Origin: Bacteroidetes bacterium GWC2_46_850
GTDB taxonomy: Bacteria; Bacteroidota; Bacteroidia; Bacteroidales; Dysgonomonadaceae
Direction of reading: 5' to 3'
Length of the DNA stretch: 64,000 nucleotides
Assembly: GCA_001768325.1 (NCBI GenBank)
Contig: MENQ01000007.1
Location: 310,001 to 374,000, forward strand
Shown: in pieces, positions 1 through 64,000 of the stretch
Numbering within the stretch: position 1 is the stretch's first letter
Layout of the letters: every line of letters starts with the position of its first letter
Made by a program: the position numbers and the translations under genes
Notes under the pieces: generated by a model
Databases searched by the model: none
What the model saw: only the letters and a program-made list of their open reading frames with translations
What the model was told of the DNA's origin: nothing

Positions 1-570
1 CACCTTCGAATAATCGATATTTGGATAATCTTTCGGTAGCACCTCCTCCTTCATCTCGGCGAAGGCACCTGCCAGCTCCACACCGGTAGCACCACCACCC
101 ACGATCACAATATTATTCAATGCTCCCTTATCTTCGGTGTAGAGAATCTTCTCAAAATTCATCAGCGTGGAATTACGCACGTTCATCGCCTGGTAGGTCG
201 ATTTCAACGCCATGGTATTTTCTTCAATAGCCTGGTTCCCGTAGTAATTGGTGCGGGTGCCGGTGGCTATCACCAGGTAGTCGTAGGCAAACGGCCCGAT
301 GCTGGTCTCCACAACTTTCTCAGCACTGTTTACCGATAAGACATGCGCCAGCCGGATGCGCACATCCCGTCTATTTTGAAATATCTTGCGGATGGGAAAC
401 GAGATGGTGGCAGGCTCAATCTGCGACGCAGCCACCTGATAGAACAGAGGGGGAAACTGATGGTGGTTGATCTTGTCGATCACCATGATGTCGAACCAGC
501 CTTTTTTCAAATGATTTACAAATTGCAGACCGCCAAATCCGCAACCTATCACTACAATTTTCTTTTTCAT
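1..570 (-). CDS. ndh: Type II NADH dehydrogenase (NDH-2), N-terminal part; runs off the window
   Basis: The 190 visible residues begin at ATG 568-570 and remain open at the window edge. A first dinucleotide-binding motif, VVIGCGFGGLQF, lies at residues 6-17 and a second, IVIVGGGATGVELAG, near residues 154-168. This is the paired FAD and NADH Rossmann arrangement of NDH-2. The family oxidises NADH and passes electrons to quinone at the inner face of the cytoplasmic membrane without pumping ions. About half to two thirds of the usual length is missing only because the window ends. It lies 63 bp downstream of the DUF5916 gene on the same strand. Family assignment is firm; a role in redox balance under low oxygen is inference. 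Confidence 0.9.
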   Translation of the reverse strand, partial: MKKKIVVIGCGFGGLQFVNHLKKGWFDIMVIDKINHHQFPPLFYQVAASQIEPATISFPIRKIFQNRRDVRIRLAHVLSVNSAEKVVETSIGPFAYDYLVIATGTRTNYYGNQAIEENTMALKSTYQAMNVRNSTLMNFEKILYTEDKGALNNIVIVGGGATGVELAGAFAEMKEEVLPKDYPNIDYSKV

Positions 571-633
571 AACCCTAAACAAATAATATTACTTTTAGAA
601 CAATCTACTATAAATATTGTTCCAAAATAGGGT

Positions 634-3162
634 TCAGAAAATCTTCGCGAAGGAAAGTTTCATCAGAAAATCATTTTGAGGCGGAGCCTGCGCCAGTTCA
701 TGCACATAATCGTCAAAGCGAAACGCCCCATCCTTTCCTTGCAGTGTTCTTCCCTGTGACCATACCAGATAAAGCACCGAACCCGGTCTGTACTCCCACC
801 GGTAGACCAGATTGGAACGCAACTGCAAAAAGTGAAAATCGGGATTCTCATACGGGTAAGTAGCCATGGGTGTGAAACGGTCGTCAAATCTCTCCGCATG
901 CGGTGCAGTCACCGTCTTGAAATCGTAATAATCGCCTGAGAAAAGATAAGGCAACGCATACCACTGCAACGACATATCGGGCGTGATGCCGTAATTTACC
1001 CTCACCTCTATCGAAGCAATATGCTTCCGGATGGACGATAAGATATATGAAGGATTATCTCCCTTCACCGTACGCACATATTGCTGATGATCGGCAGCAG
1101 AAACATACTGGGGATACAGAGATAACAAGAGTCTGTTATTGGGTTTATAGGTCATATCGAGTCCATAGGAAACCGAAGAGGCAGAATTTTCAAAACCATG
1201 CCTGAAACTCATGTCGTATTCTGCGTGAAACTTTTTCCGGCTGTCTGATTCAACAGAAAACCAGGAGTTTATCTCACCGGGAATACGAATCGAAGGCCCA
1301 CCGCGAAGCAGGGTGGTGGAAGTTTCATTGAAGTTGCTGTTCAAACCTGCCGCAATATCATAATAGTTTTTAAACTGAACATATGCAAACGACTCGGTAC
1401 CCCACCCCAGCGGCTGCCCGGAGAAATTGATGATCTGATAGGTGGATCCGTTAAATTCATACTGATTCACGATGCCCCTGGGACGCCATTCCCGATAAGA
1501 TCCCCACAGGCCGTTCATGGCCATATCAGCATTGGGTTTGTACCCGATATCATTAAATTCAAGCCCGGGTGAACTCCAGCTTGAGAAGCCCAGAAAATTG
1601 AAATGGCCCGAGATTTTGCCTCCTGAGAGTGAACCGCCGAAACCGCTTAACGTGGTGCGTGACGAATCCAGCTCGAGATGAGTGGCATCGGGTCGCTGGT
1701 AGTAACGTGCTGATGATTGTTGCAGACGGGTGATGGCCTCAGGCGCCCCGTTCTGATGACTGAAAAAAGTGCGCACGGTCATCGTGTAGGATTTGTTCTT
1801 CCAGTATTTTGTCAGGTTCAATCCTCCGGTATAAGCCGATCGGGCTGCACCGGCAAACTGTACCTCGTCAATCTTTCTGTTGACTGCCGTAAGCATGCCG
1901 CCTATGAGGAGATTACCGCTGTCGAGATCCTGTTCAATCCTGCCGGCAAAGTAATTGGTGAGCGGCTCCACCGCATAGTTGCTCCTTTCACCATCATGTT
2001 CTGTTTCGCTGTACATCTTTTGTGTCACGGCATTTAATACACCCAAAGAGGTTCCCTTGCGTGTTTTACCCGATATCTTCACCGCCCCCAGGATGTTAGT
2101 ACGATCCGGTGCCCGTACATATTCTCCCTCCTGCGGGTTATATGAAAAATGAGGTTCCCTCCCCAGTCGGCGTGAATAGAAAAGCTTGTTGCGTTCGTTG
2201 TTGGTGATGTCGAAGGGATAGTGGTAAATGTTACTACCCTCCACAAAGAAAGGCCTCTTTTCATTAAAATAGGTCTCAAAATTGGTCAGGTTTACAACCG
2301 ACGGATCAGCTTCTACCTGTCCGAAGTCGGGGTTCATGGTAAAATTAAGCGTAATATCATTTGTCAGACTCACCTTACCGTCTACCCCCGCTGAAGCTTT
2401 CGTACGATGGCCGGTAGCAAAGGGGTTGCCTGCCTCCTTTTCTGAGAGGGTGAGCTGACTAAGCAGGAAAGGAACGATTTCAATCTCCTTCTTAGGCATG
2501 ATGTCTTGAATGCCCTGCAGTGTACCAAAATTTGCCACAAACTGGGAAGAACTCTTATCAATGGGTTGCCAGAAGGAGAGTTCCTGGTGTCGATAAATCT
2601 CCCTTGCCACCTCAAGGCCCCAGTTATAGGATTTTTTCTTTCCAAAACGAAGTTGTGAATAGGGAATCCGCATCTCGGCATACCATCCGTCGCGCTGTTG
2701 GAAAGTTTTTACTTCCCAAATGGGATCCCACGTCTCATCATTACCGCTCGCCGAACGAAGGAGATCTCCCTTGCTACCCGATGCTGATACCGTAAACTCG
2801 AAAGAGGTCATTTTATCTTCATAACTGTCAATCGACACACCCACCCAATCGCCATCAACAGCATCACGACGCGACACACGGCGCACAATCTTATCTGGCT
2901 CCGTGTCTAGGGCTTTAATAGCTATATACAGGTTGTTGTCGTCATATACAATGGCAAAAATTGTCTGTTGTGAAGGTGCTGCGCCCGAATTGGGTTCAAA
3001 CTGTACAAAATCGCCGGACCAGAGAGCACCCGCCCAACAGTCGTCGGTTAGCTGTCCGTCTATCACTGGTACCTCCTGAACGCGCTTCGAAGTGTAGCAT
3101 TTATATTGTGCGGAAGCTGCCAGCGAGACCATCATCATAAAAAGCACTAAATATTGACGCAT
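634..3162 (-). CDS. DUF5916 outer-membrane protein with N-terminal CBM9-like domain
   Basis: The 842-residue protein starts with a signal peptide (residues 1-19, ending SLAASAQ). Residues about 28-225 look like a family 9 carbohydrate-binding-like sandwich (VPVIDGQLTDDCWAGA at its start, SYNWGLEVARE near its end). The remainder matches the DUF5916 pattern, with FFVEGSNIYHYPF near residue 310 followed by many alternating aromatic strands and a terminal phenylalanine (KIF), as expected of an outer-membrane beta-barrel. The family is common in Bacteroidota; its substrate is not established and it is not a proven hydrolase. It stands alone upstream of ndh. Assignment to the family is good, function unknown. 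Confidence 0.8.
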   Translation of the reverse strand: MRQYLVLFMMMVSLAASAQYKCYTSKRVQEVPVIDGQLTDDCWAGALWSGDFVQFEPNSGAAPSQQTIFAIVYDDNNLYIAIKALDTEPDKIVRRVSRRDAVDGDWVGVSIDSYEDKMTSFEFTVSASGSKGDLLRSASGNDETWDPIWEVKTFQQRDGWYAEMRIPYSQLRFGKKKSYNWGLEVAREIYRHQELSFWQPIDKSSSQFVANFGTLQGIQDIMPKKEIEIVPFLLSQLTLSEKEAGNPFATGHRTKASAGVDGKVSLTNDITLNFTMNPDFGQVEADPSVVNLTNFETYFNEKRPFFVEGSNIYHYPFDITNNERNKLFYSRRLGREPHFSYNPQEGEYVRAPDRTNILGAVKISGKTRKGTSLGVLNAVTQKMYSETEHDGERSNYAVEPLTNYFAGRIEQDLDSGNLLIGGMLTAVNRKIDEVQFAGAARSAYTGGLNLTKYWKNKSYTMTVRTFFSHQNGAPEAITRLQQSSARYYQRPDATHLELDSSRTTLSGFGGSLSGGKISGHFNFLGFSSWSSPGLEFNDIGYKPNADMAMNGLWGSYREWRPRGIVNQYEFNGSTYQIINFSGQPLGWGTESFAYVQFKNYYDIAAGLNSNFNETSTTLLRGGPSIRIPGEINSWFSVESDSRKKFHAEYDMSFRHGFENSASSVSYGLDMTYKPNNRLLLSLYPQYVSAADHQQYVRTVKGDNPSYILSSIRKHIASIEVRVNYGITPDMSLQWYALPYLFSGDYYDFKTVTAPHAERFDDRFTPMATYPYENPDFHFLQLRSNLVYRWEYRPGSVLYLVWSQGRTLQGKDGAFRFDDYVHELAQAPPQNDFLMKLSFAKIF

Positions 3163-3235
3163 AGATTATGGATGTATTAGTATAAGACCCAAAGAATACA
3201 CTTTTCGTTACATTTTCAAGGTACAAATTTAAACA

Positions 3236-3270
3236 TAAAAAAAAGCGCTACGAATCACTCGCGGCGCTTT
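3236..3270 (-). terminator. Intrinsic terminator of the ribosomal supercluster
   Basis: On the minus strand, AAAGCGC and GCGCTTT form a 7-bp stem around a 15-nt loop, followed directly by a run of T. It lies about 110 bp beyond the rplQ stop and before the next gene in the same direction, so it should end the leftward transcript. Confidence 0.75.
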
Positions 3271-3382
3271 CTTAATGTTTAACATTTTAAAAATCACAGC
3301 TTCACTGCAGATACACCATCGACTGAGTTGTTAGATCTCCGCCGTAGTGACAATGCACCCACAGTGTTTATCTAAAAGAAGA

Positions 3383-4063
3383 TCAGGCCTTCTCTTCCGG
3401 TGCGGCATCGGCCTCCGGAGCGGCAGTCTCTTCTTTATTTTCTACTGTTTCGGGCTGTACATCTGCGGCTGTCTGTACATTTTCCACTTCGGTTTTCACC
3501 TCTTCGGTCGTCTGTACATCTTCCACTGTATCGGTCTCCTTCACTGCCTTTGCCTTGGCTGCCTTCGGCTCTTTTGCTTCCTTGGGCTCTTTCTTTGCCT
3601 TGGGAGCAGTAGCTGTATCGGCTGCGGTGGCAGCGTCTCCGGCAGACTTTCTGCGTGAACGGCGTGTCTTCGCTTTCTTAGCGCCACCGTCGGTCAGCAT
3701 GTTCTCGTTGAAGTCAACCAGCTCGATGAAACACATGGCAGCATTGTCACCCAGACGGAATCCGGTTTTAATGATGCGGGTGTATCCTCCCGGACGATCA
3801 CCCACCTTCTGCGAAATGGTCTGAAACAGCTCGGTTACAGCAACCTTGCTCTGCAGATGACTGAATACTTCTCTCCTTGAGTTGGTACTGTCGTCCTTGC
3901 TTCTGGTGATGATGGGTTCCACGAATTTTCTCAATTCCCGGGCTTTGGGAACAGTGGTAAAGATGCGCTTGTGCATGATGAGCGAGGTAGCCATATTGGA
4001 TAACATCGCATCACGATGCGCTGCTTTGCGCCCTAAATGATTGAATTTCTTATTATGTCTCAT
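3383..4063 (-). CDS. rplQ: 50S ribosomal protein L17 with long acidic/Lys-Ala C-terminal tail
   Basis: The first 125 residues are L17 ([17 protein letters not shown], then [12 protein letters not shown] and the [10 protein letters not shown] segment). L17 sits at the exit side of the large subunit. The usual length is about 120-165 residues; here it is 226. The extra 100 residues are low complexity: first basic ([11 protein letters not shown]), then Lys/Ala/Pro repeats, then Glu/Val/Thr/Asp-rich to the end. Extended L17 tails are known in Bacteroidota, but this one is long. It is the last gene of the alpha segment, 8 bp after rpoA. Confidence 0.95.
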
Positions 4064-4071
4064 TGTAGTCC

Positions 4072-5073
4072 TTAGTCTTTATCTAATTTGTATTTCGATG
4101 TATCCATCCCAAATTGCAACTTCAGGCTGTCGAGAAGCTCTTCCAGCTCGGTCAGCGATTTCTTACCAAAGTTGCGGAACTTGAGCAGATCGTTCTTGTT
4201 GTGTGATACCAACTGTCCCAGTGTCTCCACGTCGGCTGCCTTCAGACAGTTGAGTGCGCGCACCGAGAGGTTGAGATCCGACAGTTTGCGTTTCAGCAGC
4301 TGGCGCATGTGCAACACCTCTTCATCAAACTCTTCGATGCTTTCCGTATCGGATGTCTCGAGCATGATCTTGTTATCGTCGGAGAACAACACAAAATGCT
4401 GAATCAGTATCTTGGCTGCTTCCTTCAACGCCTCTTTGGGTTGAACGGATCCATCGGTGGAAATTTCAATAATCAGTTTTTCGTAGTCCGTTTTCTGTTC
4501 AATACGGTAATCTTCTATCTCATATTTTACATTGCGGATCGGCGTGAAAATCGAGTCAATGGCAATGGTTTGCACATCATCGGTGGGCAGCATCTCCCGA
4601 TTCTCATCGGCAGGCACATAACCCCTTCCCTTGTTGATGATGAGCTCCATGCGCAGATCAGCCTTCTTGTTCATCCGGCAGATCTCCAACTCGGGGTTCA
4701 GTACTTCGAAACCGGTCAGTAATTTACCAATATCTCCGGCTTTAAACACTTCCGTTCCCGAAATAGCGATGCTCACTTTTTCTGTTTCAAACTCTTCTAC
4801 TATCCTTTTAAATCTTACTTTTTTCAGATTCAGGATAATACCTGTTACATCTTCTATCACGCCCGGCACGGTAGCAAATTCATGCTCCACACCGTCTATC
4901 TTAACCGATGTAATCGCGAATCCTTCCAGAGAGGAAAGCAGGATGCGGCGCAGGGCGTTGCCTATCGTAATGCCATATCCGGGTTCCAGCGGGCGGAATT
5001 CAAATTTACCGGAGAAGGCGTCCTCCTGTAACATGATTACTTTATCGGGTTTTTGGAATGCTAATATTGCCAT
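4072..5073 (-). CDS. rpoA: DNA-directed RNA polymerase alpha subunit
   Basis: The 333-residue protein has the N-terminal assembly domain ([21 protein letters not shown] near residue 32) and the C-terminal helix-hairpin-helix alpha-CTD ([19 protein letters not shown], then [14 protein letters not shown]) that contacts DNA and activators. It dimerises to seed RNA polymerase assembly. The start 4 bp after rpsD and the standard alpha-operon position (rpsM-rpsK-rpsD-rpoA-rplQ) support the call. Confidence 0.98.
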
Positions 5074-5077
5074 GAAA

Positions 5078-5686
5078 TTATTGTTTAGAATATAATTCTA
5101 CGATGAGTTGTTCTTTGATGCTTTCCGGGATATCTGCTCTTTCGGGCTCGTGCAACATTTTACCGCTCAAAGTAACTTTATCCCACTCAAGCCAGGGATA
5201 TTTGCTGTGGTTGAAGCCCGACAGGGCATTTACGACCACCTCCATCGATTTTGATTTTTCTCTCACACCCACAACATCACCCGGTTTTACAGTATAGGAA
5301 GGAATATTCAATACCTTTCCGTTCACCACGATATGACGGTGTGTAACCAGCTGACGTGCAGCTGCTCTTGTGGGAGCAATACCCAGACGGAATACAATGT
5401 TGTCGAGACGCGACTCGAGCAATTGAAGCAGGACCTCACCGGTAATACCGCGGCTGCGGGCAGCTCTGTCGAACGTCAGACGGAACTGTTTCTCCAGTAC
5501 GCCATACGTATATTTGGCACGTTGTTTCTCGCGCAGCTGTATCCCGTATTCCGAGGTCTTCCGTCTGCGTGAATTACCGTGTTGTCCCGGGGGATAGTTC
5601 TTCTTGGAGAGAACCTTGTCGGGACCGAAAATAGGCTCGCCGAATTTGCGGGCGATTTTTGATTTTGGACCAATATATCTTGCCAT
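5078..5686 (-). CDS. rpsD: 30S ribosomal protein S4
   Basis: The 202 residues include the S4 RNA-binding domain at about 92-152 ([32 protein letters not shown]). S4 binds 16S rRNA early in small-subunit assembly and in several bacteria represses its own operon. The N-terminus lacks the zinc-binding Cys cluster, so this is the zinc-free type. The 112-bp gap upstream, unusually long for this operon, contains a perfect 8-bp hairpin (5766-5788) that could be a leader site. Confidence 0.98.
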
Positions 5687-5765
5687 CTTTACAATTAAAC
5701 TTTACTGAAGCCTAAACTGTGCAGCCGCGATTACAGAGAAGTTGTGTTGTAATCAATCACAGCTC

Positions 5766-5788
5766 AAGTTTCAAGATAAATGAAACTT
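5766..5788 (-). promoter_or_regulatory. Hairpin in the rpsK-rpsD gap, possible S4 leader
   Basis: AAGTTTCA and TGAAACTT form an 8-bp perfect stem around a 7-nt loop, about 80 nt upstream of the rpsD start. No T tract follows in the direction of transcription, so it is not a typical terminator. Autoregulation by S4 is a known theme, but I cannot match this to a described motif. Confidence 0.35.
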
Positions 5789-5798
5789 AAATTATTAA

Positions 5799-6188
5799 TT
5801 AAACTTTTCTCTGTTTCGGGGGACGGCATCCGTTGTGTGGCAACGGCGTCACGTCTACGATCTCCGTTACTTCAATACCTGCACCGTGAATAGTCCTGAT
5901 GGCCGATTCACGTCCGTTGCCCGGCCCTTTCACGTAGGCTTTCACCTTGCGCAATCCTAAGTCGTAGGCTGTCTTTGCACAATCCTGTGCAACCATCTGG
6001 GCTGCATAGGGTGTATTCTTCTTGGAACTTCTGAAACCCATTTTGCCTGCTGAAGACCAACTGATCACTTCCCCATTTTCGTTGGTTAACGAAACAATGA
6101 TGTTGTTAAATGAAGAAGAGATGTGAGCCTGGCCCGCGGCGTTTACCTTTACATTTCTCTTTTTTGCTGCAACTGTTCTTTTTGCCAT
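5799..6188 (-). CDS. rpsK: 30S ribosomal protein S11
   Basis: The 129 residues carry the S11 core ([21 protein letters not shown]) and the signature C-terminus ([11 protein letters not shown] ... [16 protein letters not shown]). S11 lies on the platform of the small subunit beside S18 and the mRNA exit. The basic N-terminal arm ([13 protein letters not shown]) is typical of Bacteroidota. Located 11 bp after rpsM. Confidence 0.98.
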
Positions 6189-6199
6189 GTTACCTTCTG

Positions 6200-6580
6200 T
6201 TATTTAGTAGCTTTTTTCTTGTTAGCAACGGTTTTCTTTCTACCCTTACGTGTACGGGCATTGTTCTTCGTGCTCTGTCCACGCACCGGCAACCCGATAC
6301 GATGACGAATACCACGGTAGCAACCGATATCCATCAACCGCTTAATGTTCAACTGAATCTCCGAACGCAAATCTCCTTCCACTTTGAATTCGTTGCCAAT
6401 GATCTCACGAATGCGGGCTGCCTGGTCGTCAGTCCAGTCCTTCACTTTGATATCCCTATCAACTTCTGCTTTTGCTAAAATGGTGTTCGCTGCACTGCGT
6501 CCGATACCGTAAATATAGGTCAGGGCTATTTCGCCTCTTTTATTCTGCGGCAGGTCGACACCAACAATTCTTGTAGCCAT
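6200..6580 (-). CDS. rpsM: 30S ribosomal protein S13
   Basis: The 126 residues show the helix-two-turn-helix segment ([16 protein letters not shown]) and the C-terminal signature [22 protein letters not shown], which contacts tRNA and the head-subunit bridge. The basic tail ([14 protein letters not shown]) is normal. Opens the alpha segment after rpmJ. Confidence 0.98.
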
Positions 6581-6616
6581 ATATGTCTTTTAATTATTTG
6601 ATTACAATGATACAAA

Positions 6617-6733
6617 TTATCCCTGACGTTGTTTGAATTTGGGATTCTTTTTGTTGATAATATACAAACGGCCCTTCCTTCTTACAATCTTGCAGTCGGC
6701 CGTACGTTTCTTGAGTGATGCTCTTACTTTCAT
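6617..6733 (-). CDS. rpmJ: 50S ribosomal protein L36, zinc-free form
   Basis: This 38-residue gene reads [17 protein letters not shown] and ends FKQRQG, the L36 signature. Of the four zinc ligands in the classical protein (Cys11, Cys14, Cys27, His33) only the Cys14 equivalent remains, so it is the zinc-independent type. Stop TAA at 6617-6619, start ATG at 6731-6733. It sits between infA and rpsM as in most bacteria; the upstream gap is filled by 7-bp repeats. Confidence 0.95.
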
Positions 6734-6768
6734 ATGTTTTGTTTTTTATTTTTTACGCTTTTTACGCT

Positions 6769-6853
6769 TAGCTGTCGGCTATCAGCTGTCAGTTGTCAGC
6801 TTTTGGTTTGACCCTTATTTGTAGCTGAGTCCTGAACGCTGATCGCTGAACGC
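6769..6853. repeat. Inverted pair of 7-bp repeat arrays inside the ribosomal operon (infA-rpmJ gap)
   Basis: On the plus strand the left part reads as NNNTCAG units (GGCTATCAGCTGTCAG) and the right part as CTGANNN units (CTGAACGCTGATCGCTGAACG). The two halves therefore point outward, toward rpmJ and toward the infA stop at 6854-6856. Neighbouring gaps in this operon are mostly 4-25 bp, so this looks like a later addition. Confidence 0.8.
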
Positions 6854-7072
6854 TTATTTATATCTGAACGAAATCCTTCCTTTTGAAAGGTCGTACGGCG
6901 ACATTTCCACCCTCACCCTGTCTCCCGGAAGAATGCGGATGTAATGCATGCGCATCTTTCCCGAGATATGGGCAGTTATTTCATGTCCGTTTTCCAGTTC
7001 CACCCGAAACATCGCATTAGACAATGCTTCAATGATGGTTCCGTCCTGTTCTATTGCTGCTTGTTTAGCCAT
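6854..7072 (-). CDS. infA: Translation initiation factor IF-1
   Basis: The 72 residues are a single S1/OB-fold domain with the IF-1 signature ([37 protein letters not shown]). IF-1 binds the ribosomal A site during initiation. Length and position after map fit the family exactly. Confidence 0.97.
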
Positions 7073-7090
7073 TCAATCAATGCTTCTTTT

Positions 7091-7870
7091 TTAGTTTGTC
7101 TCCTGAATAAACTCAAATGTCGATAAAATATCGGCTTTCCCGTTCCGGATGGCAATGGTGTGTTCAAAGTGAGCCGAAGGTTTCCGGTCTTTCGTACGTA
7201 CCGTCCAGCCATCATTCTCAAAGACCACTTTCTTGCCTCCCATGTTGATCATCGGTTCAATGGCAATGCACATCCCGTTTTTGATGAGCGGACCGATACC
7301 GCGGCGTCCGTAATTGGGCACCTCGGGCGCTTCGTGCATCTGACGGCCAATGCCGTGTCCTACCAATTCCCGAACAACCGAAAAACCTTTCTGTTCACAG
7401 TATGTCTGAATGGTGAAACCGATGTCTCCAATCCGTTTGTCTTCAAGCGCCTGTTCAATTCCTTTGTAGAGCGACTCTTTGGTCACACGAAGGAGTTCCT
7501 TCACTTTTTCGTCTACCTCACCCACACAAAACGTGTAAGCCGAGTCGCCACAAAAGCCGCGGAGTTTGGTGCCGCAATCCACCGAAATCACATCACCCGA
7601 TTGTAGGGGTTTGTTGTTGGGGATGCCATGCACCACATTCTCGTTGACGGATGTACAGATGGAGTTGGGGAAACCGCCGTATCCCAAAAAGGTGGGGATG
7701 GCACCATGATCTCTGATAAACTCCTCGGCAATCTTATCGAGTTGCAACGTAGTCACACCAGGCCTGATGTGGTGCGACAGCTCTCCGAGCGTCATGCCCA
7801 CCAGGCGGTTTGCTTCCCGCATGAACTCAATCTCTTCGTCGGTCTTCAGTATGATCATCTTGCTATCCAT
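7091..7870 (-). CDS. map: Methionine aminopeptidase, type I
   Basis: The 259-residue cytosolic metallopeptidase removes initiator methionine from new proteins. The metal-ligand motifs are visible in order: VDCG and FCGDSAYTF (two Asp), GHGIG (His), AIEPM (Glu) and FEHT (Glu). It lacks the N-terminal zinc-finger extension of eukaryotic type I enzymes. Lies between secY and infA, the place often shared with adk, which is absent here. Confidence 0.97.
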   Translation of the reverse strand: MDSKMIILKTDEEIEFMREANRLVGMTLGELSHHIRPGVTTLQLDKIAEEFIRDHGAIPTFLGYGGFPNSICTSVNENVVHGIPNNKPLQSGDVISVDCGTKLRGFCGDSAYTFCVGEVDEKVKELLRVTKESLYKGIEQALEDKRIGDIGFTIQTYCEQKGFSVVRELVGHGIGRQMHEAPEVPNYGRRGIGPLIKNGMCIAIEPMINMGGKKVVFENDGWTVRTKDRKPSAHFEHTIAIRNGKADILSTFEFIQETN

Positions 7871-7884
7871 CGCATTTCCTCAAT

Positions 7885-9207
7885 TCAATATGCAGCAATT
7901 GAACCTGTCCTGCCTTTGATTTTAGCACCCGACTTCAGGAATCCGTCGTAATGACGCATCAGCAGGTGACTTTCTATCTGTTGCAGGGTATCGAGCACCA
8001 CACCCACGAGAATCAACAACGATGTGCCACCGAAAAACTGGGCAAATTGTGAATTGATTCCCATCAGTCCCGCGAATGCGGGCAGGATGGCTACGATAGC
8101 CAGGAACACCGAACCGGGCAGGGTGATTCTCGACATGATGGTGTCGATATACTCAGCCGTTTTCTTTCCCGGTTTCACACCCGGAATAAATCCGTTGTTG
8201 CGTTTCAGATCTTCGGCCATCTGCACCGGATTTACCGTGATGGCTGTATAGAAGTAGGTGAAGGCAATGATCAGCGTGGCAAAGAGGAAGTTATACGGAA
8301 AGCTGGTAAAATCCATCAACGATGTCCAGAAACCACCCCCTTCACCGGCAGAAAACCGTGCAAGGGTAAGCGGGATGAACATGATCGCCTGTGCAAAGAT
8401 GATCGGCATCACGTTGGCGGCATTCACCTTCAGCGGGATGTATTGTCTCACTCCTCCGTATTGCTTGTTGCCCACAATGCGCTTGGCATACTGCACGGGT
8501 ATCTTGCGGACACCTTGTACCAGCATAATGGCAGCAGCAGTAACGGCAACCAGGAACAACAACTCCAGCAACAGCAGGATCAATCCCCCGGGAGCATCAA
8601 TCAGCCGGTCGTACTCGGCCACCAGTGAATGGGGCAGACGGGCAATGATACCAATAAGGATGATAAATGAGATACCGTTGCCTATCCCCTTGTCGGTGAT
8701 ACGCTCGCCCAGCCAGAGCACAAACATGCTGCCGCCGGCGAGAATGATTGTCGTTGGCAACACCCAGTCCCAGAAACCTCCGGGAATGGCACTGCCCACG
8801 GCACCGTAAAGGTAAGCCGGACCCTGCACAATCAGGATGGCTACCGTAAGATAACGGGTATACTGGTTGATCTTGGTACGTCCGCTTTCACCCTCGCGCT
8901 GCATTTTTTGAAATGCAGGTACGGCAATACCCAACAGCTGCATCACAATGGAAGCAGAGATGTAGGGCATGATACCCAGGGCAAAGATGGATGCGTTGGC
9001 AAAGGCGCCGCCCGAAAACATATCGAGCAGGCTCAGCAAGCCGGTGCTGGCATTTGACTGCAGCGCCACAAGCTGTTCCGGGTTGATTCCCGGCAATACC
9101 ACAAACGATCCAAACCGGTAGATGGCAACAAATCCAATGGTGATGATAAGCCTCTGACGGAGGTCCTCAATCTTCCATATATTCTTGACTGTTTGTACAA
9201 ATCCCAT
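7885..9207 (-). CDS. secY: Protein translocase subunit SecY
   Basis: I start the gene at ATG 9205-9207 (MGFVQTVKN), 4 bp after the rplO stop. An in-frame upstream ATG would add 23 non-conserved residues and overlap rplO by 65 bp. The 440-residue protein has about ten membrane segments, the plug-region pattern FSGGAFANASIFALGIMPYISASI and cytosolic-loop motifs (MQREGESGRTKINQYTRY; TDKGIGNG). It forms the Sec pore in the inner membrane with SecE and SecG, which are encoded elsewhere. Confidence 0.97.
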   Translation of the reverse strand: MGFVQTVKNIWKIEDLRQRLIITIGFVAIYRFGSFVVLPGINPEQLVALQSNASTGLLSLLDMFSGGAFANASIFALGIMPYISASIVMQLLGIAVPAFQKMQREGESGRTKINQYTRYLTVAILIVQGPAYLYGAVGSAIPGGFWDWVLPTTIILAGGSMFVLWLGERITDKGIGNGISFIILIGIIARLPHSLVAEYDRLIDAPGGLILLLLELLFLVAVTAAAIMLVQGVRKIPVQYAKRIVGNKQYGGVRQYIPLKVNAANVMPIIFAQAIMFIPLTLARFSAGEGGGFWTSLMDFTSFPYNFLFATLIIAFTYFYTAITVNPVQMAEDLKRNNGFIPGVKPGKKTAEYIDTIMSRITLPGSVFLAIVAILPAFAGLMGINSQFAQFFGGTSLLILVGVVLDTLQQIESHLLMRHYDGFLKSGAKIKGRTGSIAAY

Positions 9208-9211
9208 TGTA

Positions 9212-9658
9212 TCAGAGTTTTTTTGCGGTTCCACCTGCAGCGGTAATTGCCTGCTCAGCCGACTTGGAGAAAGCATGTGCTTCTACTTCCAGCTTGGCCG
9301 TGAGGGTACCCCTACCCAGAATTTTCACCAGATGCTTGCCTGCAATAAGACCGGCATTAATCAACACCTCAGGCGTGATGGCGGTAAGCTTTTGCTCATC
9401 GGCCAGTCCCTGCAGTGTTTCCAGATTAATTGCCTTGTACTCCACTCTCTTCAGTGGTTTAAAACCGAATTTGGGAACACGACGCTGCAACGGCATCTGT
9501 CCTCCTTCAAAACCGACTTTCTTCGAATAACCCGATCTTGATTTTTGTCCTTTATGTCCTTTGGTCGAAGTACCACCCTTACCCGATCCGGTTCCGCGGC
9601 CAATGCGCTTGCGGGATGTGGTTGCTCCTTCCGCCGGTTTTAAATTCGATAAATCCAT
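9212..9658 (-). CDS. rplO: 50S ribosomal protein L15
   Basis: The 148 residues begin [11 protein letters not shown], followed by the Gly/Arg/Lys-rich segment ([25 protein letters not shown]) that threads into 23S rRNA. The rest is the globular L15 domain. Precedes secY as usual. Confidence 0.98.
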
Positions 9659-9690
9659 TGTATCTGTATTTTTTATCGTTTATAAATCTA

Positions 9691-9867
9691 TTACTCTACT
9701 ACCGTCACCAGATGATGTACCTTACGGATCAGCCCCCGGATTGCAGGGGTATCTTCATGTTCCACCACACGTTGCATCTTGGTAAGTCCCAATGCATCCA
9801 ACGTCAGTTTCTGATCTTTCGGAGCACCTATTCTGCTTTTTGTCTGTTTTACTTTGATTGTAGCCAT
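9691..9867 (-). CDS. rpmD: 50S ribosomal protein L30
   Basis: This 58-residue gene reads MATIKVKQTKSRIGAPKDQK, then LDALGLTKMQRVVEHEDTP, and ends HHLVTVVE. That is the complete L30 fold and length. Stop at 9691-9693, ATG at 9865-9867, 17 bp after rpsE. Confidence 0.95.
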   Translation of the reverse strand: MATIKVKQTKSRIGAPKDQKLTLDALGLTKMQRVVEHEDTPAIRGLIRKVHHLVTVVE

Positions 9868-9884
9868 GTCAGGTTCCTCCTTTA

Positions 9885-10403
9885 TTATCCGTTAAATACT
9901 TTTTCCATACTTACTCCCCTGTTCTGTGCAACAGTGAGCGGGTCTCTCAACTCGGTGAGTGCAGCGATGGTCGCTTTCACCAGGTTGTGCGGGTTCGATG
10001 AACCTTTCGACTTGGCCAGCACGTCGGTGATACCCACGCTCTCCAGTACGGCACGCATGGCACCTCCGGCCTTCACACCCGTACCGGCAAAAGCAGGCTT
10101 CAGGAATACTTCCGCACCGCCGAAGGTAGCGATCTGCTCGTGGGGGATTGTTCCCTTGTATACCGGCACCTTGATCAGGTTCTTCTTGGCAGCTTCCACT
10201 CCTTTGGCAATCGCCGTGGTTACTTCACCTGCCTTGCCGAGGCCCCAGCCTACGATGCCATCCTCATTGCCGACAACAACCATGGCTGCAAACGTGAATG
10301 TACGGCCTCCCTTGGTCACCTTGGTGGTACGATTGATAGCCACTAAACGGTCTTTTAACTCGATGTCGTTTGTTGTTTTTACCTTATTATTCATTCCTGC
10401 CAT
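9885..10403 (-). CDS. rpsE: 30S ribosomal protein S5
   Basis: The 172 residues contain the S5 double-stranded-RNA-binding-like N-domain ([20 protein letters not shown]) and the C-domain ([20 protein letters not shown]). S5 lines the mRNA entry channel and influences fidelity. Start chosen at ATG 10401-10403 (MAGMNN), 5 bp after rplR; the ATG at the fourth codon is an alternative. Confidence 0.97.
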
Positions 10404-10408
10404 AATCG

Positions 10409-10753
10409 TTAAAATTTAAGTCCACCTTTGCGGGCGGCATCAGCCAATTCTTTAATACGTCCATGATACAAGTATCCGTTCCTGTCGAAGGTTACTTTTT
10501 CCACACCGGCCTCCTTGGCATGCTGGGCAATGAGCTCGCCCACCTTGGCAGCAATCTCTCTCTTCGCGAGTTTCTCTTCTATTTTCAAAGAGGAGGCCGA
10601 TGCCAGCGTCTTGCCGGTCAGATCGTCGATGACCTGTGCATATATCTGTTTGTTGCTCCGGAATACTGACAGTCGCGGACACTCGGGAGTACCGCTAATC
10701 TTGCCACGTACGCGGGCTTTAATTTTTAATCTTCTTTCGTTCTTTGTTACCAT
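10409..10753 (-). CDS. rplR: 50S ribosomal protein L18
   Basis: The 114 residues show the 5S-rRNA-binding L18 pattern: [36 protein letters not shown] and the C-terminal [20 protein letters not shown]. Works with L5 and L25-type proteins in the central protuberance. Confidence 0.97.
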
Positions 10754-10774
10754 TGCAATTTCAGTTTACGTAGA

Positions 10775-11329
10775 TTATTTACCTGCTGTCTTACCCGATT
10801 TGCGGCGTACCTGTTCTCCCACGAAACGAATACCTTTACCCTTGTAAGGCTCCGGCTTGCGGAACGAACGGATCTTGGCACATACCTGTCCGAGCAGTTG
10901 CTTGTCACACGATTCAAGCAGGATAAGCGGATTCTTGTTTCTCTCCATCTTGGTCTCCACCTTGATCTCCTTGGGCAATTCCAACAAGATGCTGTGTGTA
11001 TAACCAAGCGAAAGCTCCAGTACCTGTCCGCTGTTGGTCACACGGTAACCAACACCCACAAGCTCCAGCTCTTTGCGGAAACCTTCCGATACGCCTACAA
11101 CCATGTTGTGTAATAAAGAACGATATAGACCGTGCAGTGCACGATTTTCCTTTTCGTCGTCAGGACGTTCAATGACCAGATGACCCTCATCCACTTTCAC
11201 TGTCATATTGGGGCTTACCTGCTGCTGCAGTTCGCCTTTCGGTCCTTTCAGTGTAATCACATTATCTTCGCCTACAGTCACTGCTACGCCTGCTGGCAAG
11301 GTGATGGGTAATTTTCCTATTCTTGACAT
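10775..11329 (-). CDS. rplF: 50S ribosomal protein L6
   Basis: The 184 residues have two tandem L6 domains and the C-terminal signature (KPEPYKGKGIRFVGEQVRRKSGKTAGK, residues about 157-184). L6 binds near the sarcin-ricin loop and factor-binding site. Normal length and operon place. Confidence 0.98.
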   Translation of the reverse strand: MSRIGKLPITLPAGVAVTVGEDNVITLKGPKGELQQQVSPNMTVKVDEGHLVIERPDDEKENRALHGLYRSLLHNMVVGVSEGFRKELELVGVGYRVTNSGQVLELSLGYTHSILLELPKEIKVETKMERNKNPLILLESCDKQLLGQVCAKIRSFRKPEPYKGKGIRFVGEQVRRKSGKTAGK

Positions 11330-11347
11330 ATTGTTCTCTCCTTCAAA

Positions 11348-11743
11348 TTAATAAACGTAACACAATACTTCACCGCCCACTTTTTGTTCGCGGGCCTCTT
11401 TATCTGTCATTACTCCGTTTGAAGTAGATAATATGGCAATACCCAACCCGTTGAGTACGCGAGGCATTTCCTTGTGACCGACATACTGACGCAAGCCGGG
11501 CGTAGAAACGCGTTTCAGTTTTTTGATGGCATTCACCTTGTTCACCGGATCATACTTCAATGCGATCATGATGGTGCCCTGTGGGCCATCCTCTACAAAC
11601 TTGTAATTAAGGATGTAGCCCTTTTCAAAAAGAATCTTTGTGATGTCTTTTTTTAAATTCGATGCGGGAATCTCCACCACACGATGCTTCGCCTGGATAG
11701 CGTTCCGTAACCGCGTCAAATAATCTGCTATTGGATCTGTCAT
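11348..11743 (-). CDS. rpsH: 30S ribosomal protein S8
   Basis: The 131 residues start [16 protein letters not shown] and end with the S8 signature ([33 protein letters not shown]). S8 binds 16S helix 21 and in several bacteria represses the spc genes. The gap between rpsN and rpsH (120 bp) is filled by an 8-bp tandem repeat. Confidence 0.98.
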
Positions 11744-11795
11744 ATAATGATTGTTTAAATTGATCCCGACTGCCGGGACAATATTTATTAATTTA

Positions 11796-11858
11796 TTGAT
11801 GTGCTGATGTGCTAATTTGCTGATGTGCTAATCTGCTAATCTGCTAATCTGCTAATCA
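11796..11858. repeat. 8-bp tandem array within the spc operon (rpsN-rpsH gap)
   Basis: Units read GATGTGCT, GATGTGCT, AATTTGCT, GATGTGCT, then AATCTGCT four times: a strict 8-bp period of about eight copies. It ends 6 bp from the rpsN stop. The same octamer family appears in at least six other gaps of the window. Confidence 0.85.
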
Positions 11859-11863
11859 CTTTA

Positions 11864-12133
11864 TTACCAGCTCGCCTTCTTCACTCCGGGGATCAGCCCT
11901 TTCGATGCCATTTCGCGAAACTGAATACGGGAGAGACCAAATTGGCGCATATATCCCTTGGGACGTCCGGTAAGTTTGCAACGGTTGTGCTGGCGCACCG
12001 GTGAAGCGTTCTTGGGTATAGACTGAAGTGCTTCGTAATCGCCTTCAGCGAGAAATTTAGCTCTCTTTTCGGCGTAACGGGCAATCATCTTGACTCTTTT
12101 CACCTCGCGGGCTTTCATTGATTCTTTTGCCAT
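11864..12133 (-). CDS. rpsN: 30S ribosomal protein S14, zinc-free form
   Basis: The 89 residues carry the S14 C-terminal core ([24 protein letters not shown] ... [12 protein letters not shown]). Only one Cys is present, so the CxxC zinc pairs of the short form are missing. S14 sits in the head of the small subunit. Confidence 0.97.
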
Positions 12134-12174
12134 TATCTATTTGTTTTTTTGATCATTTTTTGGTTAATCGCTCA

Positions 12175-12735
12175 CTAATTGTCTTTCTTAAACGGTAACC
12201 CGAACTCTCTCAGCAGCGCGTAACCTTCTTCATCGGTGGGAGCGGTGGTCACAAAAGTGATGTTCATCCCCAGCAGACGACTGATGTTGTCGATGTTGAT
12301 CTCCGGAAAGATGATCTGCTCCTGGATACCCAGTGTGTAGTTCCCCCTGCCGTCGAGCTTGCTGTCAATACCCTTGAAGTCGCGGATACGGGGCAGCGCC
12401 ACGCGCACCAGTCTCTCCAGGAATTCATACATTTTGTCGTGACGCAGTGTCACACGTACGCCGATCGGCATTTTCTTACGCAGCTTGAAGTTGGAAATGT
12501 CCTTGCGTGAGGTGGTAGCCACAGCCTTCTGGCCAGTGATGGTTGTCAGTTCGTTGATTGCCGTTTCAATGATCTTCTTGTCGGCCACGGCAATGCCCAG
12601 CCCCTGGTTGATCACGATCTTCTCCAAACGGGGCACCTGCATCACCGATTTATAGCTGAACTCCTTCATCAAAGCAGGAACAACACGCTCTTTGTAATCT
12701 TTCTTTAAACTTACTTCGTATGTTGCAGTACTCAT
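12175..12735 (-). CDS. rplE: 50S ribosomal protein L5
   Basis: The 186 residues include the L5 signatures ([43 protein letters not shown]) and bind 5S rRNA and the P-site tRNA. The start ATG overlaps the rplX stop (ATGA), which supports translational coupling. Confidence 0.98.
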
Positions 12736-13052
12736 TTAATTACCTCCCCTGATTTTTTTGCGTAACGCACTGATTTGCCTTTATTGTCTTTCTTTCTGCC
12801 AACGCGGGTGGGTTTTCCCGTCTTAGGATCCACCGGATTCAGCTTCGAGAGATGCACGGAGGCCTCTTTCTTTTCTATGCCGCCATTTGGATTCTGGGCG
12901 TTGGGTTTTGTATGTTTCGATATGATGTTCACGCCTTCCACTACTGCACGGTTCTTGTCTACAAGAATCTCCAGTACGCGGCCGGTCTTTCCCTTGTCTT
13001 CGCCGGAATTCACGTAAACCGTATCGCCTTTCTTGATATGTAATTTTGTCAT
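12732..13052 (-). CDS. rplX: 50S ribosomal protein L24
   Basis: Start placed at ATG 13050-13052 ([14 protein letters not shown]), giving 106 residues with the KOW motif at the N-terminus ([21 protein letters not shown]). An upstream in-frame ATG at 13100 would invade rplN and adds nothing conserved. L24 starts large-subunit assembly. Overlaps rplE by 4 bp. Confidence 0.96.
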
Positions 13053-13071
13053 AGCCTGTGATTGTTGAATA

Positions 13072-13437
13072 TTATAATACTTCCGGTGCCAAAGAAACAA
13101 TCTTCATGTTCGTGGTACGCAGCTCACGGGCAACCGGCCCGAAGATACGGCTTCCTCTCAACTCGCCGGCATTGTTTAACAGTACGCAGGCATTGTCGTC
13201 GAAGCGGATGTAAGAACCATCGGCTCTGCGAATCTCTTTTTTTGTACGTACGATCATTGCCTTTGATACAGATCCTTTCTTAATATCACTCGATGGGATG
13301 GCACTCTTTACTGAAACGACAATGATGTCTCCTACCGAAGCATATCGTCTTCCTGTACCACCCAGAACACGGATGCAAAGTACTTCCTTGGCACCACTGT
13401 TGTCCGTAACCGTTAATCTTGATTCTTGCTGTATCAT
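13072..13437 (-). CDS. rplN: 50S ribosomal protein L14
   Basis: Start placed at ATG 13435-13437 ([16 protein letters not shown]), which gives the standard 121 residues; the upstream in-frame ATG would overlap rpsQ. Signatures [13 protein letters not shown] and [13 protein letters not shown] are present. L14 contacts the small subunit and is the docking site for silencing factor RsfS in other bacteria. Confidence 0.97.
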
Positions 13438-13438
13438 C

Positions 13439-13696
13439 TTACTTGGCCCTTTCAATTACTTCAATCACTCTCCATCTCTTCAATTTACTCAAAGGACGTG
13501 TCTCCATTATCCGCACTGTATCACCAATGTGACAGTCGTTCTGCTCATCATGGGCGTGAAATTTCTTCGTTTTACTAACGAACTTCCCATATATAGGGTG
13601 TTTCTCTTTCCATTTTACAGCAACGGTGACGGTCTTGTCCATCTTGTCACTGAAAACGACCCCGATTCTTTCTTTTCTTAAATTTCTCGTTTCCAT
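13439..13696 (-). CDS. rpsQ: 30S ribosomal protein S17
   Basis: The 85-residue OB-fold protein has the S17 pattern ([44 protein letters not shown]). Ends 1 bp before the rplN start. Confidence 0.97.
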
Positions 13697-13704
13697 TCTC
13701 CTGG

Positions 13705-13908
13705 TTATTGTTGTTTTTTCAACTCTCTGGCACGCAACTCTGTGTGGATGCGGGCTATGTTTCTGCGCTTTTCCTTTATTGAGCCTGAGTTATCGAGCGG
13801 AGTGATGGTGTGGTTGATCCGCAACTGGTTCAACGATACCACTTCGGCATCCAGTCTCTCTTTCAGATCCTTGTCTGACAGTTCTAGTAATTCTTCCTGC
13901 TTCTTCAT
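13705..13908 (-). CDS. rpmC: 50S ribosomal protein L29
   Basis: The 67-residue helical hairpin protein ([37 protein letters not shown]) lies next to the peptide exit, near the SRP and trigger-factor docking site. Usual position between rplP and rpsQ. Confidence 0.95.
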
Positions 13909-13914
13909 CTCTCT

Positions 13915-14346
13915 TTACGATTTTTGCTCATAATCATAATCCGTCCGGACCACAAACTTGGTGGTCACCGGCAACTTCTGGGCTGCCAGACGCAGCGCTT
14001 CTTTTGCCACTTCGAACGATACACCTTCTATCTCAAAAATAATTCTTCCGGGGGTTACAGGTGCCACGAATCCTTCGGGGTTACCTTTTCCCTTACCCAT
14101 ACGCACTTCGGCCGGTTTCTTGGTGATTGGCTTATCGGGGAAAATACGTACCCAAACCTGTCCCTGACGTTGCATGTAACGCGTTACCGCAATACGGGCA
14201 GCTTCAATCTGACTTCCGGTGATCCACTTAGATTGCAATGATTTGATCCCAAAAGAACCGAATGCCAGCTCATGACCACGTCCGGCATTGCCTTTCATGC
14301 GTCCTTTCTGCTGTCTTCTGAATCTTGTTTTCTTTGGTTGTAACAT
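13915..14346 (-). CDS. rplP: 50S ribosomal protein L16
   Basis: The 143 residues start [21 protein letters not shown] and contain the A-site tRNA-facing signature [24 protein letters not shown]. Standard length and operon place. Confidence 0.98.
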
Positions 14347-14357
14347 ATTTTCTTCAA

Positions 14358-15122
14358 TTAAGCGTTTTTGTTGTTTCTTCTGTTGCGTCTGCCACCGCGA
14401 CCGCCACCATCGGGACGGTTGCCACCGCCACGGTTGCCGCCACCACTGTGCTGACGATTGTCTTTCGACGTGGCAAATGAAGGAGCCAGGTCTTTCTTAC
14501 CATAAATCTCACCGCGACAAATCCATACCTTCACGCCAATGATACCCACTTTCGTCAGTGCTTCGGCATGGGCATAGTCGATGTCGGCACGGAAAGTATG
14601 CAACGGGGTTCTTCCCTCTTTGTACATCTCCGAGCGGGCCATCTCGGCGCCGTTCAACCGTCCCGATACCTGAATCTTGATACCCTCGGCACCCATTCTC
14701 ATGGTGGCGGCGATGGCCATCTTCACGGCACGGCGGTAAGCAATCTTTCCTTCAATCTGGCGAGCTACGTTGTTGGCCACAATCACGGCATCCAACTCCG
14801 GCTTCTTGATCTCGAATATGTTGATCTGTATATCTTTGTCGGTGATCTTCATCAGCTCTTCCTTGAGCTTGTCCACTTCCTGGCCTCCCTTACCAATGAT
14901 GATGCCGGGGCGGGCGGTACAAATGGTGATGGTCACCAGCTTCAAGGTACGCTCAATGACAATGCGCGATACACTTGCTTTGGATAGACGGGCATTCAAA
15001 TAGGTACGTATCTTGCTGTCTTCGAGCAAGGTGTCACCATAATTATTTCCGCCGTACCAGTTGGAGTCCCATCCTTTGATGATTCCCAAACGATTTGCTA
15101 TCGGATTTACTTTTTGTCCCAT
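14358..15122 (-). CDS. rpsC: 30S ribosomal protein S3 with Gly/Arg/Asn-rich tail
   Basis: The 254 residues include the KH domain ([19 protein letters not shown]) and the C-terminal S3 domain ([28 protein letters not shown]). Residues from about 222 form a disordered [18 protein letters not shown]-type tail. S3 lines the mRNA entry and helicase site. Confidence 0.98.
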
Positions 15123-15126
15123 CTTC

Positions 15127-15540
15127 TTAGTTTTGTTCTTGTTCTTCTTTCTTGAATGTATCTACCACGATGGTCACGTGATTGGAACGTTTGCGGATTC
15201 TGTATCCACGGCCCTGCGGAGCAGGACGAAGCCGTTTCAGCGAAGTTCCTTCATCCACGGAAATCGTCTTGATATATAATTCGCCCGTTTCGGCTTTGCG
15301 TTCATTCTTCTGCTCCCAGTTGGCAATGGCGGAAAGCAACAATTTCTCAATCTTGCCCGACGCATCTTTGTTGGAGAACTTCAAAACGCCCAGTGCTTTG
15401 AACACTTCCATGCCCCGTACCATATCGGCAACGTAACGCATCTTGCGCGGTGAGCTGGGAACGTTCTTCAACACGGCGAAAGAAACCTCTTTACGGCTTT
15501 CTTTTCTCTGTTCGGCTGATATTCTTTTTCTAGCACTCAT
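15127..15540 (-). CDS. rplV: 50S ribosomal protein L22
   Basis: The 137-residue protein has the L22 core ([20 protein letters not shown]) and the long hairpin end ([24 protein letters not shown]) that lines the peptide exit tunnel and affects macrolide response. Residues 1-20 are a basic extension. Confidence 0.97.
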
Positions 15541-15576
15541 GTCTTTACTTTTTTTTATTCGTTAAGCGCCCTGATC

Positions 15577-15846
15577 TTATTTCTTTCTGTTGCCGGCATG
15601 TCCGCGGAAGGTGCGGGTAACAGCGAATTCGCCCAGTTTGTGCCCAACCATGTTCTCTGTGACGTAGACCGGGATAAACTTGTTCCCGTTGTGTACAGCA
15701 ATGGTATGTCCAACAAAATCGGGTGATATCATAGAAGCGCGTGCCCAAGTCTTGATCACGGTTTTCTTGCCGCTCTCATTCATGGTTGTCACCTTCTTTT
15801 CCAGTTTCAGATTGATATAGGGACCCTTTTTTAATGATCTGCTCAT
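15577..15846 (-). CDS. rpsS: 30S ribosomal protein S19
   Basis: The 89 residues begin [19 protein letters not shown] and include [29 protein letters not shown], the S19 signature. It pairs with S13 in the head. Confidence 0.98.
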
Positions 15847-15867
15847 AGTGATGTTTAATTAATCAGA

Positions 15868-16695
15868 TTACTTCTTTTTTCTTCTCTCTACAATGTACTT
15901 CGAAGAATGTTTTTTAGGAGCTCTTGTCTTCAAGCCCTTTGAATATAAGCCTTTCGGTGAACGCGGATGACCTCCGGAGGCACGTCCTTCACCACCACCC
16001 ATGGGATGGTCAACCGGGTTCTTAACAACACCGCGGTTGTGGGGACGGCGTCCGAGCCAACGTGAACGACCGGCTTTACCTGATTTTTCCAGAGCATGAT
16101 CCGAATTACCTACACTACCAATGGTCGCTTTACAAGCAGACAGGATCTTGCGTACTTCGCCAGAAGGCATCTTGATGATCGCGTAGTTCTCTTCACGCGA
16201 TACCAGCTGTGCAAAGGTTCCGGCAGAACGTGCCATCTTGGCGCCTTGTCCGGGACGCAGTTCAATGTTGTGAACCACGGTACCGATAGGAATTACCGAG
16301 AGAGGCAGCGCATTACCAACTTCAGGAGCCGCAGTCGGCCCCGACATCACTGAGGTTCCCACCTGTAAGCCGTTGGGAGCCAGAATATAGGTTTTCTCCC
16401 CATCGGCGTAATAGAGCAACGCAATGCGTGCCGAACGGTTGGGATCATACTCTATGCTTTTGACAACGGCAGGGATACCATCTTTCGTTCTCTTGAAGTC
16501 GATGAGCCTGTACCGTCTTTTGTGTCCGCCACCCAGATAACCCATGGTCATCTTTCCCTGGTTGTTACGGCCACCCGACGCGCTCTTGCCAACTACAAGA
16601 GATTTCTCCGGTACACTTGCAGTGATATTTTCAAATGAACCGATAATCTTGTGTCTTTGCCCCGGTGTTGTGGGCTTTAATTTACGTATTGCCAT
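15868..16695 (-). CDS. rplB: 50S ribosomal protein L2
   Basis: The 275-residue protein carries the L2 C-terminal signature [20 protein letters not shown] near residue 226, with the His important for peptidyl-transferase centre assembly. The N-domain ([15 protein letters not shown]) is an OB fold. Standard length. Confidence 0.98.
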
Positions 16696-16700
16696 TTCTT

Positions 16701-16994
16701 TTAAATATTGCTGAATAGATCGATGGTTTCACCTTTCTTCAAGGTGATGATTGCTTTCTTGTACGCCGGCGTACTGCCATTTACCACACCCGATTTGGTG
16801 TAGCGGCTACGCTTCTTGCCATCGTACTGCATCGTGTTCACGCTTTCCACATGTACGTTGTAGAGTGACTCCACAGCGTTTTTAATCTCAACCTTGTTCG
16901 CAGTAGGTGACACAATGAAACCATAACGGTTCTCATACTTGTCGGTGAGGGCCGTTTGCTTTTCTGTGAATATGGGTTTTACTATTACACTCAT
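16701..16994 (-). CDS. rplW: 50S ribosomal protein L23
   Basis: The 97 residues ([30 protein letters not shown]) form the tunnel-exit protein that docks trigger factor and SRP. Normal length. Confidence 0.97.
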
Positions 16995-17005
16995 TTTCTA
17001 TCTCC

Positions 17006-17635
17006 TTATGCTTTAAACAGGTTATCAATCGCAGCAACCGATGATTCAGTGATCACCAGACTACCACAATGCATGATTCCGTATGTGTTTATGTCTGAAG
17101 CGGTTACAACACTTACTTTTCCCAAATTACGGGCCGACAAATATACGTTTTTATTTTGAACTGGCAAAACGAAAAGTAGCTTTTTATCAGCCAGTTGCAG
17201 TTTTTTTGTCAACTCAACAATGCGGCTTGTTTTCGGGGTGTCGAAGTTCAAATCCTCCACCACGATGATCGCATTTTCTTTTGCTTTCAGTGAGAGGGCC
17301 GATTTGCGTGCCAACGCTTTCACTTTCTTGTTCAGCTTGAAGCTGTAGTCTCTTGGCTTGGGACCAAATACACGGCCTCCACCCACCAGCACGGGCGATT
17401 TGATGTCACCGCGACGTGCGCCGCCGCCGCCTTTCTGACGGATCAGCTTGCGTGTACTACCGGCAATCTCATTTCTTTCTTTCGATTTGTGCGTACCCTG
17501 ACGCTGGTTGGCAAGATATTGCTTTACATCCAGCCAGATAACGTGATCGTTAGGTTCAATCCCGAAAATGGAATCATCAAGTGTTACCTTCCTGTCCGTT
17601 ACCTCTCCTTTGATATTGTAAACGTTTAATTCCAT
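17006..17635 (-). CDS. rplD: 50S ribosomal protein L4
   Basis: Start placed at ATG 17633-17635 ([12 protein letters not shown]), giving 209 residues; a further upstream in-frame ATG (17647) would overlap rplC. The tunnel loop is seen as [30 protein letters not shown]. Overlap with or closeness to rplC indicates coupled translation. Confidence 0.97.
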
Positions 17636-17636
17636 T

Positions 17637-18254
17637 TTATTTCTCAATTATAACGATTGAACCTTTTGCTCCCGGCACAGAACCCTTCACCAGAAGGAGG
17701 TTGTGCTCCGGAATCACTTTCACTATCTGCAGGTTCTGCACGGTCACCCGTTCATTTCCCATCTGGCCACCCATGCGGGTGCCCTTGAATACCTTGGCGG
17801 GATAAGAAGCCGCGCCAATGGAACCGGGTGCACGCAGCCTGTTGTGCTGTCCGTGTGTGGACTGTCCCACACCGGCAAATCCATGACGTTTTACCACGCC
17901 CTGGAATCCTTTACCTTTCGATGTACCGATCACGTCCACATAAATGGTGTCGTTGAAAAGATCAACAGTGATCTCGGAACCGGCCTTGTAGCCATTCCCA
18001 AATCCTTTGAACTCGGCCAAGTGTCTCCTGGGTGTTACGCCGGCTTTCTTGAAGTGACCTTTTTCAGGGTTCGGGGTATGTTTGTCTTTCTTTTCAACAA
18101 ACCCTATCTGAATAGCGTCGTAACCGTCGTTGTCAACGGTCTTCACCTGAGTAACCACGCAAGGACCTGCTTCGATAACAGTGCATGGAATGTTCTTTCC
18201 CTCGGCACTGAAAACGGATGTCATTCCGATTTTTTTTCCTAATAATCCTGGCAT
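17637..18254 (-). CDS. rplC: 50S ribosomal protein L3
   Basis: Start placed at ATG 18252-18254 ([15 protein letters not shown]), the conserved L3 N-terminus, giving 205 residues. Signatures [14 protein letters not shown] and [18 protein letters not shown] are present. It binds the 3' domain of 23S rRNA early in assembly. Confidence 0.98.
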
Positions 18255-18277
18255 TTCTCTGTTGTTTAAATAATTTA

Positions 18278-18583
18278 TCACACTTTAATTTCTACTTCCA
18301 CCCCGCTGGGCAGCTCAAGTTTCATCAACGCATCCACGGTCTTGGCTGTGGAGCTGTAAATGTCGATGAGACGCTTGAAAGAGGCCAACTCGAACTGTTC
18401 ACGTGACTTCTTGTTCACGAACGTTGAACGGTTCACGGTAAAAATACGCTTGTGCGTGGGCAAGGGTATCGGACCGCTTACCACGGCACCCGTAGCTTTT
18501 ACGGTTTTCACGATTTTCTCGGCCGATTTATCGACGAGGCTGTAATCGTAAGATTTCAGTTTGATTCTGATTTTTTGGCTCAT
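18278..18583 (-). CDS. rpsJ: 30S ribosomal protein S10
   Basis: The 101 residues ([53 protein letters not shown]) are a canonical S10, also the NusE partner of transcription antitermination complexes. It follows fusA after 10 bp with no tuf gene between. Confidence 0.98.
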
Positions 18584-18593
18584 ATTTGTTTTA

Positions 18594-20723
18594 TTATTTG
18601 ATCAAATCTACACGGCCCTTTACTTCCGTCAACACCTGACGGGCAATGGAAGCGGAAACTTCTTCAAAATGAGAGAACGACATGGTCGATGTGGCGCGTC
18701 CCGAAGTGATGGTACGCAATGAAGTCACATAACCGAACATCTCTGAGAGCGGCGTCTTGGCCTTCACCACGCGGGCTCCGGAACGGTTCGATTCCATTCC
18801 TTCAATCTGTCCGCGTCTTTTGTTCAGGTCGGAGATCACATCACCCATACTTTCCTCGGGTGTCACCACCTCCACTTTCATGATGGGCTCCAGCAATACG
18901 GGGCTGGCTTTTTCAGAGGCATTCTTGAACGCCTGCATGGCACAAATCTCGAACGACAACTGGTCGGAGTCCACCGCATGGAAAGAACCGTCAATCACCG
19001 TCACCTTCAGCTTATCGAGGGCATATCCTGCCAACACACCATTCTTCATGGCACGCTGGAATCCTTTCTGGATGGAAGGAATGAATTCCTTCGGGATGTT
19101 ACCGCCCTTCACCTCGTCCACAAACTGCAATCCGCTTTCAAAATCGACATCGGCAGGTTCCACCCGAACAATGATGTCGGCAAACTTACCGCGTCCACCC
19201 GATTGTTTCTTATACACTTCACGCAATTCAACCGGTTTGGTGATCGCTTCCTTGTAAGAAACCTGGGGACGTCCCTGGTTGGCTTCCACCTTGAACTCGC
19301 GTTTCAGACGGTCGATGATGATCTCCAGGTGAAGCTCACCCATACCTGAGATCACAGTCTGTCCGGTATCCTCATCGGTCTTCACGGTGAATGTGGGATC
19401 CTCCTCGGCCAACTTGGCAAGCCCGTTGGAGAGCTTATCCAGGTCTTTCTGGGTCTTGGGTTCCACGGCAATACCGATTACAGGATCGGGGAAGTCAATG
19501 GCTTCCAGGATGATGGGATGATTCTCATCACACAGGGTATCTCCAGTGCGAATATCCTTGAATCCCACGCCGGCACCAATATCGCCTGTTCCGATAAATT
19601 CTTTCGGGTTCTGCTTGTTGGAGTGCATCTGGAAAAGACGCGAAATACGTTCCTTCTTTCCAGAACGAGGATTAAATACGTACGATCCGGCTTCAATCTC
19701 ACCCGAGTAAACGCGGAAGAAGCACAAACGTCCCACATAGGGGTCGGTGGCAATCTTGAACGCCAAAGCGCTCATCGGTTCTTCGGGATCGGGATGGCGT
19801 AACAAAACCTTCTCCGAATCATCGGGGTCGGCACCGGAGATCGCTTCCGTATCGGAAGGACTCGGCAGGTAAGCACACACGGCATCGAGCAATGTCTGCA
19901 CCCCTTTATTCTTGAACGACGATCCGCAGATCATCGGATTAATCTGCATCGACAACGTTCCTTTTCTGATCGCTCTTTTGATCTCCTCCTCGGTAATCGT
20001 GTCGGGCGCATCAAAAAATTTCTCCATCAGCACATCGTCACATTCGGCAAGCGTCTCCAGCATCTTCTCGCGCCACTCTTCAGCTTCAGCCTGCAAATCG
20101 GCAGGTATGTCCACCACGTCGTAGTCGGCACCCATGGTCTCATCATGCCAGTAAAGCGCTTTCATCGTCACCAGGTCGACCACTCCCTTGAAGTTTTCTT
20201 CGGCACCAATGGGTATCTGGATGGGGCAAGCCGTAGCGCCCAGCATCTCTTTTACCTGACGTACCACATCAAAGAAGTTTGCACCCGAACGATCCATCTT
20301 ATTTACGTAACCAATGCGGGGAACCTTGTACTTGTCGGCCTGACGCCAGACAGTTTCGCTCTGCGGCTCCACACCACCTACGGCACAAAACGCAGCCACG
20401 GCGCCATCCAGCACACGCAGCGAACGCTCTACCTCCACCGTGAAGTCCACGTGTCCCGGGGTGTCGATCAAATTAATCTTATATGTCTTGTCATCATATT
20501 TCCAGCTCGTTGTGGTGGCAGCTGAGGTGATGGTAATACCACGCTCCTGCTCCTGCGCCATCCAGTCCATGGTAGCTGCGCCGTCATGAACCTCTCCAAT
20601 CTTGTGCGTGAGTCCCGTATAAAACAGGATGCGCTCAGAAGTGGTGGTCTTGCCGGCATCGATATGCGCCATGATACCGATGTTACGAGTGAATTTTAAT
20701 GCTTCTTTTGAACCCTTAGCCAT
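18594..20723 (-). CDS. fusA: Elongation factor G
   Basis: The 709-residue GTPase drives translocation on the ribosome. The G1 motif AHIDAGKTT is at residues 19-27, with later DTPGHVDF and NKMD motifs, followed by domains II-V up to the C-terminal [22 protein letters not shown]. Length is standard. It lies between rpsG and rpsJ; tuf, which often follows fusA elsewhere, is absent, as is common in Bacteroidota. Confidence 0.98.
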
Positions 20724-20744
20724 CTTTTTTACCTTCCTTCTATG

Positions 20745-21221
20745 TTAAAATCTAAAGTGCGCAAAAGCACGGTTCGCTTCTGCCATTCTGTGCATATCCT
20801 CTTTCCGCTTATAAGAACCACCCTGGTTGTTATAGGCATCCACGATCTCGGCAGCCAACTTGTCGGCCATCGTCTTTCCACCTCTTTTGCGTGCATACAA
20901 AATGAGGTTTTTCATCGAAACGGATTCTTTTCTTTCGGGTCTTATTTCGGTAGGTACCTGAAATGTGGCACCGCCAACACGGCGTGACTTCACTTCAACC
21001 TGAGGAGTAATATTATCGAGCGCGGCTTTCCAAATCTCGAGAGCCGATTTTTCTTCGTTGGGCATTTTTGCCTTAACAGTGTTCAAAGCGGAATAGAAAA
21101 TATCATAAGAGATACTTTTCTTGCCGTCATACATAAGGTGGTTAACAAACTTTGTCACCCTTATATCACCATAAACAGGATCAGGGAGAACCTGTCTTTT
21201 TTTAGGTTTTGTTTTTCTCAT
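20745..21221 (-). CDS. rpsG: 30S ribosomal protein S7
   Basis: The 158 residues ([52 protein letters not shown]) match S7, which nucleates the 30S head and in E. coli represses the str operon by binding the rpsL-rpsG gap. That gap is 162 bp here and holds an AAACTC/GAGTTT hairpin at 21271-21286. Confidence 0.98.
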
Positions 21222-21270
21222 TGTCTAAAAAATTTTGTGTTGTTTGGTTGCCGTTTAAACTGTCTTCAAC

Positions 21271-21286
21271 AAACTCCTCCGAGTTT
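21271..21286 (-). promoter_or_regulatory. Small hairpin in the rpsL-rpsG gap, possible S7 site
   Basis: On the minus strand AAACTC and GAGTTT form a 6-bp stem closed by a GGAG loop, about 50 nt before the rpsG start. S7 is known to bind this gap in E. coli; whether this hairpin is equivalent is untested. Confidence 0.3.
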
Positions 21287-21383
21287 ATTTACTCAACCTG
21301 TAATAAGTAGCGAGTCCCAAAAATTTCAACAGCGATTTTACAATTTTAATTCTTCACTTAATAATGTGCGATGCGGGAAAAGA

Positions 21384-21803
21384 TTATTTCTTCTTTGCTC
21401 CCGGCTTAGCCGCTACAGCTGTCTTCGCTCCCGGTTTAGGACGTTTTGCCCCGTATTTGGAACGACGTTGGGTACGACCGTTTACACCGGCAGTATCCAA
21501 GGTACCCCGTACAATGTGATAACGCACACCCGGCAGGTCTTTTACACGTCCACCACGCACCAGCACGATGGAGTGCTCCTGCAGGTTGTGTCCTTCTCCC
21601 GGAATGTAAGCATTCACTTCCTTCGAGTTCGTTAAACGTACACGTGCCACCTTTCTCATGGCTGAGTTCGGCTTCTTCGGAGTCGTGGTATACACCCTCA
21701 CACAAACCCCACGACGCTGCGGACAGGAGTCCAGGGCGGGCGATTTGCTTTTATCCGTAAGTGTGGTACGTCCTTTTCTTACTAGTTGTTGAATTGTAGG
21801 CAT
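21384..21803 (-). CDS. rpsL: 30S ribosomal protein S12
   Basis: The 139-residue protein has the S12 decoding motifs [13 protein letters not shown] near residues 39-51 and [11 protein letters not shown] near residue 90. The lysines whose substitution gives streptomycin resistance are wild type. A short Ala/Gly/Lys tail is added at the C-terminus. First gene of the supercluster, with its promoter about 130 bp upstream. Confidence 0.98.
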
Positions 21804-21930
21804 CTTCTGCTTTCTTTTTACGTATTGCTATTTTCTAAATAATTTCTCAGTCTTTCATTTTCACCCTTTTGGCACACAATAATGCCCTGATTATCATTCA
21901 ATAACCTTTCTGTTGGGGTCAAAAACGGCA

Positions 21931-21962
21931 CAAAATTACAAATAATCAGAAAGATATGCAAA
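21931..21962 (-). promoter_or_regulatory. Promoter of the ribosomal supercluster
   Basis: On the minus strand a -33 TTTG (plus 21959-21962) is followed after 20 nt by TAATTTTG (plus 21931-21938). This matches the Bacteroidota consensus TTTG-N19-21-TAnnTTTG. It predicts a leader of about 120 nt before rpsL. Confidence 0.75.
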
Positions 21963-21998
21963 TGTTTGGGAATGTTTTTTTGAAAAAAGAGAAAGGAG

Positions 21999-22118
21999 GC
22001 AGCGGTCAGCTTTCAGCTATCAGCGATCAGCTTTCAGCGGTCAGCGGTCAGCTATCAGCGGTCAGCTATCAGCGGTCAGCTATCAGCTCCGGTAGTGGGA
22101 TGTTGTGAGGGGCAGCGG
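21999..22118. repeat. 7-bp tandem array and boundary motif upstream of rpsL
   Basis: More than ten heptamers of the form CAGCGGT, CAGCTAT, CAGCGAT and CAGCTTT run in strict 7-bp steps, then CCGGTAGTGGGATGTTG and a GGGGCAGCGG end. It is the inverse complement of the CTGANNN arrays seen elsewhere and points toward rpsL. Confidence 0.85.
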
Positions 22119-22187
22119 AAATCATTTTGAATTAATATGACAAATTGACAAGAGCGACACGTCACATGTGTAAAAAAACAGAGGATC

Positions 22188-22352
22188 ATGAAAGATTTTC
22201 AGGAATTTTGCATACTTTTACCTCTGGCACACGATTTGAATTATATTTTATCAGGAAATTTTGCTGAAATACAAATTCAGTTTGAAGCATTTGAAGTAGT
22301 AAAACAGGAAAAGCCGACTGCCGAATGCAACCTTGCAGACCGCCGTTTTTGA
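22188..22352 (+). CDS. Candidate 54-residue small ORF, unknown
   Basis: ATG 22188-22190 is preceded by GAGGA and opens a 54-codon frame (begins MKDFQEFCILLPLAHDLNY, ends NLADRRF). I recognise no family and see no signal peptide. It lies alone in the divergent gap between rpsL and the sigma-factor gene, and its stop falls where the next repeat module begins. It may be a real small protein or chance; the rest of the gap outside the repeats holds nothing else I can name. Confidence 0.25.
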   Translation: MKDFQEFCILLPLAHDLNYILSGNFAEIQIQFEAFEVVKQEKPTAECNLADRRF

Positions 22353-22405
22353 CAAGCTTTCACCACCAAAGCTGACAGCTGATTCCTGAATCCTGATCAC
22401 TAAAC
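22341..22405. repeat. Boundary motif and 7-bp array before the sigma-factor gene
   Basis: Reads GACAAGCTTTCACCACCAAAG, then CTGACAG CTGATTC CTGAATC CTGATCA, then CTAAAC. Polarity is CTGANNN toward the ECF sigma gene at 22460, opposite to the array that faces rpsL. Confidence 0.8.
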
Positions 22406-22459
22406 AAAAAAAAATCCCGATCCCGTGTAACTTTTTGCCCGGTTAACCGTCATTTCATA

Positions 22460-22969
22460 ATGAGTAACGAACCATTCTTCCAAATCATCCTGCCGATGAA
22501 GGACCGGCTTTTCCGCCTGGCATACGGCATTGTCAGAGATCAGGAAGAAGCTGAAGACATTCTGCAGGATCTGTTACTCAAGCTGTGGAGCAGGAAAGAG
22601 GAGTGGAGCGATATCGGGAATCTGGAAGCGTACTGCTTCAGAGCCATCAAGAACATGGCACTCGACAGGCTAGCCACAATGACTGTCCGCAAGACAGATT
22701 CCATAGAGCGGGAAAAGGAAGATCTTTATTTCGTGGACCATCAGTCGCCACACAGTGAGATGGTCGTGAAAGAACAACGCATCCTAATTGAACGATGCCT
22801 CCGGGAGCTCCCCGAAAACCAGCAACTCACATTCCGGTTGCGTGAGGTGGAGGGGATGAGCTACCGGGAGATTTCAGAGACACTCGCCATCAGCGAGGAT
22901 CTGGTCAAGATAAGCCTTTTTAGGGCACGAAAAAAAATGAAAGAATTATTAGCGGGATATGGCAGCTAA
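22460..22969 (+). CDS. ECF-type RNA polymerase sigma factor
   Basis: The 169-residue protein has region 2 (FRLAYGIVRDQEEAEDILQDLLLKLW, residues about 18-43) and region 4 (RELPENQQLTFRLREVEGMSYREISETLAISEDLVKISLFRARKKM, to about 163). It lacks regions 1 and 3, as in extracytoplasmic-function sigma factors. It overlaps the next gene by 11 bp, a membrane protein that is the likely cognate anti-sigma factor. The inducing signal is unknown. Confidence 0.92.
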   Translation: MSNEPFFQIILPMKDRLFRLAYGIVRDQEEAEDILQDLLLKLWSRKEEWSDIGNLEAYCFRAIKNMALDRLATMTVRKTDSIEREKEDLYFVDHQSPHSEMVVKEQRILIERCLRELPENQQLTFRLREVEGMSYREISETLAISEDLVKISLFRARKKMKELLAGYGS

Positions 22970-23591
22970 AAACGACGGATACATAGATATCTTATTGGAA
23001 AGGTACTGGAGTTGCGAAACCACCCTTTCAGAAGAGCAGGAACTGCGTGATTTCTTCTCGCAGAGCAATCTGCCGGCAGCGTGGCAGCCCTACGCCCCCC
23101 TCTTCGCATACACCCGGGAGGAGCAGTCCGTCTCCCTGAGTGAAGGATTCGACGAGCGACTGAAGAAAGCCATGGAGAAAGAAAAGGCCGGCAACAAAGA
23201 ATACATCACCATCCGCATTTTTGCTCCTCTGCTGCGTGTGGCAGCCTCACTGCTGCTTATCGTGGGACTGGGCATCAGCATCTTCTTCATCACCCGCCAG
23301 AACAACAACCCCTGGTTTGTGGAAACATACGACGACCCCAACGCAGCCATCAAGGATGCCACTTACGCACTCGAGAAGCTCTCCCATGCCTTGCAGACTA
23401 CCGAGGAAGCATCACTGGAGACCATCCGCGTGATTGACGATCTGGATATCGACTGGTCGGCACTCGACTCGCTTATGGCGGAGGACGAGGAATTGACTGC
23501 CGACTCGCTTGCCGCCACCGCACAGGAGAAGAAAGACACGCTGCATATCGGCACATTCATCTCCAACAACAAAAAGGAGAAAGAAATATGA
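22959..23591 (+). CDS. Single-pass membrane protein, probable anti-sigma factor
   Basis: The 210-residue protein has an N-terminal cytosolic region (about 1-85) with the short DGYIDILLERYWSCETTLSEEQEL segment common in Bacteroidota anti-sigma-like proteins, one membrane helix at about 88-110 (LLRVAASLLLIVGLGISIFF), and an acidic outer region. Translational overlap with the sigma gene upstream and the DUF4252 gene downstream indicates one operon. Anti-sigma function is inferred from context and topology. Confidence 0.6.
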   Translation: MAAKNDGYIDILLERYWSCETTLSEEQELRDFFSQSNLPAAWQPYAPLFAYTREEQSVSLSEGFDERLKKAMEKEKAGNKEYITIRIFAPLLRVAASLLLIVGLGISIFFITRQNNNPWFVETYDDPNAAIKDATYALEKLSHALQTTEEASLETIRVIDDLDIDWSALDSLMAEDEELTADSLAATAQEKKDTLHIGTFISNNKKEKEI

Positions 23592-24103
23592 GAAAAACAA
23601 TGTTGGTCCTGATTATCCTGCTCACATCGGCATCGCTTTCTGCGAATGGCTTTGTCACGCAGTTCATCCATAAATACAGTGAGGAAGGTCGTCCGCTGAA
23701 TAACGTGAATATCGGCAAGACGATGCTCGACAAGATGGCAGCGAATACCGAGGATGAAGAATTAAAGAATGCTTTCAAAGAGTTGAAAAGCATACGGATT
23801 ATAAGCAGTGAAAATGCAAAAGATTCCAGGTACTATTTCGAAAAGGCGAATGATCTGGTCAAGGAGGAGTTCGGCGATTATGAAGAGATGGTGTCGGTAA
23901 ACGAAAGAAACTCCCGGATCTCCGTCTGGATGAAGCGGGGAGATAAAAATGTGCAGGAACTCATTCTGATCTCACTCGATGAGGAGAATCATTTGAGCAT
24001 CATCACTGTCTCGGGAAAGATCGATTTTAAGACCTTCTCCAAACTGTCCGGCACACTGAAAAATGAGCCCGCGCTCACCGAAGATTTGCCGGAGAACAAA
24101 TAG
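23588..24103 (+). CDS. DUF4252-type exported protein
   Basis: The 171-residue protein has a signal peptide (MRKTMLVLIILLTSASLSANG) and the pattern of DUF4252, with conserved IRIISSENAKDSRYYFEKANDL near residue 73 and LILISLDEENHLSIITVSGKID near residue 121. The function is not established. DUF4252 genes often follow ECF sigma and anti-sigma genes in Bacteroidota, which fits here (4-bp overlap). Possibly a sensor or target of the sigma regulon. Confidence 0.75.
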   Translation: MRKTMLVLIILLTSASLSANGFVTQFIHKYSEEGRPLNNVNIGKTMLDKMAANTEDEELKNAFKELKSIRIISSENAKDSRYYFEKANDLVKEEFGDYEEMVSVNERNSRISVWMKRGDKNVQELILISLDEENHLSIITVSGKIDFKTFSKLSGTLKNEPALTEDLPENK

Positions 24104-24128
24104 ACAAGTTTCATGCACACCAAAGAAG

Positions 24129-24166
24129 TTGAACGCTGATAGCTGAATGCTAAAAGCTAAAACACA
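24129..24166. repeat. Short 7-bp array after the sigma operon
   Basis: Reads ACGCTGATAGCTGAATGCTAAAAGCTAAAA, with CTGA polarity toward the 3' end of the leftward membrane gene at 24342. Confidence 0.6.
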
Positions 24167-24199
24167 AATAACTTTTTTCTTTTTTATATTTAAACGAAG

Positions 24200-24240
24200 A
24201 CAGGCAGCCGAACGCGAGTTTAGCTGCCTGTTAATTTTTA
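24200..24240 (+). terminator. Intrinsic terminator of the sigma-factor operon
   Basis: ACAGGCAGC (24200-24208) pairs perfectly with GCTGCCTGT (24223-24231), followed by TAATTTTTA. It lies about 100 bp after the DUF4252 stop. Confidence 0.75.
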
Positions 24241-24341
24241 CTCCGGTCTTACATCTCCGTCTTGCAGATTCTGCCTGTTTTGCAAATCTTTTATCACCTT
24301 TTTCCAGCTACCCGCATCGGAACGAAACTTTCCTGTCAGGT

Positions 24342-25454
24342 TCAGGCTTTCTTCAACTTGTCTCTGAAGCGTTGTGCCAGCAGCACCGTATTCTTCAGAT
24401 ATTCGAACTCCAGCTCAAAGCACTCCGAAAAGATGTTGTTGCCCATGTTGTCTTCAATCTGCGCTTCGGTCCACAGCTTGCCACCCTTCAGATGGAGGCT
24501 GTTGAATAGCGCCTCATCCTCGATATCGGAGGCATAGAGAAATATAAGCCGCTTTGTAGACTCATTCTCAAAAGTATACTTCAGGAGAAAACGCAGCGGG
24601 AGGTCATTGCTGCCACACTCATGCGCGACACTTTGTCGCACAGTTCCGTCTATATCGTCGTTGAACTGCATATATTTCTCGAACGGATAATCGAGCATTC
24701 CCGGATTCAGGAGCCGATCAGGATCACGCGCCTGCAGGTAGATGCTTCCCCGATGAATAAGCGCGACCCGCACCACCGGATGCATAAACCGGTTTTTCAT
24801 ATCTTTCGTGATCGATTTGGCCACGCGTCCCGTCACATCACCCTGCTCCGAAACGACAGGCAACCATTCCTCCTCCACCAGTTTCTTGCGAAGGATATAG
24901 AGCCTACCCTCTTCCAGCAGCATGATCGCAAGCAGGATCAGCTGACTCGATATCTTGATGATGGCTTCCCGTACATCGTTGGTGCCTCTGCCGTCAAAAA
25001 GAAAGAAGAGCAGCACAAACATCAGATGCAGCAAGAGTCCATATTGAGCCTGAAAAGCTACGCGAAATGTTTCTTTCAGAAAGTTTTTCAACATCAGGTT
25101 TCTGCTTCTGCCCAGCTGCTTTATGATTCTGCCGCGTGAGAGCCTGATGACAATGAGTGCCAGCACGAAGATGATCTCCACAACCACATATCGATTGACC
25201 ATATGCAAGCTTGTAAAGAAGGTGGCAAATGAGAGTAGGAAGACGATTGCGAATGCGGCGACAGAGATACCATAGATCATCCGGCTCTGTTTGCGTATGG
25301 TAAAGTAACCGAGCAGAGACAATATCAACGCGATTCCCGTAGCTATCCATGAATCGGTGATACCCACGAGAAATGAAAAAACAAACAAAGGAATGAGCCC
25401 TAAGGCAGGATTTCTGAATATGTTTCGTATGTTGAAAAAGTCTACCATAATCAA
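24342..25454 (-). CDS. Multi-pass membrane protein with degenerate Nudix-like C-terminal domain
   Basis: The 370-residue protein has about six membrane segments in residues 15-195. Residues about 205-345 resemble the isopentenyl-diphosphate-isomerase branch of Nudix proteins: VVSEQGDVTGRVAKSITKD, HPVVRVALIHRGSIYLQARD and a ..NPGMLDYPFEKYM segment, followed by YTFENESTKRLIFLYASD. The Nudix box (GX5EX7REUXEEXGU) is broken: where REXXEE should be, the sequence is VAHECGS. So hydrolase activity is doubtful and a sensing or structural role is possible. It stands alone. A start two codons downstream (25448) is equally possible. Confidence 0.6.
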   Translation of the reverse strand: MIMVDFFNIRNIFRNPALGLIPLFVFSFLVGITDSWIATGIALILSLLGYFTIRKQSRMIYGISVAAFAIVFLLSFATFFTSLHMVNRYVVVEIIFVLALIVIRLSRGRIIKQLGRSRNLMLKNFLKETFRVAFQAQYGLLLHLMFVLLFFLFDGRGTNDVREAIIKISSQLILLAIMLLEEGRLYILRKKLVEEEWLPVVSEQGDVTGRVAKSITKDMKNRFMHPVVRVALIHRGSIYLQARDPDRLLNPGMLDYPFEKYMQFNDDIDGTVRQSVAHECGSNDLPLRFLLKYTFENESTKRLIFLYASDIEDEALFNSLHLKGGKLWTEAQIEDNMGNNIFSECFELEFEYLKNTVLLAQRFRDKLKKA

Positions 25455-25629
25455 TCTCTTCCGTGGCTTAAAAACGGAAAATAAATAAAATCTACTCTGT
25501 TAATATTTGAACCTCTACGCTTTAAAATTTAAACCTCGCTACTCCGATTCTGAAAAATCAGCCATGGAGAATGGCCATTTACCAAAAATCTTTATTAATA
25601 ACAATAAAAGGACATTATTGTTTTCTAAA

Positions 25630-25662
25630 ACAAAAATATGACTCCCCCAACGATTGTGGGAG
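25630..25662 (-). terminator. Intrinsic terminator of the DPP IV gene
   Basis: On the minus strand CTCCCACAA and TTGGGGGAG form a 9-bp stem with one mismatch and a 3-nt loop, followed by TCATATTTTTGTTTT. It lies about 70 bp beyond the gene's stop codon. Confidence 0.7.
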
Positions 25663-25728
25663 AGCCATGTTTACCGGCAATCATCGTCGGACAACGAATT
25701 CAGGCCTTATTGCAAAATCGATAAACGA

Positions 25729-27888
25729 TCAGAGATGCCTCTCAAAATGGGCAATCACCTTATCATACAGGTAACGCCTGGTATTTCCTCCTGAGAGATG
25801 ATGATTCTTATCCGGAAAAAAGAACTGGTCGAACTGTTTGTTAGCAAGAATGAGCGCCCGCGTATATTCCATGGAATTCTGGAAATGCACGTTGTCGTCT
25901 GCCGTCCCGTGAATAAGCAGCAGGTTACCCTGCAGCTGACCTGCCAGTGCAATGGGCGATCCTTGCCTGTAGCCGTCGTTGTTCTGTTGCGGCGTACGCA
26001 TGAATCGTTCGGTATACACCGTATCGTAAAAGCGCCAGTCGGTCACCGGCGCGATGGCCACGCCAGCCCTGAAGATGCCGTTTCCACGGCTCATGCTCAT
26101 CAGCACGTTGTATCCGCCATAGCTCCATCCCCAAATACCGATTCGCTTTCCATCCACATAAGGCAGGCTGCCCAGATATCGTGCGGCAGCGATCTGATCG
26201 TCCGACTCATAAATGCCCAGCTTCATATAGGTGCTCTTCCTGAATTCCTCCCCCCGGGCCGCGGTGCCACGACCATCGATGCAAGCCACCACTATATCCT
26301 TCTCCGCAAGCGCGTAATACCAGTCGACGTCATACCTGTCACGCGCCTCCTGCGAATCGGGACCGCTATACTGGATCATTACCATCGGGTATTTCCTCGC
26401 CGGGTTAAAGCCGGCCGGCTTCAACACCCAGCCATTGAGCTGTGTGGTGCCATCGGCCGCCGGCACAGTGATAAACTCCCGCTGCGGTAAACGCGCAGCA
26501 GCCAGCGTCTCGCGCAGCGCACCGTTATCCTCCAGCACACGCAGCTGTTTCCCGTTGCCGTCATGCAGTGTGATTACCGCAGGTGTCGCTGCATCCGTAC
26601 GACGCTGAACGTAATATTTACCCTGTTCGCTGAATGTGGCCGAATAAGAACCGGCCTGCGGTGATAACTTCTGCGGCGTTCCCTTGTCGATGTTCATCCG
26701 GTAAATGTTCCGCCTCAACGGGCTCTCATCGGCTGCCTCGTAGAAGATCATCTTCGTCTGCGGATCCACCGCAAGGAGTTTCGTCACATCATAGCTGCCT
26801 GTAGTGAGCTGCTTCTGCAGCGTGCCCGACAGTCCATATATATAAATATGGCTGAAGCCGTCTTTCTCCGATACATAAGTGAACCGGTCATCCAGAAAAT
26901 GAATCGAGTTCAACCATTCCGCATTCACGTAGTATTTGTTCTCCTCGCGCAGCACTAGCTTGGCCACCGTGGAACGTGGATTCACAAAATAAAGATCGAA
27001 CCTGTTCTGATCCCTGTTGAGTGTCATCACCGCCAGCTGTGCAGGATCCTTCGTGAAGGTGATGCGGGGGATATAGCCATCACCATCCATCGGCACGTCC
27101 ATCGTACGGATCACCCTTGAGGAGATGTCAAACACGCGGCATTCAACCTTTGCATTGGCCTCTCCCGGCTTCGGATATTTAAAACTGTAATAACCGGGAT
27201 AAAGCTGTTCGTTGAAAGTCTGAAATGAAAACTCCTTCACAGCCGACTCGTCGGTGCGCACAAAAGCAAGCTGACTGTTGTCGGGAGAGAACTCCATCAG
27301 CCGCGTGGTACCGAACTCCTCTTCATACACCCAGTCGGTGGCACCGTTGATGATACTGTCCTGCGCACCGTCTTTCGTCACCTGCGACTCTGTATCGAAG
27401 TCGAACTTGGTCAGGAATATATTGTTGTCGATCACGTATGCCACCATCTTCCCATCGGGTGAGAAGGTGGGGATCATCTGCTTCGACGTGTGTTCCGAGA
27501 GCTTGCGTACCGCATTGCGGCGTACATCGTGATAATAGTAGTTCGCTTTGAATGAATGGCGGTACAGCTGCTCGCGGTCGCGGTATACCAGCACCCTGTT
27601 CTCGTCGTCACTAACCAGGAACCCTTCAAAATTGTCGAAGTTACAGTTGCGGGCCGTGCGTACATTGAAAAGTGTGTCCACCGCAACACCCGTGGCGTAG
27701 GCATACTTGATCACTGCCGTCTGCTGCGGATCGGTCTGATAATAATGCATCCCGTCGGCCGCCGAAGTCATGGTCTTTACATCACGCGGTCTGTATTTAC
27801 CGTTCAGGATATCGTCGAGCGTGTCACTTTGTACAGCGGTCGGCAGCAGAAACAATGCCGACAGTGCGGCTAAAAATATCTTTCTCAT
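25729..27888 (-). CDS. Dipeptidyl peptidase IV family serine peptidase (S9B)
   Basis: The 719-residue protein has a signal peptide (residues 1-21), a DPP IV beta-propeller N-domain with the exopeptidase Glu motif DWVYEEEF near residue 190, and an alpha/beta-hydrolase domain. The catalytic triad is intact: Ser589 in GWSYGG, Asp664 in HGTADDN and His696 in NHHLSGG. It should cut X-Pro or X-Ala dipeptides from peptide N-termini in the periplasm. It is divergent from an oligopeptide transporter, which suggests peptide feeding. A -7 box TACTTTTG lies about 22 nt upstream. Confidence 0.93.
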   Translation of the reverse strand: MRKIFLAALSALFLLPTAVQSDTLDDILNGKYRPRDVKTMTSAADGMHYYQTDPQQTAVIKYAYATGVAVDTLFNVRTARNCNFDNFEGFLVSDDENRVLVYRDREQLYRHSFKANYYYHDVRRNAVRKLSEHTSKQMIPTFSPDGKMVAYVIDNNIFLTKFDFDTESQVTKDGAQDSIINGATDWVYEEEFGTTRLMEFSPDNSQLAFVRTDESAVKEFSFQTFNEQLYPGYYSFKYPKPGEANAKVECRVFDISSRVIRTMDVPMDGDGYIPRITFTKDPAQLAVMTLNRDQNRFDLYFVNPRSTVAKLVLREENKYYVNAEWLNSIHFLDDRFTYVSEKDGFSHIYIYGLSGTLQKQLTTGSYDVTKLLAVDPQTKMIFYEAADESPLRRNIYRMNIDKGTPQKLSPQAGSYSATFSEQGKYYVQRRTDAATPAVITLHDGNGKQLRVLEDNGALRETLAAARLPQREFITVPAADGTTQLNGWVLKPAGFNPARKYPMVMIQYSGPDSQEARDRYDVDWYYALAEKDIVVACIDGRGTAARGEEFRKSTYMKLGIYESDDQIAAARYLGSLPYVDGKRIGIWGWSYGGYNVLMSMSRGNGIFRAGVAIAPVTDWRFYDTVYTERFMRTPQQNNDGYRQGSPIALAGQLQGNLLLIHGTADDNVHFQNSMEYTRALILANKQFDQFFFPDKNHHLSGGNTRRYLYDKVIAHFERHL

Positions 27889-27909
27889 CTGTTTTTCACT
27901 TTAATTACA

Positions 27910-27917
27910 CAAAAGTA
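27910..27917 (-). promoter_or_regulatory. -7 promoter box for the DPP IV gene
   Basis: TACTTTTG on the minus strand fits TAnnTTTG exactly. It is 22 bp upstream of the start codon, so the leader would be very short. No good -33 TTTG is at the usual distance. Confidence 0.5.
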
Positions 27918-27993
27918 GCAAATTCGGAACAAACCCCGAAAACTGGTATGTGCTTTACGTTTTTTTTTGTATTTTCGGCAAAATTTTGAATAC

Positions 27994-28230
27994 GAGCGAT
28001 CAGGTGTCAGGAGTCAGCTTTCAGCTTTCAGCTTCAGTAGTTGAATGGTGTCAATGACAGCGGTAAGGAAAAGAGCGATCAGGAGTCAGGAGTCAGGTGT
28101 CAGCTTTCAGCTTCAGTAGTTGAATGGTGTCAATGACAGCGGTAAGGAAAAGAGCGATCAGGAGTCAGGAGTCAGCTTTCAGCTTTCAGCTTCAGTAGTA
28201 GAATGGTGTCAATGACAGCGGTAAGGAAAA
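27994..28230. repeat. Three exact-length 79-bp tandem repeats built on the 7-bp array
   Basis: Units are 27994-28072, 28073-28151 and 28152-28230, each exactly 79 bp. Each begins GAGCGAT, has five heptamers (CAGGAGT, CAGGTGT or CAGCTTT in varying order), then CAGCTTCAGTAGTTGAATGG, TGTCAATGACAGCGGTAAGG and AAAA. The copies differ in which heptamers they carry while keeping length, so they arose by tandem duplication followed by heptamer exchange or mutation. Confidence 0.9.
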
Positions 28231-28295
28231 GAGGACTTTAGTGATAAACAAACGGAAGTTCGTTGAACGTTAAAAAAAGAACCACCAAAATTGAC

Positions 28296-28346
28296 AATCT
28301 TTCACATCTAAAGCTGACAGCTGATAGCTGAACGCTGAATCCTAAA
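28296..28346. repeat. Boundary motif and 7-bp array before the OPT gene
   Basis: Reads GACAATCTTTCACATCTAAAG, then CTGACAG CTGATAG CTGAACG CTGAATC, then CTAAAAAAAC and the ATG at 28358. The polarity is opposite to the tandem repeat facing DPP IV, so the divergent gap is split between its two genes. Confidence 0.8.
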
Positions 28347-28357
28347 AAAACAAACAT

Positions 28358-30376
28358 ATGGAACAGAACAAAGAAAAGAAAATCACAGAATTGCCCGATA
28401 ACGCGTACAGGGAATTGCAACCGGGGGAAGAATACAAGCCGGTGCTGCCGGCAGATAAACCAGTAACAGAAGTCACAGGATGGTCCGTCGGCATGGGACT
28501 CCTCATGGCCGTCATCTTCTCGGCTGCCGCAGCCTACTCGGGACTGAAGATCGGACAGGTCTTCGAGGCCGCCATTCCCATCTCCATCATTGCCGTGGGC
28601 GCCTCGGCTGCCCTACGCAAGAAGAATGCACTGGGACAGAACGTCATCATCCAGTCCATCGGCGCCTCCTCCGGCGTCATCGTCGCCGGCGCCGTCTTCA
28701 CCATCCCCGGGCTCTACATCCTTCAGGCCAAATATCCGGAGATTGAAATCAACTTCTGGCAAATTTTCTTCTCGTCGCTGCTCGGCGGCTTCCTGGGAAT
28801 CCTCTTTCTGATTCCCTTCCGCAAGTATTTTGTGAAGGACATGCACGGCAAGCTTCCCTTTCCCGAGGCGACAGCCACCACAGAGATCCTGATGACAGGC
28901 GAGAAGGGTGGCAACAAAGCCCGCCTGCTTATTACCAGTGGCCTCATCGGAGGGCTGTTCGATTTTTGCTTCTCCACCTTCCGCCTCTGGAGCGAGGAGA
29001 TCACGACCCGCATCATCCCCGCCGGCGCTCTCATGGCCGAGCGCTTCAAGATGGTGCTCAAGTTCAACGTGAGTGCCCTCATCTTCAGCTTCGGATATCT
29101 GGTCGGCCTACGCTACGCACTCATCATCACCGTCGGCTCCCTCCTTTCCTGGCTGGTGTTGATCCCCCTGGTCAATGAGATCGGGGCATTGGCAGCAACC
29201 GTCGGAGGAGGTGTCAATCCCTTTGCCGACCTGTCGGCCGAAGTCCTCTTCACCACCTACGTGCGACCCATCGGCATCGGCGCCATCGCCATGGCCGGCA
29301 TCATCGGTATCATCAAGTCGTCCGGCGTCATCGGCAGCGCCTTCAAGCTGGCTACCGGCAAAAAAATCAGTACCGCCAGTGACCAGACCCGCGTGAAGCG
29401 GACCGGCCGCGACCTGAAGATGGCATTCGTGGCACTTTTCCTCTTCCTCACCCTCATCGCCGTCTTCCTCTTCCTCCTCTTCGGAGTAAAGATCACCCTG
29501 GTGCAGGCCATCGTGGCACTGCTCACCGTCACTATCATCTCCTTCCTCTTCACCACCGTCGCCGCCAATGCCATCGCCATTGTCGGCACCAACCCGGTGT
29601 CGGGAATGACACTGATGACGCTCATCCTCTCCTCGGTGATCCTCGTCGCCGTCGGCCTCGAAGGCTGGCAGGGCATGGTTAGCGGACTCATCATCGGGGG
29701 TATCGTCTGCACCGCCCTCTCCATGGCGGGCGGCTTCGTCACCGACCTCAAGATTGGTTACTGGATTGGCACCACGCCGGCCAGGCAGGAGTCGTGGAAG
29801 TTCCTCGGCACGCTGGTTTCCGCCGCCACAGTGGGCGCCGTCATCTTCATTCTGAATGAGGCGTACGGCTTCGTCGCCACACCAGAACACACCAACCCCA
29901 TGGTCGCCCCACAGGCCAACGCCATGGCAGCCATCATCGAGCCCCTCATGGCAGGAAGTGGTGTCAGCTGGATGCTTCTCGGCATCGGCGCTGTCATTGC
30001 CATCCTGGTCAACTGGCTCGGCGTCTCGCCACTTGCCTTTGCCCTCGGCATGTTTATCCCGCTGCAGCTCAACACCCCCCTCGTGGTGGGCGGACTGCTC
30101 AATCACTGGATCAACAAAAGCAAGAAAGATCCCAAGCTTACCAATGCCCGACACCAGCGTGCCATCCTTATCTCCTCCGGCTTCATCGCCGGCGCGGCCC
30201 TCTTCGGTGTGGTGGGCGCGCTCATCATCTTCCTCACGGGCAATAGCAACGCGCTGAATTCAAACCTCTGGACTGATCCACATGGTACCGGCGCCCAGAT
30301 CGCAGCGCTATTCGCCTTCCTCGGCCTGCTTGCATATTTTATCTGGGAGACGAAAAGGGCAAAGAGGGATGATTGA
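28358..30376 (+). CDS. OPT-family oligopeptide transporter
   Basis: The 672-residue inner-membrane protein has about 14-16 hydrophobic segments. Its N-terminal region (VGMGLLMAVIFSAAAAYSGLKIGQVFEAAIP) and GANVGSNPVSGMTLMTL-like stretch (IVGTNPVSGMTLMTL, near residue 410) are typical of bacterial OPT proteins, which import oligopeptides using the proton gradient. It is divergent from a secreted dipeptidyl peptidase, so the two may form a peptide-uptake module. The start follows a 7-bp array by only 12 nt, with no Shine-Dalgarno site. Confidence 0.92.
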   Translation: MEQNKEKKITELPDNAYRELQPGEEYKPVLPADKPVTEVTGWSVGMGLLMAVIFSAAAAYSGLKIGQVFEAAIPISIIAVGASAALRKKNALGQNVIIQSIGASSGVIVAGAVFTIPGLYILQAKYPEIEINFWQIFFSSLLGGFLGILFLIPFRKYFVKDMHGKLPFPEATATTEILMTGEKGGNKARLLITSGLIGGLFDFCFSTFRLWSEEITTRIIPAGALMAERFKMVLKFNVSALIFSFGYLVGLRYALIITVGSLLSWLVLIPLVNEIGALAATVGGGVNPFADLSAEVLFTTYVRPIGIGAIAMAGIIGIIKSSGVIGSAFKLATGKKISTASDQTRVKRTGRDLKMAFVALFLFLTLIAVFLFLLFGVKITLVQAIVALLTVTIISFLFTTVAANAIAIVGTNPVSGMTLMTLILSSVILVAVGLEGWQGMVSGLIIGGIVCTALSMAGGFVTDLKIGYWIGTTPARQESWKFLGTLVSAATVGAVIFILNEAYGFVATPEHTNPMVAPQANAMAAIIEPLMAGSGVSWMLLGIGAVIAILVNWLGVSPLAFALGMFIPLQLNTPLVVGGLLNHWINKSKKDPKLTNARHQRAILISSGFIAGAALFGVVGALIIFLTGNSNALNSNLWTDPHGTGAQIAALFAFLGLLAYFIWETKRAKRDD

Positions 30377-30385
30377 TGAATAGCG

Positions 30386-30675
30386 ATCAGCGGTCAGCTT
30401 TGGAAGTAGAATGTTCTTACTAAAAGCGGTATTAGGGACAGGAATTATGTGTAGGGTGTCAGCTCCGGTTATAGGATGTTGTTATATTGAGCGGTTTGGG
30501 GAGTAACTTCAGTAAAAAAACAAACCGCTGAAATTGAAAAGTTTTCACAAAAAAAAGCTGATAGCTGATTGCTGATTGCTAAAAACAGACCGCTGCCCCT
30601 GTCAAGCTTCCATGACCAAAGCTGAAAGCTGATAACTGACCGCTGACCGCCGAAATTGAAAAGCTAAATCCTAAA
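30386..30675. repeat. Gap filled by opposed 7-bp arrays and boundary motifs
   Basis: After the OPT stop come NNNTCAG units (GCGATCAGCGGTCAGCTTTGG) with a GTAGAATGTT boundary and a second copy (TCAGCTCCGGTTATAGGATG). Then CTGANNN units face the 3' end of the gene at 30678, twice ending CTAAAA. The whole 301-bp gap is an inverted mosaic; I see no gene in it. Confidence 0.8.
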
Positions 30676-30677
30676 AA

Positions 30678-31037
30678 TCAGCATTTTCTATTTAATTTTT
30701 CGATAAAAGAGGAAAGCATTTTCTTTATTTCTTCAAGCTGATTTTGAATTTCCTCATAACTATCTGATGAAAGATAATTCAAATCGTGCACCAGAAGCAA
30801 GCAATATTCCACTTCACAGGCAGATCCGAACGAGAAATAAAGAAAACGTCTAAAATCGGAATCGCTCCCTCTGCCGCATCCTTCCGCAATATTCAGTCCG
30901 ATGGATACGGCAGCCCTTCTGATTTGTGATGTCAAGCCATATTGCTCTTCTTTTGGGAATCCTGCCGTCATTTTGTAAATATCCAGTGCAAGCAGATGAG
31001 ATTTTTCCCAAACTTTTAACTCTCTGAAATTTTTCAT
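30678..31037 (-). CDS. Four-helix-bundle protein (23S rRNA intervening-sequence family)
   Basis: The 119 residues match the small helical S23/IVS family: FRELKVWEKSHLLALDIYK at the N-terminus, YGLTSQIRRAAVSIGLNIAEG in the middle and the helical C-terminal half. The family forms a pentameric helical bundle and is found both inside rRNA intervening sequences and free in genomes. Here it is not in an rRNA gene. Its role is unknown. AT-richer than the neighbours. Confidence 0.88.
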   Translation of the reverse strand: MKNFRELKVWEKSHLLALDIYKMTAGFPKEEQYGLTSQIRRAAVSIGLNIAEGCGRGSDSDFRRFLYFSFGSACEVEYCLLLVHDLNYLSSDSYEEIQNQLEEIKKMLSSFIEKLNRKC

Positions 31038-31195
31038 GATCCTCGAATTATTATATCACCGAGGGGGTATTACCCCCGTTGACTTGTCTAATGACTCATT
31101 TAATCCACAATTTGTTCTACAAAGATAATGAAACCAAGAGAATTAAGCTGATAATCGCCGCCCGATTCACCGTTGGTCTTAATCTTGCTTACCGC

Positions 31196-31277
31196 TGCAC
31201 CTCTCAACATCCCACTACCGGAGCTGAACGCTAATAGCTGATAGCTAATAGCTGATAGCTGATCGCTGATCGCTGCC
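31196..31277. repeat. 7-bp array abutting the fetB stop
   Basis: CAACATCCCACTACCGGAG is followed by about nine CTGANNN or CTAATAG units (GCTAATAGCTGATAGC and so on) ending 3 bp before the fetB stop at 31280. Confidence 0.8.
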
Positions 31278-31279
31278 AG

Positions 31280-32053
31280 CTACTTCATCTGCGCCCTGTG
31301 GTTAAAGAAAGTTGCCGACCCCCATTTTATCACCATAAAGACCGTCAGCACCACGCTACCCAGGATGCCCAACATCATGGCAATTTGATACTTGATGGCC
31401 AGCAGGGGTGACGCACCCGCCAGAATCTGTCCCGTCATCATGCCCGGGAGAAACACGATGCCCATGCCCATCATCGAGTTGATGGTCGGCAGCAGCGCCT
31501 GATGGAATGCTCGTCCCGAGACCTCCTTCACGATCAGGGAAGGCTTTCCTCCCATCATCAGAGCATTCTCAATGAGAGCACGGTTATCCCGCATGCCACC
31601 CAGCAACGCGTCGATGCCCAGCGTGATGCCCGTCATCGAGTTGCCGATCATCATTCCCGCGAGCGGAATAAAATACTGCGGCTTGAACCAGGGCTCCACC
31701 CTGAAGACCCACAGCACGAAGAAGAAGATCGTGATGCCAGTACCGATGAACATCGCCACCGCCACAATCCGTTTCATGTCGCGCGGCACATCCCCCACCC
31801 GCTGGAAGGTGTTCAACACCGCGAAACCCTGCATCAGCAGCAGCGCAATCAGGCTGAACCAGACATTTGGATTATCAAAAACATAGGTAAGAATATAACC
31901 CACCAGAATTAGCTGAACGGTCATCCTGAAAGTGGAAAGCAGTATCTCCCACTGGTGTCCCACCTTCTCACGCCGCAAGATGGCGAGGAGAATCAGCAGA
32001 AAAACATAGGCCGTTGCCAGGCCAATCAGCGTCACATCCTTTATCTCATCCAT
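31280..32053 (-). CDS. fetB: FetB-type ABC transporter permease (UPF0014)
   Basis: The 257-residue protein has about seven membrane segments and the FetB signatures IPLAGMMIGNSMTGITLGID and MGMGIVFLPGMMTGQILAGASP. In E. coli, FetAB exports iron and relieves oxidative stress. The ATPase partner gene fetA is just upstream in the same operon. Confidence 0.93.
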   Translation of the reverse strand: MDEIKDVTLIGLATAYVFLLILLAILRREKVGHQWEILLSTFRMTVQLILVGYILTYVFDNPNVWFSLIALLLMQGFAVLNTFQRVGDVPRDMKRIVAVAMFIGTGITIFFFVLWVFRVEPWFKPQYFIPLAGMMIGNSMTGITLGIDALLGGMRDNRALIENALMMGGKPSLIVKEVSGRAFHQALLPTINSMMGMGIVFLPGMMTGQILAGASPLLAIKYQIAMMLGILGSVVLTVFMVIKWGSATFFNHRAQMK

Positions 32054-32100
32054 ATATCATTTGTTTACAGACCATTATTATTTTCAAATTACAAAATCCC

Positions 32101-32218
32101 GTTTAATGCTTCCACGCTTTGAATCTTCGGGCTGCAGCGTTTCATTCAATGCTTCCACGCTTTGAATCTTCCGGCTACAGAGTCCCGTTCAATTTATCCA
32201 CCCTTTGAATCTTTCCGT
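32101..32218. repeat. Threefold 43-bp repeat derived from the 3' end of fetA
   Basis: AATGCTTCCACGCTTTGAATC starts at 32105 and 32148, and its diverged counterpart (AATTTATCCACCCTTTGAATC) at 32191. The period is exactly 43 bp. The third copy is the coding end of fetA (residues about IQRVDKLNGTL, stop at 32175-32177); the other two lie in the 121-bp fetA-fetB gap. 43 is not a multiple of three, so the frame shifts between copies. Confidence 0.8.
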
Positions 32219-32825
32219 CGAACAGCGTGATTGTGACATCGGCAAACCTCTCCGCCACGCTCATGGCATGGGTGACCATGATCAGGGTACCCTTGCGTTT
32301 CCTCGTGTAATCCACCACCATGCCGATGATGAAGTCCTCCGTCTCATCGTCCAACGCCGAGGATGGTTCATCCAGCAGAAGAGTCTCCGGATGCAACAGC
32401 AACACCCTGGCCAGCGCCACACGCTGTTTTTCGCCACCCGAGAGATCCTTTGTATCCGCCTCCAGGGTCAGCTTCAGTCCCACCTGTTGCAGCAGGTCCG
32501 TATAGACCTCCTCGCTGGCAGCCTCCCGTTCGGTGAAGCGCAACGTCTTGTTGAAGTTCTCCCGGATGGTGCCGCTGAACATGACCGGCTGCTGGGGCAG
32601 CATCATCACCTCCCGGCGCAGTGCAATCGGGTTGTATGTATCAATCTCCTTCCCCTTGTAGAGAATGGTGCCGCTGTCGGCCGAGATCAGGTTATTCAGC
32701 AGTTTCAGCAATGTCGTCTTGCCACCGCCGCTCTTTCCCACAATGCAGGTCACCTGCTGCGCCTTCAACTCCAGCTCGTCCACTGTCAGGATATCCCTGA
32801 ATTTTACATTTTTAAGCTCAAACAT
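32175..32825 (-). CDS. fetA: FetA-type ABC transporter ATP-binding protein
   Basis: The 216-residue ATPase has Walker A (GKSGGGKTT, near residue 29), the signature LSGGEKQRVALAR near residue 129 and Walker B LLLDEPSSALD. It powers the FetB permease next door. A strong divergent promoter lies about 60 bp upstream. Confidence 0.93.
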   Translation of the reverse strand: MFELKNVKFRDILTVDELELKAQQVTCIVGKSGGGKTTLLKLLNNLISADSGTILYKGKEIDTYNPIALRREVMMLPQQPVMFSGTIRENFNKTLRFTEREAASEEVYTDLLQQVGLKLTLEADTKDLSGGEKQRVALARVLLLHPETLLLDEPSSALDDETEDFIIGMVVDYTRKRKGTLIMVTHAMSVAERFADVTITLFDGKIQRVDKLNGTL

Positions 32826-32880
32826 CTTGTTTTCCGGATCGGTATAATGCCGTTATTTTGGATTGGCAGATCCTATAGTG

Positions 32881-32912
32881 CAAAGATAATACTTGTTCCA
32901 CGATGCCGCAAA
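32881..32912 (-). promoter_or_regulatory. Promoter of fetAB
   Basis: On the minus strand TTTG (plus 32909-32912) is followed after 20 nt by TATCTTTG (plus 32881-32888), a full match to the Bacteroidota promoter consensus. Confidence 0.75.
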
Positions 32913-32928
32913 ATATACCAAAACTTGC

Positions 32929-32936
32929 TATCTTTG
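32929..32936 (+). promoter_or_regulatory. -7 box facing the GH92 gene
   Basis: TATCTTTG fits TAnnTTTG and lies 16 bp from the end of the divergent fetAB promoter. It would give a leader of about 200 nt made mostly of 7-bp repeats before the GH92 start at 33145. Confidence 0.45.
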
Positions 32937-32950
32937 TCCCCAGGATAAAC

Positions 32951-33139
32951 GACCAAAGCTGATCGCTGATCGCTGATTGCTAAAAAACAGACCGCTGCCC
33001 CTGTCAAGCTTCCACAACCAAAGCTGACAGCTGATAACTGATAGCTGACCGCTGATTCCTGATTGCTGATTCCTGATTCCTGACAGCTGAAAGCTGATTC
33101 CTGATTCCTGACCCCTGACTTCTGACCCCTGACCCCTAA
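32951..33139. repeat. Long 7-bp array in the GH92 leader
   Basis: Two runs of CTGANNN are separated by the boundary motif (CCGCTGCCCCTGTCAAGC, TTCCACAACCAAAG). The second run has about fifteen heptamers (CTGACAG, CTGATAG, CTGACCG, CTGATTC, CTGACCC and so on) and ends CTAAAA just 5 bp before the ATG. The 318-bp gap holds this and the divergent promoters only. Confidence 0.85.
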
Positions 33140-33144
33140 AAATT

Positions 33145-35352
33145 ATGCAAAAACTAACCCTCCTCCTCGCAACAATGCTGCTGACGCTAAGCTGCGCCAA
33201 CAAAAGCAACAGCACCACACCCACTGGTGACGCCGACCTCACACAGTATGTGAACCCCTTCATCGGCACCGCCTTCACCGGTCACACCTTTCCCGGCGCC
33301 ACCTACCCGCTGGGCATGATGCAGCCCGGCCCCGAGACGGGCAACTTCTCGTGGGAGTATTGCTCCGGCTACTTCTACGACGATGAACGCATCAACGGCT
33401 TCTCACAGAACCGCCTCAATGGCACCGGCTGCGTGGACCTGGGCGACCTGCTTATGCAGCCCTTCGCCGGCGAGAAGCGCGACGACCTGAGCAGCCGCTT
33501 CGACAAATCCACCGAGAAGGCATCCCCCGGCTACTACGCCGTGGAGCTGGCCGAGAACGAGGTGAAGGTGGAGATCACCACCACACCGCACGTTGCCTTC
33601 CACCGATACACCTTCGCCAAAGATAAGCCTGCCAACGTGCTGGCCGATTTCCAGAGCGGACTGGTCTGGCAGAAAGAACGGCTTTACACCCATGTCCTCG
33701 ACAACGAAGTAACCTTCGAGGGCGACCGCACCATCACCGGCCACACCCGCCGCCGCGAATGGGTGGAGCGCACCTACTACTTCGTCATCGAGTTCGACAA
33801 ACCGATTCTCTCTTCCGAAAAGCTTGCACAGCAAGACCCGCGGGAGAAGGCGCCCCGCTATATTCTCAACTTCGACATGGGCGATGACACAACCCTCAAC
33901 ATGAAGATTGCCATGTCCACCACCGGCATCGAAGGAGCCAAAGCCAACCTCGCTGCCGAAGCCAACGGCAAGGACTTCGACAAAGTACATCAGGAAGCAA
34001 AGGATGAATGGAACCGAATCCTCTCCCGCGTGCAGGTGGAAGGTACGCAGGACGAGAAGACCAACTTCTACACCTCGCTCTACCACCTCTACATCCAGCC
34101 CAACAACATTGCCGATGTCGACGGCCGCTACGTGGGTCCCAACGAGGAAATCACCTCGTCTCCCACCGGAAAGTACTACTCCACCCTCTCGCAGTGGGAC
34201 ACCTTCCGTGCCGCCTTCCCCATGCATACCATCCTCAGCCCGGAGATCGTGTCCGACCTCGTCAACTCCATGACCGCCTTCAGCGAACAACAGGGACATC
34301 TCCCCATCTGGGCGCTCATGGGCAAGGAGACCTTCACCATGATTGGCAACCACTCCATCCCCATGATCGTCGACGCCTACCTGAAAGGTTTCACAGGCTT
34401 CGATCCCGAGAAAGTGTATCAGGAAATCAAAAAGTCGATCACCGAAAGCAAACATTACAAATCGAACTGGGATATCTACGATCAGTTTGGTTACTACCCC
34501 TACGATCTGATCAAGGCCGAGTCGGTCTCCCGGACGCTGGAGTGCAGCTTCGACGACTATTGCGCCGCCCTCATGGCACAGAAGCTGGACAAGATGGAAG
34601 ATTATGCTTTCTTCATGAAGCGATCCGGATACTATAAAAACCTCTACGACAACGAGACACGTGCCATGCGACCCAAAGACGCCAACGGCAACTGGCTCTC
34701 TCCTTTCGACCCTTATGAGCTGGCGCACGCCGACTCCAACATCGGTGGCCACTACACCGAAGGCAACGCCCTGCAGTACACATGGCACGTGATGCAGGAT
34801 ATTCCCGGGCTGATTGAGCTGATGGGTGGCAAAGAGAAAACGGGTGAGGTACTCGACTACCTCTTCCACACAACACAGGAGTCTACCGGTAGTCTATCCG
34901 ATGTGACCGGCCTGATCGGCCAGTACGCCCACGGCAACGAACCCAGTCACCACGTGGCCTACATCTACAACTACCTCGACCGCCCCGAGGAGACACAGCG
35001 ACTGGTACGGCAGATCACCACCGACTTCTACCAGAACAAGCCCGACGGGCTGATCGGCAACGACGACTGCGGCCAGATGTCCGCCTGGTACCTCTTCTCG
35101 GCCATGGGCTTCTATCCCATGAATCCGGTGAGTGGCGAATTGGTCTTCGGCGCACCGCAACTGCCCAAGGTCACCCTTCAGCTGGCCGATGGAAAGACCT
35201 TCGCAATGGAGGCGAGGAACCTTTCCGCAGAGAACATGTATGTCGATAAAATTGAATGGAATGGACAGCCTTACGACCAGAAATTTATCACCTATGCAGA
35301 TATCATGGGCGGTGGCACCCTGGTGTTTCACATGACGGATGTTGCACGATAG
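33145..35352 (+). CDS. GH92 family alpha-mannosidase-like lipoprotein
   Basis: The 735-residue protein has a lipoprotein signal peptide with Cys17 (LTLSCANK). It shows the GH92 signatures: YVNPFIGT, then GHTFPGATYPLGMMQPGP near residue 46, INGFSQNRLNGTGC near residue 83, and GNDDCGQMSAWYLFSAMGFYP near residue 638. GH92 enzymes are calcium-dependent exo-mannosidases that trim N-glycans and fungal mannan. There is no SusCD pair beside it. Mannose linkage cannot be read from sequence alone. G+C-rich third positions create long false antisense frames. Confidence 0.93.
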   Translation: MQKLTLLLATMLLTLSCANKSNSTTPTGDADLTQYVNPFIGTAFTGHTFPGATYPLGMMQPGPETGNFSWEYCSGYFYDDERINGFSQNRLNGTGCVDLGDLLMQPFAGEKRDDLSSRFDKSTEKASPGYYAVELAENEVKVEITTTPHVAFHRYTFAKDKPANVLADFQSGLVWQKERLYTHVLDNEVTFEGDRTITGHTRRREWVERTYYFVIEFDKPILSSEKLAQQDPREKAPRYILNFDMGDDTTLNMKIAMSTTGIEGAKANLAAEANGKDFDKVHQEAKDEWNRILSRVQVEGTQDEKTNFYTSLYHLYIQPNNIADVDGRYVGPNEEITSSPTGKYYSTLSQWDTFRAAFPMHTILSPEIVSDLVNSMTAFSEQQGHLPIWALMGKETFTMIGNHSIPMIVDAYLKGFTGFDPEKVYQEIKKSITESKHYKSNWDIYDQFGYYPYDLIKAESVSRTLECSFDDYCAALMAQKLDKMEDYAFFMKRSGYYKNLYDNETRAMRPKDANGNWLSPFDPYELAHADSNIGGHYTEGNALQYTWHVMQDIPGLIELMGGKEKTGEVLDYLFHTTQESTGSLSDVTGLIGQYAHGNEPSHHVAYIYNYLDRPEETQRLVRQITTDFYQNKPDGLIGNDDCGQMSAWYLFSAMGFYPMNPVSGELVFGAPQLPKVTLQLADGKTFAMEARNLSAENMYVDKIEWNGQPYDQKFITYADIMGGGTLVFHMTDVAR

Positions 35353-35410
35353 GAGTCAGGTGACAGGTGGTAGGAAACAGCTACAGGTCATTTGCCGCTG
35401 TTTGCATTGA

Positions 35411-35570
35411 TTTTCGTGATATTTCTCTCGTCTGCATTTATTCTTTGACCTGTCATCGTCTCGGTTTCTAAAAGAGAAGAAGTCGCTTCGCAACCTTCTT
35501 TTTTTTACGAAACCTTTGTCGGACAGGTTCCCAAAGACTAACTGAGGACTTCGGGAAACATGCACGAAAA
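35411..35570 (-). repeat. Palindromic element, copy A
   Basis: Diverged copy in reverse orientation. Terminal arms are TTTTCGTG and CACGAAAA, inner arms GGTTTC and GAAACC, with the conserved block TCTTTGACCTGTC opposite GGACAGGTTCCCAAAG. It lies between the GH92 gene and an ATPase gene. The terminal arms differ from the other copies yet still pair with each other. Confidence 0.85.
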
Positions 35571-35595
35571 GCTGACCCCGTCTTCTCAAACAACT

Positions 35596-35706
35596 GCATT
35601 AAACAGCATCCCACTACCAAAGCTGATTCCCGATTCTCGTACAGCCGCCCCTGACAATCTTGTACCTCAAAAGCTGATCGCTGAATCCTGATTCCTGATT
35701 CCTGAC
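35596..35706. repeat. Boundary motif and 7-bp array before the ATPase gene
   Basis: AACAGCATCCCACTACCAAAG is followed by CTGATTC and later CTGATCG CTGAATC CTGATTC CTGATTC CTGACTT units, running toward the gene at 35790. The rest of the gap back to 35353 holds palindromic copy A and a few TCAG units right after the GH92 stop. Confidence 0.75.
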
Positions 35707-35728
35707 TTACTATATTATGTAAAATATT

Positions 35729-35759
35729 TTTGACGATTCCATTTATTTATGTAATTTCG
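35729..35759 (+). promoter_or_regulatory. Promoter of the ATPase gene at 35790
   Basis: TTTG (35729-35732), a 19-nt spacer and TAATTTCG (35752-35759) match the consensus with one mismatch. The leader would be about 25 nt. Confidence 0.55.
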
Positions 35760-35789
35760 CAATTGAACTTCAGATTTACATAAAAAGAA

Positions 35790-36956
35790 ATGGAGAAAAA
35801 GTATATTAAAAGGGATTTAAGTGATGTAATGCTTGAAATGTACCAATATTTTCCGGTAATCACGATAACGGGGCCACGCCAATCTGGAAAAACCACGCTG
35901 TTACGAAAAGTATTCAATCAGCTTCCTTACTATTCGCTTGAAAATTTAGATACGAGGCGTTTTGCTTTGAACGATCCGGTGGGATTTCTTTCCGAGCATT
36001 CAGAAGGAATGATTTTAGATGAAGTTCAAAATGCACCCAGTCTGCTTTCCTATATACAAGGCTTAGTAGATGAAAATCCTAAAAAACGTTTTGTACTTTC
36101 GGGTAGTTCCCAGTTCTCAGTAATAAAGCAAATTACCCAATCGCTTGCCGGACGGACCGGCGTGCTGGAATTATTGCCATTATCTTATCGTGAAGTCAAA
36201 GAGATGGCGGACCAAGAAACATTGGACAGCATATTATTAAAAGGATTTTATCCGGCTTTATATGCTGGTAAAAACATTTACACGCTGTTTTATCCTTCTT
36301 ATGTGAAAACATATCTGGAAAGAGACGTACGTGATTTATTGCAGATTAAGGATATGATGCAGTTTCAAATATTCCTTAGACTTTGTGCCGGACGAATAGG
36401 CAGTCTGTTTAACGCATCGGAATTGTCGGGCGAAGTAGGTGTTTCTGCAAATACCATCAAGTCCTGGCTTTCTGTTTTGCAAGCTTCTTACATCATCACC
36501 TTACTTCCACCGTTTTATGAAAACACCAGAAAACGACTGACCAAAACGCCCAAACTTTATTTCTGTGACACCGGTTTAGCTTGCTATCTGTTAGGTATTG
36601 AAAGGGAACAACAGTTAGCAAGAGATAAAATGAGAGGTCATTTATTTGAAAACTTCATAGTGAGTGAGGCCCTAAAAAGTAGATATAATCAAGGAAAAGA
36701 AAGCAATCTATATTTTTATCGCGACAGCAATGGCGTTGAAGTTGATTTGCTGCTTAAAAACGGAAGCGAATACACCGCCATTGAAATAAAATCATCGCAA
36801 ACCTATCATCCCGATTTTGAAACAGGTATTCGTTCATTAAGCGATTTGATGAAAGAACGATTAGCCAATAAAATCATCTTGTATGCCGGCGATTTTGAAA
36901 ACACAGCGGCGGAGATTCAATTACTGAATTATAAAAGAATGAGCACTCTTTTCTAA
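35790..36956 (+). CDS. AAA-type ATPase with DUF4143 domain
   Basis: The 388-residue protein has Walker A GPRQSGKTTLL (residues about 29-39), Walker B MILDEVQ near residue 74, and a C-terminal DUF4143 region with the nuclease-like motif SNGVEVDLLLKNGSEYTAIEIKSSQ (Asp and Glu-x-Lys as in PD-(D/E)xK folds). The family is widespread and poorly understood; roles in nucleic-acid handling or mobile elements have been suggested. Markedly AT-richer than the genes around it, suggesting transfer. A paralogue lies at 54957. Confidence 0.88.
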   Translation: MEKKYIKRDLSDVMLEMYQYFPVITITGPRQSGKTTLLRKVFNQLPYYSLENLDTRRFALNDPVGFLSEHSEGMILDEVQNAPSLLSYIQGLVDENPKKRFVLSGSSQFSVIKQITQSLAGRTGVLELLPLSYREVKEMADQETLDSILLKGFYPALYAGKNIYTLFYPSYVKTYLERDVRDLLQIKDMMQFQIFLRLCAGRIGSLFNASELSGEVGVSANTIKSWLSVLQASYIITLLPPFYENTRKRLTKTPKLYFCDTGLACYLLGIEREQQLARDKMRGHLFENFIVSEALKSRYNQGKESNLYFYRDSNGVEVDLLLKNGSEYTAIEIKSSQTYHPDFETGIRSLSDLMKERLANKIILYAGDFENTAAEIQLLNYKRMSTLF

Positions 36957-36975
36957 ATTGACAGCTCTTCCCCAA

Positions 36976-37095
36976 ACCGCTGCATTAAACAACATCCCAC
37001 AACTGGAGCTGAATCTTGAACCGCTGTTTTCAACAACATTCCACTACCGAAGCTGATTCCTGATTCCTGATTCCTGATTCCTGATTCCTGAAAGC
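36976..37095. repeat. Boundary motifs and 7-bp units between two genes
   Basis: Two boundary motifs (CCGCTGCATTAAACAACATC; CAACATTCCACTACCGAAG) are followed by CTGATTC CTGATTC CTGATTC CTGATTC CTGAAAG, abutting the stop of the DUF4625 gene at 37100. Confidence 0.75.
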
Positions 37096-37099
37096 CAAA

Positions 37100-37648
37100 C
37101 TAATGCGCGTGTCCGGCCGCATCGTAAGAGATAAATATCTCGTACGACACAAACGATTCCTGTCCCGACTGGTCGGTGCAGTAGACGATAAAGTGGTAAT
37201 GTCCTTCGCGCAGTGGTTTTCCATTCACGTTTTCTGGAATCAGAATATGCTGATGTGCCACCGTGGCCTGTTTCCTGCCCGCGATGGGCGACTCTCCCAG
37301 GGCAATGAAGTCACTCTCCAGCCATGTTTTTTCAAAAGCCACGCTGTCTGTGGCTGCACGAGTTATGACACCCGATAGTCCGGTCCTATCGTCTTTTGCT
37401 GTTACGGCAGCACTGTGCTCATGTCCGTCGAAGGCACCGTGAATACTCACCTTGTACGATGCCAGCGCCTCATTGTCGCTGAACTGTACTTCAAAGTGAA
37501 TCGCACTCCCCGGCGCCACCGCCTCATCATCTGCCGGCTCAATTACTGTGATCATCGGCTTCTCGTTGTCGACATCTACCTTCTCGCATGCAAGAAACGC
37601 AAATGCGCTCCACAAAATAATTCCTGTAATAAACAATGCTCTTTTCAT
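37100..37648 (-). CDS. DUF4625 lipoprotein, His-rich, probable metal-binding partner of the TonB receptor
   Basis: The 182-residue protein has a lipoprotein signal (FAFLACEK, Cys21) and the Ig-like DUF4625 pattern (ITVIEPADDEAVAPGSAI; GHYHFIVYCTDQSGQE). His pairs occur at HGAFDGHEH, VAHQH, GHYH and at the very end GHAH, which suggests metal binding at the outer surface. It is downstream of a TonB-dependent receptor and a Fur-family gene on the same strand. The long repeat-filled gap (536 bp) leaves co-transcription uncertain. Metal identity is inference, with zinc favoured. Confidence 0.75.
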   Translation of the reverse strand: MKRALFITGIILWSAFAFLACEKVDVDNEKPMITVIEPADDEAVAPGSAIHFEVQFSDNEALASYKVSIHGAFDGHEHSAAVTAKDDRTGLSGVITRAATDSVAFEKTWLESDFIALGESPIAGRKQATVAHQHILIPENVNGKPLREGHYHFIVYCTDQSGQESFVSYEIFISYDAAGHAH

Positions 37649-37675
37649 AACTTAATTTTTAAAATGTTTAACTTT

Positions 37676-37850
37676 TTAGGAGTCAGCGGTCAGGACTCAG
37701 GACTCAGCTTTTTTAGGAGTCAGCGGTCAGCATTCAGCTGTCAGCTTTTTAGGTGAAATATTTTCAATTTCAGCGGTCCAGAATTTCTGGGACTCAGCAC
37801 TCTATATTCAACGGCCAGCTTTTTTGCAAAAGCTTGTCAATTCTTGAGGT
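37676..37850. repeat. 7-bp arrays upstream of the DUF4625 gene
   Basis: TTTTTAGGAGTCAGCGGTCAG and a second TTTTTTAGGAGTCAGCGG block carry NNNTCAG heptamers, then degenerate copies and GCTTGTCAATTC. The polarity points back to the DUF4625 start. Confidence 0.75.
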
Positions 37851-37889
37851 TGGGTTGAATATGTTTTCCGAGGCTTCAAGACCTCGAAG

Positions 37890-38046
37890 TTTTCCGGTGT
37901 GCAGCGAAGTCCTTCATTATTCTTTGGGCACCTGTCCGGCGAAGGTTTCGCAAAAAGAGAAGTAAGCGAAGCGACTTCTTCTCTTTTAGAAACCGAGACG
38001 ACGACAGGTCAAAGAATAAGGCCAGACGAGAAGCACACCGGGAAAA
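37890..38046 (+). repeat. Palindromic element, copy B
   Basis: 157 bp. Outer arms TTTTCCGGTGTGC and GCACACCGGGAAAA, middle arms TTATTCTTTG and CAAAGAATAA then ACCTGTC and GACAGGT, inner arms GGTTTC and GAAACC, AAAAGAGAAG and CTTCTCTTTT, with an AAGCGAAGCG loop. Confidence 0.9.
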
Positions 38047-38048
38047 CT

Positions 38049-38188
38049 GATGTGTTGATGTGATGATGTGATGATGTGATGATGTGCCAATGTACAAATC
38101 ACTTGCAAACCGCTGACACGAACAACATCCCACTACCCAAGCTGAAAGCTGACGGCTGAAGGCTGAAAGCTGAAAGCTGACCTCTAAA
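38049..38188. repeat. 8-bp array, boundary motif and 7-bp array up to the TonB receptor stop
   Basis: GATGTGTT, then GATGTGAT three times, GATGTGCC and AATGTAC (38049-38095); then AACCGCTGACACGAACAACA and CCCACTACCCAAG; then six CTGANNN units and CTCTAAAA ending at the stop of the receptor gene (38184). It shows the full module order next to palindromic copy B. Confidence 0.85.
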
Positions 38189-40352
38189 AAGGCACCCTCA
38201 CAATCACCTGCCCGTTTCTCCCCGGCTCCGGCGCATTCAGCCTGCGGTAGAAGCTCAGATGATTCAGGAAAGCCCTGTCGAACAGGTTATCGATCTGAAA
38301 GTCGAAGACAACAAGCCGGCCATTTATCCGCCAGTGAAGGTGTGCCGACAGGTTCCAGAGGGAAGCCCCCGGCGTCCGCAACTCATTCTTCGCGATCCTG
38401 TCCTGCGCCATCACGCCCCGGTGTTCCAGCTGCAACGTATAGTGCGTCAGCGCCCCGCGGCCATCGCCGGTATACGCCACATCTGTGATAATCACCGTCG
38501 GCGGCGAGAAAGGCAAAGGGTAATGATCCGTCCTGTTTTGATTGTATACATACTCCAGCGCCGACGTCACCTGCCATCGCTCATCGGGCATCCATTCCAC
38601 CACCGCCTCGCCGCCCGCCATCCAGGCCTCTGCCTGCCGGTACCGGTAAATCTGTCCCGCGTGCGGGAGTATCGACCAGTTTCCCGTCGGCTCCAGGTAG
38701 ATGTAGTTCGGGAACCACCCCAGAAAAGGATTCAGCGTAAAGCGAAATTGCTCTCCCTTGAACCGATAATCCATATCAAGCTGATATCCTTTCTCGGGCT
38801 GCAACGCACTGTTTCCCTGCTCATGCCGGAAGGCGCCGTGATGCAGTCCGTTCGAAGCCAGCTCGTTCGCCCCCGGGTAGCGGAAACTCTTTCCCACGTT
38901 CATCTTCAGCGTATGGTCTGCGGAAGGCATCCATGCGAAACCCGCCGATCCCGAGAAGTCGCCGAAGGAGCTGCGCAGGGCGGCCGACCGCTGTGCGTAA
39001 AACCCGACTTCCTCCTCTGTGATCCCCTGCTGCGTCAGATACTCCGCCAGCACATCATCGTAATATGCCGCCACCCGCAGCCTGCCCACATCGTAGCGGA
39101 TACCGCCCGTGAGCAGGAAATGCTCCGTCAGCGCCACCTGGTTTAGCCAGAAGGCGCCGCCGGAATATCGTTCAAAGTCGGGCAACAGAAAGGAGTACCC
39201 TCCCACCCTGTTGTGCTGCGCCTCGGTGGAGAGGCCAAAGGTTTTCGACCATCGCTCCTCCTCATCCAGTAGCAGCCGCACGTTTGCCGAATAGGTCTTC
39301 AGCCTGAACCGAAGCTCCAGGTCCGGATCATCTACAGGCGGCAGCTGATTGCTGTAGTGTGTATGGAAGGGAGAAAGCTCCTCCCGCAGGTTCTGCTGAA
39401 ACCCCAGGTCCAGGTTGATGGCCGCAGCCGGTGAAAGTCGCCATTTGTTGTTCGATATCAGCTTGAAGTGGTTGGACGTGGCATAGGGCATCTCCACGTT
39501 GCGTGTCGACCCGTCCGGCTCCAGCCTCGACAGCGACGGTATCCCGTGCGCACCCGGAAAGTAACCGTTCTTGCCGTTTATGTCCGACACATGCAGCCGG
39601 CTTTCAAGCCGTTCACCCGTGTAGGCGGCCGAGAAAGAAAGATTCGCCTCCCTGCCGGCCGTATTTTTCATGCGACGATCGTATACCGGCATCTTCCACG
39701 ACAGATAGTCGATGGTGTCTGCCGGAATGCGGAAGTCTGCGTAGCTCTGCACCGTCGCCCGTGCCCGGTAAAAGAACCTTCCCCGCTTTAGCGATGCCGT
39801 CACCGACGTGCCCAGCAGGTTGTTGTTCGTTTTCCCGATCAGCGTCACATCACCCCAAAACAGGTCGCTCTCCGGCAAGCGGGGTGGCAGGATCTCGATG
39901 ACCCCACCCATCGCATCGGAGCCGTAGTAGAGCGACATCGGGCCCTTGTGCAGCCGCACGTTGTCCACGTCGTACTGGTCAATTTCCAGTCCGTGGTCCG
40001 CTCCCCATTGCTGGTTTTGCTGCACGATACCCCTGTCCACCACTGCCATGCGGTTGAATCCCATTCCCCGTATCACCGGCTTCGAGAATCCAGCGCCGAT
40101 GTCCATCGACGCGACGCCCGGCAACGACGCCAGTGTCTGCACGAAACCGGTGCTGTTGTTGCGTAGGAGGTAGCCCCTGCTGATCTCCTCCACAGGGAGT
40201 GTGCTTATCTTTTCGGCTCCCTGTGTCGCTTTTGCCCGCACCGTCACTTGCGGCAAATGATAATGCAGCGAGTCGGCAGTATCTGTGGCACCGGTTTGCG
40301 CATAGACGACCGTACCCGCAGTTATATAGAGCAGTACAAGTAATAATTTCAT
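38184..40352 (-). CDS. TonB-dependent outer-membrane receptor, probably for metal uptake
   Basis: The 722-residue protein has a signal peptide (1-18), a TonB plug (about 45-160, with VTVRAKATQG, SGFSKPVIRGMGFNRMAVV-like segment and GPMSLYYGSDAMGGVIEI) and a 22-strand-type barrel ending in VIVRVPF with a terminal Phe. It lacks the carboxypeptidase-like domain of SusC proteins. It starts 21 bp after a Fur-family gene and precedes a His-rich lipoprotein, which fits a zinc or iron-type uptake operon. Confidence 0.9.
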   Translation of the reverse strand: MKLLLVLLYITAGTVVYAQTGATDTADSLHYHLPQVTVRAKATQGAEKISTLPVEEISRGYLLRNNSTGFVQTLASLPGVASMDIGAGFSKPVIRGMGFNRMAVVDRGIVQQNQQWGADHGLEIDQYDVDNVRLHKGPMSLYYGSDAMGGVIEILPPRLPESDLFWGDVTLIGKTNNNLLGTSVTASLKRGRFFYRARATVQSYADFRIPADTIDYLSWKMPVYDRRMKNTAGREANLSFSAAYTGERLESRLHVSDINGKNGYFPGAHGIPSLSRLEPDGSTRNVEMPYATSNHFKLISNNKWRLSPAAAINLDLGFQQNLREELSPFHTHYSNQLPPVDDPDLELRFRLKTYSANVRLLLDEEERWSKTFGLSTEAQHNRVGGYSFLLPDFERYSGGAFWLNQVALTEHFLLTGGIRYDVGRLRVAAYYDDVLAEYLTQQGITEEEVGFYAQRSAALRSSFGDFSGSAGFAWMPSADHTLKMNVGKSFRYPGANELASNGLHHGAFRHEQGNSALQPEKGYQLDMDYRFKGEQFRFTLNPFLGWFPNYIYLEPTGNWSILPHAGQIYRYRQAEAWMAGGEAVVEWMPDERWQVTSALEYVYNQNRTDHYPLPFSPPTVIITDVAYTGDGRGALTHYTLQLEHRGVMAQDRIAKNELRTPGASLWNLSAHLHWRINGRLVVFDFQIDNLFDRAFLNHLSFYRRLNAPEPGRNGQVIVRVPF

Positions 40353-40373
40353 TGAAAATTAATAAGGATGGGT

Positions 40374-40784
40374 TCAGGATGGGTGATTGCAGCCGGCGCA
40401 GAGGCCCTCCACCACGACAAACACTTCGCGCGTCACAAAATCGGCAGGCAATTCCGCATCGAAGTGCGATTTACCTTCAAGGCACAGCACCTCGTCGCAC
40501 TTGCCACAGTGAAAGTGCGCGTGTACCGGATTTTGATCCGAATGATGTCCGTTGAGTGCATATTTCACAGAGTTGTCATGCAGCACGATCCGATGAATGA
40601 CATGCTGCTCCTCCAGGGTTTTGAGGGTGCGGTAAAAGGTAACCCGGTCGAACAGTTCCGGAAAAGGTTTTTTAATCTCCTCCTCCGACAGGGCCGAGTC
40701 GCTTCGCAGCAATTCGGTCAGTATAAACTTCCGGCAACCGGTATTTTTGAGCTTATGGCGTTGTAATATTTCTTCTGCGGTCAT
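40374..40784 (-). CDS. Fur-family metal-responsive repressor, likely Zur-like
   Basis: The 136-residue protein has the winged helix (SALSEEEIKKPF ... FDRVTFYRTLKTLEEQHVIHRI) and the dimer domain with HAHFHCGKCDEVLCLEG and C-terminal CAGC. The two CxxC pairs form the structural zinc site and the HAHFH cluster the sensory site. It opens the receptor operon and its promoter overlaps a 7-1-7 inverted repeat, so autoregulation is likely. Whether it senses zinc or iron cannot be settled by sequence; the His-rich lipoprotein favours zinc. Confidence 0.9.
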   Translation of the reverse strand: MTAEEILQRHKLKNTGCRKFILTELLRSDSALSEEEIKKPFPELFDRVTFYRTLKTLEEQHVIHRIVLHDNSVKYALNGHHSDQNPVHAHFHCGKCDEVLCLEGKSHFDAELPADFVTREVFVVVEGLCAGCNHPS

Positions 40785-40803
40785 TGTGAAACAACTTTAC
40801 AAA

Positions 40804-40824
40804 TGCAACAATGCTGCAAATATA
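40804..40824 (-). promoter_or_regulatory. Fur/Zur-type operator overlapping the promoter
   Basis: TGCAACAATGCTGCA (40804-40818) is a 7-1-7 inverted repeat with six of seven arm positions paired, the layout bound by Fur-family dimers. The -7 box TATATTTG (plus 40817-40824, minus strand) overlaps its edge, so binding would block transcription start. Confidence 0.65.
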
Positions 40825-40904
40825 GACATGATTTATCTCAACCGACTATCCATTTAATTTTTTTAGCTAAATTTATATTTTAATTCCACCATGAGTTTCC
40901 GGCA

Positions 40905-40936
40905 AGCTGACGCCTGAATTCTGAATCCTGAAAAAT
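40905..40936. repeat. Short 7-bp array upstream of the POT promoter
   Basis: CTGACGC CTGAATT CTGAATC CTGAAAA units, with polarity toward the POT gene. Confidence 0.6.
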
Positions 40937-40978
40937 GATAAAGCACCAATTTATACTTTCATTTTGAATCATTTTACC

Positions 40979-40986
40979 TACATTTG
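40979..40986 (+). promoter_or_regulatory. -7 box of the POT transporter gene
   Basis: TACATTTG fits TAnnTTTG exactly and lies 30 bp before the start. The 80-bp region around it recurs at 42515-42600. Confidence 0.6.
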
Positions 40987-41016
40987 CTCGGAGAGGTATA
41001 ACAAAGCGATAGAATC

Positions 41017-42513
41017 ATGACGAAAGAAGCAGCAACCACGACACCACGACACCCCGATCTGTTTGGACATCCGAGGGGACTCTACCTCCTGTTTTTAACC
41101 GAGATGTGGGAGCGGTTCTGCTATTTCGGCATGCGGGGACTGCTCGTACTCTACCTTACCAAAGCACTCTTCCAGGGCGACGATCAGGCGTTCGCCATCT
41201 ATGGTGCCTACACCGCGCTGGTCTATATGGCACCCGTACTGGGCGGGCGGCTGGCCGATCGTATCCTGGGTTACCGCATTGCGGTGATGCTGGGAGCGGT
41301 GCTGATGGCCATCGGTGAATTCCTGATCCTTGGGGGCAGCCAGAGCTGGCTCTATGTTGGTATGGCGGTCATCATCGTGGGCAACGGGTACTTCAAGGCC
41401 AACATATCCAGCCTGGTGGGAAAACTCTACACCACCGATGACCCACGCCGCGACTCCGGATTCACCATCTTCTACATTGGTGTCAACGTGGGGGCACTGT
41501 TGGCCACGTTGGTCGTCGTCTGGGTGGGCGAACGTTTCGGTTTTAAATATGGCTTCGGACTCGCCGGCATCGGCATGCTGCTGGGACTGCTGATCTTCGC
41601 CGCAGGACAGAAATACTACAAGAAGGAGGGGCGTCCGCCGCGGCCGGAGAAGCTTCGCGCAAAAGTGCTCGGGCCGCTCACGCAGTTGCAACTCACCGTG
41701 CTGCTCTCCTTCCTGGCCATCCCGTTGATCTACCTGCTCATCATCTACAACGATGTGATGGGCATCCTGCTCATCCTCACCTTTCTCTTCGTGGGATATA
41801 CCCTGCTCAAAGAAGGCATCGGGGGAGGTCGCATCCTGCGCGACCGGATGATCATCTTCATCATCCTCTGCCTCTTCAACATCCTCTTCTGGGCACTCTT
41901 CGAACAGGCAGGTTCGTCGCTCACCCTTTTTGCCGACCGCAACGTGGACCGCAATGTATTGGGTATCTTCAAGATGACCGCCGGACAGACGCAGTTCTTC
42001 AACCCCTTCTTCATCATCGTCATGGGATCACTCTTCTCGATGCTCTGGGTCAAACTGTCGGAGCGAAACCTAAACCCCAACATCCCCGCCAAGTTCGGCT
42101 ACGGCATCATCTCGCTCGGCATCGGCTACCTCATCACCCGTTTCGGGTTCTTCACCCACAACGAGGCCTACCTGGTACCGCTTTGGATCATCATCGCCAT
42201 CTACTTCTTCCATACCGTGGGCGAACTCTTCATTTCACCCATCGGTCTCTCCATGGTGACCAAGCTGGCGCCCGAGAAGCTTTCCGGCACGCTGATGGGC
42301 GCCTGGTTTCTCTCCTTCTCAGGCTCTAACTTCCTTGGTGGACAGCTTGCTAAACTCACACACAGCAGCAAAGTGGTTTCGGATGTGGCATTGGAGTCCC
42401 TCACGCGTTATATCGATGTCTACACCAGCTTCGGCCTGATCGCCGTGGCCACCGGCCTCCTGGTGCTGATTCTCTCCCCACAGCTCAACAAGCTGATGCA
42501 TGGAATAAAGTAG
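41017..42513 (+). CDS. Proton-dependent oligopeptide transporter (POT/PTR family)
   Basis: The 498-residue protein has about 12-14 membrane segments and the POT signatures FLTEMWERFCYFGMRGLLVL (residues about 27-46), with the ExxER-type element in WERF, GGRLADRILG near residue 80, and NPFFIIVMGSLFSMLW. It imports di- and tripeptides with protons. With DPP IV and OPT it points to a peptide-based diet. Confidence 0.94.
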   Translation: MTKEAATTTPRHPDLFGHPRGLYLLFLTEMWERFCYFGMRGLLVLYLTKALFQGDDQAFAIYGAYTALVYMAPVLGGRLADRILGYRIAVMLGAVLMAIGEFLILGGSQSWLYVGMAVIIVGNGYFKANISSLVGKLYTTDDPRRDSGFTIFYIGVNVGALLATLVVVWVGERFGFKYGFGLAGIGMLLGLLIFAAGQKYYKKEGRPPRPEKLRAKVLGPLTQLQLTVLLSFLAIPLIYLLIIYNDVMGILLILTFLFVGYTLLKEGIGGGRILRDRMIIFIILCLFNILFWALFEQAGSSLTLFADRNVDRNVLGIFKMTAGQTQFFNPFFIIVMGSLFSMLWVKLSERNLNPNIPAKFGYGIISLGIGYLITRFGFFTHNEAYLVPLWIIIAIYFFHTVGELFISPIGLSMVTKLAPEKLSGTLMGAWFLSFSGSNFLGGQLAKLTHSSKVVSDVALESLTRYIDVYTSFGLIAVATGLLVLILSPQLNKLMHGIK

Positions 42514-42519
42514 TAAGTT

Positions 42520-42600
42520 AAAATACCAATTTATGCTTCCTTTTTGATTCATTTTACATACATTTGCTCGGAGGGTTGTTACAAAAGCGATAGAATCATG
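42520..42600 (+). repeat. Duplicated POT leader and promoter joined to an ablA remnant
   Basis: The block from ACCAATTTATG through TACATTTGCTCGGAGG to GCGATAGAATCATGA closely matches the block just upstream of the POT start (40940-41019). It includes the same -7 box (42559-42566) and the ATG. Homology stops at the ATG, where the ablA remnant begins. Confidence 0.8.
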
Positions 42601-42995
42601 ATCGATTCCGGGAAACCCCCGTGGGCAAAGGGATCGAGATCATGGAGAGCCTGATAGGCCACACCAGCGGTTTCGCCCGTCCCACCTACGTAATCGATGC
42701 ACCGGGTGGCGGAGGCAAGATCCCTGTGATGCCCAATTACATCATCTCCTGGTCCACCAACAAGGTGGTGCTTCGTAACTACGAGGGAGTAATCACCACC
42801 TACCGGGAACCCGACAAGTACGAGGAGCAGCGCTGCGACCGTGACTGTGAGCACTGCAACCTCGACCTCAATACCAGTGAGGCGGATGAAATGGAATCGA
42901 TAGGTATAGAAAAACTACTCTCAGGCGACAACGAGACTATCTCGCTGATTCCCGGCGACAAAGAAAGGATACAGCGACGCAACGAAGATGAGTGA
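42601..42995 (+). pseudogene. ablA: C-terminal remnant of lysine 2,3-aminomutase
   Basis: About 125 codons of lysine 2,3-aminomutase (KamA/AblA) remain. Homology begins [10 protein letters not shown] right after the duplicated leader, and includes the PLP-lysine motif [15 protein letters not shown]. The intact enzyme has about 420-470 residues; the radical SAM domain with its CxxxCxxC cluster is gone, so it cannot start the radical reaction. The frame is intact from the GTG at 42621 to the stop at 42995, and the reading frame of the leader ATG does not match it. It overlaps ablB by 8 bp, as the intact operon would. Confidence 0.85.
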
Positions 42996-43824
42996 TACCA
43001 TTGAACAAATCGGCAGCGGCTCGGTCATTCAACACGTCAGGCTCAACGACAGGGTCTACCTGATGAAGCTGAAGAAGGAAGACCTCGCAGCGGTATTACA
43101 ACGACTGGAGGTGCTCACAGTGGAAAAACACTATTCAAAGCTGTTCTGCAAGGTCCCCGGGAGTCTCGCTGCACCGTTCCTCGCGATGGGATTTATCCCC
43201 GAGGGAGAGATACCGCATTTTTATGACAACGGAGACGATGCACTTTTCCTCTCCCGTTTTGATGATCCCGCACGACTGGCGAACAAACCCGAAGTGGAGC
43301 TGCGGCGCTTCCGACAGCTCCTTTCCGAAACGCTGCATCCGAAAGAGTTCAGTCAAAAGACGGCTGCCTTCGCTGTCATACAGCTGGAGCAGAGCCATGC
43401 AAGGCAGATTGCAGACCTGTACGCCCGGGTATTTCTGAGCTACCCGTTTCCCATATATGATCCCGCATATATTGTAAAGATGATGGAGGACGATGTGCAG
43501 TACTTCGGAGCCTTCAGCGGAGATCAGCTTGCTGCCCTCTCCTCAGCCGATATCGACTTCGAAACGAAAAGTGCCGAGATGACTGATTTTGCGACCCACG
43601 ACACACATACAGGGCACAATCTCTCCTGTCTGCTGCTCCATACGATGGAGCAAGCCATGCAGCAACAAGGCATACGGACACTCTACACCATCGCACGGCT
43701 CGCCTCCGTCCCCATGAACAAGACCTTCCTTCGGTCTGGATATCACTATTCCGGCACATTTATCAACAACACCCATATCTCCGGCCACATCGAAAGTATG
43801 AATTTGTATTACAAACACTTATAA
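42988..43824 (+). CDS. ablB: Putative beta-lysine N6-acetyltransferase (AblB-like, GNAT fold)
   Basis: The 278-residue protein follows the aminomutase remnant with an 8-bp overlap. The N-terminal half ([22 protein letters not shown]) and C-terminal GNAT region ([63 protein letters not shown]) match AblB of the N6-acetyl-beta-lysine pathway. That pathway makes an osmolyte from lysine. With ablA truncated, its substrate would have to come from another locus or the gene is drifting. Confidence 0.82.
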
Positions 43825-43834
43825 AAAAAACGAA

Positions 43835-44042
43835 TTATCCATTCCTGTAAGCGTCCGTTTTGAAAAACTCTTCAACTACTTTTTCAGGCGAACAGCTTAA
43901 TTGTTCACGAAGATATTTTATATTCATCGGTGAAATCTTTAATACCTGATTGGCACGCCCATACAGCGGTGAAGTACTGTCAAGACCAATCCCTGCATTA
44001 ATTGCTGCGATGAACCACAAATAATCAGATTCTTTTGCTCAT
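43835..44042 (-). pseudogene. Small unknown gene with an apparent 1-nt frameshift
   Basis: From ATG 44040-44042 the frame reads MSKRI then stops. Removing one A from the AAAA run at the fourth codon gives a 68-residue frame (MSKESDYLWFIAAINAGIGL to the end DAYRNG), an exact fit of 208 nt as 69 codons plus one. The downstream part remains open to the stop at 43835. I recognise no family. A -7 box TATTTTTG lies upstream (plus 44088-44095). It may be a recent pseudogene or a sequence error. Confidence 0.4.
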
Positions 44043-44122
44043 TTCATACGATTTTTTTACAAATACGAATGCAAATATTATGTCGTACAAAAATAATGTT
44101 CCTGATACATAATTAAAAATAT

Positions 44123-45235
44123 TTATTGCAAATACCACGCAACCAGTCGCTGCACGCCTTCTTCAATCTCAATGGCATGTCGCCAACCCAGGTTGTTTAG
44201 CTTGGTAACATCGGTCAGTTTGCGCATTGTGCCGTCGGGCTTTGAAGCATCAAAAGAAATATCTCCCTCATAACCAATGCTCTTTTTAATCAGATACGCC
44301 AGGTCGCGAATGCTGATCTCCCTGCCCGTGCCAATGTTGATGTGGCAGTTGCGCGCCTCCGCACCCCTGCCCTTCAGGTCGGCAAAGTCCACCCGCTCCA
44401 TGATGAAGACGCAGGCATCAGCCATCTCCTCGCTCCAGAGGAACTCGCGCAGCGGCGTGCCCGTACCCCAGAGCGACAGCCCCTCTTCCGTAATTCCATA
44501 TTTGTGCAGCAGGGTTATGATCTGTTCATCAGTCACTGCTTCCTTTACACCACTTGCACCCGTCACATCCCCCACACTTGCCACGCCTCCAACACCCTCT
44601 ACGGGTCGGCGGCGCAGATCCTCCCGGATTGCCTCCATGTCGCCCTCCATGAGACATTTCGTCAGGTGTATCTTGCGGATCATCGCAGGCAGCACATGAC
44701 TCCGTTCCAGGTCGAAGTTGTCATTCGGTCCGTACAGGTTTGTCGGCATCACCGCAATAAAGTTGGTGCCGTACTGCAGGTTGAAGCTCTCGCACATCTT
44801 CAGTCCCGCGATCTTGGCGATAGCATACGGTTCGTTGGTATACTCCAGTGGACCCGTCAGCAGCGAATCCTCCCGCATGGGTTGGGGTGCCTCCTTCGGA
44901 TAGATGCAGGTGCTTCCCAGGAAGAGCAGCTTCTTCACACCGTGGCGCCAGCTCTCCCCAATCACGTTATTCTGGATCTGGAGATTCCGATAAATGAAAT
45001 CAGCCCTGTAGGTATTGTTGGCCACAATCCCTCCGACGTGCGCCGCAGCAAGGAACACATACTCTGGCTTTACCTCCTCGAAGAAACGGGCCACGGCTGC
45101 GCTGTCCATCAGGTCCAGCTCCCTGTGCGTGCGACCTATCAGATTGGAATACCCTTTTTGTTTCAGGTTGTTCCAGATTGCCGAGCCCACGAGTCCCCGG
45201 TGGCCGGCTACATATATTTTTGCGTTTTTTTCCAT
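44123..45235 (-). CDS. fcl: GDP-L-fucose synthase
   Basis: The 370-residue short-chain dehydrogenase-type epimerase-reductase has the NADP motif [12 protein letters not shown] near the N-terminus, STCIYP and the catalytic YAIAKIAG (Tyr-x3-Lys). It converts GDP-4-keto-6-deoxymannose to GDP-fucose. E. coli Fcl has about 321 residues; here an insertion of about 45 residues (roughly 205-250, Gly/Val-rich then [13 protein letters not shown]) is present, as seen in many Bacteroidota. The partner gmd lies upstream, with palindromic copy C in the 136-bp gap. Confidence 0.94.
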
Positions 45236-45252
45236 TGAGTTTAATTTTTAGG

Positions 45253-45357
45253 CATTATTCTTTGGGTACCTGTCCGGCGAAGGTTTCGTAAAAAGAGAAG
45301 TGAAGCGGAGCGACTTCTTCTCTTTTAGAAACCGAGGCGATGACAGGTCAAAGAATG
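45253..45357 (+). repeat. Palindromic element, copy C (core only)
   Basis: The core from CATTATTCTTTGGGTACCTG to GACAGGTCAAAGAATG is present but the outer arms are missing. It is flanked directly by TTTTTAGG toward fcl and by CTGAATCCTGATTCCTA toward the gmd stop, the minimal form of the composite gap. Confidence 0.85.
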
Positions 45358-45371
45358 CTGAATCCTGATTC

Positions 45372-46418
45372 CTATTTCGCCAAATCATGTTTCATCATCC
45401 TTCTCACCAGCTCCGGGAACGACGTCCTCGTCGGGTTCCACCCCAGCAGCGTCCTCGCCTTCGTCGGATCGCCCAGCAGCTGTTCCACTTCGGCAGGTCT
45501 GAAATATTTCGGGTCGACCTCCACCAGCACCTTGCCGGTAGCCACATCAATTCCCTTTTCATTCACACCCTCACCTTCCCATCGCAGGTCGATACCCGCC
45601 TCGGCGAAAGCCAGCGTGCAAAACTCCCGCACAGAATGCATCTCACCCGTGGCAATCACGAAGTCCTCCGGCGTGTCGTGCTGCAGCATCAACCACATGC
45701 ACTCCACATAGTCGGGTGCATAGCCCCAATCCCGTTTCGCATCCAGGTTCCCCAGGTACAACTTATCCTGCAGCCCATGTGCAATGCGTGCCGCCGCGAT
45801 GGTGATCTTCCGTGTCACGAAGGTCTCGCCCCGTCGTTCGCTCTCGTGGTTGAAGAGGATGCCATTCACTGCGAACATGCCGTACGACTCGCGGTAGTTC
45901 TTCGTGATCCAGTATCCGTATAGTTTTGCCACACCGTAAGGGCTGCGCGGATAGAAGGGAGTCGTCTCCCTTTGCGGCACCTCCTGCACCAGTCCGAAGA
46001 GTTCCGATGTGGAAGCCTGATAGATACGTGTTTTCTTCTCCAACCCCAGTATTCTCACTGCCTCCAGCAGGCGCAGCGTTCCCACCGCATCCACCTCGGC
46101 GGTGTATTCCGGCACGTCGAAGCTCACTTTCACGTGGCTCTGTGCCGCCAGGTTGTAAATCTCGTCCGGCTTGATGGTCTGGATTACCCGTATCAGGGAG
46201 CTCGAGTCGGTCATGTCCGCGTAGTGCAGGTTAATCAGCCGCTTCTGGTGCATGTCGCGCACCCACTCGTCCAGATAAAGATGTTCAATGCGTCCCGTGT
46301 TGAAAGAGCTGGAGCGGCGCATCAGTCCATGCACCTCATATCCCTTTTCGAGGAGGAACTCCGACAGGTACGAACCGTCCTGCCCCGTGATTCCGGTAAT
46401 CAACGCTGTTTTTCCCAT
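45372..46418 (-). CDS. gmd: GDP-mannose 4,6-dehydratase
   Basis: Start placed at ATG 46416-46418 ([18 protein letters not shown]), giving 348 residues. An upstream in-frame extension of 48 residues crosses the promoter and is not conserved. The NADP-binding GITGQDG motif, the catalytic Tyr-x3-Lys ([11 protein letters not shown]) and [10 protein letters not shown] are present. It makes GDP-4-keto-6-deoxymannose for fucose or other deoxysugars of surface glycans and glycoproteins. Confidence 0.95.
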
Positions 46419-46444
46419 TTTTCTTGATTTTATTTTAGACAACA

Positions 46445-46452
46445 CAAAGCTA
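46445..46452 (-). promoter_or_regulatory. -7 box of gmd
   Basis: TAGCTTTG on the minus strand fits TAnnTTTG and lies 27 bp upstream of the chosen gmd start, inside what a longer frame would call coding. Confidence 0.55.
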
Positions 46453-46566
46453 CAACACAAAATCCAAATAATTAGATGGATGTATGGTTGAAAATATCGA
46501 ATTAAGTTGTCAGCTGATCGCTGACACCTGATTCCTAAATCCTGACCGCTATTTTCCTCCACAAAA

Positions 46567-46724
46567 GTTTCCCGATGTTCTGCGAAGTCCTCAATTATTC
46601 TTTGGGCACCTGTCCGGCGAAGGTTTCGTAAAAAGAGAAGTGAGCGAAGCTACTTCTTCTCTTTTAGAAACCGAGACGACGACAGGTCGAAGAATAAGTG
46701 CAGACAAGGAGAACACCGGGAAAA
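46567..46724 (+). repeat. Palindromic element, copy D
   Basis: 158 bp with outer arms TTTCCCGATGTTC and GAACACCGGGAAA. The same core as copy B (TTATTCTTTGGGCACCTGTC opposite GACAGGTCGAAGAATAA). Lies between the gmd promoter and the 3' end of the DUF4998 gene, with 7-bp units (46507-46550) on its left. Confidence 0.9.
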
Positions 46725-46726
46725 TT

Positions 46727-46769
46727 AACTTGCTGATTTGCTAATCTATTGATCGCTGAAAGCTAAAAA
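46727..46769. repeat. Short 8-bp then 7-bp units abutting a gene stop
   Basis: AACTTGCT GATTTGCT AATCTATT, then GATCGCTGAAAGCTAAAA, ending at the stop of the gene at 46770. Confidence 0.65.
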
Positions 46770-47924
46770 TCACTGTCCACTATCATAATACAACCCCCAC
46801 TCCGCCAGTTGGAACAAGTTGCTGCCGTTGTAAGCGGAGACGTTCAGCCTGTAATGAGAGTAAGCCGTGGCATTATCCATCAGGAACACCTTCCGTTCAA
46901 AGCGGTTGGCGAATGTGATGCCGCTCTGCTGATCGAGTGTAGTCCAGTTTGTGCCATCGTTGGATCCCTCCAGCTTCCAGTCCTTGGGGTCACGTCCCGA
47001 AGCATCGTTGGCCGATGTCAGCGTGTAATAGGTCGCGATGAACTGGCGATCCATCTTCCACATCATCCAGGTGGCCGCGCCGCCGGTCAGGTATTTCGAA
47101 TTGATGTCACCGTCCACCAGCTTTGCGATACCCTCACCGCCGCCGGTGTTGTATCTGTCGGAGATGGTACCGGGAATGGACATCAGGTTGATCACCACCG
47201 GCTCCACGTTTACCGTCTGCTGATTATCGAGCCACACCTCATCGGCAGAGACCAGGTTCCCCATGATCGGCCATACAGATACCCGGAAGTCGAAGGTATA
47301 CTCACCCACCGGCAGGAAGGGCAACGGAATGATCGAAGGCACGGCGATGTTAATCTGCGACTGGCCGATGGCTTCCGGCACGAAGAGCTTCTCGCTCTTG
47401 GTGAATCCGTCTGGACCGTTCACCGTGTATTCAATATGCCCCGAGAAGCTCATCAGCACGTTGGAGGTCCCCATAATAGATACATACTGGTCAGGCCCGA
47501 TAGCCTGTACCACCGCCATGGGCGGTGTCAAGCCGTCCACAAAAGCCTGTGACACGGGAAAGGCGGTAATGTAGGTGGGCACCGACAGGTTATTGTGGGC
47601 ATCTATCGTGTAGACTGCAAACTCATATCCCGTGCCGGCATCCAATCCCTCGATACTCACTGAGTCCACCAGCGTGTCATACAGCACCTCCGTACTGTCC
47701 ACACCATATACAATCTTGATTTTCTTCGATTTCTGATCCTTCGGATTATCCCATGCCAGGATCACCCTTTCGAAGCCGGGATAGACACGCAGGCTGTCAA
47801 TCTTGCCCGAGTAGTTATACTCCTCCAGGTATTGTTTGAAGTTATCTTCCATCGAGTCACATCCCCAATAAGCCATTATGGTCATCAGGAAGCCTATCTT
47901 GAGGATCGATTTGAATTGTTTCAT
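46770..47924 (-). CDS. Surface lipoprotein with DUF4998-like and F5/8 type C (discoidin) domains
   Basis: Start placed at ATG 47922-47924 (MKQFKSILKIG), giving 384 residues with a lipobox MAYWGCDS. An N-terminal fibronectin-like region (SLRVYPGFERVILAWDNPKD; GLDAGTGYEFAVYTIDAHN) matches DUF4998, and the C-terminal 140 residues are a discoidin-type domain (WKLEGSNDGTNWTTLDQQ; HYRLNVSAYNGSNLFQLAEW). It follows a susCD pair and an analogous lipoprotein, so it is a probable surface glycan-binding protein. Ligand unknown. Confidence 0.75.
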   Translation of the reverse strand: MKQFKSILKIGFLMTIMAYWGCDSMEDNFKQYLEEYNYSGKIDSLRVYPGFERVILAWDNPKDQKSKKIKIVYGVDSTEVLYDTLVDSVSIEGLDAGTGYEFAVYTIDAHNNLSVPTYITAFPVSQAFVDGLTPPMAVVQAIGPDQYVSIMGTSNVLMSFSGHIEYTVNGPDGFTKSEKLFVPEAIGQSQINIAVPSIIPLPFLPVGEYTFDFRVSVWPIMGNLVSADEVWLDNQQTVNVEPVVINLMSIPGTISDRYNTGGGEGIAKLVDGDINSKYLTGGAATWMMWKMDRQFIATYYTLTSANDASGRDPKDWKLEGSNDGTNWTTLDQQSGITFANRFERKVFLMDNATAYSHYRLNVSAYNGSNLFQLAEWGLYYDSGQ

Positions 47925-47960
47925 ATGTTTTATAGGTTTATTTTTTGATGATTTCATTCC

Positions 47961-49301
47961 TTATTCCCATCCTTCGCGCACGCCGATGAGCGTTTCAGAA
48001 TCCTCGATGATTGTCCCGTCCGCCTCGGTACCAAAGACAGTGATCTCTGATGTACAGCCCGAGTTTCCACCGCCAAACTGTTTGATACCCTTGTAGCGCA
48101 GGTAACGGAATGGCTTTGTGAACTGCGGATTCTCGGGATAGAAGATATATTCATGACCGTTGCGGGCCTCGTTGCGGGCCTCGATCACGTTTGAAGGCTG
48201 GGTGAGGCGATAGCGGCCCACCAGTTCCCATCCATCGAATACACCATCGGAAGCATCCTTGTCGTCACTGATCCAGATCTCCCAGATCTCCACGTTCTCT
48301 CCGCCGTAGAGCATGCCCCAGGCGTTGCGTTGCCACACCTTGAAGCGGCTGCCCTTGATCTCCCGTCCCAGGTCGATGAAATAGGAGAAGGGATAGCTCA
48401 CCTGTCCCGTGTTGAAGTAGTTGAGGTTCAGCTTGGGTTCATAGTCATATTCATTGTCCCAGAACTTCTCGATACGTCCCTCCACATGCGACATGGGAGC
48501 ATTCATCATGCTGTCCTTGCGGTAGGTACCCCTGAATTCTTCAAAAGGCTCCTGTTCAAATGGGTTGGGGTCGCTGTTGTAGTCCCACCGGTTGCCATAG
48601 AGCAGCTGGTCACGCAGGAACGACCATGTTTTTTTGGAAATGGGTCCATCAATATGGGGTGTGACCGTGCCAAAGCTCTTTTCTTCAGTCTGGTTCTCGT
48701 AGGTATCCTTGATGTATACCGACACCTCATGGGGTTCACCTTTCAGTCCGTCAATCATAAAGCGGTCCTTCGCCAGGTTGGAGGCATAAATCTTGGTCGC
48801 CTCGGTGGTTCCGGTCTTCACCCTCACGAAGATGGTCACGTTCTTCTCCTGCAAATTTGTCCAGTCCACAACCAGCGACGAGAATCCCGGCAGCACCTGC
48901 ACGGTCTCCAGCACAGCCAGTGTGGTGGGTGCCAGCGGAGTCACCTTCATGTTCATGGCTTCGGACTGGTTGTTGTTGCGGTCCACGGAGAAGATCTTCA
49001 CCTCATATTCCTTTTCCTGACCAAAGCCCTCAATGAAGAGGGTGTCGGAATAGACACTGCTTGTCTTCGATATTTTGGCGCCGGTATCAATCGTATACTC
49101 GGCACGGACATAGAGGAAATCCTCGTCCGCCGGGGCGGTGTAGGTAAAATAGCCACCACCAAACTGCGGCGTAAACACCACGTTGGTCACTTTCGCGGGA
49201 GGTGTTGCATCGCCCGATGCCTCATCCTCGCAGCTGTTCAGCGATAAGAGCGCTGCCATTGTCGCAAGCAGCGATAAAAAGATTATATTGATTCGTTTCA
49301 T
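47961..49301 (-). CDS. Surface lipoprotein with DUF4959, DUF5126 and DUF5000-like domains
   Basis: The 446-residue protein has a lipoprotein signal (LLSLNSCEDE, Cys24). Residues 35-120 resemble DUF4959 (PPAKVTNVVFTPQFGGG), the middle DUF5126 (VLPGFSSLVVDWTNLQEKNVTIFV), and the end a discoidin-like DUF5000 region (RFKVWQRNAWGMLYGGENVEIWEIWISDD). This domain chain is typical of lipoproteins encoded directly after susD in polysaccharide loci. It starts 21 bp after the susD stop. Confidence 0.82.
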   Translation of the reverse strand: MKRINIIFLSLLATMAALLSLNSCEDEASGDATPPAKVTNVVFTPQFGGGYFTYTAPADEDFLYVRAEYTIDTGAKISKTSSVYSDTLFIEGFGQEKEYEVKIFSVDRNNNQSEAMNMKVTPLAPTTLAVLETVQVLPGFSSLVVDWTNLQEKNVTIFVRVKTGTTEATKIYASNLAKDRFMIDGLKGEPHEVSVYIKDTYENQTEEKSFGTVTPHIDGPISKKTWSFLRDQLLYGNRWDYNSDPNPFEQEPFEEFRGTYRKDSMMNAPMSHVEGRIEKFWDNEYDYEPKLNLNYFNTGQVSYPFSYFIDLGREIKGSRFKVWQRNAWGMLYGGENVEIWEIWISDDKDASDGVFDGWELVGRYRLTQPSNVIEARNEARNGHEYIFYPENPQFTKPFRYLRYKGIKQFGGGNSGCTSEITVFGTEADGTIIEDSETLIGVREGWE

Positions 49302-49322
49302 ATGATTAAAACTATTACAGGA

Positions 49323-51284
49323 TTACCATCCAGGATTTTGTACTAAGTTAGGATTGCGGTTGATGTCCCACAGCGGCAGTGGCATCAGGTAATCGCGTGG
49401 TGTTTGCCAGCGACGGGGCTGCAGTGTCATCAGCACATAAAATTGTTCCGGATCCACGCCTGTGGTATTGAAACCCTTCACCGGCGAGAGGAAGTAACGG
49501 TCGGCCTCCTTCCAGCGCAGGATATCGAAATAACGATGTCCTTCAAAGGAGAGCTCGATCATCCTTTCACGGTGAATGATGTCACGCAGTCCCTCCTTGG
49601 TGGCATGCTTGCCAGGAGTCTTCACAATCGAAGCATCGCTCCACACTGTTTCAATCGGCTGCAGTCCACCCACGGCACGCACCTTGTTCAGATAGTCATA
49701 AGCCGGCTGTCCCGGACCATTGTACTCGTTATAGGCTTCCGCATACATCAGGTAGAGGTCCGACAGGCGGAGAATGGGATACGGAAACTTCACCACGCGG
49801 GCCCAGTGGCCGGTACCCGACTCAGGATGTACCAGCTTTTTCACGCCAATGCCCGTCCAGTAAAAGTCGGTCGTGTGCTGCGCGCCCCGTCCACCAGGAA
49901 ACTCGTTGTAGCGCATCTTCACGTCGTTGGCCAGGTCATGGGTGCGCCAGACGCTTCTGTCGACCACCATCCATGCATAAAAACGCGGTTCACGGTTCAG
50001 GTGCAGACGAATGGTCTTCTCGCCCACCTGCATATAACCCTTGTGGTAGTTGTCATCGGGGATCTCCGTGATCTGCAAACGGTTGCTGTAGTCGTATGTC
50101 TTATCATCCTCAATGGGCACCCCGTTTTTAGAGTAGAACAGCTCATCCATCCGGTAATCGGCACCCAGCCACTGCCATGCATAGCCGGCCTGTGTGGGAT
50201 CGGCCACCGAACGCATGTTGGTAGCATGGGCAAAGCCGCCCTGTCCTTCATAGTCGAGCCCCGAGTAGCCCCACAGCAGTTCGTCGTTCCATCCCTGTAC
50301 AATGGAGAAACGTTTGTTGTAGGCATACTGGATAATCTCCGACTCCTCGAAGTTTTCCACATCCCAGAACTTGGGCTGGCCGATGAAAGTATATAGTTTC
50401 TTACCCCTTGCTTCCGCATAGTCAATCGCATCCTTGATACCGTCGAGGGCCTCTTTCCATTTCTCCGGGTCATAGGTCATTGGGAAGTAGGTATCACCGG
50501 CTTTGTTCCGGAAGTTGCTGAAGTACTCGGTGTTTCCGTTGAAGAGCGGACTCGCCCGGGTGATCAGCACCTGTGCCTTGATGGCACGCGCATTGATCTG
50601 GTCCACCTGACCCAGGAAGGCGCTCTCGCGCTCCACGGAGAGTTCGGTGCGCGGACTTCCGTTGGCATCAAAGAGCACCTCGTCGATGCTGTTGAGCACG
50701 TAGTTGAAGCAGGAGTCCACGGTCTGGCGCTCCTGGCGTACCTCTTCCACGGGAGAGAAAGGCTCCAGGTTCTTGTCCGCAATCACGATGGGACCATAGA
50801 GACGGATCAGGTAAAAGTGGTAATATGCTTTCAGTATCTTCACCTGTGCAATCCAGTCGGCCTTCTCTGCCGGCGTGATGTCGGGCACCCCTTCAATATT
50901 CTCGAAGAAGATGTTGCAGACACGTATACCCTGATAGAGGGAGGTTGCGCCGCCGCCACCCGACCAGAAGTTGAGGATGGGGTCGTTTGAGTTGTTCCAG
51001 CCGCGCATCAGCTGCATTCCACGGAGCAGTCCCCTGTTCTCGCCATGGTCGGCATCGAGGCGTCCCACCCACTCGTCGCCGGCGAGGGTCATCGACTGGT
51101 GCAGTTTCTCATAATTGGGCATATACCGGTAACAGGTAGAGAGCGCGCCGAGGGCCTTCTCCCGATTTTCGAAGAGGCTTCCCACCTGCACGGTGTTGTC
51201 CGGCACAATATCCAGGAAGTCACATCCGGGCAACAACGTCGAAAGCACGATGAGCGTACTGATGATAAATATTTTTGATTTCAT
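49323..51284 (-). CDS. SusD/RagB-family nutrient-binding lipoprotein
   Basis: Start placed at ATG 51282-51284 (MKSKIFIISTLIVL), giving 653 residues with the lipobox LLPGCDFLD (Cys21). The SusD hallmarks are the tetratricopeptide-like helices, LSDLYLMYAEAYNEY near residue 520 and the C-terminal REKMIEL-like RERMIELSFEGHRYFDILRWKEADRY. It caps the SusC pore on the cell surface. The preceding gene is susC. Confidence 0.95.
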   Translation of the reverse strand: MKSKIFIISTLIVLSTLLPGCDFLDIVPDNTVQVGSLFENREKALGALSTCYRYMPNYEKLHQSMTLAGDEWVGRLDADHGENRGLLRGMQLMRGWNNSNDPILNFWSGGGGATSLYQGIRVCNIFFENIEGVPDITPAEKADWIAQVKILKAYYHFYLIRLYGPIVIADKNLEPFSPVEEVRQERQTVDSCFNYVLNSIDEVLFDANGSPRTELSVERESAFLGQVDQINARAIKAQVLITRASPLFNGNTEYFSNFRNKAGDTYFPMTYDPEKWKEALDGIKDAIDYAEARGKKLYTFIGQPKFWDVENFEESEIIQYAYNKRFSIVQGWNDELLWGYSGLDYEGQGGFAHATNMRSVADPTQAGYAWQWLGADYRMDELFYSKNGVPIEDDKTYDYSNRLQITEIPDDNYHKGYMQVGEKTIRLHLNREPRFYAWMVVDRSVWRTHDLANDVKMRYNEFPGGRGAQHTTDFYWTGIGVKKLVHPESGTGHWARVVKFPYPILRLSDLYLMYAEAYNEYNGPGQPAYDYLNKVRAVGGLQPIETVWSDASIVKTPGKHATKEGLRDIIHRERMIELSFEGHRYFDILRWKEADRYFLSPVKGFNTTGVDPEQFYVLMTLQPRRWQTPRDYLMPLPLWDINRNPNLVQNPGW

Positions 51285-51312
51285 GCGATACGATTTATTT
51301 ATTTTCATTTTA

Positions 51313-54300
51313 TTAAAATGTGACATTCAGTCCCACGTTATACACCCGCTGCAGCGGATAAGCAAGTCCATTTCCTGTCATTTCCGGATCCCACAGCTTG
51401 AAATCGGATAAAGCGAAAAGGTTTTGTCCTGTGAAGTAGATGCGCACCATCCCGGCCGGTTGGAACCAGCTTTTGGGGAAGGTATACCCTACTTCCAGCG
51501 TCTTCATACGCAGGAAACCTCCGTTACGCAGCCACCAGGTAGAGTTTTGGCGACTGTTATTCTGGTTCAGCGAAGCCGAGAGGCGTGGCCAGAAAGCCTG
51601 CGACACCGGGTTATTGGCATTCCAGTGATCGTCGGCAATGATCTTGAGTGCGCCGCGATGTCCCACAAAGGGAGCGATACCGAATCTATCGGGGTTGTCT
51701 CTTTTTCCGTTGGGGTCGATAAAGAAGGATACCCTGGCCTGGCCCTGAAAGAAGGTGGATATGTCGAAGTTCTTGTGACCGGCCGACAGACCGAAGCCGT
51801 AGTTTATCTCCGGCACGGTGGGATAACCGATGTGCACCTGGTCGTCGTCGTTCACGCGACCGTCGCCGTTGATATCCTTGTACTTGATGTCACCCGCCTG
51901 CGGTACGCTTCCCAGCTCCTGCAGGGGTGAATTTTTCACATCAGCCTCATCGATAAAGAGGCGTTCGGCAATAAAGCCTTTCCAGGTGTTGATGGGCCAT
52001 CCGATGTCGCTGAGGTATTTCCAGCGATACTCGGGCTCTTCATTCTCCACATATTCATTGTGTGCATAGGTAAAATTAAACCGGCCTGTCACCCAGGTAT
52101 CCCTGCTGAAAGAGTGGTTTATATCAACGGAGCCATCAAAGCCGCCACTCTTCACCTCGCCCACGTTGCCATACACGTTGCTGGTAAGTCCCATGGTGGC
52201 CGGCAGGTTGGCACGTGCCTGGTAGATCTGTCGTCTGTTCTCGGAGAAGTACTCCATGACCAGCTTCACAGCGCGATTCTTAAAGAGATCAATTTCAAAG
52301 CCCACATTCTGTTTCACGGCAATCTCCCAAGTGATCATCGGATTGGCATAACGGTTGATATTGAATCCGCCGTAGTTGGAGTTGAAATCCCTGCCCCAGC
52401 GGTAGCCACTCCCGCTAGCAATATCGGAGAGGAAGAAGAAACGATCGGCAGCACCTGCAATCTGATCGTTCCCCACCTTACCCCAGGAGTACTTCAACTT
52501 AAATCCGGGGAGCACATTTTCGAGTGGCTCCCAGAAGGGTTCGTTTGAGACGATGTATCCCAATCCCAATGCAGGGAAGAGACCCCAGCGATGCGACCGG
52601 TCGAACTTTTCCGATCCGGTGTAAGTAAGACTCACCTCGGCGAGGTATTTCTCCATCAGCCCGTAATTTAACCGGGCACGGATACCCTGGTTCCGCTGTG
52701 GCAGCGTACGTTGAATGGTCTTGTCCTCCTCCCGCCAGATGCCGGTATTCTTCAGCTCCTCCTGGGTATAGATCACCAGTCCGCTCACGTCGTGCATGTC
52801 GTTCAGCGTATTGGAATAGGTGAGTCCCCCTTCCATATAGAGACGAAACTCGCCACTGCGTTCAATGGATGGGTTGCTCAACGCATCGGTACCCTTGTGC
52901 ACCTGCTGGAGAACATAGGTATCGGTAAACTCGTCATAACTTTTGATGTTGTAGAGATAGGGATCGTAACTGCGGAAGTTCTCATAACGGTTGTCGTTCT
53001 TGATCGACACCTTGGCGCGGGCCATCAGCCCCTCCAGCATATTGCCCATATCCTGATCGAGTGAAAACTGTGAGGTGATGCGTCCCATCGATCCGTCCTT
53101 ATAACCACGTACCATGCGCGCATACGGATTCACCATGGTGCCGGTGGCATCCGACCCGAAGAGGGTATGCTTCACATAGGCGTTCTTTTCATCCGGCATA
53201 TAGAACCTGGGAAACTCCACCGGGTTGGTGGCCACCACACTGGCAAAAATATCGTTCGTGTTGTCAAGGGGCCCCGTAAAGTTTTCAAAAATGGAGTTCA
53301 TGTTGATGTCCATTTTCGTTGTTTCCGTCAGATCCATCGAGATATTGGCCAGAATATTAAACCGGTCAATGTCGATGTTATTCTTGAAGTTGTTCAACTT
53401 GTTGTCCTTCAGGATACCGGTATCCTTATCGTATGAAACCGACAGATAATACTTCACCACGGTACCCCCGCCCGATATGTTCATGTTGTAATGCTGATTG
53501 AAGGTGCTCGGCTTGAACATGATGTCATACCAGTCGAGATTGGGATAGGCATACTCGTTGAGGCCATCCTGGGTATTCTGAATCTTCTGTGCGGAATAAT
53601 AGGGTGAAAGAAGCGGATTGTCATTAAACTGCGCCTCGTTGTACAGCTTCATATAGGTCACCCCATCCACCGTCTCCAGCACCTTGGTCGGCATCGAGAG
53701 CCGCCCGTCGGCACGCACCGATATTTTCGGCTTGCCGGCTATCCCCTTCTTGGTGGTGACCATGATCACGCCGTTGGCGCCCTTCGATCCGTAGAGAGCA
53801 GCTGCGGTGGCATCCTTGAGTACGGCAAACTGTTCAATGTTATCCGGATCCACCCGCGCCAGGTCGGTCGAGCTCACCTCAAACCCGTCGAGCAGGATCA
53901 GCGGACTGCTGGCATAACCAAAGGTGGTGACACCGCGCACGAAGAACTGCGCATTGTCGTTCCCCGGCTCACCGCTCCGCTGGTAGGAGATCACCCCTGC
54001 CAGTCGCCCTGCAAGAGCCGTCGTCAGGTTACTTGAGGGTACCCTCAGCTCCTTGGGATTAATGGTTTCTATTGATGACACCACACTCTCCTTTTTCTGT
54101 GTGGCGAAAGCAGTAATGGTCACTTCATCCAGCAGCTCCACATCTTCCTGCATGACGACATTCATGACGGAACCTGTACCCACTTTCGAAGTCAGCGCCC
54201 TCATTCCCACATATTGGAAACGGACCTCTTCCCCCGTGGCAGCCTGAATGGAGTAGTTACCGTCGGCATCGGTGATCACGCCACCCTGGCGTCCCACCAC

Positions 54301-54513
54301 CTGCACGGTCACACCCGGCAAGGGTTCGCCTTGGGTATCCGTCACAACACCGGTGATTTCCCTTCGGGACTGCTGAACCTCAGCATTCTCCAAAGAAGCC
54401 CATCCCGGTAGCGCGAGTGCCAGGAAGAAAAAAAGAAGCGCTGCATGCAATGTTTTTTTTAATTTAAAGGAACGACCAAAGTCTCCTTTCGTTCGTTTTT
54501 TCATGTAATCCAT
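51313..54513 (-). CDS. SusC/RagA-family TonB-linked outer-membrane transporter
   Basis: The protein of about 1066 residues has a signal peptide (to about 40, GWASLENAEVQ), the carboxypeptidase-like domain (ITGVVTDTQGEPLPGVTVQV), a TonB plug (VVSSIETINPKELRVPSSNLTTALAGRLAGVISYQ; ALYGSKGANGVIMVTTKKG) and a beta-barrel ending NVGLNVTF. With SusD it imports oligosaccharides or peptides. The start may be 54513 or the ATG at 54504. No glycoside hydrolase or regulator gene adjoins the four-gene locus. Confidence 0.95.
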   Translation of the reverse strand: MDYMKKRTKGDFGRSFKLKKTLHAALLFFFLALALPGWASLENAEVQQSRREITGVVTDTQGEPLPGVTVQVVGRQGGVITDADGNYSIQAATGEEVRFQYVGMRALTSKVGTGSVMNVVMQEDVELLDEVTITAFATQKKESVVSSIETINPKELRVPSSNLTTALAGRLAGVISYQRSGEPGNDNAQFFVRGVTTFGYASSPLILLDGFEVSSTDLARVDPDNIEQFAVLKDATAAALYGSKGANGVIMVTTKKGIAGKPKISVRADGRLSMPTKVLETVDGVTYMKLYNEAQFNDNPLLSPYYSAQKIQNTQDGLNEYAYPNLDWYDIMFKPSTFNQHYNMNISGGGTVVKYYLSVSYDKDTGILKDNKLNNFKNNIDIDRFNILANISMDLTETTKMDINMNSIFENFTGPLDNTNDIFASVVATNPVEFPRFYMPDEKNAYVKHTLFGSDATGTMVNPYARMVRGYKDGSMGRITSQFSLDQDMGNMLEGLMARAKVSIKNDNRYENFRSYDPYLYNIKSYDEFTDTYVLQQVHKGTDALSNPSIERSGEFRLYMEGGLTYSNTLNDMHDVSGLVIYTQEELKNTGIWREEDKTIQRTLPQRNQGIRARLNYGLMEKYLAEVSLTYTGSEKFDRSHRWGLFPALGLGYIVSNEPFWEPLENVLPGFKLKYSWGKVGNDQIAGAADRFFFLSDIASGSGYRWGRDFNSNYGGFNINRYANPMITWEIAVKQNVGFEIDLFKNRAVKLVMEYFSENRRQIYQARANLPATMGLTSNVYGNVGEVKSGGFDGSVDINHSFSRDTWVTGRFNFTYAHNEYVENEEPEYRWKYLSDIGWPINTWKGFIAERLFIDEADVKNSPLQELGSVPQAGDIKYKDINGDGRVNDDDQVHIGYPTVPEINYGFGLSAGHKNFDISTFFQGQARVSFFIDPNGKRDNPDRFGIAPFVGHRGALKIIADDHWNANNPVSQAFWPRLSASLNQNNSRQNSTWWLRNGGFLRMKTLEVGYTFPKSWFQPAGMVRIYFTGQNLFALSDFKLWDPEMTGNGLAYPLQRVYNVGLNVTF

Positions 54514-54573
54514 AAACAATTTTTAATTAAAACGTTTGCTAAAATCTAAAAAACCCTGTTCTTTTTATTATTT

Positions 54574-54589
54574 TAGACAAAATTGTCTA
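54574..54589. promoter_or_regulatory. Perfect 7-2-7 palindrome upstream of susC
   Basis: TAGACAA-AA-TTGTCTA lies about 60 bp upstream of the susC start. A dimeric regulator site is plausible; no regulator gene is adjacent. Confidence 0.4.
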
Positions 54590-54649
54590 TTTTTCCCATT
54601 CATGGATGCGAATATTGTCTCAAAAAATGAAAGAAACTGATCAAATACT

Positions 54650-54862
54650 GATGTACAGATGTGGTAATCTAAGGATGTAATGATTGAAAGATGTGACGAT
54701 AAGGAGATTGATTGATGTGGTGATGTGCAGATTGAAAGACGCGATGATTGGTCGATATGATGTGAGGATTTGCTAAAAGCTGATCGCTGACCACTATTTC
54801 CCAAACCGCTATCCCTGACAACATTCAACCACAGAAGCTGATAGCTGATAGCTAACACCTTA
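54650..54862. repeat. 8-bp array, boundary motif and 7-bp array before the ATPase gene
   Basis: About fourteen degenerate octamers (GATGTACA, GATGTGGT, GATGTAAT, GATGTGAC and so on, 54650-54774), then GCTGATCGCTGACC, then AACCGCTATCCCTGACAACA and TTCAACCACAGAAG, then CTGATAG CTGATAG CTAACAC. Polarity is toward the ATPase gene at 54957. Confidence 0.8.
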
Positions 54863-54920
54863 ATCCCTATATTTATCTATGGAAAAGTCTGAAATAATTT
54901 TATTTTTCCACAGATAAGTG

Positions 54921-54928
54921 TATATTTG
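54921..54928 (+). promoter_or_regulatory. -7 box of the second ATPase gene
   Basis: TATATTTG fits TAnnTTTG and lies 28 bp upstream of the chosen start. It overlaps a longer in-frame reading, which argues against that longer start. Confidence 0.5.
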
Positions 54929-54956
54929 CATGAGTTTGATTCAATGTCTATATCGT

Positions 54957-56246
54957 ATGAAAAGAAAAATATATGACTACCTGTTACAGTGGAAGGAAAA
55001 AGCAGACAGAAAACCTCTGATTGTCAATGGTGCACGTCAGGTGGGGAAAACTTATATTTTGCAAGAGTTTGGCCAGCAGGAGTATGACAATTACGTTATT
55101 GTAAACCTCGAGACTGACAAAGCGTTGGTAGAGAAATTTGAAGAGAGTATAACCCCCAGGTCACTTATTCAGTACCTCGAATCAGCCCATTCGCAGAGGA
55201 TTATCCCCGGCAAAACACTTATTGTAATTGATGAAATACAAGCTTCGGAGAGGGCATTGACATCGTTGAAGTATTTCTATGAACAAGCTCCCGAATTTCA
55301 CGTTGTGGCTGCGGGTTCATTGCTTGGTGTGGCGATAAATCGCAAACAATTTTCTTTTCCTGTGGGCAAGGTCGATGAAATTACACTGTTTCCAATGGAT
55401 TTCGAGGAGTTTTTATGGGCAAACAATCGATCCATGCTGGCACACACCATCCGGGAACACTATCTCTCCAACGAGCCTTTGGATGTACATTCGATAGCAG
55501 TAGATTTATATAACAAGTACCTTATTGTCGGCGGCATGCCCGCCGCGGTGAAGGAGTTTATAGCCACCGATAGTTTTGTGGCGATTGCCGATATGCAAAA
55601 CCGTATTTTGAATGAATATATTGCGGATATGGCAAAGTATGCCGAGCCTGCAACCAGCATTAAAATACGCGCGTGTTACGAATCAATTCCGGCTCAACTG
55701 GCGAAGGAGAATCGCAAGTTCCAATATAGCGTTGTCCAGCGAGGAGGCAGCTCAACAATTTTCGGCGAGTCTATTGAGTGGCTTAAATATGCGGGGGTTA
55801 TACTCAAATGTCAGAAGACAACACAAGGGACAATGCCTGTTAAGGTGTATGTCGATCTGAGCGATTTTAAACTTTACATGGCTGACGTGGGCATGCTTAC
55901 CATGCAGTCTGGCATAGCCACTCAAGCGATATTATCTCCACTCGACATAGAGAACCCGTTCTTGGGCGCAATTGCTGAAAATTATGTAGCACAGGCGCTT
56001 GCAAACAATTTGATAACACTTCTTTATTGGAAGAACGACAATACGGCAGAGGTTGATTTTGTTATACAGAAAGATACCGATGTAATTCCCATCGAGGTAA
56101 AAAGTGGCCTGCGTATACGTTCCAAGAGCTTGCGCATTTTCATGGAGAAATACAATTGCCCTTATGGTATTCGCATATCAAAGAAGAACTTCGGATTTGA
56201 AAACAGCATAAAGTCAGTACCGCTTTATGCAGCATTCTGTATATAA
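54957..56246 (+). CDS. AAA-type ATPase with DUF4143 domain, second copy
   Basis: Start placed at ATG 54957-54959 (MKRKIYDYLLQWKEKADRK), giving 429 residues. Walker A is GARQVGKTYIL near residue 24 and Walker B LIVIDEIQASE near residue 92, followed by VAAGSLLGVAI. The C-terminal DUF4143 region has the nuclease-like DNTAEVDFVIQKDTDVIPIEVKSG. It is only distantly similar to the ATPase at 35790. Low G+C and lone context suggest an accessory gene; function unknown. Confidence 0.9.
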   Translation: MKRKIYDYLLQWKEKADRKPLIVNGARQVGKTYILQEFGQQEYDNYVIVNLETDKALVEKFEESITPRSLIQYLESAHSQRIIPGKTLIVIDEIQASERALTSLKYFYEQAPEFHVVAAGSLLGVAINRKQFSFPVGKVDEITLFPMDFEEFLWANNRSMLAHTIREHYLSNEPLDVHSIAVDLYNKYLIVGGMPAAVKEFIATDSFVAIADMQNRILNEYIADMAKYAEPATSIKIRACYESIPAQLAKENRKFQYSVVQRGGSSTIFGESIEWLKYAGVILKCQKTTQGTMPVKVYVDLSDFKLYMADVGMLTMQSGIATQAILSPLDIENPFLGAIAENYVAQALANNLITLLYWKNDNTAEVDFVIQKDTDVIPIEVKSGLRIRSKSLRIFMEKYNCPYGIRISKKNFGFENSIKSVPLYAAFCI

Positions 56247-56285
56247 TTTCTCAATATGAGAAGTACCTGCTTACTTCAGTCTTAG

Positions 56286-56444
56286 CCTTCCCGGCGTTCT
56301 TCTCTTCTGCACTTATTCTTTGACCTGTCGTCGTCTTGGTTTCTAAAAGAGAAGAAGTCGCTTCGCTTACTTCTCTTTTTACGAAACCTTCGCCGGACAG
56401 GTGCCCAAAGAATAATTGAGGACTTCTCAGAACACGCGGGAAAA
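56286..56444 (-). repeat. Palindromic element, copy E
   Basis: 159 bp, reverse orientation. Core blocks TTATTCTTTGACCTGTC and GGACAGGTGCCCAAAGAATAA are intact, as is the GGTTTCTAAAAGAGAAGAAG inner arm. Outer arms are CCTTCCCGGCGTTCT and AGAACACGCGGGAAAA. Lies between the ATPase and pflA genes. Confidence 0.9.
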
Positions 56445-56446
56445 CT

Positions 56447-56618
56447 GATTTACTGATTTACTGATTTATTGATGTGAAGATTTACTGATTTGAAGATACA
56501 TTGATGTGCTGATTTGCGAAAAGCTGAATCCTGATTGCTTTTCTCCAAACCGCTGTCTCTGAAAACATTCATCCACAGAAGCTGACAGCTGACCGCTGAT
56601 CGCTGACACCTGAATCCT
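56447..56618. repeat. 8-bp array, boundary motif and 7-bp array up to the pflA stop
   Basis: Nine octamers (GATTTACT, GATTTACT, GATTTATT, GATGTGAA and so on, 56447-56518), then AAACCGCTGTCTCTGAAAAC and ATTCATCCACAGAAG, then CTGACAG CTGACCG CTGATCG CTGACAC CTGAATC CTA, ending at the pflA stop (56617). Confidence 0.85.
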
Positions 56619-57324
56619 ATTTCCCCAGAATCTCCTGGGCCCTCTTCAGTCGATCTGCAGAGAGCGGCGGTGTATCTTTCAACGCGTAATCCATCCCCAT
56701 CTGTTCATATTTGCGTGCACCCATGGTATGATACGGCAGCAGTTCTACCTTTTCGATGCACTTGTAGGGCCGCAGGAAGTCCGCCAGCCGCTGCAGCAGC
56801 ACATCGTCATCCGTCCATCCCGGCACCAGGACGTGGCGTATCCAGACGGGAATCTGTTTTTCCTCCAGATAGTCGAGGCAGCGCAGCGTATTATCCTGTC
56901 TGGCACCGGTCAGCGCCTTATGCTGTACCGGGTCAATTGATTTGATGTCGAGCAGCACCAGGTCGGCCGCCTCCAGCGTCTCCCGCACGGCCGGCGTAAA
57001 GATGGCCCCCGACGTATCCAGCGCCGTGTGGATACCTGCCTCCCGGCAGCGCAAGAAGAACTCCTTCACGAACTCTGCCTGCATGAGTGGCTCGCCCCCC
57101 GTAACAGTCACCCCACCCCGGGCAATGAAGTTCTTGTAGCGCAACACCTCCGCCAGCAGCTCCTCCGGCGATAGCTGGTACTGTCCCCTGTGGTTCCTGT
57201 CCCAGCTGTCCGGATTGTGACAATAGAGGCAACGCAGCGGGCAGCCCTGCATGAATACCACGAAACGTATTCCCGGGCCGTCCACCGTACCAAAACTTTC
57301 GAGAGAATGTATGTTTCCAGTCAT
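56617..57324 (-). CDS. pflA: Pyruvate formate-lyase activating enzyme
   Basis: The 235-residue radical SAM enzyme has the cluster ligands Cys28, Cys32 and Cys35 in QGCPLRCLYCHNPD, followed by the GGEPLMQ motif near residue 78. It installs the glycyl radical on PflB by cleaving S-adenosylmethionine. It lies downstream of pflB on the same strand but a 379-bp gap of nested repeats, including palindromic copy F, separates them. Confidence 0.95.
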   Translation of the reverse strand: MTGNIHSLESFGTVDGPGIRFVVFMQGCPLRCLYCHNPDSWDRNHRGQYQLSPEELLAEVLRYKNFIARGGVTVTGGEPLMQAEFVKEFFLRCREAGIHTALDTSGAIFTPAVRETLEAADLVLLDIKSIDPVQHKALTGARQDNTLRCLDYLEEKQIPVWIRHVLVPGWTDDDVLLQRLADFLRPYKCIEKVELLPYHTMGARKYEQMGMDYALKDTPPLSADRLKRAQEILGK

Positions 57325-57327
57325 AAT

Positions 57328-57412
57328 TTTTTAGGGATCAGCGGTCAGCTGTCAGCGATCAGCTATCAGCTTTGGTAGTGGAAGCTTGTCAATTTCAGCG
57401 GTTAGCTTTTTA
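57328..57412. repeat. 7-bp array and boundary motif upstream of pflA
   Basis: TTTTTTAGGGATCAGCGGTC, then NNNTCAG units through TCAGCTTTGG, TAGTGGAAGCTTGTC and AATTTCAGCGG. Polarity is toward pflA, opposite to the array that faces the pflB stop. Confidence 0.8.
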
Positions 57413-57421
57413 GGCTACCGC

Positions 57422-57580
57422 TTTTCCCGAATGTGCGTCGAAGTCCTTCATTATTCGTTGGGCACCTGTCCGGCGAAGGTTTCGTAAAAAGAGAAGTAAG
57501 CGAAGCGACTTCTTCTCTTTTAGAAACCAAGACGATGACAGGTCAAGGAATAAGGGCAGACGAGAAGCACATCGGGAAAA
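57422..57580 (+). repeat. Palindromic element, copy F
   Basis: 159 bp. Outer arms TTTTCCCGAATGTGC and GCACATCGGGAAAA, core as in copy B with CGTTGGGCACCTGTC opposite GACAGGTCAAGGAATAA. Nested inside the opposed arrays of the pflB-pflA gap. Confidence 0.9.
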
Positions 57581-57582
57581 TT

Positions 57583-57695
57583 GATTTTATGATTTATTGA
57601 TGTGATGATTTACTGAAAGTAACTCCCAAACCGCTGACTTTACCAACATTCAATTACCCAAGCTGACAGCTGAACCCTGAAAGCTGACAGCTAAA
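57583..57695. repeat. 8-bp array, boundary motif and 7-bp array up to the pflB stop
   Basis: GATTTTAT GATTTATT GATGTGAT GATTTACT (57583-57614), then AAACCGCTGACTTTACCAAC and ATTCAATTACCCAAG, then CTGACAG CTGAACC CTGAAAG CTGACAG CTAAAAA, 8 bp from the pflB stop. Confidence 0.85.
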
Positions 57696-57703
57696 AAAGC
57701 TTT

Positions 57704-59944
57704 TTACAGCGTCTGATTTATCGTCCTCGAAATCACATCCAGCTGCTGTTCGCGCGTCAGCTTGATGAAATTCACCGCATAGCCCGATACCCGGATCGTT
57801 AATTGCGGGTAGTTCTCCGGGTGCGCCATCGCGTCAAGCAGCAGCTCCTTGTCGAACACGTTCACATTCAGGTGCTGTCCCCCGTCCGGTGTGAAGTACC
57901 CGTCGAGCAGCCCAACCATGTTCGCAATCCGCATATCCTTGTCCTTGCCCAGCGATCCCGGCGATACGGCGAAGGTATAGGAGATGCCGTCGTGTGCATG
58001 CTGGAAAGGCAGCTTCGCCACCGATGCCAGTGCTGCCACGGCCCCTTTGCGGTCGCGTCCGTTCATCGGGTTGGCCCCCGGCGCGAAGGGCGTGCCGGCA
58101 GGGCGTCCGTCGGGTGTGGCACCCGTCTTCTTGCCGTAGACCACGTTCGATGTGATGGTGAGGATCGATTGTGTCGCTGTCGCGTTGCGGTACGTTTCAT
58201 GCTGACGCAGGTAGCCCATGAATTTCTTTGTGATGTCCACTGCGATCTGGTCCGTGCGGTCGTCGTTGTTCCCGAAAGGCACGTAGTCGCCCTCCCGCTC
58301 GAAGTCGACGGCGATGCCCCGCTCATCGCGGATCACCTTCACCCGCGCGTCCCGTATGGCTGCGAGCGAGTCCGCCACGATGGAGAGCCCCGCGATGCCC
58401 GTCGCCCTGATCCGTTGCACATCGCCATCATGCAGTGCCATCTCGAACGCCTCGTAGGCGTACTTGTCGTGCATGTAGTGGATCACCTTCAGCGCGTTCA
58501 CGTAGACCTTTGCAAGCCAGCGCATCGACTGTTCAAACTTCTCCATCACCTCATCGTAGTCGAGGTATTCCGATGTGATTGCCTCATACTTGGGAGCCAC
58601 CTGCACGCCCGACTTCTCATCGCGTCCCCCGTTGATCGCATAGAGGAGGCACTTTGCCAGGTTGGCCCGTGCGCCGAAGAGCTGCATCTGCTTCCCGATC
58701 TTCATCGGCGACACGCAGCAGGCAATGCCGTAGTCGTCGCCATAGTCCGGTCGCATCAGGTCGTCGTTCTCATATTGTATGGCCGAGGTATCCACCGACA
58801 CCTTTGCGCAGAATCGTTTCCAGTTCTCGGGGCTCTGTTGTGACCAGAGGACGGTGAGGTTCGGCTCCGGTGCCGGTCCCAGGTTGTAGAGTGTCTGCAG
58901 GTAGCGGAACGATGTGCGTGTGACCAGTGTGCGGCCCTCCACTGTCTGTCCCCCCAGTGCTTCGGTCACCCACACCGGGTCGCCCGAGAAGAGCTCGTTG
59001 TAGTCCGGTGTGCGGAGGAAGCGCACGATGCGCAGCTTGATGATCAGCTGATCCACCAGCTCCTGTGCTTCGGTTTCGGAGATCACCCCTTCGCGCAGGT
59101 CCTTTTCGATGTAGATATCGAGGAAGGTCGATGTGCGTCCGATCGACATGGCCGCACCGTCCTGATCCTTCACTGCCGCCAGATACGCGAAATAGAGGAA
59201 CTGCACTGCCTCCCGACTGTTGCGTGCCGGCTGCGACACATCGAAACCGTAGGCGGCACACATCTTCTCAAAAGCCTTCAGCGCCCTGATCTGCTCGCTC
59301 ACCTCCTCGCGACTGCGGATGGTATTTTCGGTGAACTCCTGAATATCGAGGCGCTGCATAAATGCTTTTCTTTCCTCGATGAGGGCCGATGTCCCGTAGA
59401 GCGACACCCGTCGGTAGTCGCCGATGATGCGACCCCGTCCGTAGGCATCGGGCAGTCCCGTGATGATGCCCGATTTGCGTGCCGCCAGCATCTCGTCGTT
59501 GTATGCCGAGAAGACCCCTTCGTTGTGCGTCTTGCGGTAGCGTGTGTAGATCTCTTTGGTCATCGGGTCCAGCTCATATCCGTAGGCGCTCAGTGCGTTC
59601 TCCACCATGCGGATGCCCCCTTTCGGGAAGATGCCCCGCTTGAGTGGTGCATCGGTCTGCAGGCCGACGATCACTTCGTTCTCCTGGTCGATGTATCCCG
59701 GTCCGTATGTATCAATCTGCTGCGGATATTTTGTTTCCGCGTCGTACACCCCTTTGGCCTGTTCTTCGCGGAAGAGCTCCGTGAGCCGGTCCCACACCTT
59801 GCGCGTGCGCTCGGTCGAAGACGTCAGAAACGAGTCGTCACCCTCATAAGGCGTATAATTGTGCATGATGAAATCCCGTACGTTGATCTCTTTTCTCCAT
59901 ACCTCCCCTTTAAATCCTTTCCATGCTTCCTGCCTGCTGTTCAT
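57704..59944 (-). CDS. pflB: Formate C-acetyltransferase (pyruvate formate-lyase)
   Basis: The 746-residue glycyl-radical enzyme cleaves pyruvate with CoA to acetyl-CoA and formate. The active-site pair is Cys409-Cys410 (GIACCVSPM) and the radical Gly721 lies in RVSGYAVNF. The length is close to the usual 740-760. It lies downstream of focA and upstream of pflA, the standard fermentation module of strict anaerobes. Confidence 0.97.
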
Positions 59945-59954
59945 AATAATATAT

Positions 59955-60108
59955 TAATGTGATAATTTGATGATGTAATGATGTGCCAATGTGATGATGT
60001 AATGATTTAATGATGTAATGATGTAATGATGTGCCAATTCTTGCTAACCGCTCTTTTTACCATTATTCTACTACCCAAGCTGATCCCTGAAACCTGAAAC
60101 CTGATCCC
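59955..60108. repeat. 8-bp array, boundary motif and 7-bp units in the focA-pflB gap
   Basis: About ten octamers (GATGTAAT, GATGTGCC, AATGTGAT and so on, to 60038), then CTAACCGCTCTTTTTACCAT and TATTCTACTACCCAAG, then CTGATCC CTGAAAC CTGAAAC CTGATCC CTA at the focA stop. Confidence 0.8.
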
Positions 60109-60887
60109 TATTTCAAAAACAACCATCCGTATACTACCCCCACCATTCCCATTCCCCCGACAATATTTCCCAGCGTTGCCGGAATCAGGTTTTGGATGAT
60201 GAAGGTGCTCCAGGTGATCTCCGCCCCCGTGTATATCGCTGCCGGGATGAAGAACATGTTCGCGATGGAGTGTTCGTAGCCCAGCGTCACGAAGAGCATC
60301 ACCGGGATCCAGATGCCGATGCTCCTTCCGGTGATATCCTTTGCCGCATATCCCATGAACATGCCCAGGCAGACCAGCCAGTTGGCGCCGATCCCCTTGA
60401 TGAAGACCCGCATGAAATCCTGATTCACCTTTGCTTCGGACAGGTGGTGCAGGTAAGTCCGCCAGGGATCGTTACCCAGTATCCCCACGTGAGCCGACAG
60501 CAGCCAGGCGACCAGCTGTGCCCCGATGAAGTTGAACAGGTACGATATCGCCAGCACAGCCATTACCCTGCCCGCCGTCAGTTCCTTTCGCATCAGCGGG
60601 AAGGTGAGTCCTGCGCAGTCGCTCGTAAAGAGGTCCGCCCCCGTGATGGAGACCATGATCAGTCCGATGGGGAACATCGCCCCCGCCACGAACTTCACGA
60701 TACCCGGGTTGGCCGCACCGATGCCCGGTATGCCACCCGCCACCATCACGCTCAGGAGGCCCCCAAAGGCAATGAATGCCCCTCCCAGTATGGCCATGAC
60801 GGCAAACTGGGGGAAACTACGCTTCGACTTGTCGATGGCCGCGCGTCTAAAAGCGTCTGCAGCCTCCATCGGAGTAAAATAATTCAT
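60108..60887 (-). CDS. focA: Formate/nitrite transporter family channel
   Basis: Start placed at ATG 60885-60887 (MNYFTPMEAADAFRR), giving 259 residues. A longer frame to 60968 would overlap the -7 box and its 27 extra residues are not conserved. About six membrane segments and the FNT signatures FVAGAMFPIGLIMVSITGADLFTSDC and GIGANWLVCLGMFMGYAAKD are present. It exchanges formate across the inner membrane, matching its place before pflB. Confidence 0.94.
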   Translation of the reverse strand: MNYFTPMEAADAFRRAAIDKSKRSFPQFAVMAILGGAFIAFGGLLSVMVAGGIPGIGAANPGIVKFVAGAMFPIGLIMVSITGADLFTSDCAGLTFPLMRKELTAGRVMAVLAISYLFNFIGAQLVAWLLSAHVGILGNDPWRTYLHHLSEAKVNQDFMRVFIKGIGANWLVCLGMFMGYAAKDITGRSIGIWIPVMLFVTLGYEHSIANMFFIPAAIYTGAEITWSTFIIQNLIPATLGNIVGGMGMVGVVYGWLFLK

Positions 60888-60900
60888 ATAATAACAACCT

Positions 60901-60963
60901 AAAAACAAAAGCGGTCCCACACCCATGTGTCCGGACCGCCTCCCGTGATAACCTGAACACGGG
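60901..60963 (-). promoter_or_regulatory. Structured leader of focA with a terminator-like hairpin
   Basis: On the minus strand, first CCCGTG and CACGGG (plus 60942-60963) and then GCGGTCC and GGACCGC (plus 60911-60939, inner ACAC/GTGT stem) form two hairpins. The second is followed by TTTTGTTTTT. It lies between the -7 box and the start codon, so it could end transcription before focA unless relieved. Confidence 0.55.
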
Positions 60964-60965
60964 TG

Positions 60966-60973
60966 CAAAGATA
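60966..60973 (-). promoter_or_regulatory. -7 box of focA-pfl
   Basis: TATCTTTG on the minus strand fits TAnnTTTG and lies 78 bp upstream of the chosen focA start. Confidence 0.6.
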
Positions 60974-61053
60974 ATACATCGTTTTTAATTAGAGAAATAT
61001 TTCTTTAATTCTTTAAACATCCCACCACCAAAGCTAATAGTTAATAAGAACTT

Positions 61054-61500
61054 TCAATGTATGTTCTCAATGTTTATGACAATATCTTCGCTGAGAATTT
61101 TCTCTATATTTATCAATGGCAGAATCAAATGATTCATATCAGTACCTTCCGTTCTGCAATGCAAAATTCCTCTGGATGTGCCTACTGTTATTACACTGAT
61201 ATGACGTGCAAATCCCTTCTCAAGAGTAAGTGCGTTGGTTTCTGCATCATACATACTTTTCCATGATTCAGATTTAATTTGAAAATACGCTTTTGTTTCG
61301 AGGATGATAAAGGGTGCTGTCTTATTCTCCGATTCAAAACGGAACGAAGCAGAAACCACAACTATTCCTTCTTTTTCTTCAGCTCCGAATGATAATTGTG
61401 TATACACTCCTATCGGTGCATCCGGCTCGCACATCTCTCTCAGTATGCCAAACTGATCAGTACTAAGGCGAACTAACCTGAAGTTAACAGTTTCTTTCAT
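61054..61500 (-). CDS. SecB-like chaperone, third gene of a toxin-antitoxin-chaperone-type operon
   Basis: The 148-residue protein follows the SecB layout: a first strand pair (FRLVRLSTDQFGIL), a central strand with VVVSASFRFESENKTAPFIIL, and a late block FARHISVITVGTSRGIL followed by HLILPLINIEKIL. The last block aligns with the SecB segment ending TSMVSRGTFPQLNLAPVNF. Genes with this fold serve as dedicated chaperones of antitoxins in TAC systems. Its start overlaps the stop of the antitoxin-like gene by 4 bp (ATGA). Housekeeping SecB is less likely given this context. Confidence 0.65.
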   Translation of the reverse strand: MKETVNFRLVRLSTDQFGILREMCEPDAPIGVYTQLSFGAEEKEGIVVVSASFRFESENKTAPFIILETKAYFQIKSESWKSMYDAETNALTLEKGFARHISVITVGTSRGILHCRTEGTDMNHLILPLINIEKILSEDIVINIENIH

Positions 61501-61943
61501 GCGGCATCATCCTTATTTTGGGAAGTATTTTTATAAGTGACATAATCATCATTCAACGTGGTACTCAAACGCTCAGATAAAGGAATCTGAGTATATGAGT
61601 CATCATATGTCTTTGTTTCAGGATAAATATACTGTACGTTCCGGTTGACAGAGATGAGGGTAATACCCAAAGCTTCCTCAATTTTCCATATTGTTTCGAG
61701 CGATAAATTTTCTCTACCCTTTATTATTTTACTCACGTATTGCGGAGAGACATCCATTCTCAATGCCAATTCCCTTTGTGATAATCCTTTTTCATCCAAT
61801 TCGCTAAGGATACGAAAAGCTATTTTGGAAGACCGTTTTAACCATCCACTATTTTGTCTGTACCAATGGGCTTCTTCCTGCCAGGACGACATATTCCCAG
61901 CTGCAAGCTCCTTTAATCTATCTAAACTTTTTCCCATAATCAT
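61497..61943 (-). CDS. XRE/HigA-like antitoxin with C-terminal extension
   Basis: Start chosen at ATG 61941-61943, which overlaps the upstream stop as TGATG, giving 148 residues. The helix-turn-helix is at about 52-98 (LSQRELALRMDVSPQYVSKIIKG; LSLETIWKIEEALGI). After it comes a 45-residue tail (YIYPETKTYDDSYTQIPLSE and onward), the position where TAC antitoxins carry the chaperone-addiction segment. Overlaps the SecB-like gene by 4 bp. Confidence 0.75.
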   Translation of the reverse strand: MIMGKSLDRLKELAAGNMSSWQEEAHWYRQNSGWLKRSSKIAFRILSELDEKGLSQRELALRMDVSPQYVSKIIKGRENLSLETIWKIEEALGITLISVNRNVQYIYPETKTYDDSYTQIPLSERLSTTLNDDYVTYKNTSQNKDDAA

Positions 61944-62482
61944 CAAAGTTGAAATTCAATGAAATCAACGAGTCCGTCACTATCAAAAACATTTTCCTTC
62001 ATTAAAAAGTTCCGCCCTTTTTCTAATTTGATGAGTTCTTCTGTGGTATGCGGTCTTTTTTCCATCTTGCGTGTGAGTTTAATAGCTCCTCCGGTAATCA
62101 CGTAAACACCCTTTTCAACACGTAGCCCATATAATCTTAACCAACTGGGGGCATTAATACCATAACATTTACTTTTACTCAAATTGATGAATGAAGTTTG
62201 TAAATCATTTAAAGGCCTAAATCGTTTTTCTAAATTTATTTCACGATTATCCAGAAGTTCGCTTTCAAATTCTAAAGCATCTTGAATTGTTTTATCTATC
62301 GCATATTCTATAGAAATGTAATTCCAGATAGATTGATGAAGATCTTTATGATTGAATTTAAAAAAATTGTACAGAAACTCCGGGTCTTTCCAATTGCTGA
62401 ATTGCAATGCAAACTCGTCTTTGGGAACTCCTTTATACCAAAAAGTGAATAAATTTTCTACAAAGGTAGCAACAATTTTCAT
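61943..62482 (-). CDS. Unknown protein, first gene of the operon, toxin candidate
   Basis: The 179-residue protein is not one I can place firmly. The C-terminal half has a compact pattern (PSWLRLYGLRVEKGVYVITGG, then AIKLTRKMEKRPHTTEELIKLEKGRNFL) that recalls RelE/HigB-type toxins in layout, with an Arg/Lys-rich strand before the final helix. The N-terminal half is helical and Phe/Tyr-rich. Position directly before an HTH antitoxin and a SecB-like gene, with overlapping stop and start, is the main reason for calling it a toxin candidate. AT-rich relative to the neighbours. Confidence 0.55.
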   Translation of the reverse strand: MKIVATFVENLFTFWYKGVPKDEFALQFSNWKDPEFLYNFFKFNHKDLHQSIWNYISIEYAIDKTIQDALEFESELLDNREINLEKRFRPLNDLQTSFINLSKSKCYGINAPSWLRLYGLRVEKGVYVITGGAIKLTRKMEKRPHTTEELIKLEKGRNFLMKENVFDSDGLVDFIEFQL

Positions 62483-62684
62483 AATATCAACCCATAGGTT
62501 TACTTTAACACAACTCTAACACGGATTTAACATTTTTACATATATAAATTCCGTTTCTCTTAATGTAAATTCATTGGTTTTAAATAAAACCTCTTATCCC
62601 AAAATTACATGAACATTGAGGTATTTCCAAGCGCATGAAAATAAAAATCAAGGTCACAGAGACTTTAACAGGCTTACCAAATCT

Positions 62685-62692
62685 TACCTTTG
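62685..62692 (+). promoter_or_regulatory. Possible -7 box far upstream of the second susC
   Basis: TACCTTTG fits TAnnTTTG, 254 bp upstream of the gene at 62946. It would leave a long leader that includes the direct repeats. Confidence 0.3.
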
Positions 62693-62745
62693 TAAGTTGG
62701 TTTCTCAACCAATGAAATAAACTGAAATAAGACTCATGACTCCTA

Positions 62746-62783
62746 TTCCCGTAAAAATCAACCCGTTTCCCGTAAGAATCAAC
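62746..62783. promoter_or_regulatory. Two 17-bp direct repeats spaced by two helical turns upstream of the second susC
   Basis: TTCCCGTAAAAATCAAC (62746-62762) and TTCCCGTAAGAATCAAC (62767-62783) differ at one base and start 21 bp apart, placing both on the same DNA face. This suits a dimeric activator such as a hybrid two-component regulator. No regulator gene is seen within the window on this side. Confidence 0.5.
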
Positions 62784-62808
62784 TATATTTTTTTTAATTA
62801 AAAATGCC

Positions 62809-62840
62809 GAACGTTTACTTTTGCGAACGTTTACTTTTGC
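62809..62840 (+). promoter_or_regulatory. Exact 16-bp tandem repeat carrying two -7 boxes
   Basis: GAACGTTTACTTTTGC occurs twice without a gap (62809-62824 and 62825-62840), each holding TACTTTTG. The two boxes (62816-62823 and 62832-62839) could give two start sites. The rest of the 463-bp gap back to 62483 shows no gene and, unlike most gaps here, no 7-bp array. Confidence 0.5.
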
Positions 62841-62945
62841 GGGGAGTAGATCAATGCGAGGAGTAGATTAATCTATTTCTGTAATAATCATAAAAAAAGT
62901 CTGCGCGGACTTTATCCATCGTCTCATTAACTTAAAAACTAAAGA

Positions 62946-64000
62946 ATGAACAAACAATTGATGAATCTGATGAAAGGGAGCATGCTCGCCATCGTGTGGG
63001 TGTTGTCCCAGTGTATGTATGCCCAGGGCGTGCAGGTGACCGGCAGGGTGACCGATGCCGCAGGAGAGCCATTAATCGGGGCGACAGTGCAGGTGCAGGG
63101 CACCTCCGGCGGTACCGTGACCGATATCGACGGGAACTTCTTCCTCAACAATGTACCTTCCAATGGCACCCTCACCATCTCGTATGTGGGCATGCAACAG
63201 CAAAATGTGCCGTTGGCCGGGAGGAACCGCATCGAAGTGATCATGATGGAAGATGCCGGTCTGCTCGAAGAGATTGTGGTCGTGGGTTATGGCGGTGTGG
63301 AACGAAGAGACCTCACCTCGGCCGTATCCAAGGTCAGCAGCAAGGACTTTCTCCAGGGAGCGGTCAACAACCCCATGCAGATGATCGACGGGAAGGTGGC
63401 CGGCCTCACCGTATCCAATTATGCGGCTGCAGATCCCAACAGGGATCCCATGGAAAATCTCCAGATACGTGGTGCCTCCTCCCTGGAATCGGGAAACGGT
63501 CCGTTGATCGTCATCGATGGCATGCCCGGTGGTAACCTGAGAAACCTTTCAAACCAGGATATCGAATCCATCACGGTACTGAAAGACGGCTCTGCCGCAG
63601 CCATATATGGCTCCCGAGCATCCAACGGCGTAATCATTGTACAGACCAAGGCAGGCAAATCGGGAAAAGTCTCCATCACCTACGAAGGCTACCTGGAGCA
63701 CGATCGTGTAGCCCGGAAACCGGATATCCTCAGTCCCGAAGAGTTTGTGGAACGCGACAGGGATACCGACTACGGCGCCAAGACATTATGGTATGACGAG
63801 TTGCTCCGGAAAGATAACTTCGGCCAGAACCACTACCTCGCACTGGGCGGAGGAAGTGAAAGCTCCATCTTCCGTATCTCCGCCAACTACAAGAGCAAGA
63901 CAGGCATCGACATAGCCAGTGACCGGGAAGAGTATGGCATACGGGCAAACTTCAAACAGGTAACCCTGGAAAATCTGCTCGAACTTACCGGCAACATCTC
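62946..64000 (+). CDS. SusC/RagA-family TonB-linked transporter, N-terminal part; runs off the window
   Basis: About 351 codons are visible from ATG 62946-62948. There is a signal peptide (to about 26, CMYAQG), the carboxypeptidase-like domain (VTGRVTDAAGEPLIGATVQVQG) and the plug (VVGYGGVERRDLTSAVSKVSS; LKDGSAAAIYGSRASNGVIIV). The frame is open at the edge, so the barrel and any SusD partner lie outside. It is separate from the SusC at 51313 and reads in the other direction. Confidence 0.95.
   Translation, partial: MNKQLMNLMKGSMLAIVWVLSQCMYAQGVQVTGRVTDAAGEPLIGATVQVQGTSGGTVTDIDGNFFLNNVPSNGTLTISYVGMQQQNVPLAGRNRIEVIMMEDAGLLEEIVVVGYGGVERRDLTSAVSKVSSKDFLQGAVNNPMQMIDGKVAGLTVSNYAAADPNRDPMENLQIRGASSLESGNGPLIVIDGMPGGNLRNLSNQDIESITVLKDGSAAAIYGSRASNGVIIVQTKAGKSGKVSITYEGYLEHDRVARKPDILSPEEFVERDRDTDYGAKTLWYDELLRKDNFGQNHYLALGGGSESSIFRISANYKSKTGIDIASDREEYGIRANFKQVTLENLLELTGNI

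Follow-up and report, generated by a model that had tools for sequence, protein, structure and literature searches.

ERIC and the NEMIS/Correia elements are imperfect palindromes of 100-160 bp that lie between genes and occur in several copies. REP and REPIN elements, as described in the accessible parts of PMC3733652 and PMC6006769, are composed of units of 20-40 bp with a GTAG or GTGG foot and are associated with a Y1 enzyme. The BrickBuilt MITE of Porphyromonas gingivalis is described, in the part of PMC4596501 available to us, as a short, non-coding, intergenic, multi-copy element with inverted-repeat ends and a minisatellite. We have analyzed the palindromic repeats found in a 64,000-nucleotide stretch of the genome of Bacteroidetes bacterium GWC2_46_850 (hereafter, the window). 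Our results indicate that these repeats are probably type-1 members of a MITE family centered on a palindromic rod, about 130 nt in length, that is conserved together with its bulges.

The initial annotation had reported six copies of the element. All six were re-found at the same places and on the same strands, and blastn returned the same set: copy A (35411-35570, -), copy B (37890-38046, +), which served as the reference copy, copy C (45253-45357, +), a core-only rod with its outer arms missing, copy D (46567-46724, +), copy E (56286-56444, -) and copy F (57422-57580, +), which lies between pflB and pflA. An alignment with genome G056 enters copy A from its GH92 side, the site of copy B is filled in G056 with both flanks aligned, and the site of copy F is filled in G057. 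The genes next to the copies are unremarkable (GH92, TonB receptors, a SusD-like protein, gmd, an epimerase, pflB, pflA and two AAA_14/DUF4143 genes), and a Pfam scan of 17 proteins did not identify a transposase. It was also correct that two pairs of copies bracket gmd and pflA, yet the flanking copies are present or absent independently in congeners. Three further places were found by blastn in the 3.75-Mb genome: one on contig C29, a half copy on C12 and a decayed one on C23. Six of these nine places fall within 22 kb (35411-57580), a clustering for which we have no explanation. Elsewhere, four full or partial copies lie within 13 kb of a syntenic G056 contig (L133), and contig C28 of G100 holds three partial type-1 matches in 500 bp.

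Other features of the window were noted in the same survey. By our reading, six of ten type-1 copies have an 8-base minisatellite, TGATGTGN, directly at one end, and it occupies 38050-38101, 56448-56523 and 57576-57619 in the window. This minisatellite may belong to the type-1 element itself, as that of BrickBuilt does, or may be the target of the element. A 7-base array (GCTGATTCCTGA...) recurs in the window spacers on both strands, for example at 33016-33136, 37052-37095 and 56523-56624, as does a module of about 40 bp with CAACATYCCACTACC; 43-bp repeats, three in tandem, are found at 32102-32230. An S4-Bacteroidia ribosomal protein leader (Rfam RF03139) lies at 5722-5754 (-). Both window DUF4143 genes adjoin a rod, and G061 (L131, 3711-3815) lacks a block of about 1.9 kb (54668-56588) in which copy E and an AAA_14/DUF4143 gene lie.

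Copy B folds into a single rod, and this fold bore out the nested stems proposed in the initial annotation. Its outer left (37890-37903) and outer right (38033-38046) arms are possible terminal repeats. Inside them, again on the + strand, TTATTCTTTG (37917-37926) pairs with CAAAGAATAA (38010-38019), ACCTGTC (37930-37936) with GACAGGT (38003-38009), GGTTTC (37944-37949) with GAAACC (37989-37994), and AAAAGAGAAG (37953-37962) with CTTCTCTTTT (37978-37987); these are helices 2, 3, 5 and 6 of the pair count given below. The rod has an unpaired GGC bulge on its 5′ side (37927-37929), which is GGG or GGGG in other types, and GCGAAGC at its apex (37966-37972). The latter is a GNA-loop sequence and, according to the accessible part of PMC4686876, a GNA loop with two G-C pairs forms an extraordinarily stable DNA mini-hairpin whichever base N is. 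Folded as RNA, positions 37885-38050 reach -70.3 kcal/mol (dinucleotide-shuffled mean -42.9, z -6.7), and folded as DNA they reach -43 (dinucleotide-shuffled mean -20.2, z -7.2), with 0 of 200 shuffles as good in either case. Each of the six copies forms one long rod with fixed bulges. The outer arms do pair as had been claimed, but by our reading of the five full window copies, true double changes occur at no more than two arm positions.

The window rods are part of a family that comprises types 1, 2 and 3 and is found within the same genus and taxonomic family. The types are alike in length, bulges and GCG-N-AGC apex and differ in their stem letters; their homology is indicated by an alignment (A2) that is nearly ungapped. 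A covariance-model search had been proposed at the outset, and our model, R1, identified 15 places at E ≤ 1 in the genome that carries the window, 13 of them at E ≤ 1e-9. All three types are represented, with type 2 at C23:62418, C24:196521 and C11:29517 and type 3 at C7:117450 and C7:217688. In the taxonomic family, blastn with the element matched at least 18 of 101 genomes, and R1 was positive in at least 15 of 393 genomes across the order, with eight candidates scored per genome, so that these counts are lower bounds. Matches to the type-2 element alone were present in 28 of 39 genomes of the genus, as counted from the search listing, and searches of plasmid and phage collections gave no match. 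Some type-2 and type-3 rods (L017, L034, L294, L338 and the G076 pflB-pflA spacer, L086) contain a nested hairpin of about 80 nt. By eye, this hairpin is flanked by GTGAA twice in L338, as against one GTGAA in L330, which suggests that it is another mobile palindrome of small size.

Covariation was counted in A2, a MAFFT alignment of 25 of the 36 copies then available. Excluded were copy C (core only), half and decayed copies, copies near a run of N or without part of an arm, one apparent duplicate, one copy that has an assembly gap and two that contain a nested hairpin. MAFFT placed gaps poorly near the apex, which left R1 with just 18 pairs; counting was performed on a structure of 45 pairs, obtained by averaging the folds of single sequences of A2. 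Against shuffles that do not keep relatedness, and with a structure derived from the same sequences, 83.5% of 1105 cells were paired (shuffled 73.2%), both sides had changed at 25 of 45 pairs (shuffled 17.1) and 133 cells carried double changes (shuffled 52.5), with 0 of 500 shuffles as high for any of the three. As a control, partners were slid by 1-3 columns, which gave 6-15 double-change pairs and 38-47% of cells paired. Further pair types showed no excess in A2 (46 vs. 46.9 shuffled). The strong covariation arises between types and not within the window copies. The claim that paired change points to selection for structure, whether in DNA or in RNA, is supported across types, with copying from arm to arm as an alternative. 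More tentatively, we suggest that the rod is kept because its fold, and not its sequence, matters.

Mobility was studied in type 2, for which 40 stretches were fetched. A two-ended scripted search over 77 loci, with one copy kept per locus and repeated copies, recognized by their flanks, removed, gave 34 distinct copies, which were thus picked by having both ends. Their terminal inverted repeats are about 17 bp long (68 ends compared). An exact 5-bp target duplication was found at 15 of the 34 copies, whereas 2000 flank shuffles gave 0.67 on average and never more than 4. The count rises to 20 of 34 when a one-base shift is allowed, five match at 4 of 5 bases, and 19 of the 34 have no exact 5-bp repeat. 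Exact direct repeats of 3, 4, 6, 7 and 8 bp numbered 1, 2, 5, 0 and 0, respectively. The target duplications are mostly A/T-rich. Three type-2 copies in G061 show 0 differences over 215 bp, and each is located in different flanks.

A search with the end pattern revealed three inverted pairs in G078 at equal spacing. These bound a 1.6-kb insertion sequence (IS) that is present in three copies and has perfect 17-bp ends and a 482-aa transposase. The transposase scores above the cut-off of NCBIfam NF049925 'IS4 family' (389.6 vs. 250 bits); in Pfam, DDE_5 is over its cut-off and DDE_Tnp_1 is just under. Two of the three IS copies have a direct repeat (AATGTA; TAGTA) and the third has none. The consensus of the 68 type-2 ends, ATTCAAGTTTCGCATGTT, agrees with one IS end, ATTCAAGTTTCGCAAGTT, at 17 of 18 bases and with the other at 16 of 18. 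Relatives of the transposase occur in six of the 39 genus genomes, G078 included, and those of G054 have ends of similar make. None was detected at E ≤ 1e-20 in the genome that carries the window, and drafts may drop repeated IS copies. We saw no likeness between the rod interior and the G078 IS beyond the ends, which indicates that the element is not a plain deletion derivative. Taken together, these results indicate that type 2 is a MITE, with terminal repeats, a fixed-length 5-bp duplication and ends in common with an IS4-family element. Two of the classes initially left open fared differently: MITE gains support through these sister copies, and REPIN does not.

Type 1 is short, non-coding, multi-copy and dispersed over its nine blastn places in the genome, and from its homology to type 2 we infer that the window copies are MITEs as well. 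The type-1 arms, roughly TCARTTTTCCCG, resemble IS4-type ends when read by eye; they pair, but their end point is uncertain. No target duplication was found at the 10 testable type-1 copies (11 were taken, one of which had ends that were not found). For type 3, inspection by eye placed a rod between two copies of TAATA in the gmd-epimerase spacer of G079, and the same spacer of G062 is empty with one TAATA. The second rod in the pflB-pflA spacer of G067 stands, also by eye, between two copies of AATAT, a reading weakened by the A/T-palindromic arms at this site.

We propose that an IS4-type transposase, supplied in trans, moves these elements; insertion of type 2 duplicates 5 bp of the target, mostly A/T-rich. 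If DNA that is single-stranded or supercoiled extruded the rod as a hairpin, the ends of the element would come to lie together, and the paired changes in the stems, the constant bulges and the variable middle base of the apex would fit such a hairpin. Alternatively, the hairpin may form in read-through RNA. Palindromy would also let copies invert in place, lose their centers and end as intergenic hairpin spacers. Type 1 probably arose in the same way, with copies that are older or altered at their ends and a transposase that is no longer found in the genome.

The fate of single copies was followed at several sites. At the C23 site, the type-2 element lies between the same genes but in opposite orientation in G056, G057 and G059 versus G000, with 94.5-95.7% identity on the other strand, and G061 has an altered form. 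A paired double change in the outer arms at this site separates G056 from G057 and G059. Among 16 further species with both anchors, 14 have a gap of 15-113 nt, too short for the element, and the other two have 1.1-1.2 kb between the anchors; six loci have one anchor only. In the gmd-epimerase spacer, two congeners (G056 and G081) have a full-length rod where G000 has the core only, at 45253 of the window; copy C is a shortened form of a full-length rod. In the pflB-pflA spacer, rods of types 1, 2 and others were seen by eye in 12 of 19 genomes with both genes, a figure that is not a chance test because the spacer was chosen for its window copy. Two rods are present in G067 and G076 and part of a rod in G077, G068 has a short hairpin of type-2 outer-arm letters, G088 has another hairpin, and no hairpin was seen by eye in five of the 19. 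An apparent second in-place inversion, located upstream of gmd in G056, was withdrawn, since one flank of that copy matches the site of copy E and not of copy D, and its other flank is without a clear match; the C23 site is left as the sole case. The copy in question (L133:1-440) has a copy-E-like flank, another gene between it and gmd, and an assembly gap at its center; the block may have moved or undergone rearrangement.

The covariation could also have arisen by copying from arm to arm, that is, by template switching within the palindrome, and not by selection. Both the in-place inversion and the paired double change in the type-2 outer arms at the C23 site are in line with such copying. 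However, bulges and mismatched loops are found at fixed places across types, and indiscriminate correction should erase them. We therefore regard arm-to-arm copying as a possible but doubtful source of the paired changes. The separate idea that complementary outer arms came solely from palindromic targets was dropped once the type-2 ends proved common to copies.

A further reading is that the rod is a structured RNA, kept for its function in transcripts as an intercistronic stabilizer, an RNase III site or a terminator. The covariation of the stems is consistent with this, as is the pflB-pflA spacer, where rods of different types occupy 12 of the 19 genomes and a hairpin only is present in one more. 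The same spacer nevertheless lacks a visible hairpin in five genomes, and the transposon ends and target duplications of the type-2 copies also speak against an RNA. At the gathering threshold, Rfam gave one match in the window, far from the rod, and over 13 loci at E ≤ 1 it gave three sub-gathering matches (two miRNA families), all at L017:1270-1334, at or beyond the rod end. The rod itself thus has no Rfam match. Over 60 loci with both neighbors, some of them near-duplicates, mechanical ORF calls placed the neighbors in the orientations -- (24), +- (14), ++ (14) and -+ (8), with no fixed arrangement. Together with the inversion of the type-2 copy at the C23 site, this mixed orientation disfavors a strand-specific regulatory RNA, one form of an option that the initial annotation had left open; an RNA form in general still stands as an alternative. 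On balance, we consider a structured RNA unlikely and retain the MITE reading.

The apex sequence of the rod is found well beyond the order. At least 116 stretches in the genome collection contain the exact pattern TGTTTGAGCGNAGCGAGTT, compared with about 7 expected by chance (estimated as bases x 2 / 4^18), and the matches listed come, judged by their record titles, from Bacteroidota, Proteobacteria, Bacillota, Nitrospirota, Patescibacteria and others. Among the matches listed, 84 of the 112 with enough flank center a stem of at least 35 pairs, to which the apex itself can supply just a few, compared with 12 of 224 stretches drawn at random from those loci. Also among the matches listed, a pyrimidine-first hairpin lies downstream in 43 of 111 cases versus upstream in 6 of 111, and the free apex base N is A in 56, T in 34, C in 29 and G in 5. 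Such a free N fits a DNA hairpin form. Some rods outside the order are followed by a second hairpin, and the one in Haemophilus ends in GTAG-like letters. When neighbors within 1.5 kb of the apex matches were Pfam-scanned (146 of 187, mostly the shorter ones), no family matched more than three of them among the 25 most frequent of 170 families, a sample in which rare transposases could be hidden. IMG/VR holds 80 viral contigs (L382-L461) with the apex 19-mer, representing 40 distinct 80-mers, and 22 of 79 testable viral matches center a long stem. We can speculate, while thinking it rather improbable, that the rod is a structural chassis that predates, and extends beyond, any single transposase, with its GNA apex and fixed bulges in several phyla, used by different mobilizing systems (IS4-type ends; a second hairpin) and selected as folded DNA. 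The conserved bulged rod and its spread around the same 19-nt apex in several phyla are new here, and no description of the rod or apex sequence appeared in titles or abstracts among the matches listed from the openly licensed literature.

Another alternative is a REP/REPIN-type element mobilized by a Y1 (RAYT) transposase. Such an element would likewise be palindromic, intergenic and multi-copy, and the second hairpin after some rods outside the order, with its GTAG-like end in Haemophilus, points in the same direction. In addition, 'atypical secondary structures' flank subclass 2.6 Bacteroidetes TnpA_Y1 genes, according to the accessible part of Quentin et al. (PMC6006769). However, there is no Y1_Tnp match in the genome that carries the window. 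Y1 matches occur in 15 of 25 rod-bearing genomes, and R1, a model that may miss rods of other types at Y1 loci, gave E values of 0.15 and 2.7 only over 30 Y1 loci (of 45 places). Twelve strong folds near Y1 genes look by eye like other palindromes. The 5-bp duplications of type 2 would also be unexpected for single-strand transposition by Y1 enzymes. A REP/REPIN origin of types 1-3 is thus disfavored, and we consider it highly improbable. Palindromes of other kinds lie near the Y1 genes of some relatives (L261-L290), for example a repeated GGGCTGAAGCCCGG in G368, and are candidate REPs in their own right. Finally, integron attC sites, which combine RYYYAAC and GTTRRRY core sites with an integrase, are argued against by the mixed orientation of the copies in the window.

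With a MITE family as their class, these otherwise anonymous intergenic repeats also acquire ends, a rule for their targets and a candidate transposase, and their mobility becomes directly testable. If the fold is selected, the family would be a natural setting in which to test whether cells form long DNA hairpins and use them in transposition, and how such elements turn into hairpins between the genes of an operon, as between pflB and pflA.

In conclusion, the rods can be placed among the known systems as follows. Like the REP/REPIN elements with RAYT, they are palindromic extragenic repeats, and some REPs are tied to transposases as far as the available parts of PMC3733652 and PMC6006769 describe them; unlike these, the rods showed no Y1 link in the genomes tested. 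They share with the BrickBuilt MITE, within the portion of PMC4596501 at hand, all of the general features given above, and several type-1 rods abut an 8-mer minisatellite where BrickBuilt contains one. The rods are unlike BrickBuilt, so described, in the conserved, bulged and covarying stems of their interior, which are common to several types, and in type-2 ends that match an identified IS4-family element. The likeness to IS4-family IS of the NF049925 group lies in the end of the G078 copy, with its agreement at 17 of 18 bases, and in the short, mostly A/T-rich target duplications that both produce; in contrast to such an IS, the rod element has no coding sequence and has a different interior beyond the ends. 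With ERIC and NEMIS/Correia, as these are commonly described, the rods have size, palindromy and intergenic place in common, and they are set apart from that description by their ends, their target duplications and their candidate transposase.
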